This document shows, one piece after another, positions 1 to 53,662 of a stretch of DNA of 53,662 nt. The position numbers and the translations under genes are program-made. The notes under the pieces are model-generated. The model did no database searches. It had not been told where the DNA came from and saw only the letters and a list, made by a program, of their open reading frames with translations. The stretch comes from Enterobacterales bacterium. Lineage in GTDB: Bacteria; Pseudomonadota; Gammaproteobacteria; Enterobacterales; Enterobacteriaceae. How positions within the stretch are numbered: position 1 is the stretch's first letter; each line of letters starts with the position of its first letter. The stretch is from positions 1 to 53,662 of the forward strand of contig JAATGH010000353.1 in NCBI GenBank assembly GCA_015654745.1, given 5' to 3'.

Positions 1-521
1 AGCAGGTATTCGCCGCTGCCGCCCTGGTTGACCGCCACTTTTTTGCCTATCAGGTCGATGATGGCATGGATCCCGCTGGCGCCGGTGGCGACAATGCCCT
101 GATCTTTGCCGGAGCTGCGTTCTACCGCAAACACCACTAAATCCTTATCATCCGCCGAGGCGGTAATAAACGACGTGGAGCTGCCGCTGCCGATATCGAT
201 ACTGCCGCCGCGCAATGCCTCGGCGGTAGGCACATAGGCAGGGAAGGCAGGTTTCCAGTCAACCTTGCCGCCCGCCGATGCCACCTGGCTGTCAATTAAA
301 CCGTCCAGCTGCGCCAGCGTCAGGAAATTAAAAGCTTGTAACGGGGAAATTCGCACCGTCGCGCCGTCGGCCGCCGTCGGCGCGGACTGGGAACGGGCAT
401 AACCTGGGTAAGTACCCAGCCAAAGCGCCGCCGTGCCGACGCCCAGGGCCGTGATGATTCGCCGGCGGGCGGTTCCCTGTGCGCTTAATGATTCCTGGTG
501 ATTCAACCTTGATTTTTCCAT
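1..521 (-). CDS. ABC substrate-binding protein, sulfonate/nitrate/taurine type (partial)
   Basis: The gene starts at 521 and runs off the left edge, so about 173 residues are visible. An arginine-rich N-terminus (RRR at residues 19-21), a hydrophobic stretch (about 22-37) and an Ala-rich cleavage region near residue 42 look like an export signal, possibly twin-arginine. The mature start, with a lobe containing GGSIDIGSGSSTSF and later GKKVAVNQGGSGEYLL, matches SsuA/TauA-type periplasmic binding proteins. It overlaps the end of the monooxygenase gene by 19 nt and lies last in a minus-strand run with a permease. It probably delivers an alkanesulfonate-like compound. The ligand cannot be told from the fragment. 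Confidence 0.8.
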   Translation of the reverse strand, partial: MEKSRLNHQESLSAQGTARRRIITALGVGTAALWLGTYPGYARSQSAPTAADGATVRISPLQAFNFLTLAQLDGLIDSQVASAGGKVDWKPAFPAYVPTAEALRGGSIDIGSGSSTSFITASADDKDLVVFAVERSSGKDQGIVATGASGIHAIIDLIGKKVAVNQGGSGEYL

Positions 522-1630
522 GCGGTATCTCTTTCTTTAGTCCAGGCGGACGTAATGCCCTGTTCGGTTTTACGGGTCACGGGCAGATGGGGGAGAACCA
601 GCTCGGCGAACCGGTAGGCTTCTTCCAGTAAAGGCATGCCGGAAACGATAAATACCTCGATTCCCGCATCCCGGTAATCCTGTATACGCGCCAGCACCTG
701 ACGCGGACTGCCCACCAGGGCGGTACCGGGGCCGTGTCGGACCAAGCCGATGCCCGACCACAGGTTAGGCGCAATCTCCAGTTCGCGCAGATCCTGCGGT
801 TTTTGCCCGTGGTGTAGGGCCGACATGCGTTGTTGCCCGATGGAATCGATGCCGGCAACGTAGTTCTGAGCACCGGCGATGGATTTTTCGTCCATATGGT
901 CGTAAAGATCCTGCGCGGCGGCCCAGGCTGCCTCTTCTGTATCACGAACAATGACATACAGGCGGATGCCAAAACGGATTTTATCCGCCCGCCCGTATTG
1001 GGCGGCCAATTGCCGGACTTCGCGGATCTTCTCCTGCGCCTGCTGCGGGGTTTCCCCCCAGGACAGGTAGGTATCGATATGCTTGGCGGCCACTTCATGC
1101 GCCGCCTTGGACGAGCCGCCGAACCATAACGGCGGAATGGGCCGTTGATAAGGCGGCAGTGGCAGGCCCGCATCCACCACATGGATATATTTACCTTTAA
1201 AGGTTACCGTTTCGCCGCGCAGCAGTGCGGTCAGCACGGTAAGATACTCATCGGTATAGGCGTAGCGTTCATCATGGCTTAAATGCACACCGAACTGTGC
1301 AATCAATTTGGCATCGCCGTTGACGATGTTCACCCGCAGCCGCCCTTTGGAGAACTGATCGAAGGTGGTGATCATTTTTGCCAGCAGGGTTGGCGAGAGC
1401 AGCGGGGGGTGCGCGGCGATCAGATGTTGAAAATCATCGGTATAAGGAATCAGCGATGCACCCTGTACCCAAGCGTCGTGCGCCCCGGTAGCCAGCAGGG
1501 CGCCGGTAAAACCCAAATGGTCGACGGCGCGGGCCAACTGTTGAAAATAGGGATAGGTCAATGCCCGTGCGCCATCCGCCCGCCAGGGATAACGGCCGTT
1601 GGGACCGGTCAGATACCATAAGACTTCCAT
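503..1630 (-). CDS. FMNH2-dependent alkanesulfonate monooxygenase (SsuD-like, LLM class)
   Basis: The 375-residue protein is close to SsuD's usual length of about 380. The N-terminus (EVLWYLTGPNGRYPW), the central FDQFSKGRLRVNIVNG and FGGSSKAAHEVAAKH segments, and a C-terminal GSPRQVLARIQDYRDAGI segment are typical of the bacterial-luciferase-like TIM-barrel monooxygenases that release sulfite from alkanesulfonates using reduced FMN. No SsuE-type reductase gene is visible nearby. It sits between two binding-protein genes and downstream of an SsuC-like permease, which supports a role in organosulfur use. Other LLM substrates, such as dimethylsulfone or methanesulfonate, remain possible. Confidence 0.85.
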   Translation of the reverse strand: MEVLWYLTGPNGRYPWRADGARALTYPYFQQLARAVDHLGFTGALLATGAHDAWVQGASLIPYTDDFQHLIAAHPPLLSPTLLAKMITTFDQFSKGRLRVNIVNGDAKLIAQFGVHLSHDERYAYTDEYLTVLTALLRGETVTFKGKYIHVVDAGLPLPPYQRPIPPLWFGGSSKAAHEVAAKHIDTYLSWGETPQQAQEKIREVRQLAAQYGRADKIRFGIRLYVIVRDTEEAAWAAAQDLYDHMDEKSIAGAQNYVAGIDSIGQQRMSALHHGQKPQDLRELEIAPNLWSGIGLVRHGPGTALVGSPRQVLARIQDYRDAGIEVFIVSGMPLLEEAYRFAELVLPHLPVTRKTEQGITSAWTKERDTAWKNQG

Positions 1631-1649
1631 AAAAAGCTCCCGAATGAGG

Positions 1650-2525
1650 TTAACGTAAAGTGGAGTGCGCGAAGCGGTCGGTCACCGTGTCGCGAATATC
1701 CCGCGCTTGCGCCAGGAGGCCAAATTTAACGAACAGATCCCCATGAGATTGCTGCTCGGCCAGGAACGCCGCATCCGGCGGCGTGATTCCCCAAATGCGT
1801 GCTTTCAGCGTGGCTAGCCATTGTGCGGCGCTGTTGCCGTTGACGCCGTCCAGTAGCCGAGCCGACTCCTCCGGGTCGGCCTGGGTGGCGAGTTCGGAAA
1901 CGATCAACGCCTCATAAAGCGCCTGCACGGCGTCCGGCCGCCGATCGAGGATGTCATGGGTACCCCAGTAAACGGAACGATTGGAAAAATTGACGCCGGG
2001 CCGGGCCAAGACGCGCAGGGGAATTTTCGACGCCAACTGTGAATACAGCGGGTCGGTGGCGACCATGGCATCGAGAAGCCCGGCGACCAACGCATCGCCC
2101 GCCGTCGTGGGCAAAAGCTCTACCGCGTTGACGTCGCGCCAGTCCAGCCCGGCATGGTCCAGTTCCGCCGCCAGGAATTGTTGATGCCAGGAGATCGGCA
2201 TCAGGGCGATACTTTTGCCGATCAGGTCTTGCAGGCTGTGTATCGGCGCGTCGCGGTGAACCAGCAAACCGCCGTTTTCCGGGCGTGGCGCCGACATGCC
2301 GAACACCGCCACGTCCAGGCCGCTGTTTTTGGCCAGCAGCGGGGGGGTGGCGCCGGTGCCGGCCAACTGGATCACGCCGAGGCGGACCAGGGCTAGCGTT
2401 TGGGCGCCGGCGCCATGGATAAAGAAGCTGATGCCCGCTTCGCGCAGGGCTGCCACCTGCGGTGTTCTGCGGGCCAGAATCGACAGCGAGAGATTTTGCG
2501 GATGTGCGCCGACAACAACGGTCAT
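1650..2525 (-). CDS. Sulfonate/nitrate-type substrate-binding-like protein without signal peptide
   Basis: The 291-residue protein has the SsuA/TauA fold signature: GVIQLAGTGATPPLLAK, IHSLQDLIGKSIALMP and a later segment on a dependent binding lobe. It begins directly in the mature domain (MTVVVGAHPQNLSLSIL), with no hydrophobic leader and no suitable upstream start. The ATG is preceded by GAGGAAACCGTT, a good ribosome-binding site, so the start is not in doubt. As written, the protein would stay in the cytoplasm. It lies 19 nt before the monooxygenase and 47 nt after the permease. It may be a cytoplasmic ligand-binding or enzyme-like relative of the family, or a gene that has lost its leader. 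Confidence 0.75.
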   Translation of the reverse strand: MTVVVGAHPQNLSLSILARRTPQVAALREAGISFFIHGAGAQTLALVRLGVIQLAGTGATPPLLAKNSGLDVAVFGMSAPRPENGGLLVHRDAPIHSLQDLIGKSIALMPISWHQQFLAAELDHAGLDWRDVNAVELLPTTAGDALVAGLLDAMVATDPLYSQLASKIPLRVLARPGVNFSNRSVYWGTHDILDRRPDAVQALYEALIVSELATQADPEESARLLDGVNGNSAAQWLATLKARIWGITPPDAAFLAEQQSHGDLFVKFGLLAQARDIRDTVTDRFAHSTLR

Positions 2526-2572
2526 AACGGTTTCCTCGGATCAGACGAATGAATTTTCGGGGAGCATCAAAA

Positions 2573-3442
2573 TCAGCCGGCGTAAACCACCCGCCAGCAC
2601 AGCAACCATTTTTCCAGCAAACGCACCAGATAGTCGGTGAACAGTCCCAGCAGCGCATACAGACAAACGCAGACCAACATGACATCTGTACGGACAAACT
2701 GCCGGGCGGAGGTGAGCAGGAAGCCGATACCGGAGTTCGCCCCCACCGTTTCCCCGACAATAATGGCGATCCAGCCCAAGGCCAGGGCAAAACGCAGCCC
2801 TAACAGCAACGTGGGCAAGGCAGCGGGCAGCAGCACCTGAAAGGCAATGGCCACGCGGCTCATACGGGCGACCCGGGCGACTTCCACCAGTTTGATATCG
2901 ACGTTGCGAATGCCGCCGAAGGTATTCACATACAGCGGGACCATAACGCCCAGCGCCACCAGCAGTATTTTCGGCAGTTCATCAATACCGAACCATAAAA
3001 TGAACAGGGGCACCAATGCGGTAAAGGGAATGGTGCGTATCATCTGCATCGGCTTATCGAGCATGTCTTCGCCCAGCCGCGAAAATCCGGCGATAAGGCC
3101 GGCGGTCAATCCAACGGCCATGCCTAGCAATGCCCCCCAAAAGACTCTCGACAGGCTGACCCACAGTGCCTGGGGCAAGGTGCCGTCCAAGGTCAGTTGC
3201 CATGCCCGGATAAGAATACGATCGGGGCCAGGCAGCGCACGGGCGCTGAGATAACCCGTTGCCGAGGCGAGGTACCAGGCCAGCACCAACAGCAGGGTGG
3301 ACAGCCATCCACGGCCGTGGTGCCATAAAAAACGCCATAAAAAATGCCCTACAGCGTGGCGTAAGCTCCGCCCCCCTGGTCCGGCGGCGTGCGAGGAGTG
3401 TGGTTTCGCGGCGGTTGCCGCCTTGTTAATCAAGGATGTCAT
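2573..3442 (-). CDS. ABC transporter permease, SsuC/TauC type
   Basis: The 289-residue integral membrane protein has a charged N-terminal extension of about 40 residues, then about six hydrophobic segments. The EAA-type cytoplasmic loop is visible as VEVARVARMSRVAIAFQVLLPAALPTL, ahead of GWIAIIVGETVGANSGIGFLL, both hallmarks of the BPD_transp_1 domain in nitrate/sulfonate/taurine importers. It is the first gene of the minus-strand organosulfur run, facing the CGNR regulator across about 210 bp. The matching ATPase is not visible here and may lie beyond the left edge. Confidence 0.85.
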   Translation of the reverse strand: MTSLINKAATAAKPHSSHAAGPGGRSLRHAVGHFLWRFLWHHGRGWLSTLLLVLAWYLASATGYLSARALPGPDRILIRAWQLTLDGTLPQALWVSLSRVFWGALLGMAVGLTAGLIAGFSRLGEDMLDKPMQMIRTIPFTALVPLFILWFGIDELPKILLVALGVMVPLYVNTFGGIRNVDIKLVEVARVARMSRVAIAFQVLLPAALPTLLLGLRFALALGWIAIIVGETVGANSGIGFLLTSARQFVRTDVMLVCVCLYALLGLFTDYLVRLLEKWLLCWRVVYAG

Positions 3443-3543
3443 AGTATGATGTCATGTGTTAATCCCATGACGTGACTATATGATCTAACGGCAGATCTAC
3501 AAATATCAATTCTAGATATACATAGGTCATTATTCGTTAAGGC

Positions 3544-3563
3544 AAATAGGTTTAAACCTATTT
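3544..3563. promoter_or_regulatory. 20-bp perfect palindrome, candidate operator
   Basis: AAATAGGTTTAAACCTATTT is a perfect 20-bp inverted repeat in the 213-bp gap between the divergent sulfonate permease and CGNR regulator genes. A TATACT -10-like hexamer overlaps its right edge (3563-3568). Position and symmetry suggest a dimeric regulator controlling one or both directions. The bound protein is unknown; the adjacent CGNR protein is the simplest guess. Confidence 0.5.
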
Positions 3564-3655
3564 ATACTAGGGTCTTGGACGAAAAGCTGCGGACGATCCC
3601 CCTCTCTCAAAGCGGGGGTCAACGTCGTTTTTCGCGTTTCGATTTAGGGGACCAC

Positions 3656-4315
3656 ATGAAATCCGCTATTCCCGCAACCGTGCCGCCGTCGGCAGGATTG
3701 GCCGCCCCGCCGGTGGGTTCTCCGCCGGGTGAAAAAGATCTCAGGCTCAAATACCGGGCGGGCACGCCGTGCCTGTATCTGGTAGAGACGCTTGGGGAAT
3801 GGACCGGCAGGCGTTTTGAGCGCATCAGGAATGGCAAGCTCTGGCAGGACTGGCTAAGCCACGTGGGATTACCGCAGCCCGACCGGCCGGCGACCGAGGA
3901 GGATCTTGCCCGGATGCGCGGCCTGCGCGCGGCAATTTTTGCCGTGGTGCAGGCCGCGCGCCGGGGAAAAACGCCCCCCGAACAGGACCTGGAATGTGTC
4001 AATTACTGGGCCGGATGCCCGCCGCCGGCGGTGGCCCTCGATCGCGACGCCACCGGTCTAGCGGTACGGCCGGGAATCACCCAGCAACAGATATTATCGC
4101 TGGTCGCCCGGGATGCGGTGGCGCTATTAAGTGGACCTTTGCGTGGCCGGATCCGGGAATGCGCCAGCGCGACCTGTCCGGTGCTGTTTGTCGACCGATC
4201 CAGGCGCGGCGACCGCGTCTGGTGTTCGCCTACCTGCGGCGCCAGGCTGGCGACGGCGCGTTATCGCCGGCGTCATGCCGTAACCACGCCGGCCGATGGC
4301 CGTGAAAAATCATGA
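3656..4315 (+). CDS. CGNR zinc-finger protein, probable transcriptional regulator
   Basis: I chose the ATG at 3656 because AGGGGA precedes it at good spacing; an upstream in-frame start at 3575 lacks this. The 219-residue product has an N-terminal helical stress-induced ABATE-like region (about 30-155) and a C-terminal zinc finger with C169, C174, C190 and C194. The namesake CGNR motif reads CGAR here, followed by a basic RYRRRH tail. Family members are putative DNA-binding regulators. It is divergent from the sulfonate genes with a palindrome between them, so it probably controls that locus. It converges on the amidohydrolase gene. Confidence 0.75.
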   Translation: MKSAIPATVPPSAGLAAPPVGSPPGEKDLRLKYRAGTPCLYLVETLGEWTGRRFERIRNGKLWQDWLSHVGLPQPDRPATEEDLARMRGLRAAIFAVVQAARRGKTPPEQDLECVNYWAGCPPPAVALDRDATGLAVRPGITQQQILSLVARDAVALLSGPLRGRIRECASATCPVLFVDRSRRGDRVWCSPTCGARLATARYRRRHAVTTPADGREKS

Positions 4316-4384
4316 CGGCGGCGTATCACCGGATGCGGCGCGTTTAGCCGGCGCGGACCGCTTGCCGGCCCTGCCAGGGATAAG

Positions 4385-5641
4385 CTATCCAGCGGATGTT
4401 GCCGCCGCGACCCGGCCGGCCTTTGCCAGCAGGGCGTTAACCAGCACGTTGGCTACCGCCGTGGCCCACTGCGGGTCAATATTCTCCGCTTCATTATGGC
4501 TGACGCCGTCGACGCAGGGGATGAAGATCATCGCGGTCGGCGCAACGGCGCTAAGGTAGCAGGCGTCATGGCCCGCGCCGGATACCATCTCCCGGTGGGA
4601 GTAGCCCAGCGCCGCCACCGCGTTGCGCACGCCGGCGATACAGTTCTCATCAAATGTTACCGGTGGATAGGCAAAGATGCGATTGACCTCCGCCGTCAGT
4701 GCGCCGTTGTTAACGCCGTCGATGGCCTGGCGCAGCCGCTGTTCCATCTGTTCCAATATCGCCTCGTCGGGATGGCGGAATTCTACGCTGAAAAACACCT
4801 GGCCGGGCACCACGTTGCGCGAGTTGGGGGTGATCTGCGCCATGCCGACGGTGGCGCGCCCGTCCGGCATAAACGCTCGGCCAATATCGTTCACCGCATT
4901 GACCATCCGGGCAAACCCCAGCAGCGCGTCCCGGCGCTTATCCATCGGGGTGGTGCCTGCGTGGGCGCTGAACCCGACAATCGTCGCTTCAAACCAGCGC
5001 TGGCCCTGGGCGGCGGTAACGATGCCGATTAGCCGATTCTCCGCCTCAAGGATCGGGCCTTGTTCAATATGCAGCTCAAAGGCGGCGTGGATGGCGAGGC
5101 TGCCCATCGGGCGTTCGCCTTCATAGCCAATTTGGCGTAGCGCCTGCAGGATGCTCACCCCGTCGTGGTCCGTACGGCTATGACCATAGGCCAGATCAAA
5201 AATCCCGGCAAACACGCCCGAGGCAATCATGGCCGGTGCAAAACGCGCGCCCTCTTCATTGGTCCAGTTAATCACTTCGATGGCGCGTTCGGTTTGAATC
5301 TGCGCATCGTTGAGCGCGCGTATTGCCTCCAGTCCGGCCATTACGCCATACACGCCGTCGAAGCGCCCACCCTTGGGCTGCGAATCAAGATGAGAACCGG
5401 TAACCACCGCGGGCAGTTCCGGGCGCGTACCTTCCCGGCGCAGAAACATATTGCCCATCCGGTCGATCCGCACCTGGCAACCGGCGTCCAACGCCCAGCG
5501 GCTCAGGCAATCGCGCGCCTGCCGATCTTCTTCGCCCAGCGCTAGGCGGGTGACGCCGCCATGGGCAATGGCGCCGAACCGGGACATGACGGTCAGGGTA
5601 TGCCACAACCGCTCGCCGTTAACGATAATGACGGCGCTCAT
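4385..5641 (-). CDS. atcC: M20-family N-carbamoyl-L-amino acid amidohydrolase, probable carbamoyl-L-cysteine amidohydrolase
   Basis: The 418-residue zinc peptidase-fold enzyme belongs to the HyuC/AmaB/allantoate amidohydrolase group. Metal-site residues are visible as H84, D86 and D95 (GSHLDSQPKGGRFDG), E129/E130 (WTNEEGARF), the HIEQGP motif and the C-terminal GAGHDACYLS segment. The start codon overlaps the stop of the ATC hydrolase gene by 4 nt (ATGA), implying translational coupling. In the known Pseudomonas ATC pathway an enzyme of exactly this family removes the carbamoyl group from carbamoyl-L-cysteine to give L-cysteine, CO2 and ammonia. The family is certain. The cysteine-specific role rests on this pairing, and a general L-carbamoylase is the alternative. 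Confidence 0.8.
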   Translation of the reverse strand: MSAVIIVNGERLWHTLTVMSRFGAIAHGGVTRLALGEEDRQARDCLSRWALDAGCQVRIDRMGNMFLRREGTRPELPAVVTGSHLDSQPKGGRFDGVYGVMAGLEAIRALNDAQIQTERAIEVINWTNEEGARFAPAMIASGVFAGIFDLAYGHSRTDHDGVSILQALRQIGYEGERPMGSLAIHAAFELHIEQGPILEAENRLIGIVTAAQGQRWFEATIVGFSAHAGTTPMDKRRDALLGFARMVNAVNDIGRAFMPDGRATVGMAQITPNSRNVVPGQVFFSVEFRHPDEAILEQMEQRLRQAIDGVNNGALTAEVNRIFAYPPVTFDENCIAGVRNAVAALGYSHREMVSGAGHDACYLSAVAPTAMIFIPCVDGVSHNEAENIDPQWATAVANVLVNALLAKAGRVAAATSAG

Positions 5642-6141
5642 GATTTTTTATCCGCCGTCGCCTGCGGCGCCACCGCGTAGCGGAAATCGCAGCTCGCCGC
5701 CCCGCACATAATGGTCTGGGTACGGGTCAATTTCACCTCTGGGGCATACCCGATAATAAACTGGCTGTCGCGGGCACAAGAGAGCAGATGGCCGATTTCC
5801 CCCAGCCCCATTTCGTGATACATCTCGGCGTAACGACAGCGATGCACATCGTAATCAAAGTGCTGTTCATCGCTGGCGATCACCTTGACGTCCAGCGCGT
5901 CGTCTTTTTCCCATAAGTATTGCAAGGCGGCAAAGCTTTGGATATTCGCGCCGCCCGGCTCGCGGTCGGCAAATTCCTTGCCCGCCTCGATAGCGGCGTT
6001 TTCCACCGCTTCGCCAATGATCGCCTGGGCACGGGCCTTACCGATATCCCGTACCAGGATGTCATAGATAGGTTTGATGATTTCGGCCTCAATGCGCCGT
6101 CGGGCCAATATGCCCAGGTCATTTCTATATTCACAACTCAT
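5638..6141 (-). CDS. atcB: L-2-amino-thiazoline-4-carboxylic acid (ATC) hydrolase
   Basis: The 167-residue protein matches the ATC hydrolase family in its conserved core: CRYAEMYHEMGLGEIGHLLSC, then RDSQFIIGYAPEVKLTRTQT and GAASCDFRY near the C-terminus. The family opens the thiazoline ring of L-ATC to form a carbamoyl-cysteine, the first step of the bacterial route from DL-ATC to L-cysteine. ATC also forms when cyanide reacts with cystine, so cyanide-derived substrate is conceivable. It lies 20 nt after the Liv-type binding protein gene and overlaps the amidohydrolase by 4 nt, so uptake, ring opening and decarbamoylation appear to share one transcript. Confidence 0.85.
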   Translation of the reverse strand: MSCEYRNDLGILARRRIEAEIIKPIYDILVRDIGKARAQAIIGEAVENAAIEAGKEFADREPGGANIQSFAALQYLWEKDDALDVKVIASDEQHFDYDVHRCRYAEMYHEMGLGEIGHLLSCARDSQFIIGYAPEVKLTRTQTIMCGAASCDFRYAVAPQATADKKS

Positions 6142-6161
6142 GATTCGCCACTCATTTTATG

Positions 6162-7325
6162 TCACCGATCGGTTCGCAAACCTACGCCGGCACCGCCCAA
6201 TACGCTTTGCGGTACCCACTTGCCGTTGACCACTTTATAGACGGTGAAAGACGGATTCTGCAGGTTGCCCTGCGCGTCAAAGGCAATCACGCCGGTGACG
6301 CCCTGATGTTTAATCGCGCGCAGTTTGGGCAGATATTTTGCCGGATCGGTGGAGTCGGCCTGCTCGATAGCGTCAATCAGCACGCTGGTGGCGTCATAGG
6401 CAAATGGGGCGTGAAGTTCGATATGGGTTTTGTAGCGATCGATATACGCCTGTTCAAACACGTGTCCCCCCGGCATTTTATCCACCGGCAGTCCCGGTTC
6501 CAGCGCCACCACGCCTTCACCCTCTTTTTGCGCCAGCGTCAGGAACGTCTGGCTGACAAAACCACCGGCACCCATTAGCGTGGCGGGCATGCCGAGCTGT
6601 TTGATGCGTCTGGCCAGCGGCGCCGCCTGGGAATCAACGCCGCCAAAGAAGATCAGATCGGCGTTCTTGCCGCGGATACTGGTAAGAACGGCGCTGAAAT
6701 CCACCGTTTTTTCATCGACGTATTCACGACCGATAATATCGACGCCCTGGGACTTTAGCGATTTGATAAACTCGTCGGCCAAGCCTTGCCCGAAGGCGGT
6801 ACGATCGTCGATCACGGCAATGCGTTTGGCTTTGAGCACCTCGACCGCATAATGGCCGGCATCGTTGCCACCATCATCGTCATGGCCCATTACGCGAAAG
6901 CTGGTGTCGAAGCCCTGCTGGGTATAGGCGTGCCCGGTGGCTACCGGCGCCACCTGCGCGATGCCCGCATCATGATAAATCCGTGCCGCCGGTATGCTGG
7001 TACCGGTATTCCAGTGGCCGACCACGCCGACCACCCCCTGGTCTACCAAGCGCTGCGCCACCGCGACGGCGGCGCGCGGGTCGGACTGATCGTCCTCCGA
7101 CACCAGCTTAAAGATCACGGCCTTACCGTTAATCACCGGTTTTTTATTATTGGCGTCGGTAATAGCCAACTGGGCGCCGTTCTCCAAATCCTTGCCGATA
7201 CGCGCCGAAGGGCCGGTAAGCGGGCCGGCCAGACCAATCAATACCGTTTCATCGCCCGCCGCCACGCTATTGAACGACGCCATGATTAACGATGCCAGTG
7301 CCAGTTTCCAAAACCTTTGCTTCAT
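6162..7325 (-). CDS. Branched-chain amino acid-type ABC substrate-binding protein (LivJ/LivK family)
   Basis: I place the start at 7325 because AAGGAAAT precedes it and a clear Sec signal follows (MKQRFWKLALASLIMASFNSVAA, cleaved near Ala23); an ATG 51 nt upstream would spoil the leader. The mature 364-residue protein has the type I periplasmic fold (ETVLIGLAGPLTGPSARIGKDL, then VVGVVGHWNTGTS). It follows livF after 116 bp containing a strong hairpin and precedes the ATC hydrolase by 20 nt. Gene order implies it binds ATC, a carbamoyl amino acid or another thiazoline-like compound, not only leucine. That specificity is inference. Confidence 0.88.
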   Translation of the reverse strand: MKQRFWKLALASLIMASFNSVAAGDETVLIGLAGPLTGPSARIGKDLENGAQLAITDANNKKPVINGKAVIFKLVSEDDQSDPRAAVAVAQRLVDQGVVGVVGHWNTGTSIPAARIYHDAGIAQVAPVATGHAYTQQGFDTSFRVMGHDDDGGNDAGHYAVEVLKAKRIAVIDDRTAFGQGLADEFIKSLKSQGVDIIGREYVDEKTVDFSAVLTSIRGKNADLIFFGGVDSQAAPLARRIKQLGMPATLMGAGGFVSQTFLTLAQKEGEGVVALEPGLPVDKMPGGHVFEQAYIDRYKTHIELHAPFAYDATSVLIDAIEQADSTDPAKYLPKLRAIKHQGVTGVIAFDAQGNLQNPSFTVYKVVNGKWVPQSVLGGAGVGLRTDR

Positions 7326-7405
7326 AGATATTTCCTTGCGGTAAGTGAGATAAATATTTAGGCGGCGCCACGTCAATGACAGCCGATGACCACCGCCGAT
7401 CTCCA

Positions 7406-7436
7406 GCGGCGCCCAGGCGCAACGACGGGGCGCCGC
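7406..7436 (-). other. Intercistronic hairpin between livF and the binding-protein gene
   Basis: GCGGCGCCC (7406-7414) and GGGCGCCGC (7428-7436) form a 9-bp GC-rich stem with a 13-nt loop. It lies in the 116-bp gap between livF and the binding protein, with no U-run. It could partly terminate or stabilise mRNA, setting different levels for transporter core and downstream genes. Confidence 0.5.
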
Positions 7437-7441
7437 CGGGA

Positions 7442-8155
7442 TTATTCGCCTAAATAGGCTTGGCGAATCTTGGCGTCGTCGAGCATGCCGGCGGACTCGC
7501 CGCTGTGGCTTACCGAGCCGCTGTCCAATACATAGGCGCGGTCGGTGCTTTGCAGCGCCAGCCGGGCATTTTGTTCAACCAGCAGCAGCGTCACTCCCTG
7601 ACGGCCAATGCGGTTAATAACCGCAAAAATCGCGGCGACCACAATTGGCGCCAGCCCCATGGATGGCTCGTCTAAAATCAGTAATCGGGGTCGGCTGAGC
7701 AGCGCCCGGCCGATGGCCAGCATTTGCTGCTCGCCACCCGACAGTAGCCCCGCTGGTTGGGCCAACCGCTCCTGGAGACGCGGAAATATACTGTAGATCT
7801 CCGCCAGATCGCGTTTGATGCCCTCACCGTCTCGGCGCAGGTAAGCGCCCATCAGCAGATTTTCCCGTACCGTCATGCGCGAGAAAATTCCGCGGCCTTC
7901 GGGGACCATCACCAACCCTTGGCGCAGCAATTGATAAGGCGGCACACCGCGAATGGATCGCCCGGCGAACCGAATATCACCGCCGTAGCGTTGCAGCCCG
8001 GTCACGGCCCGCAGGCTCGAGGTTTTCCCCGCGCCGTTGGCGCCGATAAGCGTCACCCGCTCGCCTTCGGCCACCTGGAAGTCGATACCTTTAACCGCAT
8101 GGATGCCGCCATAGGAAACGGTGAGTTGCTTAACGCAAAGCAAAGCGTCAGACAT
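7442..8155 (-). CDS. livF: ABC transporter ATP-binding protein, LivF type
   Basis: The 237-residue cytoplasmic ATPase has Walker A GANGAGKT (38-45), the signature LLSGGEQQ and Walker B LLILDEPSMGLAP. The short C-terminus ending in RQAYLGE is typical of LivF. It is the second ATPase of a Liv-type importer. Its start overlaps livG by 8 nt. It is a paralogue-type assignment: family and subunit are clear, the transported compound is not. Confidence 0.9.
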   Translation of the reverse strand: MSDALLCVKQLTVSYGGIHAVKGIDFQVAEGERVTLIGANGAGKTSSLRAVTGLQRYGGDIRFAGRSIRGVPPYQLLRQGLVMVPEGRGIFSRMTVRENLLMGAYLRRDGEGIKRDLAEIYSIFPRLQERLAQPAGLLSGGEQQMLAIGRALLSRPRLLILDEPSMGLAPIVVAAIFAVINRIGRQGVTLLLVEQNARLALQSTDRAYVLDSGSVSHSGESAGMLDDAKIRQAYLGE

Positions 8156-8930
8156 CGTCGCTGTCTCCCAGATAGGCCCGGATCACCGCCGGTTGGCGTC
8201 GAACCGACTCCGGCGCGCCTTCGGCGATGACCTTGCCGTAATCAAGTACGGTTAACCGGTCGCAGATTTCCATCACCAATTTGACATCGTGTTCGATCAG
8301 CAGCAGCGTTTTGCCATCCGCGCGGATGCGTGCCAACAGCTGACGCAGTTCGACCTTTTCCGCGGCGTTCATCCCGGCGGCGGGTTCGTCCAGAGCCAAC
8401 AGCTTTGGGTCGGTAGCCAGCGCCCGGGCGATTTCCAGCCGCCGCTGGTGGCCGTAAGACAGATCGCCGGCCCGATAGTCGGCATAACGACTGATGCCGA
8501 CGTACTCCAGCAGTTGATGTGCGCGTTCAAGGGTTTCCGCTTCCTCCCTCCGGGCGCGGCGATGGCGGCTGATGGCCGCCCACAGGCCGTTGCGCGTGCG
8601 CACGTGCCGGCCGACCATCACGTTTTCCAGGACGCTCATATCGTTGAACAGCCGCAGGTTTTGAAAAGTGCGGGCAATGCCGGCCTGAGTGACTTTTTCT
8701 ATTGCTCGCGGCTGGTAAGGCGTATCTCCCAGCATAAATGCCCCCCGATCCGCCCGGTACAGGCCGGTGATCAGATTAAAACAGGTGGTTTTTCCGGCGC
8801 CGTTGGGGCCGATCAGACCGTAAATTTCGCCTTGGTGGATGACCATATTGACGTCATCGACCGCCACCAGGCCGCCGAAGCGTTTACTGACGTTACGCAG
8901 CGTGAGCATTGGGGTAGCAGGCATCAGCAT
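8148..8930 (-). CDS. livG: ABC transporter ATP-binding protein, LivG type
   Basis: The 260-residue ATPase has Walker A GPNGAGKT (41-48), GIARTFQNLRLF in the Q-loop region, the signature LSYGHQRRLEIARAL and Walker B LLALDEPAAGMN. Both the LSYG signature and the AAGMN segment mark LivG instead of LivF. It overlaps livM by 7 nt upstream and livF by 8 nt downstream, so the ATPases are tightly coupled with the permeases. It powers uptake through LivHM. Confidence 0.9.
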   Translation of the reverse strand: MLMPATPMLTLRNVSKRFGGLVAVDDVNMVIHQGEIYGLIGPNGAGKTTCFNLITGLYRADRGAFMLGDTPYQPRAIEKVTQAGIARTFQNLRLFNDMSVLENVMVGRHVRTRNGLWAAISRHRRARREEAETLERAHQLLEYVGISRYADYRAGDLSYGHQRRLEIARALATDPKLLALDEPAAGMNAAEKVELRQLLARIRADGKTLLLIEHDVKLVMEICDRLTVLDYGKVIAEGAPESVRRQPAVIRAYLGDSDDV

Positions 8931-10039
8931 CTGTCGGTGTCTCCTTGGCTATGGCGCGCCGGCCACAAACCGGCCGGACGATAAAGCATCACCAGGATCA
9001 GTGCCAGTCCGTAAAACAGCTGACGAATAATTTCCGGGTCGATAACGACCTGACCGAACAGCGCCTGTTGCAATGGCCCCGTGCTGCCGCGCAGGAATTC
9101 TGGTAACGCGGACAGCAGTAATGCGCCAAGGATCACGCCCGGGATATGTCCCATGCCGCCGAGCACCACCATCGCCAGCACCGCAATGGATTCTTGCAAG
9201 GAGAAGGATTCGGGCGACACAAAGCCTTGGAACGCGGCGAACATCGCGCCTGCGACGCCGCCAAACGCGGCGCCCATCGCAAAGGCTAATAATTTAAAGT
9301 TGCGGGTATTGATGCCCATGGCCCGCGCGGCGTCCTCATCCTCGCGAATGGCCGTCCAGGCGCGGCCAATCCGTGAGCGTTGCAGGCGGATGCAGATAAA
9401 GAGGATCAGCAGGATCAGCGCGGCAAATAGATAGTAATAAAGGTAAAGCGACGAGACGCGCACCCCGAACACGTTGTGCATTCCAGCGAATCTCAGGCCG
9501 AACAGCGAGATGGGATCGATGCCGGAGATGCCTTTAGGCCCGTTGGTGATATTGATCGGCCGGTCAAGGTTGCGCATCAGGATGCGTATGATTTCGCCAA
9601 ATCCTAGCGTCACGATGGCCAGATAATCGCCACGCAGACGCAGCGTCGGCGCGCCGAGCAAGATGCCGAACACCGCCGCCAGTCCGGCGGCCAGGGGAAT
9701 AATGATCGCTATCGAGAGATGCAGTCCACCGGGAAACCAGGTCAGAAGCAGGGGGAACTGCGCGGTCAACTGGGGCGAGGAGAGCAGTGCCGCCAGGTAT
9801 GCGCCCACCGCATAAAATGCAATAAAACCCATATCCAGAAGGCCGGTAAAACCGACCACGATATTCAGTCCGAGCGCCAGCATCATATACAATAGGGCAA
9901 AGTCCACTACCCGTAGCCAATAGTTACCGCCGGCCGGGCCGATCAGCAGAGGGGCGAGCACCAGCCCCAGGACAAATAGCCACATGCCGACGTGAGGGCG
10001 GCGGCGTGACATGGCAAGTAGGGAAGTTATGGTGGCCAT
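8924..10039 (-). CDS. livM: ABC transporter permease, LivM type
   Basis: The 371-residue inner-membrane permease has about ten hydrophobic segments and the family motifs YMMLALGLNIVVGFTGLLDMGF and GDYLAIVTLGFGEIIRI. The cytoplasmic SRIGRAWTAIREDEDAARAMGI loop couples to the ATPase. The start at 10039 has AAGGAAAT upstream. It lies 9 nt after livH. Confidence 0.9.
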   Translation of the reverse strand: MATITSLLAMSRRRPHVGMWLFVLGLVLAPLLIGPAGGNYWLRVVDFALLYMMLALGLNIVVGFTGLLDMGFIAFYAVGAYLAALLSSPQLTAQFPLLLTWFPGGLHLSIAIIIPLAAGLAAVFGILLGAPTLRLRGDYLAIVTLGFGEIIRILMRNLDRPINITNGPKGISGIDPISLFGLRFAGMHNVFGVRVSSLYLYYYLFAALILLILFICIRLQRSRIGRAWTAIREDEDAARAMGINTRNFKLLAFAMGAAFGGVAGAMFAAFQGFVSPESFSLQESIAVLAMVVLGGMGHIPGVILGALLLSALPEFLRGSTGPLQQALFGQVVIDPEIIRQLFYGLALILVMLYRPAGLWPARHSQGDTDRC

Positions 10040-10048
10040 GCAATTTCC

Positions 10049-10999
10049 TTAAGCGCGGTTGGCGATACGTTCGCCCAGCAGGCCGGAGGGGCGGAAAATC
10101 AGGACGGCGATCAGTACCAGAAAGGCAAACACATCCTTGTAATTACTGCCGAAGTTGCCGCCGGTAAGCTCACCTAGATAACCGGCGCCCAGGGATTCAA
10201 TCAAACCCAGCAGCAGACCGCCAAGCATTGCGCCGCGGATATTGCCGATACCGCCCAGCACCGCGGCGGTAAAGGCTTTAATTCCCGGTAAAAAACCCAT
10301 GGAAAAACTGGCGTTGCCATAATTACTTGCCATCATCACCCCTGCCAGCGCGGCAAACGCGCCGCCGAGAGCAAAGGTCAGGGTGATAATGCGATTGGGA
10401 TTAACGCCCATCAGGCTGGCGACCTGGGGATTCTCCGCGGTTGCGCGCATGGCGCGGCCAAAGTGGGTATGTTCGACCAACAGCAGCAAACCGGCCATCA
10501 CCAGGCAGGCAATCACCAAGGTGGCGATACCGGTGCCGGTGATCACCGCCGGGGGGTGCATGGCGTCGCCACGGGAAACGGCGATGGGCGCCATCGGTAA
10601 TAATTGTGGAAACATCAGCGGATTGCGCGACCAGATAAGCATGGCCAGCGTTTGCAACAGCAGCGATACGCCGATGCCGCTGATCAGCGGCGCCAGGCGT
10701 GGGGCATGGCGTAAGCGGCGATAGGCCAAACGTTCAATCGCCATCGCCACGAGGGCGCAAACCGCCATAGACAGCAGCACCGAGATTATTAGCAGCGTAT
10801 AAACCGGCAGACCGGGGAAATGACGCTGTAAAAACGCCACCGTCGACAGCGCGCTCAGCGCGCCCACCATCAATACATCGCCATGGGCAAAGTTGATGAT
10901 ACGCAATATCCCATACACCATGGTATAGCCCAGCGCCACCAGCGCATAAATACTGCCCAGCATGAGTCCATTGATGGATTGCTGTATAAACGTATCCAT
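10049..10999 (-). CDS. livH: ABC transporter permease, LivH type
   Basis: The 316-residue inner-membrane permease opens with QQSINGLMLGSIYALVALGY and contains GILRIINFAHGDVLMVGAL, both diagnostic of LivH. The coupling loop is visible as THFGRAMRATAENPQVASLMGV. It is the first gene of the minus-strand Liv/ATC unit and is divergent from the LysR gene. The ribosome-binding site before its ATG is poor (GGGACG some 10 nt away), so translation may be modest or the start slightly misplaced. Confidence 0.88.
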   Translation of the reverse strand: MDTFIQQSINGLMLGSIYALVALGYTMVYGILRIINFAHGDVLMVGALSALSTVAFLQRHFPGLPVYTLLIISVLLSMAVCALVAMAIERLAYRRLRHAPRLAPLISGIGVSLLLQTLAMLIWSRNPLMFPQLLPMAPIAVSRGDAMHPPAVITGTGIATLVIACLVMAGLLLLVEHTHFGRAMRATAENPQVASLMGVNPNRIITLTFALGGAFAALAGVMMASNYGNASFSMGFLPGIKAFTAAVLGGIGNIRGAMLGGLLLGLIESLGAGYLGELTGGNFGSNYKDVFAFLVLIAVLIFRPSGLLGERIANRA

Positions 11000-11023
11000 A
11001 AGGTGGACGTCCCGAAGTCACAT

Positions 11024-11093
11024 TATTGCGAAAGCAATACCTTAATCCTTTAGTTTTATGAGTAAAATACCGATTAATGATTGTTTATATCAA
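11024..11093 (-). promoter_or_regulatory. Candidate promoter and operator for the Liv/ATC unit
   Basis: On the minus strand, TTGATA (11093-11088) and TATTTT (11069-11064) form a sigma-70-like pair with an 18-bp spacer in an AT-rich gap. Just downstream, TATTGC-GAAA-GCAATA (11024-11039) is a 6-bp inverted repeat in the leader before livH. The divergent LysR regulator probably binds in this 174-bp gap, but no clear T-N11-A box stands out. Confidence 0.35.
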
Positions 11094-11173
11094 AAAAGAT
11101 TGTCATTAATTGTTTGTTTTTAATGTATAAATTAAAAACGAGCACAATTAATTTCGAGGATAATAGTTAATAT

Positions 11174-12109
11174 ATGAAAAAAACAGAACAATATAGCTAC
11201 GCCTCCGGAGACCATCCCGCACCCGCAATGCTCAATGACGATCCCCCCCTGCGGGCGGTACGGGTGTTTGAAGCTATTGCACGTTTGGGCAGCGTAACCG
11301 CCGCCGCTGCGGAACTGGCCATTTCGCCTTCCGCCGTTAGCCACCAGCTCAAGGTGCTGGAAACTTTTTTACAGATGCCCCTGACCGAGCGCCAGGGACG
11401 CAATTTGATATTGCGTAATGAAGGCCGTGAATATTACCGATCGATACGTTCCGCTTTTACCGTGCTGCGACAGGCCACAGAACATGTCAAAGAGCAATCC
11501 GCCTCCAGGCAGGTCACCATCAGCCTGATTCCTTTATTCGGCATGGGCTGGTTTATTCCCCGGATGAGCGGTTTTTTGCGTGAAAATCCCGAGGTTGATA
11601 TTAATGTGGTTTACGCCAATCATCGCAACTACCCCAGCGACGCGGCGGATATTTCCATTCGCTTCGGGACCGGACAATGGCCGGGATATCGCTGCGAAAA
11701 GCTGATGTCGGGCAACATGATTCCGGTATGTAGCCGGACGTTTATCAAATGGCATGGCGTGATCGACACGCCCGATCAACTGGCGCTAATGCCCTTGCTG
11801 CATGACGAAGAGCGTAACACCTGGATGTCTTGGTTCCAGAGCGCTGGCGTTAAGCGTCCGCTGCGCAGCTCCGGACCGCTATTTGAGGATGGGTTGCTGA
11901 CCTTGGCGGCGGTTCAAGCCGGCTTGGGCTGCGCCTTGATGCGTGAACCCCTGATCGCCCCGTATCTGGCCAGTGGCGAATTGATAAAACTCTCTGAGCA
12001 CGCCATCGACGACGGACGTGATTATTATCTCTGTGTCAGACTGGATAGCGAACTTTCGCTCGAAGGGGCCAACCTGCAGAATTGGCTGAAAAGAGAAGCG
12101 GCCTTATGA
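11174..12109 (+). CDS. LysR-family transcriptional regulator, GcvA-like
   Basis: The 311-residue regulator has an N-terminal winged helix-turn-helix (about residues 25-84: RAVRVFEAIARLGSVTAAAAELAISPSAVS) and a periplasmic-binding-fold effector domain with segments typical of the GcvA/AmpR subgroup (IPLFGMGWFIPRMSGFLRENP and ADISIRFGTGQWPG). It is divergent from the Liv/ATC unit, the classic arrangement for a LysR regulator and its target. The start at 11174 is weakly supported; an ATG at 11228 would remove only a non-conserved leader of 18 residues. Confidence 0.85.
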   Translation: MKKTEQYSYASGDHPAPAMLNDDPPLRAVRVFEAIARLGSVTAAAAELAISPSAVSHQLKVLETFLQMPLTERQGRNLILRNEGREYYRSIRSAFTVLRQATEHVKEQSASRQVTISLIPLFGMGWFIPRMSGFLRENPEVDINVVYANHRNYPSDAADISIRFGTGQWPGYRCEKLMSGNMIPVCSRTFIKWHGVIDTPDQLALMPLLHDEERNTWMSWFQSAGVKRPLRSSGPLFEDGLLTLAAVQAGLGCALMREPLIAPYLASGELIKLSEHAIDDGRDYYLCVRLDSELSLEGANLQNWLKREAAL

Positions 12110-12288
12110 CCCCAGCGGATCGCGCAGCAACGCCACATCCATTTGCCCATCCAGGATCCCCAGGCCGCCGCGCTGGCCGGTTAGCCAAAGCGTCTTACCC
12201 TAAATATACTCTTGCGGCAAGCCGCTTCAGCGTGCAAAAGGTCGATCCATGCGCTTCGCTCATACCTCCCGCGGGACGACGTAAAAGT

Positions 12289-13158
12289 TTACTGCTGGTG
12301 TTCGCGGCCCTGCTGGTCGAGCTGCGCGAACTCTTCATCGGTCAGGGTCAGGTTCGCCGCCGCCACGTTTTCCTCCAAATGCTTCACGCTGCTGGTGCCG
12401 GGGATGGGCAGCATTACCGGGCTGCGTTTCAGTATCCATGCCAGGGCGATTTGGCTGGGAGTAGCGCCTTTTTGTTTGGCCAGCGTATCCAGCAGGGAGC
12501 CGGGTTTGGCCAAGTCGCCCGCCGCCAGGGGGAACCAGGGAATAAAGCCGATATTGTTTTCGGTACAGTAATCCAGCACCGCTTCATGGGTGCGCGTTAC
12601 CAGGTTGTACATATTTTGCACCGACACCACGGGGAAGAATTTTTGCGCCGCTTTGATTTGCTGAACATTTACTTCGCTTAATCCCACATGACGGATCAAA
12701 CCCTCTTTTTGCAACTGCGCTATGGCGCCGAACTGTTCATCGGCCGGCACTTTCGCATCGATGCGATGCAGCTGCCACAGGCCGATTTGCTCAAGTCCTA
12801 ATTTACGCAGGCTCATCAATATGGCCTGGCGCAGATACTCCGGACGGCCCACCGGCTGCCAGATATTCGGTCCGTGACGAGTCAGGCCGCCTTTGGTGGC
12901 GATGAGCAGGCCGGTATAAGGATGGAGCGCTTCATGAATCAGTTGCTCGCTGACATCGGGACCATAACTATCGGCGGTATCGATAAAATTGACGCCCAGT
13001 TCAGGCAAACGTCGCAGGGTGGCGAGACAAGCTTCCCTGTCTGCCGGTTCCCCCCAGATACCCGCACCGGTGATGCGCATCGCGCCAAAACCGAGACGGT
13101 TAATGGTAAAATCCCCGAGCTTGAATTGACCAGATGCGGCTGCGTTAATCGTACTCAT
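12289..13158 (-). CDS. Aldo/keto reductase, YdbC/PdxI-like
   Basis: The 289-residue NADPH-dependent reductase has the AKR catalytic tetrad visible as D60, Y65 ([11 protein letters not shown]), K89 (ATKGG) and H131 (LWQLHRID). The NADP site lies near [18 protein letters not shown]. Overall layout resembles E. coli YdbC (PdxI), a pyridoxal reductase, but the natural carbonyl substrate is not determined. It converges on the LysR gene and is divergent from the DadA-like gene. AAGGAA lies before the ATG. Confidence 0.85.
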
Positions 13159-13181
13159 GATGTGTTCCTTATGATGGGGAA

Positions 13182-13193
13182 GAGCAATTGCTC
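13182..13193. promoter_or_regulatory. 12-bp palindrome upstream of the aldo/keto reductase
   Basis: GAGCAATTGCTC is a perfect 12-bp palindrome 24 nt before the reductase start. It sits in the 464-bp divergent gap 13159-13622 that otherwise shows no gene. It is a candidate repressor site; short palindromes can arise by chance. Confidence 0.3.
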
Positions 13194-13622
13194 AAACGGC
13201 CCGACAGCGGCGGGTGATAACGTTTTATACTCACTGGCCGACGCGTTAATGTAGCCTGCGTCATCGTTTCCAACCTGGCGGGGAGTCGTCTGCGGGTGTT
13301 GCATGCTACCGGTCTAAGGTCAAGCCCCGCCATCCGATGCCGCCTGTGATGAAGGCCGACAGTGCCACCGTTTAATACTAGCTTTCCGAACGGGCAGGGG
13401 AATGACAATGCGTGCCGTTGCCGAGTCGGCGGCATTACGCCTTAGTTGCGCCGATTGCGCGAGGCGAGGGCAGAACAGCGACATTCTGTTGCCGGCCGCA
13501 ACTCAATGTTTGGCTAAACGATAAAAACGACTATCTACAGATTATTATGTACGTTGACAACCCGAGCGAAGATCTTGAGTTTAGTCGGCATCGTGCAGGC
13601 CAATAGAGGTCAACAGTCTAAC

Positions 13623-14876
13623 ATGAAAGTGGTGGTTCTCGGTGCCGGCGTCGTGGGCGTGACCAGCGCATGGTATCTTTATAAACAGGGATTCGAGGTT
13701 GAGGTGGTGGATCGCCGGGCGGCGGCGGGACTCGAAGGCAGTTTTGCCAACGCGGGGGCCGTTTGCCCAGGTTTTTCAGGGCCTTGGGCTGCTCCGGGGA
13801 TGATGGCGAAGGCGTGCCGTTGGCTGTTCGAGGCCCAGGCGCCGCTAAAGTGGCATCCCCAGTTCAGTTTGGCGCAGTGGCGCTGGCTATGGCAGTTTGC
13901 CGCCAACTGCTCTTTGGAACGTTACCAGGTCAATAAAGTTCGCATGCAGCGTATTGCCCACTATAGCCAACGGTGCCTGCGGGCTTTGCAAACGGAAACC
14001 GGATTAGATTACCAGCAATCGGCGCAAGGAGTACTGCAACTGTTCGGCAATGAACAGGAGTTCGCGGCGGCAAGCCGCGCCTCGCAGGTTCTGACGCGCT
14101 TTGCGGTGGCTCATCGCCTTGTGGATGCCCGCGAGGCCAGGAGGATTGAACCCGCGCTGGCGGACGCCTGTTTACCTATCACCGGCGGGCTGTACCTGCC
14201 TGATGATGAGGCGGGCGACTGTGCTCTGTTCACCCAGCGCCTGGCGGACTGGCTAAGCCTCCATGGGGTAACCTTTCGTTTTAACACCCAGGTAAACGCA
14301 CTCCGGCTGGATGATCGCCATCGGGTTAACGGCGTGCTAACCCACGGCGCTGCGCTTGATGCCGATGCGGTGGTGGTGGCGCTAGGCTGTTTTTCCGCGC
14401 CGCTGCTGGCATCGGTGGGGATCCGGTTGCCGATCTATCCGGTGAAAGGCTATTCCGCTACGTTGTCCATTCACAATAGCGCGGCGGCGCCCCAGGTCTG
14501 CGTAATGTATGAGCATCATAAGGTCATGGTGACCCGTCTAGGCGATCGTTTACGCGCGGCGGGTATCGCTGAAATTTCAGATCATGACACCCGGCCCGAT
14601 GACCAAAAATGCGCTTTTGTCGCGTCGATCGCGCGTGGTTTATTCCCCGACGCCGGGGATTACCGCACTTTTCAGCCATGGTGCGGGCTGCGCCCCATGA
14701 CACCGGATGGACCGGGTTATGTCGGGGCAACGCCGCTTGCCGGGCTTTTTCTGGCCTGTGGACAAGGGACTAGCGGCTGGACGCAGGCGGCCGGGATCGG
14801 GCGAATTGTTGCCGATGTGATCGCGGGTAATACGCCGGATATCGATTTAACCGGATTGACCATGGCGCGGCTTTAG
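13623..14876 (+). CDS. FAD-dependent D-amino acid dehydrogenase, DadA-like
   Basis: I start at 13623 because the dinucleotide fold begins immediately (MKVVVLGAGVVGVTSAW; GxGxxG at residues 7-12). The 417-residue length is near DadA's 430. The DAO-family C-terminus is visible (FQPWCGLRPMTPDGPGYVGAT and ACGQGTSGWTQAAGIGRIVADVI). Such enzymes oxidise D-amino acids at the membrane, passing electrons to quinone. Neighbours do not fix the substrate. A GAGG lies about 14 nt before the ATG, so translation initiation is not optimal. Confidence 0.82.
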   Translation: MKVVVLGAGVVGVTSAWYLYKQGFEVEVVDRRAAAGLEGSFANAGAVCPGFSGPWAAPGMMAKACRWLFEAQAPLKWHPQFSLAQWRWLWQFAANCSLERYQVNKVRMQRIAHYSQRCLRALQTETGLDYQQSAQGVLQLFGNEQEFAAASRASQVLTRFAVAHRLVDAREARRIEPALADACLPITGGLYLPDDEAGDCALFTQRLADWLSLHGVTFRFNTQVNALRLDDRHRVNGVLTHGAALDADAVVVALGCFSAPLLASVGIRLPIYPVKGYSATLSIHNSAAAPQVCVMYEHHKVMVTRLGDRLRAAGIAEISDHDTRPDDQKCAFVASIARGLFPDAGDYRTFQPWCGLRPMTPDGPGYVGATPLAGLFLACGQGTSGWTQAAGIGRIVADVIAGNTPDIDLTGLTMARL

Positions 14877-15036
14877 CACTTAGTCGATTTAATACCAATG
14901 GTTGCTAAGGTCGTTTACCCATGATGTGGCGACCGGGTGATTATTATGAAAAAAAGGCAAATTATCGATGACGGAACCCCGTGGGAGGGACTGGTGAATC
15001 CCCAGAACCCGCGCATTCGGCAATTTCCCAATATTA

Positions 15037-15215
15037 TGACACCACGTTGAGATGACATCATTTTCCCAAGGTAAGGGTATATTCCCGGTGGTATGAATAC
15101 GGATGAATCTACCTTTTTTCTATTAACATAAAAATTACATTCCAATCACACTTGCCGAGATTATGCGGGGGGATAATGGCGGTTATACAAAAATGCCATA
15201 GCCAACGTGGTGTCA
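15037..15215. repeat. Widely spaced 13-bp inverted repeat in an intergenic region
   Basis: TGACACCACGTTG (15037-15049) reappears in exact reverse complement at 15203-15215. It lies inside the 437-bp gap 14877-15313 between the DadA-like and second LysR genes. The roughly 153 bp between the arms hold no convincing gene. It may be a small mobile-element remnant or paired regulator sites for LysR; no target duplication is apparent. Confidence 0.35.
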
Positions 15216-15313
15216 GAGTAAACCTTTGATAGGCCTCACGGTTTAGCGCTTGGCTCTGAAGTAGGATAAGGGCATGTGAAAATAGGCTTATTATTCAGGT
15301 CGAGAGAAAATTT

Positions 15314-16210
15314 ATGGAAATACAGCTTTTGCATGAGTTTATTTCACTGTCGAAAACGCTGAATTTCAGCAAAGCCGCACAGAAAATGAATATCACGCAG
15401 CCGGTACTCAGCCGGCATATGAAATATTTGGAAGAATACTTCGAGGTTAAGTTTTTTAATCGCGACACTCATAAAGTCGAACTGACCACCGCCGGAAAAT
15501 TATTTTCCGAAGAAGCGGGTAAAATCGTATTTCAATATGAAAGCGCATTATCCACCATCAACTCGTTTACCGGCAAAAGCCGGCGCCGGCTGTCCATTGC
15601 GTTCCTTGGGGAGGCTATCCAGAAAGTCCTCATCACATTCTTAACGCAGTTTCGCGCCAAGCATAGTGATATCGCTATCGAATGTTGTGATTGCGAGCTG
15701 GATGAAGCGTTATCCCTACTGGAAAATCGCACCAGCGACGTGGGCTTTTTGATTAGGCCTAACTCTATGATAAACGAAACAAAATACTGCACATTGCCTT
15801 TCCATACCGATCCACTGTGCGTGGTGGTGAATAAGCGCCATCCCTTGGGTGGTCGCAGCCATATTTCCCTGCGTGAAGCCGCAGAATGGCCGGTGATACG
15901 CGTTGAACCCAGGGAGTTTCCCTTATCGGAAATGTACAGCACCCGGTTTTTTACTATCCATAATATCCCATTTACTCTGGATAGAGAGTATCCCAACCTC
16001 AAAACCTGCTGTTTCAATCTGGAATTCTCCGATCGCGTAATTCTATTAATGCCGAAACATCGGGAATATCTGGCCGGGGATAACCTGACCCTGCTCGAGG
16101 TTACCGATGAGGATTGCTGGTTCAACCTGGAGCTGGTGTGGGATATCAAAAATACTAACCCCGCGGTCGCTACTTTTCTTAAGGAGTTCAAGTCATTTAT
16201 AAAAACCTGA
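15314..16210 (+). CDS. LysR-family transcriptional regulator
   Basis: The 298-residue regulator has an N-terminal helix-turn-helix (residues 1-60: LHEFISLSKTLNFSKAAQK then ITQPVLSRHMKYLEEYF) and a LysR effector-binding domain from about residue 90. The start has GAGAGAAAATTT upstream. It lies 457 bp before the beta-keto-acid catabolic genes on the same strand and is the best candidate for their regulator. Its 3' end lacks a clear terminator. Confidence 0.85.
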   Translation: MEIQLLHEFISLSKTLNFSKAAQKMNITQPVLSRHMKYLEEYFEVKFFNRDTHKVELTTAGKLFSEEAGKIVFQYESALSTINSFTGKSRRRLSIAFLGEAIQKVLITFLTQFRAKHSDIAIECCDCELDEALSLLENRTSDVGFLIRPNSMINETKYCTLPFHTDPLCVVVNKRHPLGGRSHISLREAAEWPVIRVEPREFPLSEMYSTRFFTIHNIPFTLDREYPNLKTCCFNLEFSDRVILLMPKHREYLAGDNLTLLEVTDEDCWFNLELVWDIKNTNPAVATFLKEFKSFIKT

Positions 16211-16510
16211 GTTATCACTGGCCCCGAGCGCTTCTCCCCGCAATGATTTTGATAAAAAAATCGATTGATTGATCCGCTTACGTTGACATTCTCTGGATAC
16301 ATTTCCTGGGAATGGTTTTGTTGTTGTATTTCTATCCATCCTTACCGCTATATTCATTAATTATGCGTACTGACTTATTTTCTTCACTCTCACCCCCATT
16401 CGGCTAAATTCTGTTTATGCCTGGATTGCAATGTATTTTTTGTTTTTGCGATCCAGTCGTAAATATTTTTAAAATAATTGTCCAATCCAAGAGCCTGCCT
16501 GTACCCATAG

Positions 16511-16533
16511 GGTTATGTCATGATGACATAACC
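16511..16533. promoter_or_regulatory. 23-bp near-perfect palindrome upstream of the BKACE operon
   Basis: GGTTATGTCAT and ATGACATAACC form 11-bp perfect arms around a single central G. It lies 135 bp upstream of the cleavage-enzyme gene in the 457-bp gap 16211-16667. The inner part fits T-N11-A, the usual LysR box. I see nothing else coding in this gap. Confidence 0.55.
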
Positions 16534-16667
16534 GAAAGCGGGAAAAGAATTTCGATTCGTTTTCAGTAGATGATAATTTACTGACACCCACACTTATTTC
16601 TCAAACAACACTATTCCATCTTCTGAAATAGAAATATGACGAAGATGAATAACTCTGGAATTGACAA

Positions 16668-17507
16668 ATGAATACTGGAAACGACGTTATTATTTCTGCG
16701 GCCCTGACGGGGGCGGTGACTCCCAAGGATATCAATGAGTTTATTCCATTGTCCCCGGAGGAAATTGCCGAAAGCGCCTATCGCTGCTGGCAGGCGGGGG
16801 CCGCGGTCGTGCATTTGCATATGCGCGATGAGCAGGGTCTAGGCACCATGTCCTGTGAAAAGTTCGCCCGTACCATCCGCCTGCTGCGCGAGCACCGCGA
16901 CTGCGATGTCATTATCAATTGCACCACCTCCGGCGATCATCGCGCCAGCGATAAGCAACGGCAGGAGCATGTGTCCAGCCTGGATCACATCGAGATGGCG
17001 TCCTGGGATGCAGGTTCGTTCAATTGGATGCCGGGCGGGGTATTTATCAACTCGCCGCAGTTTTTAGGCAGCCTCGGGGAAGTGCTGACCGAGAGGGGCA
17101 TCAAACCCGAGGTGGAAATTTTTGATGTCGGCATGCTGGGCATCGCCGAGTTCTTTGTTGAGCAAGGCAAGTTGCGCAGGCCATTGCACTATCAGTTCTG
17201 CCTGGGCGTACCGGGGGGGATGCCCGCCACGGTGGAAAATCTGCTTTATCTCGCCACGCACATCCCCGCCGATGCCACATGGTCGGCGTTCGGTGTGGGC
17301 AAACATCATCTGCCCATCCTGTTTGCCACGCTGGCCCTGGGGGGACACGTGCGTGTCGGCCTGGAGGATAACGTCTATTTCAGTAAGGGCGTGCCGGCCA
17401 CAAATCAACAATTGGTGAAGCGTGCGGCCGAGGCGATCGCCCTGTGCGGCAAACAGGTGGCTACACCCGGCAGGGCAAGGCAACTGCTCGGGATTCAGCC
17501 TTTGTAG
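16668..17507 (+). CDS. Beta-keto acid cleavage enzyme (BKACE/Kce family, DUF849)
   Basis: The 279-residue TIM-barrel Zn enzyme is the usual family length. Zn-binding His are visible as H49 and H51 (VVHLHMRD), and the GLEDN motif supplies the expected Glu/Asp near residue 231. LGVPGGMPAT and VGKHHLPI are further family marks. Members condense a beta-keto acid with acetyl-CoA, releasing acetoacetate and a new acyl-CoA. In lysine-fermenting Kce the TGAE motif provides a pocket Glu; here it reads TGAV (V17), so 3-keto-5-aminohexanoate is unlikely. The next genes process acetoacetate, in line with this reaction. Confidence 0.85.
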   Translation: MNTGNDVIISAALTGAVTPKDINEFIPLSPEEIAESAYRCWQAGAAVVHLHMRDEQGLGTMSCEKFARTIRLLREHRDCDVIINCTTSGDHRASDKQRQEHVSSLDHIEMASWDAGSFNWMPGGVFINSPQFLGSLGEVLTERGIKPEVEIFDVGMLGIAEFFVEQGKLRRPLHYQFCLGVPGGMPATVENLLYLATHIPADATWSAFGVGKHHLPILFATLALGGHVRVGLEDNVYFSKGVPATNQQLVKRAAEAIALCGKQVATPGRARQLLGIQPL

Positions 17508-17565
17508 GCATTGTTATTCCTGGTGACTCCACGTGGGTTATGCAGGTATGTGAAAGAGGGTGGTT

Positions 17566-18735
17566 ATGAGAGAAGCAGTCATAGTATCGGCGGTGCGTAC
17601 CCCGATCGGTAAATGTCGCGGTGTGTTGGCTCCCGTGCCGGCGCATATTTTGGGCGCATTGGTGGTTAAGGAAGCGGTAAAACGCGCCAACATCGAACCG
17701 GAAACCATAGATGACGTTATTTTCGCCAATCTTATGAATAACGAAATCAATAATATGGGCCGGATGGTGGCACTGGAAGCCGGCTTGCCGGTATCGGTGC
17801 CGGGGATCACGCTTGACCGCCAATGCGCCGCATCGTTGAACGCCCTGGCATACGGCGCCATCCAGATTATGGCCGGTTTCGCCGACGTGATTGTCGCCGG
17901 CGGGGTGGAAAGCGACTCGCGCCGTACCTGGTCGTTGGAAAAAACCGATAACGCCTATTCAGTAGTCCCGCCACGGTTTGTCGATATCCATACCTCTCCG
18001 GATAGCTTGGGCAACCCGCCTATGGGTATTACGGCGGAAAATATCGCCGCCAAATACAGGATTACCCGCCGGCAGCTTGATGAATTTGCATTGCGTAGCC
18101 ATAGGTTGGCCAGCGTAGCCTGGCAGGCGGGCCGTTTCGACGAGCAGGTGGTGCCGGTGCCGATAACCGATAAAAAGGGCCGGACGAGCACGGTATCGAT
18201 GGATGAAGCGCTGCGCGCCGACTGTTCCCTGGAGGCGTTGGGCTCCTTGCGCCCTAGCTTCAAACCAGACGGTGTGGTGACCGCGGGTAATAGCTCCCCC
18301 ATGAGCGATGGCGCGGGGGCGCTGGTCATCATGGAGCGCTCGCTGGCGCAAAAACAGGGACGGGAGATCTTAGGGGTATTTCGGGGCTACGCGGCGGCAG
18401 GCGTTGATCCCAATCTGATGGGACTGGGGCCCATACCCGCAACCGCCAAGCTACTCAAGCAGACGGGGTATCGGGTTAATGAAATTGATTTATGGGAATT
18501 AAACGAGGCCTTCGCGTCTAAATCCTTGGCCTGCATCCATGAAATCGGCATGGATCCCGCACGGGTTAATCCCAACGGAGGGGCTATCGCACTGGGGCAC
18601 CCGCTGGCCGGGACCGGAGCGATTCTTGTCGCCAAAACCCTGTACGAAATGAAACGCCGCAGTCTGGACAAAGCCGTGATCACATTTTGTGTCGGCGGCG
18701 GCCAAGGTGTCGCGGTATTGCTGACGAGGAATTAA
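17566..18735 (+). CDS. Thiolase (acetyl-CoA acetyltransferase family)
   Basis: I choose the ATG at 17566 because AGAGGG lies five nt before it; a GTG six nt upstream is too close. The 389-residue protein has nucleophile C87 (LDRQCAASLNAL), the [18 protein letters not shown] His motif and the C-terminal Cys in FCVGGGQGVAV. It should cleave a beta-ketoacyl-CoA, such as acetoacetyl-CoA, to acetyl-CoA. It lies 58 nt after the BKACE gene and two nt before CoA-transferase A, firmly in the operon. Confidence 0.9.
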   Translation: MREAVIVSAVRTPIGKCRGVLAPVPAHILGALVVKEAVKRANIEPETIDDVIFANLMNNEINNMGRMVALEAGLPVSVPGITLDRQCAASLNALAYGAIQIMAGFADVIVAGGVESDSRRTWSLEKTDNAYSVVPPRFVDIHTSPDSLGNPPMGITAENIAAKYRITRRQLDEFALRSHRLASVAWQAGRFDEQVVPVPITDKKGRTSTVSMDEALRADCSLEALGSLRPSFKPDGVVTAGNSSPMSDGAGALVIMERSLAQKQGREILGVFRGYAAAGVDPNLMGLGPIPATAKLLKQTGYRVNEIDLWELNEAFASKSLACIHEIGMDPARVNPNGGAIALGHPLAGTGAILVAKTLYEMKRRSLDKAVITFCVGGGQGVAVLLTRN

Positions 18736-18737
18736 TT

Positions 18738-19406
18738 ATGTCGGGAAAATTTGCGTTATCCGATGAGATCACCGCTTTGTTTAAAGATGGACAGACCCTG
18801 ATCTGCGGGGGATTTGCCAATTGTGGTGTGCCCAATCGCCTTATCCAGTGCGTGATCGATAGCGGCGCCAGGCATTTTACATTGATTAGCAATGATTCGG
18901 GGGATGCGGATCTGACCACCGGACGGCTGATCCACTGTGGACTGGTGGACAAGCTGATCGCTTCACATATTGGCCGCAACACTGAAACTGTCGCGCTGGT
19001 GGCCGCCGGTAAAATCGAACTTGAATTGGTACCGCAAGGGAGCCTGGCGGAACGTATCCGCTGCGGTGGTTCGGGGCTGGGCGGTGTGCTGACCAAAACC
19101 GGGATCGGCACGGTGGTCGAGGTGGGTAAACAGACGGTAACGATCGATGGCGAACTGTTTTTAGTGGAAACCGCGCTACGGGCGGATATCGCCCTGGTAA
19201 GGGCCCGTACCGCCGATCCGCTGGGCAATCTGACCTACCGCGGCACGATGCGCAACTTTAATCCCCTGATGGCCAAGGCGGGGCAAATAACGCTGGTGGA
19301 TGCGGATATGCTGGTGGATATCGATGAAATGGGCATTGATCGCATCGTCACCCCCGGCGTGTATGTGGACAAGATCCTGAACAATGGAGGACATCATTAT
19401 GAATGA
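18738..19406 (+). CDS. 3-oxoacid CoA-transferase subunit A
   Basis: The start at 18738 has GAGGAATT before it. The 222-residue protein matches AtoD/ScoA/PcaI-type subunits (QTLICGGFANCGVPNRLI, GGSGLGGVLTKTGIGT and EMGIDRIVTPGVYVD). With subunit B it moves CoA from an acyl-CoA donor to acetoacetate or another 3-oxoacid. The end overlaps subunit B by 8 nt. Confidence 0.9.
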   Translation: MSGKFALSDEITALFKDGQTLICGGFANCGVPNRLIQCVIDSGARHFTLISNDSGDADLTTGRLIHCGLVDKLIASHIGRNTETVALVAAGKIELELVPQGSLAERIRCGGSGLGGVLTKTGIGTVVEVGKQTVTIDGELFLVETALRADIALVRARTADPLGNLTYRGTMRNFNPLMAKAGQITLVDADMLVDIDEMGIDRIVTPGVYVDKILNNGGHHYE

Positions 19407-20043
19407 CCGTATCAGGATAGCGAAACGCGCAGCCGCCTATTTTGCCGCCGGCGACGTAGTCAATCTGGGAATCGGTATCCCCAGCCTTTGCAGCGACTTT
19501 GCCGTGCCAGGCGTGATGTTTCATACCGAAAACGGCTTGGTGGGCATGGGACCTTTGGTGTCGGGACCTTTGGCCGTGGAGGGGTTTTCCAATGCCACCG
19601 CTATGCGCTTTGCGCCGGTACCGGGCGCCAGCGCTTTTGACAGCGCCGAATCCTTCGCTTTGGTGCGTTCCGGCAAGCTGGCCGGCTCGGTGCTGGGCGC
19701 GCTGCAGGTGGCGGAGAATGGCGACCTGGCCAATTGGGCTCAACCCGGCCGGGTATTTGGCATGGGGGGGGCCATGGATCTGGTGAACGGCGCCCGCCAG
19801 GTCATTATCACCATGGAGCTCCGCACCAAACAGGGTGAGCCCAAAATCGTCAGGTCGTGCAGTTACCCGTTAACGGGCAAGAGCTGTGTCGATCATATCG
19901 TGACCGAGCAGTGCGTCATCGACGTCACGCGCGATGGTCTGGTGTTGGTGGAATTGCTGGACGGGCTGACGCCCGAGGACATTCAGCGCCAGATTGAACC
20001 CCGATTACTCATCGCCGAGAAACTGAAAGTACTGGAACGATAG
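19399..20043 (+). CDS. 3-oxoacid CoA-transferase subunit B
   Basis: The ATG at 19399 follows GGAGGA and gives 214 residues, the usual length for AtoA/ScoB/PcaJ. The catalytic glutamate is E44 in HTENGLVGMGPL. It pairs with subunit A to activate acetoacetate left by the BKACE step, using the acyl-CoA made there as CoA donor. Thiolase can then split acetoacetyl-CoA. This closed logic is inference from gene order. Confidence 0.9.
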   Translation: MNDRIRIAKRAAAYFAAGDVVNLGIGIPSLCSDFAVPGVMFHTENGLVGMGPLVSGPLAVEGFSNATAMRFAPVPGASAFDSAESFALVRSGKLAGSVLGALQVAENGDLANWAQPGRVFGMGGAMDLVNGARQVIITMELRTKQGEPKIVRSCSYPLTGKSCVDHIVTEQCVIDVTRDGLVLVELLDGLTPEDIQRQIEPRLLIAEKLKVLER

Positions 20044-20062
20044 ATCGCGGGAGACATGAAAA

Positions 20063-20230
20063 ATGTACGGTATTTTTAGCCTGTTTGCCGTCGAATTTTT
20101 GCTGATGATGGGACGTTGGCCGAAGACGCCGTCCCGTCTGCGCCATAGACCGCTTGCTCAACTGTTGGAAAACATGTTGATCATCCCCGATAAACCCACG
20201 ATGCGGAACCAGGCGGGGCCCAGTAGTTAG
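20063..20230 (+). CDS. Possible 55-residue small protein upstream of the MFS gene
   Basis: An open frame begins with a GGGAGA-type site 8 nt or more upstream. It has a hydrophobic start (MYGIFSLFAVEFLLMMGRW) and ends with TAG. It is in the same frame as the MFS gene that starts 22 nt later, and that MFS gene lacks its own ribosome-binding site. It could be a leader peptide that couples translation, or chance. I recognise no family. Confidence 0.25.
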   Translation: MYGIFSLFAVEFLLMMGRWPKTPSRLRHRPLAQLLENMLIIPDKPTMRNQAGPSS

Positions 20231-20251
20231 GGCGCTGCCCAGCCGTGCACA

Positions 20252-21613
20252 ATGAGTATCATTATTATGAATGGGCAAGAAACCAAACAAGAATTGCGTC
20301 TGGACGCTGCCGTGCAGGCTACGGCGCACGACGATCATCTTTCCGCGACCAAAAGCAGCTTTGGCCCGCATGGCTGGACCATTATTTTTTTCCAGGCGCT
20401 GATGTTCTGGCTTGCCGCCGGCTCCGTAACCCACGGACTGAATGTTATATTGCCGGCGCTTTCCAAAACGTTTCAACTGGATTACAACGCATTGCTGGCA
20501 CTGGCGACGCCGGCTTCCTGGGCGTCGATTGTGGCAGGACCGGTTTGCGCCAAATTTTGTGAAAAGTGCGGACCCAAATTTAATATTATTTTCTGCCTGA
20601 TCGCCTGTGGCCTGTGTTTTGGCCTGTTGGGTTACTGGGGTACGCTGACGGGCTTTACCCTGTTGTTTGCCGGGGTGTGCTTTTTCGGCACCGGTTTCGC
20701 TTATGTCGGCGGCACCGCTTTGGTCGCGAACTGGTTTATCCGTAAACAGGGACTGGCGCTGGGCTGGTGCACCATGGGACAGACTTTTTCCAGCGCGTTT
20801 TTTGTGCCGGTACTGGCGGGGTTGTTTTCATTACTGGGCGTGCATAACGGTTTTTGGGGCATATCGCTATTAATGTTTGTCACCGCGGTGTTGGTGGCGA
20901 TTTTCGCCGCCAACAAGCCGGAAGATGTTGGGTGCGCGCCGGATAACGCGCCGATCACCGCCCAAGAGCTGGCCGAACGGGCGATCGAACATAAAGCCTA
21001 TATTTGTCCGGTGACCACCGGTCAGTTGCTGCGCATGAAAGACGTATGGTTCATGGGCATCGCCACCGGCGGCATCTATATCATGCTGGTCGGGGTGGTC
21101 AGTCAGATGGTTCCGCGGTTGATGGGAATGGGCTATGGACTGAGCACCGCCATTTTTTATATGACCGTCTCGGCATTGTTTGGCACCTTTGGCGCCTATG
21201 GTTGGGGGTGGCTCAATCAAAAAGTCGGGATTAAGGCGGCGATCATGATTTACACCTTATGGTGGATGGTATCCGTAGTCATTAATATTTTCCAATATAA
21301 TGCTTTGACCCTGTGGGTCTCCTTGCTAATGATCGGTTTTAGCCTGGCGGGCGCCACAAATTTAAGCACCGCGCTTATTGCCACCAAGTTTCCCCGCCGG
21401 ACCTATATTCGGGCCATCGGCATCATCGCGCCTATCCAGTCTATCGTGCGCTGTTTTGCCTTTTCAATTCTGGCCATTGGCTTAACCTATTTAGGTGGCT
21501 ATATCGGTGCTTATATTTTGCTGGTGTGTGTCGGCGCCCTGACGCTGTTGTTGCTGTGGCGAACTGATATTACGCCGATTGAGGCGACATCAGCCCATAT
21601 CGCGAGAAATTAA
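20252..21613 (+). CDS. MFS transporter
   Basis: The protein has about 453 residues and twelve predicted membrane segments, starting after a polar N-terminus near WTIIFFQALMFWLAAG. GPVCAKFCEKCGPK sits in the conserved loop 2-3 region and NQKVGIKAA in the matching loop of the second half. There is no Shine-Dalgarno before either the ATG at 20252 or that at 20267, so the exact start is uncertain. It lies within the BKACE-thiolase-CoA-transferase run and probably imports its substrate across the inner membrane. Some features recall oxalate/formate-antiporter-like carriers. Confidence 0.82.
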   Translation: MSIIIMNGQETKQELRLDAAVQATAHDDHLSATKSSFGPHGWTIIFFQALMFWLAAGSVTHGLNVILPALSKTFQLDYNALLALATPASWASIVAGPVCAKFCEKCGPKFNIIFCLIACGLCFGLLGYWGTLTGFTLLFAGVCFFGTGFAYVGGTALVANWFIRKQGLALGWCTMGQTFSSAFFVPVLAGLFSLLGVHNGFWGISLLMFVTAVLVAIFAANKPEDVGCAPDNAPITAQELAERAIEHKAYICPVTTGQLLRMKDVWFMGIATGGIYIMLVGVVSQMVPRLMGMGYGLSTAIFYMTVSALFGTFGAYGWGWLNQKVGIKAAIMIYTLWWMVSVVINIFQYNALTLWVSLLMIGFSLAGATNLSTALIATKFPRRTYIRAIGIIAPIQSIVRCFAFSILAIGLTYLGGYIGAYILLVCVGALTLLLLWRTDITPIEATSAHIARN

Positions 21614-21824
21614 TACTATTGATAAGTTAATACACTATTTTTTACACGGTAAAACGCTATTCGCTTTCGCAACTCATATTTCAAATGTAGTTAATTAATC
21701 ATATCGCTGCTGGCGCGAATAAGATAACTACGGTTTTTTGCATGATTATATTATCAAGATCGGCACTACAGCCTGGCTGACATTATTTCGTTTTACTGAT
21801 GAAAATAATCCTTTGGGGAATATT

Positions 21825-22811
21825 ATGACATCTTTTACTTTAAGCAGAATAGGGCAACTGACTTTTTACCGTGACATGTGTACTCTACTATTATTATTGA
21901 TGGGGTCGGCTTATGCCGCTGAAGGCATAGGCCCGCTACAGCCGGGTGCGACCACCGGCAATGCGGCGGGATTGCTGCCGCCTCCCGGGCTCTATTTTTC
22001 CGGTGATGCCGACTTTGAAACCGGCTATGTAAAAAATGGATCCGGTGATACCGCCAAAACGCCGGCCGAACAAAAAATCAAAGCCAGTAACTGGGCTCAA
22101 GTCGCATCGCTGCTATGGGTACCCGGCTGGGATGTTTTTGGCGCGCGCTATGCCATGGCGATCGCCCAGCCGTATAAATTCCAGCGTACCCGTATCGACG
22201 GTAATGGCGAACAGACTATTACCACCAGCAACGGGATAGTGAATACCACTCTCCTGCCGGTCATGCTTTCCTGGGATTTGGGCGACGGGTTCCACCTGGG
22301 CAGCGGTCTGGCCATTGTTTTACCGAACGGCAAATTCGATTATTCGTTAAATACCGAGACGGGGCTGAATACCAAGGCGGCAACCACCATCGGCAATCAC
22401 TATTGGACCATCGAACCCAATATTGCGCTAACCTATCTGTATCAGGATTGGGCGTTTACCATGAATAATATTTTTGACTTTAACACAACTAATCATACAA
22501 CAGAATATTCAAGTGGTAATACTTATTATCTCGATCTGACTGCGGCGAAACATATAGGTGATTTTACCATCGGACTGATTGGTAATTATATTCAGCAAGT
22601 GTCAGATGATAAAATAAACGGACGTTCCGTCGATGCGGTGGATGGGTTTTATTCTGCCGGAAATAAAGTGCAGCATGCCAGTATTGGGCCGATGCTAGGC
22701 TATAACTTCGGTTCTTTTAGCATGACGGCTCGGGTATTGTTGCCAATTTATACGGAGAATGATTGTGGCTGTTCTTTTTTTCATATAGGCATTCAAATTC
22801 CGATTAAATAG
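21825..22811 (+). CDS. Outer-membrane beta-barrel protein, SphA/MetA-pathway porin-like
   Basis: The ATG at 21825 follows GGGGAA. The 328-residue product has a signal sequence ending near AYA (residues 29-31), then alternating strands (LYFSGDADFETGYVKNG and YRYAMAIAQPYKF-like segments), consistent with the MetA-pathway phenol-degradation porin-like family. These are proposed outer-membrane channels for hydrophobic or aromatic compounds. It follows the MFS carrier by 211 bp and precedes a thiolase, so it may form the outer-membrane step of uptake. AT-richer stretches in the second half differ from neighbours. Confidence 0.75.
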   Translation: MTSFTLSRIGQLTFYRDMCTLLLLLMGSAYAAEGIGPLQPGATTGNAAGLLPPPGLYFSGDADFETGYVKNGSGDTAKTPAEQKIKASNWAQVASLLWVPGWDVFGARYAMAIAQPYKFQRTRIDGNGEQTITTSNGIVNTTLLPVMLSWDLGDGFHLGSGLAIVLPNGKFDYSLNTETGLNTKAATTIGNHYWTIEPNIALTYLYQDWAFTMNNIFDFNTTNHTTEYSSGNTYYLDLTAAKHIGDFTIGLIGNYIQQVSDDKINGRSVDAVDGFYSAGNKVQHASIGPMLGYNFGSFSMTARVLLPIYTENDCGCSFFHIGIQIPIK

Positions 22812-22975
22812 CCAAATCGAACGCTTTAAGTAAATCAACGTCTCTGGAATCTTTGCTTAATTCATTGGGCAAGGATTTATTCTGATTAGGCTCGCTTCCC
22901 TCATTGACCGCTAGCGGTACTCGCGAGCCATGCGGGAAACCGCCTAATCAACATCAGCGTAAGCAAGAGGTTAAT

Positions 22976-24154
22976 ATGAGTGCAATAGTGATTGCCAGTG
23001 CGGTTCGCACCGCCATCGGCAGTTTTGGCGGCGGACTGGCCGCGATGGGAGCCCCCGAACTGGGGGCGCTGGTGGCGCGTGAAAGTATCAAACGCGCCGG
23101 TATCTCACCCGATAATATTGATGAAGTCTTGCTGGGTAATGTTCTGCAGGCGGGTTTGGGGCAAAATCCGGCCCGTCAGGCTATGCTGCATGCCGGTATT
23201 AATCAAACTACCCCGGCGGCTACCCTGAACGTCGTCTGCGGCTCCGGTTTAAAAAGCGTGATTCTCGCCGCCCAGATCATCGCGGCCGGCGATGCGCAAA
23301 TTGTGTTGGCCGGCGGTATGGAAAATATGTCGGCGGCCCCCTATTTGCTGGATAAAGCCCGCTGGGGATACCGGATGGGGGAAGGCAAGATTATCGACAG
23401 CATGGTGCATGATGGCCTGTTTTGCAGCCTGAATCAGTATCATATGGGCATCACGGCGGAAAATGTCGCCACGCGCTACCACATAAGTCGCCTGGAGCAG
23501 GACCAGATCGCCCTGCGTTCACAGCAGCGGGCGATGGCGGCTATTGGCAGCGGAGCGTTCCGTGATGAAATTCTCCCGGTGATCCTGCACGGCAAAAAAG
23601 GGGATATTATTTTTGACACGGATGAGCATCCCCGCGGCGACGTCACCGCCGAAGGCCTGGCGAAGCTGCGTCCGGCGTTTACCCCGCAGGGTAGCGTTAC
23701 GGCCGGCAATGCCTCCGGTATTAACGATGGCGCGGCCGCATTGGTGGTCATGAGTGAAGCCAAAGCGCTGTCGCTGGGCATTCGGCCGCTGGCGCGAATC
23801 CGGGGCTATGCGACCTGTGGCGTTGATCCGGCTTATATGGGCATCGGACCGGTACCGGCGGTACGCCGGGCGCTGCAAGCGGCTAAATTGAGTATCAGCG
23901 ACATTGAGTTAATCGAGGCTAATGAAGCTTTTGCCGCGCAGTTTGCCGCGGTTGGACATGAGCTGGGGCTGGATGAAGAAAAGACCAATGTGAACGGTGG
24001 CGCGATTGCGTTGGGTCATCCGATTGGCGCATCCGGCGCCAGGATTTTGGTCACATTACTTTATGCTCTGGCGGCCAGGAATAAAACCCTAGGTTTGGCG
24101 ACCCTGTGCGTCGGGGGTGGCCTGGGGGTGGCGATGGTGGTTGAGCGCGTTTAA
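22976..24154 (+). CDS. Acetyl-CoA acetyltransferase (thiolase), AtoB/PhaA-like
   Basis: The start at 22976 has AAGAGGTTAAT ahead of it. The 392 residues match biosynthetic-type thiolase length. Nucleophile C88 ([12 protein letters not shown]), His in [17 protein letters not shown] and Cys in [12 protein letters not shown] are all present. It is the second thiolase of the cluster and likely splits acetoacetyl-CoA, while the first may act on a different chain or branch. It follows the porin-like gene by 164 bp. Confidence 0.9.
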
Positions 24155-24380
24155 TCCTGAGCGTTGCCGTTATGTGAGTGCCGGGGTTTGCCTTTTACCT
24201 TAGCAATTCCCGGCGCCGTGCTTTAACAATGGCTGATTAAGCTGCCCCACCCCTAGGGCGAATAAACCGGCTAGGGCACCGTGTTAAATCGCGGGGGTGC
24301 CGAGCCAGCCCTGTGCGCGGGCGAAGAGACGAAGAGAATAAACAGAAGCGCGGATGGGTATTGCGTGGCGACCCGAACCA

Positions 24381-24444
24381 TACCCTGAATAATTCAAGTT
24401 GCAGGACGGCCAACGCTCATGCAACTTGAAGTATGACTGGGATA
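24381..24444. repeat. Imperfect palindromic intergenic repeat
   Basis: TTCAAGTTGCA (24393-24403) and TGCAACTTGAA (24420-24430) are perfect 11-bp arms. Imperfect matching extends outward to about 24381 and 24444. The style, an AAGTTGCA stem with a TATGAC-type flank, recalls intergenic palindromic repeats scattered in Enterobacterales genomes. It lies in the 345-bp gap 24155-24499 between convergent genes and could act as a bidirectional terminator. No second copy occurs in this window. Confidence 0.55.
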
Positions 24445-24499
24445 TACACGTAAAGCCGGTATTGGCATGGATAGGGCGGCTGCCAATATCGGCAGGGGC

Positions 24500-25495
24500 T
24501 TATTTGATTTCGTCTTCTTCGTTGCCGCCGTTAACCCGCGGACGGATGACCTTGCCTTTTTTCTCAGCCGCTTTGACCAGCTCAGCTTCTTCTTTGGCCC
24601 AGTTCCAGTAGTTCACATCATGCGGCGAGTGTTCGGTCGCGGTCACGAACATTTCGGTGGCGAAGGCGTTGCGCAGCTCGCTGGCAATATCTTCCTTCCA
24701 CGCTTTACGCAATTGCTGGGTAGTGATGCGGCGAGTAACACGGGTGCCGGTACGCATGATGAGCTCGGCGATCTCCCATGCCCGCTGGTAGCAGGCTTCC
24801 GTATCAGGGCAAATTTCGTTGACCATGCCGAGGGCTAGCGCTTTGCGGGCAGTGATGATCTCACCCGTCAGCTCTGCATAGGCATATCTCTTGCGGCCCA
24901 TAAGTTCGCGCCACGCGATTTGAATACCGTCGCCGGGGACCATGTTGACCCGGAAGTGCATTTCGGTCGTCCAGGCATCTTCGGTGCACAGCGTAATATC
25001 ATTGAACAGTACCAGGTCGGTATGGAAGGCGGCGCCGTTCCAAACGCCAATGGTGGGCACTTCGACGTCAAAAACCTGGCCTTCTATGTCATTGGTACCG
25101 TCATAGTATTGGTACTCATACATCTTCCAGGCTTCCTGCGGCGCGGACGAGAACTCGGTGGCGGGCTGCCATTCGCCATGATCGTCTACACGGCCGATGC
25201 CTTTCATAAAGTCCTTGCCCGTACCGCCGAGAATGATGATTTCGTTATCCGGATCTCGACCGGCCCAATCGAAGAAGTAGTGAAGGGCCTGATGGGCGGG
25301 AGCGCCCCATTGCAGGCTGTCGCCATTGGTGTGGAGTCGGGCTTCCAGGATGCCATTTTTCCGCTTCATGGTGAAACAGTGTTTTAGCCTTTCCGAATAT
25401 TCCTCGAAGGGCATATGGGGAATGGTTCCCAGCTCTTTATGCGTCATTGATTTACGTTTGTCGTAATCAGAATCATAATTGGCTTTAATTGCCAT
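24500..25495 (-). CDS. Crotonase-superfamily hydrolase, 6-oxocamphor-hydrolase-like
   Basis: The 331-residue protein has a crotonase core (IIILGGTGKDF near 86-96, EVPTIGVWNGAAFHTDLVL near 145-163, MVPGDGIQIAW near 185-195). This resembles 6-oxocamphor hydrolase, which cleaves a carbon-carbon bond in cyclic beta-diketones, more than ordinary enoyl-CoA hydratases. H158, H180 and D189 are candidate catalytic residues; H180 and D189 keep the His-to-Asp spacing I recall for that enzyme. A non-homologous N-terminal extension and an acidic tail flank the core. AAGGAG precedes the ATG. It faces the second thiolase gene. Confidence 0.7.
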   Translation of the reverse strand: MAIKANYDSDYDKRKSMTHKELGTIPHMPFEEYSERLKHCFTMKRKNGILEARLHTNGDSLQWGAPAHQALHYFFDWAGRDPDNEIIILGGTGKDFMKGIGRVDDHGEWQPATEFSSAPQEAWKMYEYQYYDGTNDIEGQVFDVEVPTIGVWNGAAFHTDLVLFNDITLCTEDAWTTEMHFRVNMVPGDGIQIAWRELMGRKRYAYAELTGEIITARKALALGMVNEICPDTEACYQRAWEIAELIMRTGTRVTRRITTQQLRKAWKEDIASELRNAFATEMFVTATEHSPHDVNYWNWAKEEAELVKAAEKKGKVIRPRVNGGNEEDEIK

Positions 25496-25921
25496 GATGT
25501 ACTCCTTTATTTAAAATATATTGACTCCCACCAATATTCATCGGTAGAGGTATTTCTCTATCAAACCGGTCACCGGGTAGGTTTTGTATCCGTGGGGATA
25601 TAGTTAATACGTCACTGGTTTAATTTCCTGACCAGAAAAAGGTAGCATTGTCCAATAGGGGGGTGAAATTCTTTTTATCTTTTCAGTTATGCGGGTTCAG
25701 CATAACCGCGTAGGCCGTTTTAAAGGCGCTAATCTATAAACCTCGCCGTGATTAAATAGACTGGCCGTTAACCAGCAGCATAAGCTTATTTGCATCAAGC
25801 TCGATGGATTTACGTTGCGGGAGGGGGGCGTGAGAATTAAAAGGGGCCAGTTTCAATGCCGTTGAGGCTTGGAATTGGCCAGTCGGCGCGGTTGCATCCA
25901 GAAGAAGTATTCGAAACTTGA
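25496..25921. other. Intergenic region with inverted repeat
   Basis: This 426-bp gap upstream of the crotonase-like gene holds no credible gene. GTTATGC (25686-25692) and GCATAAC (25700-25706) form 7-bp arms around a 7-nt centre, a possible operator about 190 bp before that start. Confidence 0.3.
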
Positions 25922-26380
25922 TTACTGCTTGAGTCGGTTTTTCAACGCCTTTATCGCATTGCCCAGCAGGGGCACATGTTCATAGATCATTGCGCCCAAG
26001 TCATAGTAATCACGTTGGTATACGACCTGCTGGCCTGAGATTTTCACATGACTTATCCCATCGAGCTCAAGGGGGTCGCCGCTATCACATGCCGGGTGTG
26101 AATAGCTCATGCGCCAGAATAGAGTGGCTTCTTCGCCCACTATGAGCGTTTTATGGATATCCAGATGGCAATAATTCATTTTTATCAGCAGATGGCTGTA
26201 ATACTGCACTAATGCTTCTATCCCAGTGCGCTCGCTTAAGGGATTGATAAACACCACGTCTGAATGGTAAATCGCGGTTAATGTTGCCAGATGACTGTCA
26301 TCCAACTGGCGATAAAGCTCGATAAGCTGTTCAATGATTGTTGAATTGGGCGCCGCATTAGAAAGAGTATCGGTCATCAT
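25922..26380 (-). CDS. NTF2-fold/SnoaL-like protein
   Basis: The 152-residue protein shows the cone-shaped NTF2/SnoaL pattern: an N-terminal helix (IEQLIELYRQLDDSHLATLTAIY), then VVFINPLSERTGIEALVQYY and beta strands ending in VVYQRDYYDLGAMIYEHVPLLG. AGGGAA precedes twin ATGs, so the start is 26380 or 26377. Family members include isomerases, cyclases and small-ligand binders. I cannot assign a reaction. It is alone on the minus strand between the crotonase-like and EAL genes. Confidence 0.7.
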   Translation of the reverse strand: MMTDTLSNAAPNSTIIEQLIELYRQLDDSHLATLTAIYHSDVVFINPLSERTGIEALVQYYSHLLIKMNYCHLDIHKTLIVGEEATLFWRMSYSHPACDSGDPLELDGISHVKISGQQVVYQRDYYDLGAMIYEHVPLLGNAIKALKNRLKQ

Positions 26381-26686
26381 TTTTCCCTTTATTATGAATT
26401 ATGGGGGACAGGCAGTAGGGGAATTTACTCCGGTCTGCCTTGATTGATCCTGGCGCGAGATGCGGATGGTCTTAGGGGGGTTATCGTCAAGCCGGGGACT
26501 TAACTGTAGGCGAAAGGACAAAAGAGTGAAAATAAAAACAGTACCCAGGCACGTCAGCGGCGTCGTTCCCATCGCGTATCGGCGGCGCCACGCTAAAATG
26601 GGGGATGCCGGGCAGACCGGGTGATTTTCCGCCAGCCTGCCGTGTAGGTTGCCCGCCGCCGGCAAGGCGGCATCGGCCAGTGGGGA
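26381..26686. other. Intergenic region without recognisable feature
   Basis: This 306-bp gap follows the phosphodiesterase gene and precedes the NTF2-fold gene, both on the minus strand. I see no convincing gene, repeat or terminator in it. Confidence 0.4.
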
Positions 26687-28351
26687 TTAATGCAGCCGGG
26701 CTACCCAGGAGACCAGGTCGGCCGCCTTCAGGGCTTTTGAATACAGGAATCCTTGCGCAATATTGCATTGTAGCGCCTGCAGCTGCAGCTTCTGGTTTTC
26801 AGTCTCCACCCCTTCCGCCACCACCATTTGCTGCAGACTTTGCCCGATGCGAACCACGGTGGAGGCAATGGCTTTGGTCTTGCTGCCCTCCTGGAAGTCT
26901 TGCATAAAACTTTGGTCGATCTTGAGTTCGGTCATCGGCAGGTGCGCTAAGCGCGACAGGCTGGAGTATCCGGTGCCGAAATCATCCATCGACAATCCCA
27001 CGCCAAGATCGCGCACCGCGCAGATCACCTTTTCCGTTTCAGGTCGCTGATCCATCATGACCCCTTCGGTAATCTCCACCGTCAGGCACTCCGGCGGCAA
27101 TTGAAATTCGGTTAACAGACCGTTGATATACTCAGGCAAGCTGTCATTGTAAAAATTGATGGGTGACAAATTGACCGAAACCACCGGAATCGGCACCCCG
27201 TCGCGGCGCCATTCCGCCATTTGCCGGCAGGCTTCCAGCAATGACCAGCGGCCAATCGCTTCGATTTCGCCGATCTCTTCCGCCAGAGTGATGAATTTTG
27301 CCGGCGACACATCCCCCAGTATCGGATCATTCCAGCGGGCCAGCGCCTCTACGCCGTAGAGTTTCCCATCCTTCAACCATATTTGTGGCTGGTAATGCAG
27401 GCGCAGCTTGTTGTTGGCAATGGCCGATTTCAACGCCGCGGCCAGAATCATTCGTTCTTGATCGACCTGATCCATATCCGCGGTGAAAAAGAGATACCCG
27501 CCGCTGGCCGGCATTCTGTTGCTGTGGGTGGCAATATTGGCATGTCGCAGCAGCGTATCGCGGTCGGCACCATTTTCCGGATACAGGCTGATGCCGATGC
27601 TGGCGTTAATATCCAATGCGAAACCGGATACATCGAAGGGTACTCGAAACAGGGACAGGATTTTTTCCGCTAACACGATCGCGCGCTCGGCATTGCATTC
27701 CGTGGTGACCAATACGAACGAATCACTATTTGAACGACTGATAAAAGCCGATTTATAAAGTTGTTCTTCCAAGCGACGGGCAACTTTTATCAGTACCGTA
27801 TCGCCCGCGGAATAGCCCAATGTGGTATTCACTTCTTTAAAATGGACCAAATCAATGGAAAAGATGGCGAAGCGTTGCTGCTCAGGTCCCTTTAGCAGTT
27901 CATCGATATGTTGATATTGATGCCGCCGGTTGGGTAATGAGGTTAACGCGTCGAAATGGGTTTGCGCCCGGATGGGGTTATCCTCTTCGGGATGCGCGTT
28001 TATCCCGGTGGGATGCAATATACCCATGGAATAATATTTTCCGTCAGCCTCAATTTTGGATAAGGCCAGCGACACCCAAATTCGTTGCCCTTCTTTGTGG
28101 GTAATTTGGACATCGTAACGTTTACCCATATGTTCAGCGCAAACGCTTTTACCCTGATCGGCAATACGGATGCCGGGAATGGCAAGTTGCCGGCCAATAA
28201 CCTCATGGCGATTATATCCCCACAGGCTTTCCGCCCGATTATTGAAGAATAAAACATTATACTGATCATCAATGAGAATGATGGCATCCATTGCTTGTTC
28301 TAACGCGGGAAGAAGTATATCGAAAGAACAAACATTTTTTTTGGCAAACAT
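26687..28351 (-). CDS. PAS-GGDEF-EAL protein, cyclic di-GMP phosphodiesterase
   Basis: The 554-residue protein has a PAS sensor (about 12-115), a GGDEF domain (about 133-295) and a C-terminal EAL domain (about 305-552). The GGDEF active site reads SNSDSF (207-212), so cyclase activity is lost. The EAL domain keeps E335-A-L, N394, E426, D456-D457, K477, E513 and Q533, so it should hydrolyse c-di-GMP. The PAS domain may sense a small ligand or redox state, and the GGDEF domain may bind GTP. No membrane segment is seen, implying cytoplasmic location. Ribosome binding before the ATG is weak. Confidence 0.88.
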   Translation of the reverse strand: MFAKKNVCSFDILLPALEQAMDAIILIDDQYNVLFFNNRAESLWGYNRHEVIGRQLAIPGIRIADQGKSVCAEHMGKRYDVQITHKEGQRIWVSLALSKIEADGKYYSMGILHPTGINAHPEEDNPIRAQTHFDALTSLPNRRHQYQHIDELLKGPEQQRFAIFSIDLVHFKEVNTTLGYSAGDTVLIKVARRLEEQLYKSAFISRSNSDSFVLVTTECNAERAIVLAEKILSLFRVPFDVSGFALDINASIGISLYPENGADRDTLLRHANIATHSNRMPASGGYLFFTADMDQVDQERMILAAALKSAIANNKLRLHYQPQIWLKDGKLYGVEALARWNDPILGDVSPAKFITLAEEIGEIEAIGRWSLLEACRQMAEWRRDGVPIPVVSVNLSPINFYNDSLPEYINGLLTEFQLPPECLTVEITEGVMMDQRPETEKVICAVRDLGVGLSMDDFGTGYSSLSRLAHLPMTELKIDQSFMQDFQEGSKTKAIASTVVRIGQSLQQMVVAEGVETENQKLQLQALQCNIAQGFLYSKALKAADLVSWVARLH

Positions 28352-28416
28352 GATCGAGGCCTAGGAAAAATATATTGTCGCCATGCTAAAGGACCTATGC
28401 TTTCAACGCAACAAAA

Positions 28417-28457
28417 ACTATGAAACCTAAGTGATATATAGTCAGTGACTATGAAAC
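28417..28457. promoter_or_regulatory. Direct repeat plus palindrome upstream of the phosphodiesterase gene
   Basis: ACTATGAAAC occurs at 28417-28426 and 28448-28457, exactly 31 bp (three helical turns) apart. The second copy overlaps ATAGTCA-G-TGACTAT (28438-28452), a 7-bp inverted repeat. The array lies in the 334-bp divergent gap 28352-28685. It resembles a cooperative regulator site; the factor is unknown. Confidence 0.35.
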
Positions 28458-28685
28458 GACGGATTAATTAAATTTAATTGCTCGCCAGCCTATGTAATTG
28501 CCCCGTTTGGGTATCATTACGCGAGCCGGACCGATGTATTGGCCCTATATCATCGGTTGTGTCTATATATCATTGGCAATCTTTTACCTGCCGTCATCCC
28601 GCGACTTGGCTTCACTTGGCTATGGCATTGCCCGGAAATGATGGTGATAATGGCTTTTGGGCCAACGATGAAGAGGCGGATGTCT

Positions 28686-29285
28686 ATGATCAGCGAGATA
28701 AAGCGCATTGGGTGGGGAGGGATCCTGGCGGTAACGCTGATTGCTGGTTCCCATGGTGTGCTGGCTAACCAGACCTTGATTTTTATCAGGCATGGCGAAA
28801 AGCCCGTCAATGATAGTGGGCAATTGACCTGCAAGGGATTAAACCGAGCCTTGGCGCTACCTGGCGTGTTAATTGGCCGTTATGGTAAACCCGATGCGAT
28901 TTTTGCCGCGGGGCCGAAGGAAAATAAGCCCGGCAGTTCGCTGCGACCCTTAACGACCATAACGCCCACGGCTATCCGGCTCTCGCTGCCGATCGTTATT
29001 CAGTATCACGCGGATGATATCAAGGGATTGGAAAAAACCTTGTTAAGCGATCGTTATCAGGATTCGGTGGTGTATGTCTCATGGGAGCATAAGTATTTAG
29101 ATGAGGTGGTGAAACATATCGTAAAGGCGGAGGGCGGAAATCCGGATGCCGTTCCGGCATGGCCTGGGGATGATTTTGATAGCGTATTTGTGTTGAAAAT
29201 TAATCAACGCGCGCCAATGGATAAAGTGGCCTTTACCCATGAAAGCGAAAACCTGAATGGCGTGGCGGATGAATGTAAACCGTGA
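28686..29285 (+). CDS. Histidine phosphatase family protein, exported
   Basis: I choose the ATG at 28686 since AGAGGCGG lies about eight nt before it and a signal peptide follows (MISEIKRIGWGGILAVTLIA, cleaved near LA-N). The 199-residue product has the catalytic motif FIRHGEKP just after the leader. The second family His is not obvious from local motifs. Members are phosphomonoesterases; here the leader places it in the periplasm. The gene stands alone, divergent from the phosphodiesterase gene. Confidence 0.75.
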   Translation: MISEIKRIGWGGILAVTLIAGSHGVLANQTLIFIRHGEKPVNDSGQLTCKGLNRALALPGVLIGRYGKPDAIFAAGPKENKPGSSLRPLTTITPTAIRLSLPIVIQYHADDIKGLEKTLLSDRYQDSVVYVSWEHKYLDEVVKHIVKAEGGNPDAVPAWPGDDFDSVFVLKINQRAPMDKVAFTHESENLNGVADECKP

Positions 29286-29598
29286 ATTTACGGCGGTAAT
29301 CAGGCTGCGTTCGCGGAGCAATGGACGTGCCGACGGTAAACAAATAACTTGCGCCGTGTCTGCAAAGGCAATGACGTGGGTAATAATAAAAAAACAACCA
29401 TAAGGCGAGGCCTCGGCCTGGCGCGTTATACGATATCCTCACGCTAAATGTTTCATGCCGGCGGCGACCGTTTGGCGCTTAGCGCAATAAGTGGTGTTAC
29501 TTAGCTAAAAAAAATAGTAGTCAATATAATAATTTAATACGCTAATAATTCCCTGGAAAATATTATTCAGTGCGCCAATATAATCTCAGGGACTGTTT
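29286..29598. other. Intergenic region before hyuA
   Basis: This 313-bp gap becomes very AT-rich in its last 100 bases, as expected of a promoter region for hyuAB. I see no clear operator, terminator or gene in it. Confidence 0.35.
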
Positions 29599-31719
29599 AT
29601 GTCTGAACACCAAACGAATATCCCCCGCATCCGTCTGGCGGTGGACGTGGGAGGCACGTTTACCGACGTGGTTCTCCTGGACGGCAAAGCCCGCTCCACG
29701 CTAAAAGTGTTAACCACGGCCGATGCTCCGGAGCGCGGCGTCATCGACGGTATCGAAGAGGTCCTGTCCAACGCCGGCAAGCATCTGCCGGATCTGGATT
29801 TGTTGATCCTCGGCACGACGCTTGCCACTAATGCCTTGATTGAGCGCAAGGGGGCCAAAACCGCGCTGATTACCACCGCCGGATTTAGGGACCTGGTCGA
29901 GATTGGCCTGGAGGACCGGTTTGCCCAATATGATATTTTTCTACAAAAACCCCAACCCTTGGTGCCCCGTGAATGGCGCTATGGCATAACCGAACGTATT
30001 GATGCCCACGGCGATATCCTGATTCCTCTGGATGAAACGCAAATACCAAAACTTGCCGCAACGCTGCGTCAGGCCGAAATAGACAGCGTCGCCATTGTAC
30101 TATTGCACAGTTTCGTTAATCCCCTGCATGAACAGCGCATTGCCGCGCTGCTGCGTCAGGCCATGCCCCATTTGTCCATTACGCTATCGAGCGTCGTCTG
30201 CCCGGAAATACGTGAATATGAACGGTTGTCCACTGCGTGCGCGAACGCGTATGTTCAGCCGCTGGTGGCGGGTTATCTCAGTCGGCTAGAACAACAATTG
30301 GCGAGCCGCGGACTGCGGGTGCCGCTGTTCTTGATGACCTCCGGCGGCGGTATCACGACGCTTGCCACCGGCGTCGAGCAGCCGGTACGGCTGGTGGAAT
30401 CCGGGCCGGCCGGAGGCGCGGTATTGGCACGCCGTATTGCTGAGCAGTTGAATCCGCCCCGAGTGCTCTCATTTGATATGGGGGGGACGACGGCAAAAAT
30501 TTGTTTTATCGATGAATACCTCCCGCAGATTTCGCGTAGTTTCGAGTTCGGACGGGTGCATCGCCACCAAAAAGGCTCGGGCTTACCTATTCGTATCCCG
30601 GTCATCGAAATGGTAGAAATTGGTGCCGGCGGGGGATCCATCGCGCGCATCGATCGTCTGGGCAGGATCCAGGTGGGACCGGACAGTGCCGGTTCGCAGC
30701 CCGGGCCTGCCAGCTATGGCTTCGGCGGGACTAGAGCCACGGTCACCGATGCCAATCTGGTCCTGGGCAGAATCGATCCCGCGCGGTTTGCCGGCGGCAG
30801 GGTAAATTTGAACCTCGAGGCGGCGCGCCGGGCATTGCTGCGGGATATTGGCGAGCCATTAGACACCGGCGCGGAACTTGCCGCGCTGGCGGTTACCGAA
30901 ATTATTGTTGAAAATATGGCTAACGCGGCACGGGTTCATGGTACCGAACTGGGAAAACAGGTAGACCAATATACCCTAGTGGCCTTTGGCGGAGCGGCGC
31001 CGTTGCAGGCCGTGCGATTGGCGCAAAAACTGGGTATACGCCGGGTGGTGATCCCCACATCGGCGGGCGTGGGGTCGGCGTTAGGGTTCCTATGGGCGCC
31101 CATCGCCTATCAGGCCATCCATAGCTTTTATCAGCGACTGGATCGGTTCGATCTGCCGGCGGTCAATCATTTACTCACTGATTTAGCCGAACAGGCCAGG
31201 AAGGTGGTGCGCGCCGCCGCCCCTGACGCTCCGCTGCAATTGCGGCGTATTGCCTATCTGCGTTACTCGGGACAAGGTCATGAAGTTCCGGTGTCCTTTC
31301 CCGATGGAGCACTGACCGACGATGTGGTCGCCGACCTGGTCGCGCGGTTTACCAATGTATACCGGCAACTATATGGCCGCAGTCTGGCGCATGTCCCCAT
31401 AGAAGCCATCAGCTGGTCAGTGACGCTGACCACCGATGACTCCGCGATCGCGGGGGCGGCGCCCTTGGCGCCCGGCCATGGCGCTAAAGCGGCGTCTGCA
31501 ACCGGATCCCGGCAGCTCGTCGACCCCGCCAATGCGCAAACGATCGAGGTGCCGGTATATGACCGGCAGCAGTTCATCCGCGGCAGCTATGTTACCGGTC
31601 CGGCGCTGGTAACCGAGGACGAAACCACCACCCTGGTGGATGCCGGCTATATGGCCTGGCAGACCGAAACCGGACATTTGGTTTTGGACGCAATCAGTGA
31701 AGGGGGGAGATCATCATGA
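29599..31719 (+). CDS. hyuA: Hydantoinase/oxoprolinase subunit A (HyuA family)
   Basis: The 706-residue protein starts with the family's ASKHA ATP site (RLAVDVGGTFTDVVLLD, about residues 12-28) and has the internal FDMGGTTAKICFID site and GAGGGSIARID motif. HyuA/HyuB pairs open five-membered lactam rings in N-methylhydantoin or 5-oxoproline, or carboxylate ketones, using ATP. The stop overlaps hyuB by 4 nt (ATGA). The downstream binding protein suggests an imported substrate. Which ring is attacked is not known from sequence. Confidence 0.88.
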   Translation: MSEHQTNIPRIRLAVDVGGTFTDVVLLDGKARSTLKVLTTADAPERGVIDGIEEVLSNAGKHLPDLDLLILGTTLATNALIERKGAKTALITTAGFRDLVEIGLEDRFAQYDIFLQKPQPLVPREWRYGITERIDAHGDILIPLDETQIPKLAATLRQAEIDSVAIVLLHSFVNPLHEQRIAALLRQAMPHLSITLSSVVCPEIREYERLSTACANAYVQPLVAGYLSRLEQQLASRGLRVPLFLMTSGGGITTLATGVEQPVRLVESGPAGGAVLARRIAEQLNPPRVLSFDMGGTTAKICFIDEYLPQISRSFEFGRVHRHQKGSGLPIRIPVIEMVEIGAGGGSIARIDRLGRIQVGPDSAGSQPGPASYGFGGTRATVTDANLVLGRIDPARFAGGRVNLNLEAARRALLRDIGEPLDTGAELAALAVTEIIVENMANAARVHGTELGKQVDQYTLVAFGGAAPLQAVRLAQKLGIRRVVIPTSAGVGSALGFLWAPIAYQAIHSFYQRLDRFDLPAVNHLLTDLAEQARKVVRAAAPDAPLQLRRIAYLRYSGQGHEVPVSFPDGALTDDVVADLVARFTNVYRQLYGRSLAHVPIEAISWSVTLTTDDSAIAGAAPLAPGHGAKAASATGSRQLVDPANAQTIEVPVYDRQQFIRGSYVTGPALVTEDETTTLVDAGYMAWQTETGHLVLDAISEGGRSS

Positions 31720-33404
31720 ATCTGAACGGACGCCAGCCAGACCAAACCACGCTCTCCGCCATCGGGCTACAAATAATGTGGGATCGGTTGATATCGATCG
31801 TGGAAGAGCAGGCGCAGACGCTCATTCGCACGGCTTTTGGTACCTCGACCCGTGAAGCCGGCGATCTTTCCGCCGGGGTATTCCTACCGGATAGCCGGAT
31901 GATTGCCCAGGCGGTGACCGGCACGCCGGGCCATGTCAATTCTATGGCGGAATCGGTCAAGCATTTTTTACGAAAATACCCTATCGACAGCATGCGACCC
32001 GGTGATGTGTTTCTCACCAACGATCCCTGGAAAGGCACCGGTCATCTTTATGATATGACGATGGTGACGCCGCTATTCCGACGGCAGACCCTGGTGGCAC
32101 TGTTCGCGTCCACGCTGCACGTGGTGGATATCGGCGGATTGGGTCCAGGCCCCGACGGTCATCAAATCTATCATGAAGGGCTATTTTTACCGATCTTACG
32201 GTTTATCCGCGCCGGTGAGCTGGAGCAGACGGTGCTGGATATCGTTAAGGCCAATGTGCGCGAACCTGAGCAGGTAGAAGGGGACCTGCTGGCGCTGGTG
32301 GCGTGTAATGAGGTTGGCTGCCGTAGGCTTGACGGCATGATGAACGAGCTAGACGTCACATCGTTGGACAGGGTTGGCGAGCATATCTTGCGCCATTCCG
32401 AACAGGCAATGTTGGCGGCGGTGCGGCAATGGCCCAGCGGCACCTGGGAAAATGAAATGACCATTGACGGTTACGATGCGCCCATCATCCTCAAGGCGCG
32501 CCTCACGCTGAGCGCGCGGGGCATCGACATTGATTTTGCCGGCAGCTCAGGATTCGTTGCCAAAGGAATCAATGTGGTAAAGGCCTATACCGATGCCTAC
32601 ACCTCGTTTGGCGTGCGGTGTTTGATCGGTTCCGACGTACCGAATAATGCCGGTTCGCTAGGGGTGATCACCGTTACCGCCCCCGAGGGGTCGATTCTCA
32701 ATGCGCCTTATCCGGCCGCGGTCTCCGCGCGGCATATTGTTGGGCAGATGCTGCCGGATGTGGTGTTTGGCTGCCTGAGACAGGCCCGGCCCGACGCCGT
32801 ACCCGCCGAAGGCGCTTCCTGTCTGTGGAATATTCAATTGTCGGGGGGGCATTTGCTCTCAGAGTATCAGGCGCAGGGACGATTGCGGGAACCCCGGTTT
32901 TCGGTGACCAGTTTTTCCACCGGCGGTACTGGGGCGCGTCCTTCGCTTGACGGTTTATCCACCACGTCTTTCCCCAGCGGCGTGCGTAATGTTTCGGTGG
33001 AAATTCTGGAGACCATCAGCCCGATTGTTTTTTGGCGCAAGGAATACCGGCCAGATTCCGGCGGCGCCGGACGATTTCGTGGTGGACTGGGCCAAATTAT
33101 CGAAATCAGCCATCGTCTGCAGGCACCGATGGAGCTGGGTGCCGCGTGGGACCGTATCCTGTTTCCCGCTCGGGGGGCGGATGGCGGATTGAACGGCGCG
33201 CCGGGACGGGTCGGCCTGGCGTCGGGACAACGGTTGCGTGGCAAAGGACGGCAGATTATTCCCGCGGGTGAACGGCTGGTGGTGGAAACGCCGGGTGGCG
33301 GCGGGCTGGGGCGACCGGAACTGCGTGATCAGCAGGCACTGGCGGCGGATCTGCGTAATCAATTGATAAGCGCCGATGGCGCCAAACGCTATGGTCATTC
33401 ATAA
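31716..33404 (+). CDS. hyuB: Hydantoinase/oxoprolinase subunit B (HyuB family)
   Basis: The 562-residue protein is full length for HyuB. Family motifs include PGDVFLTNDPWKGTGHLYDM near residue 88 and the glycine-rich C-terminus VVETPGGGGLGRPELRD. It forms the second half of the ATP-dependent HyuAB enzyme. It is translationally coupled to hyuA by an ATGA overlap. The next gene, an ABC binding protein, begins 41 nt later. Confidence 0.88.
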   Translation: MNLNGRQPDQTTLSAIGLQIMWDRLISIVEEQAQTLIRTAFGTSTREAGDLSAGVFLPDSRMIAQAVTGTPGHVNSMAESVKHFLRKYPIDSMRPGDVFLTNDPWKGTGHLYDMTMVTPLFRRQTLVALFASTLHVVDIGGLGPGPDGHQIYHEGLFLPILRFIRAGELEQTVLDIVKANVREPEQVEGDLLALVACNEVGCRRLDGMMNELDVTSLDRVGEHILRHSEQAMLAAVRQWPSGTWENEMTIDGYDAPIILKARLTLSARGIDIDFAGSSGFVAKGINVVKAYTDAYTSFGVRCLIGSDVPNNAGSLGVITVTAPEGSILNAPYPAAVSARHIVGQMLPDVVFGCLRQARPDAVPAEGASCLWNIQLSGGHLLSEYQAQGRLREPRFSVTSFSTGGTGARPSLDGLSTTSFPSGVRNVSVEILETISPIVFWRKEYRPDSGGAGRFRGGLGQIIEISHRLQAPMELGAAWDRILFPARGADGGLNGAPGRVGLASGQRLRGKGRQIIPAGERLVVETPGGGGLGRPELRDQQALAADLRNQLISADGAKRYGHS

Positions 33405-33445
33405 CGGCGACACGGCAATCGTAGGTCAATTTTCGGGGTGTTTTT

Positions 33446-35053
33446 ATGGTTATATTTTTCGGCCTGGTGCGACGGCTACCGGGTATCATGCTGGCATTAT
33501 TGTTATCCGGGCTCGGCTGCGCGTCGTTCGCGGCGCCGCCGGTCCCTCAGGGCGGCGGTACGCTGCAGTTAGTGCTGAACTACGAGCCGCCAACCCTGGT
33601 GGCCCTCACCACGGTGGCAACGCCGGCGCTAAGCGTCAGCGCCAAGGTGACCGAGGGTTTGCTGAGTTATGATTATGATCTTGACCCTCAGCCACAGCTC
33701 GCCACCGCCTGGGAGATCAGTCCTGATGGCAAGCGTTATACCTTTCATTTACGTCATGGAGTGAAGTGGCATGATGGGCAGGACTTTACGTCCGCCGATG
33801 TGGCTTATTCAGTATTATTACTGAAAAAAATCCATCCGCGCGGGTCAAGCACCTTTGCCAACGTTACCGCGGTGGAAACGCCGGATCCGTTTACCGCCGT
33901 TATCGTCTTGTCCGAACCCGCGCCGTATCTGATCAAGGCTTTCGCCGCTGCGGAATCGCCCATGGTGCCCAAGCATTTGTATGAGGGAAAAGATCCGCTA
34001 ACCCATCCTAATAATAATGCGCCTGTGGGGACCGGGCCTTATATATTCAGTGAATGGGTCCATGGCAGCCATATTCTCTACAAGCGCAACCCTCACTATT
34101 GGGATAACGCTAAGCCTTATCTTGATCAATTGGTGGTGAGATTTATTCCGGATGCCGCCGCCCGATCGGTGGCGTTTGAAACCGGTGAAGCGGACTTAGG
34201 TTACCGCTCGCCGGTGGCGCTCAACGATCTGGAGCGGCTTAAGGCGCTGCCACAATTGGGATTTGAAACCAAAGGGAACAGTTATTCTTTCAACGTGACG
34301 TCGGTCCAGTTCAATCTTGACGATCCCCACTTCAAGCAGCTTAAAGTGCGCCAGGCCGTCGCCCATGCGTTGAACCGCAATGTGATATTGCAGGTGGCAT
34401 ATTTTGGCTACGGGACGGTAACCGCGTCACCCATTGCGCCAGGTATCAAGGCTTACCACGATCCGTCCCCATCGCCTTATGCTTTTGATATCAATGCGGC
34501 CAATCGGCTGCTGGATGAGGCGGGTTTCCAGCGCGGCAGCGATGGTGTGCGCTTTGGCGTCACCCTGGATTATAACCCGATTGCAGAGGACATAAAAAAA
34601 ACGGCGGAATACATCCGTTCCGCATTGGCTAAAATAGGCATCAGCGTAACGGTGCGCTCGCAAGATCTTTCAACCTTTGTGAAACGGATTTATACCGACA
34701 GGGATTTTGCGTTTACCGTCAACGGCCATAGCAACCTGTATGATCCCACGGTCGGGGTCCAGCGTATTTACTGGTCGAAAAACTTCCGTAAAGGCGTACC
34801 CTTCTCCAATGCGTCCCATTATCAGAATGCCGAGGTGGACCGGTTATTAACCGTTGCTCAATCCGAAAACGATCCGGCTAAGCGGGTTGAGGAATTTAAG
34901 GCTTTCCAGCGTATCGTTGAGCAGGAACTGCCTGATATTAATTTGGTTTCACCGCAGTTTATCACGATTTATAATCGCCGGGTGCACGACCACTCTTTAA
35001 CTGCTGATGGAGTTGAGGGCAATTTATCGTCGGTATGGGTAGGGGGGAAATAG
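33446..35053 (+). CDS. ABC substrate-binding protein, peptide/nickel type (family 5)
   Basis: The 535-residue protein has a Sec signal (IMLALLLSGLGCASFAA then PP) and the SBP_bac_5 hallmarks LATAWEISPDGKRYTFHLRHGVKWHDG and FTSADVAYSVLLLKK near residues 85-125. GTGPYIFSEWVHGSHI and RQAVAHALNRNVI follow. The GC of the leader does not sit in a good lipobox, so it is probably a soluble periplasmic protein. It is 41 nt behind hyuB and probably binds the HyuAB substrate or a peptide. No permease or ATPase gene of this system is in the window. Confidence 0.85.
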   Translation: MVIFFGLVRRLPGIMLALLLSGLGCASFAAPPVPQGGGTLQLVLNYEPPTLVALTTVATPALSVSAKVTEGLLSYDYDLDPQPQLATAWEISPDGKRYTFHLRHGVKWHDGQDFTSADVAYSVLLLKKIHPRGSSTFANVTAVETPDPFTAVIVLSEPAPYLIKAFAAAESPMVPKHLYEGKDPLTHPNNNAPVGTGPYIFSEWVHGSHILYKRNPHYWDNAKPYLDQLVVRFIPDAAARSVAFETGEADLGYRSPVALNDLERLKALPQLGFETKGNSYSFNVTSVQFNLDDPHFKQLKVRQAVAHALNRNVILQVAYFGYGTVTASPIAPGIKAYHDPSPSPYAFDINAANRLLDEAGFQRGSDGVRFGVTLDYNPIAEDIKKTAEYIRSALAKIGISVTVRSQDLSTFVKRIYTDRDFAFTVNGHSNLYDPTVGVQRIYWSKNFRKGVPFSNASHYQNAEVDRLLTVAQSENDPAKRVEEFKAFQRIVEQELPDINLVSPQFITIYNRRVHDHSLTADGVEGNLSSVWVGGK

Positions 35054-35144
35054 TGTTAATGGCGCCCGCGCCGAGCGATGCGCCGACAGTCATCCACCCA
35101 ACTGGCGTCGCCAGGGTACGGACGAAAATTGCCTGACCTCAACC

Positions 35145-35172
35145 GCCATTCCATCCTTGAGGATGGAATGGC
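35145..35172. terminator. 12-bp stem-loop between convergent binding-protein genes
   Basis: GCCATTCCATCC (35145-35156), a TTGA loop and GGATGGAATGGC (35161-35172) make a perfect 12-bp stem between convergent genes. U-runs are poor on both sides, so it is at best a weak or bidirectional terminator. A second small hairpin, CTGGCG-T-CGCCAG, lies at 35102-35114. Confidence 0.5.
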
Positions 35173-35198
35173 TTATCGCGAGTCCCGCGGAGACGGTT

Positions 35199-36797
35199 TC
35201 AGTTTAATTTGGCTTTTGAAAAATCACTGCCGTTGAGACTTACGCTATAACCGGTCACATTGCTGCGGGTGGCATAAAAGGTTTTCCCGTTCGCCAGCGG
35301 TACCCAAGGGGCCTGTTGGTGGAAGATTTCCTGGGCTTGCTTATATAACGCGGCGCGTTGCGTCGGATCGCTAATGACCTTGGCTTGCTGAATTAACGCT
35401 TCATAGTGCTTATCGCACCAGAACGCCGCGTTGGAACCACTGTTAATACTGCCGCAGCCCAATAATACGTTGGCGAAATTGTCCGGATCGCCATTATCCG
35501 ACATCCAGCCAAATAATGCGGACGAGTGCTGGCCCTTGCGAATTCCGGCCAGGTACTCACCCCATTCGAAGGTCACGATTTTAGCGGTAACGCCAACTTT
35601 TGCCCAATCATTCTGGATCATTTCCGCGATGCGACGGGAATTGGGATTATAAGGGCGCTGTACCGGCATTGACCATAAATCCGTGGTGAAGCCCTGCTCA
35701 AAACCGGCCTGTTTAAGCAGTGCCTTGGCCTTGGCCGGATCATAGGGATAATCGGCGAGATCTTTATCAAAACCGAGCATATTGGGCGGAATAGGGGATT
35801 TTGCTACCGAACCGGATCCGAGAAAGACCGCATTGATAATCGATTGCTTATCCACCGCATAGTTCAGCGCCTGACGTACCAGCACGTTGTCGAACGGTTT
35901 TTTACCGGTATTAAACGCCAGATAACCGACGTTCATGCCGTCCACGCTGTGCAAGGTCAACTCTTTATTGTTTTTGATTTCATCGAAATTAACCGGATTC
36001 GGCGCGGGAATAATCTGGCATTCATTTTTTTCCAGCTTGGCCAACCTGGTGCTGACATTAGGGGTAATTGAGAAAATCAACCGTTTGGTCGGAACGTCTC
36101 CTTGCCAATAATGAGGGTTGGCGGCGTATCGAATTAACGAGTCGACTTTATATTCCTGCAAATTGTACGGACCAGTGCCGAGCGGATCGGTATCCACTCG
36201 TTCAGGCGTGCCGGATTTCAACATGGCATCGGCATATTCCGCCGAGAGGATGGAGCTAAAATCCATGCCCCAAACGGCCAGAAACGTGGCATCGGGTTTA
36301 TTAAGCGTGAATTGGACATGATAGTCATCCAGCTTTTTTACCTCTTGAATCAGAGAGCCAAGACCGACGTCATTAAAATACTCATAGGTGGCTTGGGAGA
36401 CCTTATGGTACGGATGATTATCGTCTTTTTGGCGCAGTACGGAAAAAATGACGTCATCGGCATTAAAATCACGGGTGGGGGTAAAGTATTTATTACTATT
36501 GAATTTGACCCCATGGCGTAAGGTAAACGTATAGGTTTTGCCGTCGGGACTGATTTTCCAGGCGGTGGCCAGCGACGCGACCGGCAGGTTATCACTTTCC
36601 CTAAAGGTGACCAGACGGTTATAAAGCACCTGCGAGCTGGCGACAAACGATGGGCCGGAGCTGGCGATTTGCGGATTAAATGATTCCGGCGAAGCCTCCG
36701 AACAATAAACCAATACGTCATTGGCGGCGGCCAGGGCCGCGCCGGCCGGCAATATAGCGCCCATCAGCAATACCAGAGAGGTTTTTCTTATATCCAT
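35199..36797 (-). CDS. ABC substrate-binding protein, DppA-like dipeptide type
   Basis: I start at 36797: an AAGG site precedes it and a clear signal peptide follows (MDIRKTSLVLLMGAILPAGA, cleaved near ALA). The 532-residue protein matches DppA in LATAWKISPDGKTYTFTLRHGV near residue 75 and in the C-terminal FGWMSDNGDPDNFANVLLGC segment, which contacts ligand in DppA. It is a second orphan family-5 binding protein facing the first, with no permease genes nearby. It may feed a shared Dpp/Opp permease encoded elsewhere. Confidence 0.87.
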   Translation of the reverse strand: MDIRKTSLVLLMGAILPAGAALAAANDVLVYCSEASPESFNPQIASSGPSFVASSQVLYNRLVTFRESDNLPVASLATAWKISPDGKTYTFTLRHGVKFNSNKYFTPTRDFNADDVIFSVLRQKDDNHPYHKVSQATYEYFNDVGLGSLIQEVKKLDDYHVQFTLNKPDATFLAVWGMDFSSILSAEYADAMLKSGTPERVDTDPLGTGPYNLQEYKVDSLIRYAANPHYWQGDVPTKRLIFSITPNVSTRLAKLEKNECQIIPAPNPVNFDEIKNNKELTLHSVDGMNVGYLAFNTGKKPFDNVLVRQALNYAVDKQSIINAVFLGSGSVAKSPIPPNMLGFDKDLADYPYDPAKAKALLKQAGFEQGFTTDLWSMPVQRPYNPNSRRIAEMIQNDWAKVGVTAKIVTFEWGEYLAGIRKGQHSSALFGWMSDNGDPDNFANVLLGCGSINSGSNAAFWCDKHYEALIQQAKVISDPTQRAALYKQAQEIFHQQAPWVPLANGKTFYATRSNVTGYSVSLNGSDFSKAKLN

Positions 36798-36862
36798 TTT
36801 TATTGCCTTATCTATATCGAGTAAGTATTTCATTGAATTATCAGTCAGGGCGGGATACCCGT

Positions 36863-37576
36863 CTAGCCTATCAGCGCGCGCCAGCCATAGGACAACGGCA
36901 CCACAAACAGCAGCGCCGGCAAAAAATTCACTACGGCAAATATTTTAATCTGGGCAATGCGTAGCCCTACCGCCACCATGATGATGCCGCCGCAGGCCGA
37001 GAAATCCGCGAACGCCCCCTGATCCATATACGGCATTATCCACAAAGCCAGTCCAAATAACGTGCTCTGTACCAGCAACTGCGGAATAGCGACCACCACC
37101 AGTAGGCCGCCAAGCGAAATCGCAAAAATCATGGCCGTAAAAAAGTCCATAATCGATTTCACCAATAGCAACTGATAATTGCCATTGAGACCCTCGGTTA
37201 ATGCGCCGACAATGCCCAGCCCGCTGGCGCAAAATAGAACAATCATGGCGGTAAAGCTTTGCGCAAATTCCGCCGGTGGCAAGGCGCTACGGGTTTTGAC
37301 TACTTTGGATAAAGTACGCTGCAGTTTGCCCGCCACCCACTTGACCCCCCACTCCAAAGACAGTAACTCACCTAACGTGGTGCCCAAAATCAGCGCGAAG
37401 ATCACCGCCGGCATATTTTGGACTTTAATCACCATAACGATACCGATGGAAATCGATGCCAAAGCGAAGGTCGCGGGCAGTCCCTCCCGCAAGCGTAGCG
37501 GAACATAGCGGGCAAATGACATTCCCAACAACCCACCGCAGATAATGGCTGCGCTATTTAGCCATGGTCCTACCAT
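36863..37576 (-). CDS. yqgA: DUF554 membrane protein, YqgA-like
   Basis: The ATG at 37576 follows GAGGTGGTT. The 237-residue protein is almost the length of E. coli YqgA and has about seven hydrophobic segments with conserved GPWLNSAAIICGGLLGMSFA at the start. The function of DUF554 proteins is unknown. It lies 65 nt upstream of the DppA-like gene on the same strand, so they might share a transcript. Confidence 0.82.
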   Translation of the reverse strand: MVGPWLNSAAIICGGLLGMSFARYVPLRLREGLPATFALASISIGIVMVIKVQNMPAVIFALILGTTLGELLSLEWGVKWVAGKLQRTLSKVVKTRSALPPAEFAQSFTAMIVLFCASGLGIVGALTEGLNGNYQLLLVKSIMDFFTAMIFAISLGGLLVVVAIPQLLVQSTLFGLALWIMPYMDQGAFADFSACGGIIMVAVGLRIAQIKIFAVVNFLPALLFVVPLSYGWRALIG

Positions 37577-37753
37577 AACCACCTCATTCTATTAACCTTA
37601 GAAAGCGTTATCCTAGCCCAATCGGACCGGCGGCGGTGAGTTTTTACGTGCGTATTTTATTCTTGCGTGGATAGGCTTACCGCCTAAAAAACATTGGCTT
37701 AAGCCCTGCCATGATCGCTGATTAAAAACCTTTTTTGCCGTCAGCATATTTTG

Positions 37754-37798
37754 TTGATCTCAGACAGCGGATAACGGCATAATATACGTAACGTATAT
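37754..37798 (+). promoter_or_regulatory. Promoter and palindromic operator of the parD-like/map operon
   Basis: TTGATC (37754-37759) and CATAAT (37778-37783) form a sigma-70-like pair with an 18-bp spacer. ATATACGT-A-ACGTATAT (37782-37798) is a perfect 8-bp-arm palindrome that overlaps the -10 end and expected start site, 20 bp before the ParD-like ATG. This is the position of an antitoxin autorepressor site. Confidence 0.55.
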
Positions 37799-37817
37799 AA
37801 ACCGTATAAGGACGATC

Positions 37818-38084
37818 ATGGGGATTGTAAAAGTGTCCGATGGCATCCACGAGTGCCTGCGCATCGCCAGCAGCGCGCTTTGCCGATCGATAAATGCGCA
37901 GGCTGAGCATTGGCTGCGGGTGGGGATGTTGGCCGAATTGCACCCTGAATTGGGGCATCGGGATATCTGTCGGCTGCTTATCCAATTGGAACAATCGGGT
38001 GGAATTACCCTATCCCGCGCCGCCGCGTTGAAGGAGGTTGAACCGACGCTGCCAACCCGCGACCATAAAGAGGAACAACTATGA
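37818..38084 (+). CDS. ParD-like antitoxin-family protein
   Basis: The 88-residue protein matches the ParD-like family known to precede a methionine aminopeptidase in enteric genomes (MGIVKVSDGIHECLRIASSA then SINAQAEHWLRVG). The ribbon-helix-helix pattern lies in the first 40 residues. TAAGGACGATC contains its ribosome-binding site. No toxin gene of the ParE kind follows; map overlaps its stop by 4 nt. A palindrome upstream suggests self-repression. Whether it controls or binds Map is unknown. Confidence 0.75.
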   Translation: MGIVKVSDGIHECLRIASSALCRSINAQAEHWLRVGMLAELHPELGHRDICRLLIQLEQSGGITLSRAAALKEVEPTLPTRDHKEEQL

Positions 38085-38857
38085 ATCATTCCGTTTCCAC
38101 TAAAACTCCCGCTGAAATAGCGCTGGCGCGGGAGGCGGGCCGACTGGCCGCTGACGTGCTGGCAATGGTGGTGCCCTATGTCAAGCCTGGAGTGACCACC
38201 GATGAATTAGACCGCATTTGCCATGACTATATTGTCGATGTCCAAGGCGCCATACCGGCAAATATTGGCTACCACGGTTATACCAAGACGACCTGTACGT
38301 CGGTAAATCATGTGGTATGCCACGGCATCCCTTCGGATAAGACCTTAAAATCAGGGGACATTGTCAATATTGACGTGGCGTTAATCAAGGACGGCTGGTA
38401 TGGCGATACCAGCCGCATGTACTATGCCGGGGAACCCGCACCCTGGGCCAAACGCCTGGTGGATACTACCTATGAGGCGATGTGGGCGGGGATTAACAGT
38501 GTGCGGCCTGGCGCAACGCTTGGGGATATCGGTTATGCGATCCAATCGGTGGCCCACCGTGAAGGGTATAGCGTGGTGCGCGAATACTGTGGCCACGGTA
38601 TTGGCCAGATTTACCATGATGAACCGCAGGTGCTGCACTATGGAAATCAGGGCGAGGGGCTGAAACTCAAGACGGGCATGATGTTTACTATTGAACCCAT
38701 GTTAAACGCCGGCAAGGCACAGACCAAAACCTTGCATGATGGGTGGACGGTTGTGACCAAAGATCGCTCGCTCTCGGCCCAATGGGAACATATGGTGGTA
38801 GTCACCGGCGACGGGGTAGAGGTGTTGACGCCCTGGCCCGACAGGATTGCCGGATAA
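38081..38857 (+). CDS. map: Type I methionine aminopeptidase
   Basis: The 258-residue enzyme has all five metal ligands: D98, D109, H172, E205 and E236. It also has substrate-pocket residues around CHGIPSD (about 80-86). It removes initiator Met from nascent proteins in the cytoplasm. Its ATG overlaps the ParD-like stop codon, so expression is coupled. Most Enterobacterales carry an essential map elsewhere (by rpsB), so this is probably a second copy, perhaps specialised or conditionally expressed. Confidence 0.9.
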   Translation: MNHSVSTKTPAEIALAREAGRLAADVLAMVVPYVKPGVTTDELDRICHDYIVDVQGAIPANIGYHGYTKTTCTSVNHVVCHGIPSDKTLKSGDIVNIDVALIKDGWYGDTSRMYYAGEPAPWAKRLVDTTYEAMWAGINSVRPGATLGDIGYAIQSVAHREGYSVVREYCGHGIGQIYHDEPQVLHYGNQGEGLKLKTGMMFTIEPMLNAGKAQTKTLHDGWTVVTKDRSLSAQWEHMVVVTGDGVEVLTPWPDRIAG

Positions 38858-38956
38858 GACAAAAAGACGCTGCGCCAGGCCACGCCGGTCTGATTCCAAG
38901 ACGGTTGTTGGTTTGGTTGCCATCCCGCTACCGGGCTGGGCGTGTACACGGGCGTG

Positions 38957-38986
38957 TCGGCCGAAGCGCTGTCTCTCTTCGGCCGA
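38957..38986. terminator. 10-bp stem-loop between map and gapC
   Basis: TCGGCCGAAG (38957-38966) and CTTCGGCCGA (38977-38986) form a perfect 10-bp stem with a 10-nt loop between convergent genes. There is no U-run on either strand, so termination is uncertain. Confidence 0.4.
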
Positions 38987-39004
38987 GCCCGGCGTTAGTC
39001 GCTG

Positions 39005-40006
39005 TTAGTACGCGGCGATTTTGTCCAGCACCCGCACGAGCTGGGTAACGAAGCCGTATTCGTTATCATACCAGGAGACGGTTTTCACCAACTGCAGATC
39101 GCCGGCTTCGCTGACCTCCGTTTGGGTGGCGTCAAACACCGATCCGAAGTGCGTGCCGACGATATCCGACGAGACAATTTCCTCGTCGGTATAACCGAAC
39201 GATTCATTACCTTAGGTGGTTTTTTTCACGGCGGCGTTGACTTCCTCAACGGTGACCTTTTTCTCCAATACCGTCACCAATTCCGTTACCGAGCCGGTAA
39301 GCGTCTGCACGCGCTGGGCGTGGCCCTTCAGCTTGCCGCTAAGCGCGGGGATCACCAGTCCGATGGCCTTCGCGGCCCCGGTGGTATGGGGAATAATATT
39401 TTGCGCGGCCGCTCGCGCCGCACGCAGATCTTTCCCGCGTGGGCCATCAACCAGAGACTGCGTTCCGGTATAGGCATGGATGGTGGTCATGGTGCCCACT
39501 TTAATGCCGAAACTGTCATTAAGGGCTTTGGCCATCGGCGCCAGGCAGTTGGTGGTGCAAGACGCGACGGAAATCAGCTGGTCTTCCGGCGTGATCGTAT
39601 CGCTATTGACGTTAAAGACGACGGTTTTCATGTCTCCGGCGGGTGCGGAGATCAGCACTTTTTTCGCGCCCGCGTCCAAATGCGCGTGCGCCTTTTCGCT
39701 AGAGGTATAAAAGCCGGTGGACTCAACCACTATCTCTACCCCAATCGCCCCCCAGGGAATATTTTTCGCGTCTTTTTCAGCATAAACGGCGATTTTCTTA
39801 TCGTTAACCACAATCGCATCATCGGTGTAGCTTACCGTGCCGCTAAAGTTACGATAGCTCGAATCATGCTTTAATAAATACGCCAATACCTTGGGCGAGG
39901 TCAGATCGTTAATCGCGACGATCTCTACTTCGCTGTGGGTTTCCAGAATCCGGCGCAGGACTAAACGTCCAATACGGCCAAAGCCATTAATACCGATCTT
40001 TTTCAT
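39005..40006 (-). pseudogene. gapC: gapC-type glyceraldehyde-3-phosphate dehydrogenase, interrupted by an in-frame stop
   Basis: Full-length GAPDH homology runs from the ATG at 40006 (GAGGAGTT upstream) to a natural TAA at 39005-39007, 333 codons. Codon 265 (39212-39214) is TAA, after KKTT and before [11 protein letters not shown], where related enzymes have Lys or Ser. One base change (AAA to TAA) would explain it. Nucleophile C150 and H177 are intact, but the truncated product loses 68 residues of the catalytic domain. The sequence resembles gapC more than housekeeping gapA. E. coli K-12 gapC is also a pseudogene, so repeated decay of this locus is plausible. A sequencing error is the alternative. 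Confidence 0.85.
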
Positions 40007-40390
40007 AACTAACTCCTCATAAAAAAGTGCGTCAGTAGCATGCAACTTTATCCCATGGACTTGGCCACGGGGGGTGAATGAAAAGGTCAATAATCTGTTT
40101 ATGTCTTGAGAGAGTAGCAGGTCACGATAAGACAAGCCTAGCGGGAGTACAATAATAATAACAGCAGACCGCAGGCGAATGCGGTTATGTTTCATTACAA
40201 AAAATGTACTACATCCGGCAAGATATTTCTTTATCTTCAACGCCTGGGCTGAGGAATGACATAACGATCTCCTGGCCCGGATACCGTGATGGTGCGTCTC
40301 GAAAACGCAGACAACGTCTATAATTTTCGCTATCACGATCACAACTAGATGACGTACCAGAAATGAGGTGCAAAAAAATTGGCGGACACC
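40007..40390. other. Divergent intergenic region between gapC and the RcnB-like gene
   Basis: This 384-bp gap has no credible gene. A TATAAT hexamer on the plus strand near 40319 may be the -10 of the RcnB-like gene, but no good -35 is paired with it. Confidence 0.3.
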
Positions 40391-40849
40391 ATGGTTAAAT
40401 CGAAGGCCGCATTGATAGCGGCCATATTATGTTTTGGGACATTGCCCTTGTCTCTCTCTGCTTATGCTGAAACCGAACCGAGCACCGACGGGCAGATTCA
40501 GCCTGCGGCGCCGACCGGGGCGCCGGTCCAACCGGAAACGCCGTCACCCAATGCGCCTGCCGAGCAGTCTTCCAATGCGCCTGCCGAACCGTCACCCGAT
40601 GTGCCCGCCGCGCAGCCGCATGAGCTTAAGTCTTTCTATCTCGATTCACAGGAATACAAACTGGGCGACGTGGTGCCTGATTTGTATCGGACTAAGGGCT
40701 ATGAAATAACCGACTGGCGCACCCGGCATCTTCCCGCGCCGGAGATAAATAGTCACTGGACCTATATGGGCGGCAATTATGTGCTCATTTCCAATGATGA
40801 CGGCAAGATTTCCAAGCTTGAACCGGGTAATATTTTCTCTCCGATGTGA
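40391..40849 (+). CDS. RcnB-like periplasmic protein
   Basis: The ATG at 40391 gives a 152-residue product; a TTG at 40379 is an alternative. The signal peptide ([20 protein letters not shown], cleaved near AYA) is followed by about 60 residues rich in Pro, Ala and Ser with tandem repeats. Then comes an RcnB domain: [20 protein letters not shown], then [21 protein letters not shown]. coli RcnB helps nickel and cobalt homeostasis in the periplasm. The long linker is extra relative to the 112-residue E. coli protein. Metal control was not checked. Confidence 0.8.
40550..40615 (+). repeat. 24-bp tandem repeat in the RcnB-like linker
   Basis: About 2.7 copies of a 24-bp unit start AATGCGCCTGCCGA at 40550 and 40574, with a degenerate GATGTGCCCGCCG copy at 40598. 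It encodes an eight-residue NAPAE-type unit in the linker. Strand slippage here could vary linker length. Confidence 0.6.
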
Positions 40850-40870
40850 TAGATACCAACAGGAGCGAAT

Positions 40871-41998
40871 ATGAGCAGCAGCCTGATGATCGCCAACCGG
40901 CAAACCTGGTTTGGCGCCGGCAGTATCAGTCATCTCATCCCTTTGCTGGCAGCTGAACCAGAACCGACGCTGCTGTTTAGCTGCCGCTCGTTTCTTGGCG
41001 GCGGCGTGTATGCGGAGTTGGCGCCGGCGCTGTCGCCCTGGCTGGTCGGCACCGAGGTCGTTGGCCATGAAGCCTCGCCTGAGGACGTTGATCGATGGGT
41101 GGCGCGCTGGCGCGGTAACGTGCGCCGCGTGGTGGCTATCGGCGGCGGCAGCGTGCTGGATGCCGCCAAGGCGTTTGCCGCCCTGGCGGAGCATCCGTTG
41201 CCTACCTTGCGCTATATGGAAAAAGTGGGCGATAGCCGATTGAGCGGGTCAATGTTGCCGTTGATTGCCATCCCCACCACCGCCGGCACCGGTAGCGAAG
41301 CGACGCAAAACGCGGTCATCACCGACACCAGGATCGCTAAGGTCAAGGCCTCCCTGCGCCACCCCAATATGGTGCCTCAGGTGGCCATGCTCGATCCGCA
41401 ACTGTTGGCGGGAGCGCCGGATCGGGTTTCGGCCTTTTGCGCCATTGATGCGTTCACCCATTTGTTCGAATCCTATCTTTCCAAAACCGCCAGCAGCCTG
41501 TCGCGCGAGATGTCGCTGACCGGTATGCGTCTTTTCCTGCATGCCTGGCCGGAGCTCAACCGTAGCGACGGAGCCCGTGAAGCCATAATGCAAGCGTCCT
41601 ACCTGGGCGGGCTGACCCTAAGCATGGCGGGACTGGGGGTGATTCATGGTATCGCGGGCGAAATCGGCGCCTTGCGTGCTTACCACCATGGGCAAGTGTG
41701 CGGACGCCTGTTGCTGCCGTTTTTGGCGCTGTTGGCCGAAAGTGGACAGCCGCGGCAGCGGACGCTGATGGCCGAGTTGTCCGAGCGGCTGTTCCCTCAG
41801 GCGCAGAGTGGCCCGGAGCGGTATTTGATGGACGTTATCACCCGCCATGCCGTCGCTCCTTTCTGGCAGGACGATCTGCCGCTCAGCCATGAGGAATTGG
41901 CGATCGGCCTGAATAAATCCAACAGTAAAAATGCGTGGCTTGACTATTCCCCGGCACAGCGCCGTACGCTTATCGAGGCGGCATTCCGCATCGAATAA
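40871..41998 (+). CDS. Iron-containing alcohol dehydrogenase
   Basis: The 375-residue protein has the NAD-binding GGGSVLDAAKAF motif (91-102) and metal ligands D193, H197 (AIDAFTHLFE), H259 (GVIHGIAGE) and H273 (AYHHGQVCG), the family III ADH pattern. AGGAG lies before the ATG, 21 nt after the RcnB-like gene. Members act on short alcohols and aldehydes such as 1,3-propanediol or lactaldehyde. The neighbours give no firm clue to substrate. Confidence 0.87.
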   Translation: MSSSLMIANRQTWFGAGSISHLIPLLAAEPEPTLLFSCRSFLGGGVYAELAPALSPWLVGTEVVGHEASPEDVDRWVARWRGNVRRVVAIGGGSVLDAAKAFAALAEHPLPTLRYMEKVGDSRLSGSMLPLIAIPTTAGTGSEATQNAVITDTRIAKVKASLRHPNMVPQVAMLDPQLLAGAPDRVSAFCAIDAFTHLFESYLSKTASSLSREMSLTGMRLFLHAWPELNRSDGAREAIMQASYLGGLTLSMAGLGVIHGIAGEIGALRAYHHGQVCGRLLLPFLALLAESGQPRQRTLMAELSERLFPQAQSGPERYLMDVITRHAVAPFWQDDLPLSHEELAIGLNKSNSKNAWLDYSPAQRRTLIEAAFRIE

Positions 41999-42285
41999 AA
42001 CAGCAGGTGTCGGGCCAACATGGATATCGGCCGCAGGGGACGCGCCCGACTCGAGGAGGCCGTGGCATGGGCAGCGGGCAGCATGAACTTTCAGTGCCAT
42101 CAGACCGCAAAAATCAGATATTAGTATGCGGTACGCCGGTGCGCGTGCCCTGAGTTGACTTCTTTTGTATTGCTCTCGCGCCCTAACTTATATAGGTGGC
42201 GCTTACCTACATAGACCGTGTTCCGGTTTTTGTTTAAAACTCGTCGTCGGTAGCTGGACAATCATCAGCGGCACGCTAGAATGAA

Positions 42286-42305
42286 TACTGTTCATTTATA
42301 CAGGT
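42286..42305 (+). promoter_or_regulatory. LexA (SOS) box before alkB
   Basis: TACTGTTCATTTATACAGGT contains a perfect CTGT-N8-ACAG core (42288-42303) ending 8 nt before the alkB ATG, overlapping its ribosome-binding region. It fits the E. coli SOS consensus TACTGTATATATATACAGTA closely in the left half. The rest of the 313-bp gap 41999-42311 shows no gene. Confidence 0.7.
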
Positions 42306-42311
42306 TCAGCG

Positions 42312-42959
42312 ATGACTATCGATCTTTTTGAAGACTCGCCGCCGCCGCCGTGGCGCGAACAGCTTGGTCCCGGAGCGGTGGTGATGCACGGGTTCGTGCG
42401 CGACCATGGTCCTGAGCTGCTGGCGGCGGTCAACGGCGTGATTGCCCAGGTACCCTGGCGACACTTGACCACCCCGGGGGGATTTGTCATGTCGGTGGCG
42501 ATGAGCTGGTGCGGCAACGGCTGGACCAGTGACCACCGTGGCTATCGCTACTCAGAACGCGACTCGCGCAGCGGGCAACGCTGGCCGCCGATTCCCGATA
42601 TTCTATTGGCCCTGGCCGATGAGGCCTCGCGACAGGCCGGGTTCGCGCCGTTTATACCGGACTCATGCCTGATAAACCGTTACGATCCCGGCAGCAAATT
42701 GTCTTTACACCAGGATAAAGACGAGCGCGATTTTGATGCGCCGATCGTCTCGGTATCGCTCGGCCTGCCGGCGGTATTTCAATTTGGCGGTTTGCGCCGC
42801 GGCGACCCTGCCCGGCGTGTTCCACTGGCCCATGGTGATGTGGTGGTATGGGGGGGACCGTCGCGGCTATGCTTCCACGGCATTATGCCGGTCAAGGAGG
42901 GATACCATTCCCTGGTTGGGCCGCACCGAATCAACATCACTCTGCGCAAGGCGCTCTAA
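42312..42959 (+). CDS. alkB: DNA/RNA alkylation repair dioxygenase AlkB
   Basis: The 215-residue protein matches E. coli AlkB length. Fe(II) ligands H133, D135 (SLHQDKDERD) and H189 (CFHGI) are present, as is the 2-oxoglutarate-binding RINITLRKAL (R206, R212). It oxidatively removes methyl groups such as 1-methyladenine and 3-methylcytosine. In E. coli alkB is co-transcribed with ada; here it stands alone behind a LexA box, suggesting SOS rather than adaptive-response control. Confidence 0.95.
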   Translation: MTIDLFEDSPPPPWREQLGPGAVVMHGFVRDHGPELLAAVNGVIAQVPWRHLTTPGGFVMSVAMSWCGNGWTSDHRGYRYSERDSRSGQRWPPIPDILLALADEASRQAGFAPFIPDSCLINRYDPGSKLSLHQDKDERDFDAPIVSVSLGLPAVFQFGGLRRGDPARRVPLAHGDVVVWGGPSRLCFHGIMPVKEGYHSLVGPHRINITLRKAL

Positions 42960-43058
42960 TCGCGGCGCTGGCGTGGGCCGCCTGTCTCCCGGCGAAGTGT
43001 TGAACATCATGATGGGCTGAGGATAAGGCGTGGGGCGCAAAAATTTTTTTCGCGCGAC

Positions 43059-43088
43059 CTTGAAAACATTACCTGCGACCCCAGCTAT
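43059..43088 (+). promoter_or_regulatory. Heat-shock sigma-32 promoter of hsp20
   Basis: CTTGAAA (43059-43065) and CCCCAGCTAT (43079-43088) with a 13-bp spacer match the sigma-32 consensus almost exactly. The inferred 5' leader of about 55 nt has a GGATTA-ACG-TAATCC hairpin and an AAAAG/CTTTT pairing before the AGGAG, which could hide it at low temperature. That thermometer idea is inference. Confidence 0.75.
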
Positions 43089-43150
43089 AGGGTGAGGATT
43101 AACGTAATCCGGGTAAAAGGTTGAACTTTTGTTTATTCAGGAGATTAGCC

Positions 43151-43630
43151 ATGATCGCACATCCTTTTTCACTTATCCCTTCGTTCAGCGACTCGCTGCT
43201 TACCGATCGTTTCAATCAAATCGACAAGTTGTTCAGCAGACTGACGGGTGACATCCCGGTAGCCAATACACCTTCTTACGACATCGTCAAAAAGGGGGAT
43301 AACCACTACACCATATCGGTGAGCGTACCCGGCTATCGCGAATCGGAGCTCGACGTAAGCACCAGAAACGGCCAATTGGTCATAGAAGGGCGACACGAAG
43401 AAGATCACAAAGCTGAAAAGGAAAACTGGGTCCATCAGGGTATCAGCCGCAGCAATTTCTCGCTTCAGTTCAGCATTAACCGTGGAACCAAGGTTAACAG
43501 CGCCAAACTGAACAATGGATTGCTTGAGGTCAATCTGGAACAGGATATTCCCGAAGAGGAGAAACCGAAAAAAATCGCTATCGAACTGGCCGACGGCATG
43601 CAAGCCAGTAAAAAAATTGAACACGTTTAA
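43151..43630 (+). CDS. Small heat-shock protein Hsp20, IbpA/B-like
   Basis: The ATG at 43151 has AGGAG ahead. The 159-residue chaperone has a central alpha-crystallin domain (about 42-135: YDIVKKGDNHYTISVSVPGY, then ISRSNFSLQFSINRGTKVNSAKLNNGLLEVNL) with an IAIEL-type tail. It binds unfolding proteins for later refolding. A sigma-32 promoter upstream and a strong terminator downstream make it a single-gene heat-shock unit. It is more diverged than the usual enteric IbpA or IbpB. Confidence 0.87.
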   Translation: MIAHPFSLIPSFSDSLLTDRFNQIDKLFSRLTGDIPVANTPSYDIVKKGDNHYTISVSVPGYRESELDVSTRNGQLVIEGRHEEDHKAEKENWVHQGISRSNFSLQFSINRGTKVNSAKLNNGLLEVNLEQDIPEEEKPKKIAIELADGMQASKKIEHV

Positions 43631-43647
43631 CTTTTATTGTCTATCAG

Positions 43648-43672
43648 GCCGGAGCGCTGCTCCGGCTTTTTT
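43648..43672 (+). terminator. Rho-independent terminator of hsp20
   Basis: GCCGGAGC and GCTCCGGC make a perfect 8-bp stem with loop GCT, followed by six T. It starts 18 nt after the hsp20 stop codon. Confidence 0.9.
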
Positions 43673-43888
43673 ATTCTTAACGCGGAGGCAGTAATTTATC
43701 GGCGGTGCCGGGTAACCGTTTCACTCAGGCCTATTTCACCTTGGCGCATGCTAATTGAGTGGGTATACACCCTGAGCCGACGCTGATAACCATGGCCATC
43801 AAATACGTGCACTTACCATTGAATGTCTTGTTGAAATTTTCATGATAAGCTACCCGACGTCTGCTTTTATTATCCCTGAGGTACGCAC

Positions 43889-44563
43889 ATGCTAGGACTT
43901 TCCCAACTGTTGCAAGCAGTAACCTTGGGTCTGGTTTTGCTCTTGCCCTTGGTTAATCCGTTAACCTCGGTGGCGCTTTTATTAAGCCTTTCCGGCAACA
44001 TGACCTATAAAGAGGTCAAACACCAGGCGTTGATGGCATCGGTGTATGTCTTTTTCATCATGATCATCGCCTTTTACGCCGGTCAACTGGTGATGAACAC
44101 CTTTGGCATATCCATCCCGGGTCTGCGTATTGCCGGGGGACTCATTGTTGCCTTCATCGGTTTTCGCATGCTATTTCCCCACCCCAAGCATGAAAAATCG
44201 TCCATCGTCGATGCCAAACATCAAGAAATGCTGCATGAGGGTTCAGAAAGTATTGCGTTTGTGCCGCTAGCCATGCCCGGTAGCGCGGGGCCCGGTACTA
44301 TCGCTATGATTATCAGTTCGGTATCCACGTTAAAAGATAATTCGTTGGGCTTTGAAAGCTGGGTGCTGATGGTCAGCCCCGCGCTGACCTTCGCCACTAT
44401 TTCTATTATTCTGTGGATCTGCTTGAATGGTTCTGGCGTCATCATGCGTTTAATGGGTAAAAGCGGTATAGAAGCCATATCGAGGCTAATGGGTTTTTTG
44501 CTGGTATGTGTGGGGGTGCAGTTTATTATTAATGGGGTGCTGGAAATCGTTGCGGTGCATTAA
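43889..44563 (+). CDS. marC: MarC-family inner-membrane protein
   Basis: The 224-residue protein has about six membrane segments and matches enteric MarC along most of its length ([20 protein letters not shown], then [20 protein letters not shown] and [20 protein letters not shown]). Despite its name, MarC has no proven role in multiple antibiotic resistance, and its function is unknown. There is no mar regulator or marRAB gene beside it. A GAGGTACGCAC site precedes the ATG. Confidence 0.9.
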
Positions 44564-44841
44564 CCTATACACGATAACATAATAAATACTAACTAAATCG
44601 CGCATTATATTTTGATACCGCAAAATATACCGGGCAATTGATTCTATATTTTAGCGCTACCATCGCTACCGGCGCGACATTGATGGGTGGATAGACAACG
44701 CCTGATTATGTGAAACGTCGTACGAAATAACGGCCTTATTCGCCGTATGCTTTTGTTCAGCGGCTGGGAATATAGCGTAAAATTCCTGTCATATCCAGAG
44801 AGTAAGGTTTACCGGGACAAGCCATTCCAGAGGAGACTCTG

Positions 44842-46056
44842 ATGCGTATTGCGGTATTTACCGACAGTTTTTATCCGGAGTTGGGGGGCATTCAAGACTC
44901 GGTGTTGTCCACCTGCCGGGAGTTGGGCAGCCGCGGTCATAACGTTATTATTTTCGCGCCTCGGGCGGCCAAACATGATTTCACGCTTGCCGGCGTACCG
45001 GACAGTGAAGTCGATTTGGGAAAAAACGTCGAGATCCGACGGCTTTTCGCGCTGCCGGTACCCAGCTCTAGCGGGCAGTCGCGTTTGCTGGTACCGACCG
45101 GGTGGCGCTGGCGTCAGTTGATTCCTTTCGCACCGGATATTATCCACACCAATACTTTTTTTGGCGCCGGCCTCGAAGCGCTGAGTGCGGCGCATCATCT
45201 TAACATTCCGCTTATCGGGACCAATCATTGGGCTATTGGCGAGTTTGGCGCCTATTCGCCCTTTTCCGCCCATTTTTTCAGCAGAGTCAGCGTCCGGGCG
45301 GTCACTCGCTATTACAACCACTGCGCCTTGGTGACCGGGCCGTCACATTCGGTCATTGACGAAATGTGCGCGTTCGGACTGCGCCGCCCCCACCGCGTCG
45401 TCTCCAATCCGATAGATACCACCTGTTTTCACCCCGTTACGGACGTCCACCGCGCAGCGCTAAAACGGGTTTATGGTTTCAGTGACGCCACCATTATCTA
45501 TGCCGGACGGCTGGCGGACGAAAAAAATATTGATGTGTTGATCCGTGCGGTGCCGCTGATTGCCAAGGCGGTGCCGGATGTCATGTTGGTGCTGGCGGGA
45601 CACGGTTCCGCCCGGCGGCGTCTTGGGGCGCTGGCGAACGCGTTGGGCGTGGCGGGGCGCGTCAGGTTTGCCGGTACACTGGATAAAGCCACGCTGGCAG
45701 ACGTTTTTCATGCAGCGGAAGTCTTTGCTATCGCCAGCACGTCTGAAACACAAAGCATGGTATTGATTCAGGCCATGAGCGCGGGCCTGCCGGTGGTGGG
45801 TGCCGATTGGCGCGCGCTGCCGGAATATATCGATGAACAATCGGGTTTTCTGGCTCAACCGGGAAATGAGGAAGATTTTGCCCGCCGGCTGACGTTTTTG
45901 CTACGCGCGCCGACGTTGCGTAAACAAATGGGTGGGCACGGGGCCCGCAAGACCAAGGATTTTTCTATCACCACGGTGACAAGTCGCTGGGAAGACATTT
46001 ATCACGAGGCCAGTCTGGCGGTGCCCGAGCGGATGTCGCGTATTTCAGGAGCATAA
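44842..46056 (+). CDS. Glycosyltransferase, GT4 family
   Basis: The 404-residue GT-B protein has the acceptor-side opening MRIAVFTDSFYPELGGIQDS and the donor-site Glu pair in ETQSMVLIQAMSAGLPVV (about residues 300-317). GRLADEKNIDVLIRAV is the usual donor-domain start. Such enzymes add a sugar, often mannose or glucose, to a lipid or glycan. It lies 2 nt before a GT2 gene. The pair has no polysaccharide genes around it, so a small glycolipid or glycan modification is likely. Confidence 0.83.
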   Translation: MRIAVFTDSFYPELGGIQDSVLSTCRELGSRGHNVIIFAPRAAKHDFTLAGVPDSEVDLGKNVEIRRLFALPVPSSSGQSRLLVPTGWRWRQLIPFAPDIIHTNTFFGAGLEALSAAHHLNIPLIGTNHWAIGEFGAYSPFSAHFFSRVSVRAVTRYYNHCALVTGPSHSVIDEMCAFGLRRPHRVVSNPIDTTCFHPVTDVHRAALKRVYGFSDATIIYAGRLADEKNIDVLIRAVPLIAKAVPDVMLVLAGHGSARRRLGALANALGVAGRVRFAGTLDKATLADVFHAAEVFAIASTSETQSMVLIQAMSAGLPVVGADWRALPEYIDEQSGFLAQPGNEEDFARRLTFLLRAPTLRKQMGGHGARKTKDFSITTVTSRWEDIYHEASLAVPERMSRISGA

Positions 46057-46058
46057 TT

Positions 46059-46784
46059 GTGAAACTCAGTTTAATCATTCCTGCTTATAACGAAGAGTTG
46101 TATCTTGCGACCTGTCTACAATGCGCGATCGAAGACCTGGCGGCGCACGCAACATCGGGAGAGTTTGAGATTATTGTCGTCAATAACGCCAGTACCGACC
46201 GAACGTCGGCGATCGCCGGCGGTTTTGAACAGGTTCGCGTGGTGTACGAACCCATCAAAGGGCTGACCCATGCCCGCCAGCGGGGGCTTGAGTCGGCATC
46301 CGGCGAAATTCTGGCCTTTATCGACGCCGATACGCGCATGCCGCCCGGCTGGGTCGGTAAGGTGCTGGCGGCCTTTGAGCAGGATCCGCATCTGGTTTGC
46401 CTCAGCGGGCCGTATCGTTATTTCGATTTGCCGGGGGTGAAAAGCGTCATGGTGGAGCTCTATTGGCTATTGCTGGCCAAACCGACCTACCGGATCACGC
46501 GCTATATGGCGGTAGGCGGAAATTTTGCCGCCAGTAGACCGGCGTTGTTGCGCATCGACGGGTTCGATAAATCCATCGCGTTTTATGGCGAGGATACCAA
46601 TATAGCCCGTCGCCTGGCCGGAGAGGGGCGGGTAAAATTCGATTTAGGGCTGATCATGGAGACATCGGCGCGTCGCCTGAAAGAAGAGGGCTTTATGACC
46701 ACCGCGGTACGTTATGTGGCAAACTTTATGTCCGAAGCGGTGCGCAATAAGCCGGCCACGTCCGAATATCGGGATATTCGTTAA
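46059..46784 (+). CDS. Glycosyltransferase, GT2 family
   Basis: The 241-residue GT-A protein has the nucleotide-sugar fold (LSLIIPAYNEELYLATCL, then IIVVNNASTDRTSAIA) and the DAD metal motif in ILAFIDADTRMP. No membrane anchor is evident. It is separated from the GT4 gene by two nt, so the two likely work in sequence on one acceptor. It converges on the MocR gene. Confidence 0.85.
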   Translation: MKLSLIIPAYNEELYLATCLQCAIEDLAAHATSGEFEIIVVNNASTDRTSAIAGGFEQVRVVYEPIKGLTHARQRGLESASGEILAFIDADTRMPPGWVGKVLAAFEQDPHLVCLSGPYRYFDLPGVKSVMVELYWLLLAKPTYRITRYMAVGGNFAASRPALLRIDGFDKSIAFYGEDTNIARRLAGEGRVKFDLGLIMETSARRLKEEGFMTTAVRYVANFMSEAVRNKPATSEYRDIR

Positions 46785-46797
46785 GGGTAGCGGCACC

Positions 46798-48327
46798 CTA
46801 GCGCGTGGCGATATGGGCCGGTGCGACGTCGGCCAACGCCAAGCTGATGTCTCGGGATGGACGCCCGTGCAAGGCGTCGGCCAGGCGGGCGATGCCGGTA
46901 TCAATGCGCGCGGGCTGGATCGCGTGGAACCCCAGCCGGAAATAGTTCATCGGCGCCTGCTCGCCGAGAAAATGGGAGTGTCCCGGTTCAATCAACACCC
47001 CGGCGTGGGCGGCGCGCCAGGCTAGATGTTCGCTATTGATACCCGGAGGCATCTGCACCCAGAACGCGTTGGCATGATTGCTGGCGGCGCTGCGCGCGGC
47101 TTCGGGTAGCCAGCGATCCAGCGCCTGGTCAAGCAAGGCCCAACGCTTGGCAGAATCTTCCCGATAGCGTTTGAGATAGGATTCGTAATGGCCGAGGGCC
47201 AAAAACTGCGCCATCTGATAGGCAATGGTGGTGGGCGGATGGCGATACATCAAGCGCCGCAGCGGGCGTAACTCATCAATCAGTTCCGCCGGCGCGACCA
47301 TATACCCAAGCCTGAGGCCGGGTGACAAGGCCTTGGACAGACTGCCGACGTAAATCACCCGCCCATCGGTGTCACGGGCTTTAAGCGCCGGCTGTGGATG
47401 GGGATCGAAGTTGGTTTCCGAGTCGTAATCATCCTCAATGATGACCCGATCGTGCGTCCGGGCCAGGGCCAGCAGCTGATGACGGCGCGCGCTGCTCATG
47501 ACGATGCCGGTGGGGGCCTGGTGGCTGGGCGTAACATAAAAATAGTCGCAGTTTTCCGACTGTTCCGTCAGGCAGATTCCCTCATCATCCAGGGTATGCG
47601 GCACGATGGTGCTGCCCTGCAGCGCAAAGGCGTTGATCGCCTCGCGGTACATGGGATTTTCCACCGCCACCCGGGTCTGCTGATTGAACAGCAGCCGGGC
47701 TATCATATACAAGGCATTCTGTGAGCCTTGGGTAACCAGAATCTCTTCGGCACGGGCGATAATGCCGCGTTTAGGCAGTATACGTTGGCGAATTTGTTCA
47801 ATCAGCTCCGGCACGTCCTGATCAATCTGATCGCGCAGCCAGTGTTTATCGCGCTGGCAGCTGTACATTTTGCGTGACACCTCACGCCACTGCTCCAAGG
47901 GGAAGCGAGTGATATCCGGCTGACCATAAATGAACGGAAAAGGGTAGTTCATCCAACGCGCCGGCTTCAGGCTAGCCTGATAATTGCTGGGGCAAATCTT
48001 AAAGCGTTCGCTCCACTCTGGTGCTTGTGGGGCCGGGGCCGGATCGTCATAGGGCAGGGCGCCGCCTTCCGGCTGGCACCAGGCAGGGTGCAGATAATAG
48101 CCGCTGCGAGGCCGGCTCACCAGGTAGCCGTCCTCTTGCAGGCGCTCAAACACCAATGCCACGGTATTACGGGAAATCCTGAGCTGCAGCGCCAGCTTAC
48201 GGCAGGAAGGCAGCGGCTCATCCGCTGGGAAAATGCCGGCCAGAATAGCGGATACCAGCCCTTGGCGTAACTGATCCTGCAGGCTTTTGCCGGCAATGAA
48301 TTCGATATGCAAACGATGAAGAATCAT
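46798..48327 (-). CDS. MocR-type regulator (GntR helix-turn-helix plus aminotransferase domain)
   Basis: The 509-residue protein has a GntR winged helix (about 10-75: LRQGLVSAILAGIFPADEPL, then SRNTVALVFERLQEDGYLVS) and a fold-type I PLP domain with YVGSLSKALSPGLRLGYMV, where K of SLSK should bind PLP. It lies 143 bp after the SDR gene on the same strand. MocR proteins include TauR, which activates taurine genes. The neighbourhood (IsfD-like SDR, aminotransferase and TauT-type ABC genes) makes a TauR-like role likely, but this is inference. Confidence 0.83.
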   Translation of the reverse strand: MILHRLHIEFIAGKSLQDQLRQGLVSAILAGIFPADEPLPSCRKLALQLRISRNTVALVFERLQEDGYLVSRPRSGYYLHPAWCQPEGGALPYDDPAPAPQAPEWSERFKICPSNYQASLKPARWMNYPFPFIYGQPDITRFPLEQWREVSRKMYSCQRDKHWLRDQIDQDVPELIEQIRQRILPKRGIIARAEEILVTQGSQNALYMIARLLFNQQTRVAVENPMYREAINAFALQGSTIVPHTLDDEGICLTEQSENCDYFYVTPSHQAPTGIVMSSARRHQLLALARTHDRVIIEDDYDSETNFDPHPQPALKARDTDGRVIYVGSLSKALSPGLRLGYMVAPAELIDELRPLRRLMYRHPPTTIAYQMAQFLALGHYESYLKRYREDSAKRWALLDQALDRWLPEAARSAASNHANAFWVQMPPGINSEHLAWRAAHAGVLIEPGHSHFLGEQAPMNYFRLGFHAIQPARIDTGIARLADALHGRPSRDISLALADVAPAHIATR

Positions 48328-48470
48328 GGGCTGTCTCCCCGCTCAAGGCGCTGTGGTCATCACAAGCACGCAATTAACATGCCGGAATAAGCCTCGAGGG
48401 GGAAATAACCGTTAATCCATGGCATTGCCGCCGGGCGCATTGAACCATCAGCGGCGTTTAAGCGAAAAAG

Positions 48471-49271
<801 letters not shown>

Positions 49272-49382
49272 TTACGAACCATGACCTCATTGGCCATAGG
49301 GCCAGTTGGCGCCCAATGGTGTGACAGCTGCCCCGACCCGGCCGGTTGCGCCCTGGCCAGCGATTCCCCTGAAACTGGCTCT

Positions 49383-49455
49383 ATCGGACCGCGGGCATTT
49401 GTCCCTAGTCTGAATGCAACCGAGGGGTCGGGCGCAATCGCACCGCGGGTCCGAT
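49383..49455. promoter_or_regulatory. Inverted repeat between isfD and the aminotransferase gene
   Basis: ATCGGACC (49383-49390) and GGTCCGAT (49448-49455) are perfect 8-bp arms separated by 57 bp in the 248-bp divergent gap. A MocR dimer with long spacing could bind such a pair. No sigma-54 element was found here. Confidence 0.3.
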
Positions 49456-49483
49456 CAGACAGATTACCGTTAAGGATAAAACC

Positions 49484-50818
49484 ATGGCTTCGATAATTAA
49501 GCAGCCCCAGGGGTTGACCAATGATGACGTGCGCCGGTTGGATCGACAGTATGTGTTCCATTCCTGGTCGACGCAGGGGAATTTAAATCCGCTGGTCATC
49601 GCGGGCGGTGAAGCTTGCCGTCTGTGGGATTATGAGGGGAATAGCTATCTGGATTTTAGTAGCCAATTGGTCAACGCCAATCTCGGCTATCAACATCCGA
49701 AGGTCGTCGCCGCGATTCAAGCGCAGGCCGAAAGCTTGGTGACCATTGCTCCCGCCACCGCCAACCTGGCGCGGGGCGAGGCCGCGAAGCGAATTATCGA
49801 GCGTGCGCCCGCCGGGTTCAGTAAGGTCTTTTTCACCAATGCCGGCGCAGACGCCAATGAGAATGCCATCCGTATGGCGCGGTTGTATACCGGTCGCGAC
49901 AAGGTGCTGTCCGCTTATCGTTCTTACCACGGCAATACCGGCGTCGCCATCTGCGCTACCGGAGACTGGCGCCGCCAGCCCAATGAATATGCCCGTGGCC
50001 ATGTGCATTTTTTCACCCCCTATGCGTATCGCAGCGAGTTTATGGCGGCCAATCCACAGGAAGAGTGCGAACGCGCATTATTCCATTTGCGCCGGATTAT
50101 CGAGGGTGAAGGGCCGAACAGTATTGCCGCCATCCTATTGGAGACCATTCCGGGCACCGCCGGTATCCTGACGCCGCCGCCGGGGTATTTGAAAGGCGTG
50201 CGGGCGTTGGCCGACGAATTCGGCATCCTGATGATTCTTGATGAGGTCATGACGGGCATGGGGCGTACCGGCAAGTGGTTCGCGTTTGAAAATTATGACG
50301 TCAAGCCGGATCTGATTACGTTCGCCAAAGGGATCTCCGCCGGTTATGTCCCGGCTGGCGGGGTAGTGATCCCCCATGCGATTGCCGAGCATTTCAACGA
50401 ACGGCTGTTCCCGGGAGGACTGACCTACTCCGGTCATCCTTTGGCGATGGCGGCTATCGTCGCCACCCTGGATGTCATGGCACAAGAGAAAGTGTGTGAA
50501 AACGCCGCCGCCATCGGTGAGCAGGTTTTGGCGCCCGGCCTGAAGGCGCTACAGGATAAACACCCGGTGATAGGGGAAGTGCGCGGCCTCGGGGTATTTT
50601 ACGCCATCGAGCTGGTTAGCGATCGCGCCACCCGTCAACCGCTCTGCGCCGCCGCGATGGCCGGATTCAAAGCGTCTTTGCTTAACGCCGGTCTGCTGCC
50701 GTTCGTGGCGGAGAACCGACTGCATGTGGTGCCGCCCTGCATCATAACCGCCGACGAGGCGCGCCGGGGCCTGGAGATTATTGATCGGGCCTTGTCGACA
50801 ATAAGCCTATCGTCATAG
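49484..50818 (+). CDS. Class III aminotransferase, probable taurine aminotransferase
   Basis: The 444-residue PLP enzyme has D253 in LMILDEVMTGMGRTG and the PLP lysine K282 in ITFAKGISAGYVPAGG. The N-terminal region DFSSQLVNANLGYQHPKVV is typical of omega-amino-acid transaminases. In isethionate-forming bacteria the enzyme next to isfD is a taurine:2-oxoglutarate (Toa) or taurine:pyruvate (Tpa) aminotransferase that makes sulfoacetaldehyde. A beta-alanine aminotransferase is the main alternative. AAGGATAAAACC supplies the ribosome-binding site. Confidence 0.82.
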   Translation: MASIIKQPQGLTNDDVRRLDRQYVFHSWSTQGNLNPLVIAGGEACRLWDYEGNSYLDFSSQLVNANLGYQHPKVVAAIQAQAESLVTIAPATANLARGEAAKRIIERAPAGFSKVFFTNAGADANENAIRMARLYTGRDKVLSAYRSYHGNTGVAICATGDWRRQPNEYARGHVHFFTPYAYRSEFMAANPQEECERALFHLRRIIEGEGPNSIAAILLETIPGTAGILTPPPGYLKGVRALADEFGILMILDEVMTGMGRTGKWFAFENYDVKPDLITFAKGISAGYVPAGGVVIPHAIAEHFNERLFPGGLTYSGHPLAMAAIVATLDVMAQEKVCENAAAIGEQVLAPGLKALQDKHPVIGEVRGLGVFYAIELVSDRATRQPLCAAAMAGFKASLLNAGLLPFVAENRLHVVPPCIITADEARRGLEIIDRALSTISLSS

Positions 50819-50823
50819 TCGGA

Positions 50824-50849
50824 CGGTCGGTCTCTCACCGACCGCTTTA
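50824..50849 (+). terminator. Stem-loop after the aminotransferase gene
   Basis: CGGTCGGT and ACCGACCG form an 8-bp stem with a CTCTC loop, starting 6 nt past the stop and followed by CTTTA. It has only a short T-run, so termination is probably partial. Confidence 0.55.
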
Positions 50850-50981
50850 TCAGTATGGACAGTAGGGGTATTGCCCCATTACCAAGCGCCAAGAAAATAA
50901 GTCTGCACCAAAATAGCCATGAACGGCGGCAAAAAAGGGCGGATCATGCGGTAAATAACCAAAATGCGCCAGATTTTCAGA

Positions 50982-50998
50982 TTGGCACGGAACTGGCA
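50982..50998 (+). promoter_or_regulatory. Sigma-54 (RpoN) promoter of the ABC operon
   Basis: TTGGCACGGAACTGGCA matches the sigma-54 -24/-12 consensus YTGGCACGRNNNTTGCW with one mismatch, and keeps the invariant GG-N10-GC. The inferred start near 51010 lies about 46 nt before the ATG. A TGCACCA half-site (50904-50910) resembles half an NtrC box. Nitrogen-limitation control is a natural inference. Confidence 0.75.
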
Positions 50999-51055
50999 TG
51001 GTTCTGTCTGAAAACCTAACCATACAGTCAGAAAATATTCAGATAGGAAGGGGAT

Positions 51056-51889
51056 ATGAATTCAATCGCTATAGCTGACGAACCGACGCGCCCGTTTTCC
51101 CGTCCGGCGGCCGTGGCCGCCCGTCCGGTGATCGTGGTACGCGATGCCAATGTGATCTACCCGGCGGCGGATCGCCCGGTACACGCGCTGAAAAATATCA
51201 ATCTGACTATCCGCCAGGGCGAGTTTGTTTCGCTGATCGGACCTTCAGGCTGTGGCAAGACCACTCTTCTGCGGGTGATAGCCGATCTGGAGCCCATCAC
51301 CTCCGGCGACGTGGTGGTGAATGAAATGTCCCCCGCCGAAGCCCGACGGGCGGGCGCCTATGGCTACGTGTTCCAGGCCCCGGTGCTGCTGCCTTGGCGC
51401 ACCGTGTTGTCAAATGTAATGCTGCCGCTGCAAATACAGGGCAAACCGCCGCTGTTATGCGAGGAGATTGCCCGCGAACAGCTGGCACGGGTGGGCTTGA
51501 GTGGTTTTGAAAAGAAATATCCCTGGCAGCTCTCCGGCGGCATGCAGCAGCGCGCATCCATTGCCCGCGCGCTCGGATTTTCCCCGAAAATCCTGATGAT
51601 GGACGAACCTTTCGGCGCGCTGGACGAACTGACCCGCGACAACCTTAACCAACAATTGCAGGCTCTGTGGGCCAGTGAAAAACGGACCGTGGTTTTTGTT
51701 ACCCACTCCATTAGCGAGGCGATCTATCTGTCGACCCGCATCGTGGTCATGTCGCCACGGCCGGGGCGCATCGTGAAGGTGATTGAGTCTCCGTTACCCC
51801 TAGAACGGCCTTTTTCCCTGCGGGACACGCCGGAGTTTCTGCGGCTGGCGCGCGAAGTGCGCGAAGCGCTGGTGGAGGGCCACGAATGA
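51056..51889 (+). CDS. ABC transporter ATP-binding protein, TauB/SsuB type
   Basis: The 277-residue ATPase has Walker A GPSGCGKT (62-69), the signature QLSGGMQQRASIARAL and Walker B ILMMDEPFGALDELTRD. An N-terminal extension of about 25 residues precedes the domain. AGGAAGGGG lies before the ATG. A sigma-54 promoter drives it, and it overlaps the next permease by 4 nt. The nitrate/sulfonate/taurine importer class together with neighbouring taurine-type enzymes suggests taurine uptake for nitrogen. Confidence 0.88.
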   Translation: MNSIAIADEPTRPFSRPAAVAARPVIVVRDANVIYPAADRPVHALKNINLTIRQGEFVSLIGPSGCGKTTLLRVIADLEPITSGDVVVNEMSPAEARRAGAYGYVFQAPVLLPWRTVLSNVMLPLQIQGKPPLLCEEIAREQLARVGLSGFEKKYPWQLSGGMQQRASIARALGFSPKILMMDEPFGALDELTRDNLNQQLQALWASEKRTVVFVTHSISEAIYLSTRIVVMSPRPGRIVKVIESPLPLERPFSLRDTPEFLRLAREVREALVEGHE

Positions 51890-52764
51890 TCCTGATATTG
51901 CGCAACCACACGGTGCCGGTGGCGGCGGTGGCGGCGGCTGGACTGCTATGCTGGTATATGCTGGCCATAGCCCTCAACGCCCATGGCGCTATCGATCGTA
52001 CCTTGGCGCCCCGGGGTCAATGGGGGGCCTGGGATCTTATCACCACCACCTTAAGCCTGCCGCGGCCCATATTGCCGGCGCCGCATCAGATCCTGCTGGA
52101 GATCTGGACCAGTCTGACCCATTACCCCGTGACGTCGCCGCGCAATCTATTGCTGCACACTGCCGTTACCGCCAGCGCCGCGGTGACCGGTTTTGCGTTG
52201 GGCGTGCTGTTCGGCCTGGTGCTGGCAATCTGTATCGTGCATTCACCTACGCTCGACAAAGCGTTACTGCCCTGGATTGTGGCATCACAGACCGTGCCGG
52301 TACTGGCTATTGCGCCAATTGTGCTGATCATTCTCGGCAGTCTGGGTATCACCGGCCTGCTGCCCAAAGCCACTATTGCCATGTATTTATGCTTTTTTCC
52401 GGTGACCATCGCGGCGGTACAGGGCCTGCGCGGACCACAGCGGTTGGAAATGGAGCTGGTGTACACCTATGCCGCCAGCCGTATCGACACCTTCTGGATG
52501 GTGCGGCTGCCGGCGGCGCTGCCGTTCCTGTTTCCCGCGCTTAGGGTGGCCATCGCCAGCGGCCTGGTGGGCACCATGGTGGCGGAACTGCCTACCGGGG
52601 CCCAGGCCGGGCTCGGAGCCCGTCTGCTGACGGGGTCCTATTATGGCAATACGCTGCAAATTTGGGCGGCGCTGGTCATGGCGTCATTACTGGGGGTGGT
52701 ACTCACCGGACTGGTGAGCGCCGCCGAATACGGCGTTATGCGGCGTTATCAAGGGAGGCGCTAA
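51886..52764 (+). CDS. ABC transporter permease, TauC/SsuC type
   Basis: The 292-residue membrane protein has about six hydrophobic segments. The coupling loop is visible as ELVYTYAASRIDTFWMVRLPAALPFLFPAL. The final segment is LVMASLLGVVLTGLVSAAEYGVM. The start overlaps the ATPase stop (ATGA). A second, different permease follows 3 nt later, so the importer is heterodimeric in its membrane part. Its binding protein is not in the window. Confidence 0.86.
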   Translation: MILILRNHTVPVAAVAAAGLLCWYMLAIALNAHGAIDRTLAPRGQWGAWDLITTTLSLPRPILPAPHQILLEIWTSLTHYPVTSPRNLLLHTAVTASAAVTGFALGVLFGLVLAICIVHSPTLDKALLPWIVASQTVPVLAIAPIVLIILGSLGITGLLPKATIAMYLCFFPVTIAAVQGLRGPQRLEMELVYTYAASRIDTFWMVRLPAALPFLFPALRVAIASGLVGTMVAELPTGAQAGLGARLLTGSYYGNTLQIWAALVMASLLGVVLTGLVSAAEYGVMRRYQGRR

Positions 52765-52767
52765 ATC

Positions 52768-53662
52768 ATGCCCAAGTCTTATCCCGGCGGCCTGGCGCTG
52801 CTGTTTGCCCTGATCCTGGTACTGTTGGCCTTATGCCAGGGAGGCCAAAGCGTTCGGCTGCTGCTGGTGCATGGGCTGCTGTTGGCGGGGGCGCTGTTTG
52901 CCCTACGGTTCGCACGCCATCCGGCGGCGTTGGCGACTTTTATCTTGTGGACTCTGTTGGCCGCCACGCAGGTCATGCGACCGGCGCTAATGAGCGAGGG
53001 CGGTAGCCAATTCTGGCTGGCGGTGTGTGCCCTGGCCTGCCTGTGCGTGGTCGGCGTACAACGTCTGGCGGTACTCTCCCGACCGGCACTGCCGGCGGAG
53101 GGGGTGGCGGCGCTCTTTGGTTTATGGGTGCTCTATTTTTGGCAACTGCTGGTGAGCGCTTTCGCGGTGCCGCAGGTGCTGCTGCCGGCGCCCGTGGATA
53201 TCGCGGTGGCGCTGTTTGACAATGCCCGGTTGCTGACGGGCGATGTGGTGCAAACCGTAGTGAAATCGGTACTGGTAGGCTATGTGTTGGGCAGCGGGCT
53301 GGGAATCGCGGTTGGGCTACTGATTGACCGGCTCCCTTTTCTGCAGCGCGGGCTGCTGCCGCTAGCCAACCTCTCCAGTACCATCCCGCTGGTGGGCGTC
53401 GCGCCGATCATGGTGATGTGGTTTGGTTTTGACTGGCCGTCCAAAGCGGCGGTTATTGTGTTGGTGACCTTTTTCCCGGCGCTGGTGAGTACCCTGGCGG
53501 GCTTATCGGCGGCGAATAAGATGGAAGGCGAGTTGATGTACTGCTATGCCGCGACGCCGGGCCGCACCCTGTGGGTGCTGCGCCTGCCGTCGGCTATGCC
53601 GTTTATTTTTAACGCGCTAAAGGGCAATGCCACCCTGGCAATGATCATCGCTATCGTGGCGG
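52768..53662 (+). CDS. ABC transporter permease, TauC/SsuC type (partial)
   Basis: The ATG at 52768 follows GGGAGGCGC, and the gene runs off the right edge after about 298 codons. A hydrophobic N-terminal half of about 115 residues, not usual in TauC, precedes a BPD_transp_1 domain with LPAPVDIAVALFDNA and the coupling loop MYCYAATPGRTLWVLRLPSAMPFIFNALK. It partners the preceding permease. The rest of the operon, probably including a binding protein, lies beyond the edge. Confidence 0.82.
   Translation, partial: MPKSYPGGLALLFALILVLLALCQGGQSVRLLLVHGLLLAGALFALRFARHPAALATFILWTLLAATQVMRPALMSEGGSQFWLAVCALACLCVVGVQRLAVLSRPALPAEGVAALFGLWVLYFWQLLVSAFAVPQVLLPAPVDIAVALFDNARLLTGDVVQTVVKSVLVGYVLGSGLGIAVGLLIDRLPFLQRGLLPLANLSSTIPLVGVAPIMVMWFGFDWPSKAAVIVLVTFFPALVSTLAGLSAANKMEGELMYCYAATPGRTLWVLRLPSAMPFIFNALKGNATLAMIIAIVA

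Follow-up and report, generated by a model that had tools for sequence, protein, structure and literature searches.

The window analysed here is a whole stretch of 53,662 nucleotides from an Enterobacterales bacterium, and it carries a small gene of the ParD_like family (PF11903) which runs into a complete map gene coding for a type I methionine aminopeptidase (MetAP). Most probably the two genes constitute a dedicated autoregulated repressor-enzyme operon, widespread in Pseudomonadota, and not a toxin-antitoxin module. This reading is based on the linkage of the two genes, their operator, the accessory status of the enzyme, their inheritance as a unit and the contrast with a toxin-linked group of the same family. 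Pairing, overlap, conservation of the operator, intact catalytic residues and accessory status in other genomes were seen by comparison of sequences. For DNA binding, repression, stoichiometry and translational coupling we infer the following from these comparisons. The ParD_like ribbon-helix-helix protein would bind a 26-bp operator, probably as a pair of dimers, and when bound would hold down its own synthesis as well as the synthesis of an accessory type I MetAP. The map gene would be translated via its overlap with the first gene by translational coupling, and lifting of the repression would result in the production of extra MetAP.

The ParD_like gene (37818-38084, plus strand) codes for 88 amino acids beginning with MGIVKVSD and matches the PF11903 profile over residues 1-67 with a score of 90.8 bits (E 5.4e-26, cut-off 23). 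The type I map gene (38081-38857, plus strand) codes for 258 amino acids and matches TIGR00500 with 310.8 bits (E 6.4e-93, NCBIfam cut-off 171.35) and also PF00557. Both reading frames are open and the ATGA at 38081-38084 is common to the stop of the first gene and the start of the second, just as an earlier sequence-only reading of this DNA had described. The same reading had seen no ParE toxin at the pair, and this was confirmed. No known toxin family lies beside the ParD_like gene, its partner being the PF00557/TIGR00500 protein, and eight other open reading frames of 53-109 amino acids between 37725 and 39045, on both strands, had no Pfam match above the cut-off. PADLOC gave no match for the ParD_like protein or for the Map. 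Upstream and divergent from the pair is a DUF554 gene (36863-37582, minus strand), which is matched three more times in the source assembly (one match being short) and also in other genomes of the genus. Downstream is a gapA-like gene for GAPDH (39011-40006, minus strand), the only match to the GAPDH protein in the source assembly; its frame is interrupted by a TAA at codon 265 and continues beyond it, a sign of either decay or a sequencing error. In the other five genomes of the genus the DUF554 and gapA matches are on separate contigs, or far apart (G399). The pair therefore sits in a variable region, and the existence of a larger conserved neighbourhood was rejected.

Of the 398 Pseudomonadota genomes sampled, 109 contain PF11903, with 117 places in all (loci L007-L123). 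A search of the genus added five places to give 122, of which 119 were sorted by the presence of Met-Gly followed by Ile, Leu or Val, set at a constant spacing from the predicted strand. Rows dropped were the duplicates L002, L126, L134 and L135 and three weak, unsortable places (L121-L123) unmatched by a second profile. Fifty of the 119 loci, 48 from the phylum sample and two from the genus, start with Met-Gly-Ile or Met-Gly-Leu and are followed directly by a type I map, and the remaining 69, among which L072, L115 and L119 are cut by contig ends, have neither; the adjacency of map was scored independently of the start rule, and as Gly2 was part of that rule, it is its two-way fit with linkage to map that carries weight. 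A candidate map start is present at -8 to +4 nt of the ParD_like stop in 47 of the 50 Map-linked loci. The overlap is 20 nt in L019 and 11 nt in L033, and in L032 the first map start is 100 nt downstream. The downstream genes of the 69, a group referred to here as toxin-type, are of a different nature: 45 of the 57 that were scanned (those loci with a downstream open reading frame by the rule used) code for PF15781 ParE-like toxins and four match Zeta toxin. In L094, which belongs to the 69, a map lies at a distance of 758 nt. In L155 (G399:C1:1236853-1237026) a toxin-type ParD_like frame continues, as judged by eye, into ParE/RelE-like sequence, and it is possible that this is an antitoxin-toxin fusion.

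The pair was met again in larger collections. In a set of one genome per species covering 84,980 species, at least 591 relatives of the ParD-like protein were present. A later set of 84 loci was made up of the best 80 of these at least 591 relatives and four from viral contigs, and map lies within 200 nt in 83 of the 84. The exception, L291 (IMGVR_UViG_2579778904_000002, a viral contig), is a repressor gene without a recognisable map downstream. As many as 162 plasmid records contain a relative; map is the next gene in all three examined, and the annotation of these three reads 'ParD-like family protein' and then 'type I methionyl aminopeptidase'. A phage origin finds little support, since none of 50,697 phage records matched the ParD-like protein at E 1e-5 and IMG/VR contigs yielded four relatives. 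The partnership, which had appeared at first as an oddity, is thus a widespread one, seen at 50 of the 119 loci and then at 83 of the 84.

It had been proposed that the pair has its own palindromic operator at 37782-37798. The sequence there, ATATACGTAACGTATAT, is indeed a perfect 8-1-8 palindrome of 17 bp, and shuffling of the 90 nt upstream did not give a palindrome scoring as high in any of 60 trials. It belongs, however, to a larger element, a 26-bp putative operator TATACGTAACGTATATAAACCGTATA at 37783-37808, of which it forms the left part except for its own first base. The larger element contains two overlapping 15-bp palindromes, one perfect (37783-37797) and the other with one mismatch (37794-37808), with centres 11 bp apart. 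The pattern TATAYGNNNCRTATAYGNNNCRTATA was drawn by eye from the first 50 Map-linked promoters, and the window operator has one mismatch to it. With up to four mismatches allowed, the operator was found in the 110 nt upstream of the start in 47 of the 50 Map-linked ParD_like genes as compared to 2 of 1000 shuffles and none of 50 stretches taken 310-420 nt upstream; the fit is poor, with 5 to 8 mismatches, in the other three promoters (L058, L062, L023). At the same limit it was absent from all 68 toxin-type promoters, which represent those of the 69 loci with enough upstream sequence, and it was absent from 54 unlinked map loci even when five mismatches were allowed. The later loci have it in 84 of 84 against none of 82 control stretches, and these loci are the closest relatives of the window protein and not a broad independent set.

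Among 131 operator sites, 71 begin 36-37 nt and 24 begin 47-48 nt before the start codon. Longer operators resembling at least four half-sites in a row were seen upstream of L037, L040, L048 and L055. A promoter-like site, TTGATC-18-CATAAT (37754-37783, plus strand), touches the window operator and was picked up by a consensus scan with 9 of 12 matches; the scan is weak, as it gave two sites in the region with 1.4 expected by chance. Across the 131 loci no conserved -35 position stands out before the operators, and TTGACA-like sites number 38 as against 23 in shuffled stretches. In a scan of the source assembly the window operator was the sole match at up to three mismatches, and a backward control pattern matched once per strand. 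From this sole site the repressor looks to be a local one in the source organism, and a regulon was rejected. A stray antitoxin-like gene lying by chance next to a duplicated map has nothing in its favour except the single locus, and linkage in 50 of 50 and 83 of 84 loci together with a common operator rules this explanation out for practical purposes.

The protein itself was compared with its toxin-type relatives. Invariant in the 50 Map-linked proteins are M1 (the start codon, which is GTG or TTG in two of the 50), G2, H11, R15, R23, S24, N26, Q28, A29, W32, G36 and E40. The predicted model (mean pLDDT 77.6) has an extended segment at 1-7 and helices at 8-21, 25-41 and 47-59, and its tail from residue 75 is of low confidence and is also the least conserved part of the Map-linked proteins. 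PF11903 is placed in clan CL0057, MetJ/Arc (PMC5728571). Foldseek gave no match of the model to the PDB at E 0.001 or better, VIA-align 2 with 30 chains gave a best Z of 3.1 and no ribbon-helix-helix in four rows, and against PDB sequences a profile search found nothing under E 0.88 and a single-sequence search nothing under 0.14, absences which prove nothing for so small a protein when it is modelled as a single chain. As these searches returned no such fold, the ribbon-helix-helix assignment comes from the Pfam family, and the window protein is probably a ribbon-helix-helix autorepressor.

An antitoxin-like family, overlapping genes, an operator of their own and co-inheritance are what one would expect of a true type II toxin-antitoxin system, in which Map would act as the toxin, for instance through excessive trimming of N-termini, with the ParD-like protein as antitoxin. 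This is very unlikely. The partner is an intact MetAP with its metal ligands present in 50 of 50 cases, and E. coli Map is routinely overproduced. A C-terminal Y..F tail, which presumably holds the toxin in the toxin-type relatives, is found in 39 of 69 of those proteins but in none of the 50 Map-linked ones. Moreover, in a tree of the repressors with 16 toxin-type relatives (of the 69) the 50 Map-linked proteins fall on one side with a support of 100/99, a tree in which long branches were flagged and the repressors of group A, described below, no longer form one side of a branch. Antitoxin-style repression of map, as first put forward, can be retained in so far as coupling, operator and likely repression are concerned, given the conserved pairing and overlap and the conserved operator. 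The word antitoxin is not supported for this separate group, which lacks the tail and is partnered with a MetAP.

The linked enzymes, 50 in number, fall in two groups in a tree built from 104 Maps. Group A comprises 34 rows (support 100/100) and group B 16 rows including the window Map, plus the unlinked L183 (99/94). The well-supported branches of this tree require at least two changes of the linked/unlinked label. L183 (G322:C3:302382-303119) belongs to group B and is accompanied by neither repressor nor operator; its genome also carries a group A pair, and the only PF11903 match there lies away from L183. Either this enzyme has parted from its repressor, or it represents its kind as it was before pairing. 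When the 50 repressors are placed in a tree, the partners of A and B separate at 93/90, a value that rests on few columns and is just below the firm-support mark of the program. ParD_like distances correlate with linked-Map distances with r 0.79 and with unlinked-Map distances with 0.31, over 49 pairs, the window being left out as it is without an unlinked map. The corresponding values are 0.82 and 0.43 within A, and 0.61 and 0.37 within B, and none of 2000 permutations reached the linked correlation within A, nor likewise within B. One genus has both kinds, type B in G398 and type A in G401, which suggests that the pair moves laterally.

Such tight co-inheritance, with each repressor sub-clade keeping its own Map lineage and with ParD_like proteins that differ in length by lineage (66-74 and 78-91 amino acids), raises the question of direct contact. 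Excess Map could bind the repressor and either tighten or release its hold on DNA, in the way toxins act in conditional cooperativity. This is conceivable, with perhaps one chance in several, but the tail of the ParD_like protein is the part least conserved and modelled with low confidence, and just five Map columns are common to both linked lineages when compared with unlinked Maps, none of them exclusive.

The metal ligands of MetAP listed in PMC2238726, D97, D108, H171, E204 and E235, are together with H79 and H178 (E. coli numbering) present in the window Map and in all 50 linked Maps. The P1 subsite of E. coli MetAP is made of C59, Y62, Y65, C70, F177 and W221 (PMC10724148). The window Map is 59.4% identical to the E. 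coli enzyme and has N59, Y62, Y65, C70, Y177 and W221, thus differing in P1 at 59 and 177 only. Its chemistry should be that of an ordinary MetAP, judging from these residues. N59 and Y177 are found in all 16 group B Maps, along with Y62 in 16 and C70 in 13. In group A (loci among L019-L064 and L156) four of the six P1 residues are replaced, with S59, Q62, N70 and M177 in 34 of 34, and these enzymes may differ in the first residue they accept or in their substrate or inhibitor profile. The P1' residues C78, E204, M206 and Q233 show no change in any of the 50 linked Maps.

The map of the window had been called a second one; in the source assembly it is the single type I map. The assembly is of 5.05 Mb and 83.68% complete. 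No match to rpsB was obtained in it, and for glnD there was only one match of 21.7 bits, which is below the cut-off. In the E. coli record map lies between rpsB and glnD; these usual neighbours and any housekeeping map are thus missing from the source assembly together, perhaps in one gap. Each of the other five genomes of the genus contains a type I map with a higher score, which groups with the E. coli map. Among the 50 genomes carrying the pair, two type I maps are present in 48, three in G322 and one in the source assembly; outside the source organism the linked map is an accessory copy in 49 of 49 carriers.

An extra copy in every other carrier, with four of six P1 residues changed in 34 of 50, could also be a reserve enzyme that withstands MetAP inhibitors, in which case the repressor would merely keep the enzyme off till needed. 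The Y62-Y65 loop of the pocket also holds inhibitors (PMC2238726). The window Map, on the other hand, is of the other kind and keeps Y62, Y65, C70 and W221. Type I MetAPs in which Met replaces Phe177 are more sensitive to ovalicin and not less so. This explanation is therefore given a low probability in comparison with control of an accessory enzyme by its own repressor.

For the repressor-enzyme operon, our leading guess is that the signal lifting the repression would be MetAP activity itself, read through the Met-Gly start of the repressor. Gly2 is present in each of the 50 PF11903 proteins encoded immediately upstream of map, whichever the Map lineage, and in 84 of 84 later loci, 134 of 134 in total, although the rule used to sort the 50 included Gly2 and the 84 were found with two peptide patterns, one of which includes MGIV. 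The four codons for Gly all occur, which places the constraint on the protein. MetAPs in general need a small second residue (PMC10724148), and in the eukaryotic cytosol a small, uncharged second residue, Gly being one, usually leads to removal of Met (PMC10381334). The Met-Gly start would thus be a MetAP substrate on the very strand expected to enter DNA. With ample MetAP the Met would be cut and the processed protein would repress; if MetAP is scarce or inhibited, the Met or formyl-Met would be retained, the binding would fail or the protein would be unstable, and the spare MetAP would be turned on by the failed repression. In group A (34 of 50) the rebuilt pocket may act on the altered first residue or escape inhibitors. 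The strict start, followed by Ile or Leu in the 50 and seen by the same rule in none of the 69 others, is in favour of the repressor being such a built-in sensor of methionine-excision capacity. However, residue 2 is cleavable in 66 of 69 toxin-type proteins as well (A in 29, P in 20, S in 14, T in 3), taking as start the ATG nearest the strand, so that cleavability alone does not mark the Map-linked group and the strict Gly calls for a different or additional explanation. This may be structural, such as packing against DNA. The sensor in this full form is an improbable refinement of the operon.

Known systems share parts of this arrangement. Like the ParD_like/ParE-like pairs (PF11903/PF15781), the pair has a first protein of the same Pfam family, encoded by a small gene often overlapping its partner. 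It differs from them in its MetAP partner, its own operator type, the lack of the Y..F tail and the strict Met-Gly start, which is one residue closer to the strand. In Mycobacterium sp. MHSD3 a zeta-type toxin is reported to harm E. coli and to be neutralised by its PF11903 partner (PMC5728571); there too a PF11903 protein is partnered with an enzyme, a zeta-type toxin in that case and a MetAP here. The linked Map is like the housekeeping E. coli Map in matching TIGR00500 and in its metal ligands, whereas the housekeeping locus has no operator of this type and the window enzyme differs at P1 positions 59 and 177. MetJ, NikR and CopG are small dimeric autoregulated ribbon-helix-helix repressors with palindromic operators about one helical turn apart. 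Unlike in those systems, the regulated gene here codes for a MetAP in the same operon. No description of a ParD_like-map pair was found in the open-access literature, a body that excludes preprints and most subscription papers, nor was a paper found there for the variant name MetAP1n. In PMC3948609 the terms 'methionine aminopeptidase' and 'ribbon-helix-helix' both occur, in passages that assign them to unrelated genes. The system is most likely a conserved regulator-enzyme operon made from known parts.

Bacteria do not survive the loss of all their MetAP genes, and the enzyme is a possible target for antibacterial agents (PMC10724148, PMC2238726). The probable repressor together with its linked map is present in 48 of the 398 sampled Pseudomonadota genomes. 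Public gene labels reading 'ParD-like' include a large group of proteins which are probably not antitoxins. The pair offers a concrete operator and a concrete protein for testing. A conserved dedicated repressor over a spare map suggests that many bacteria regulate the excision of N-terminal methionine.
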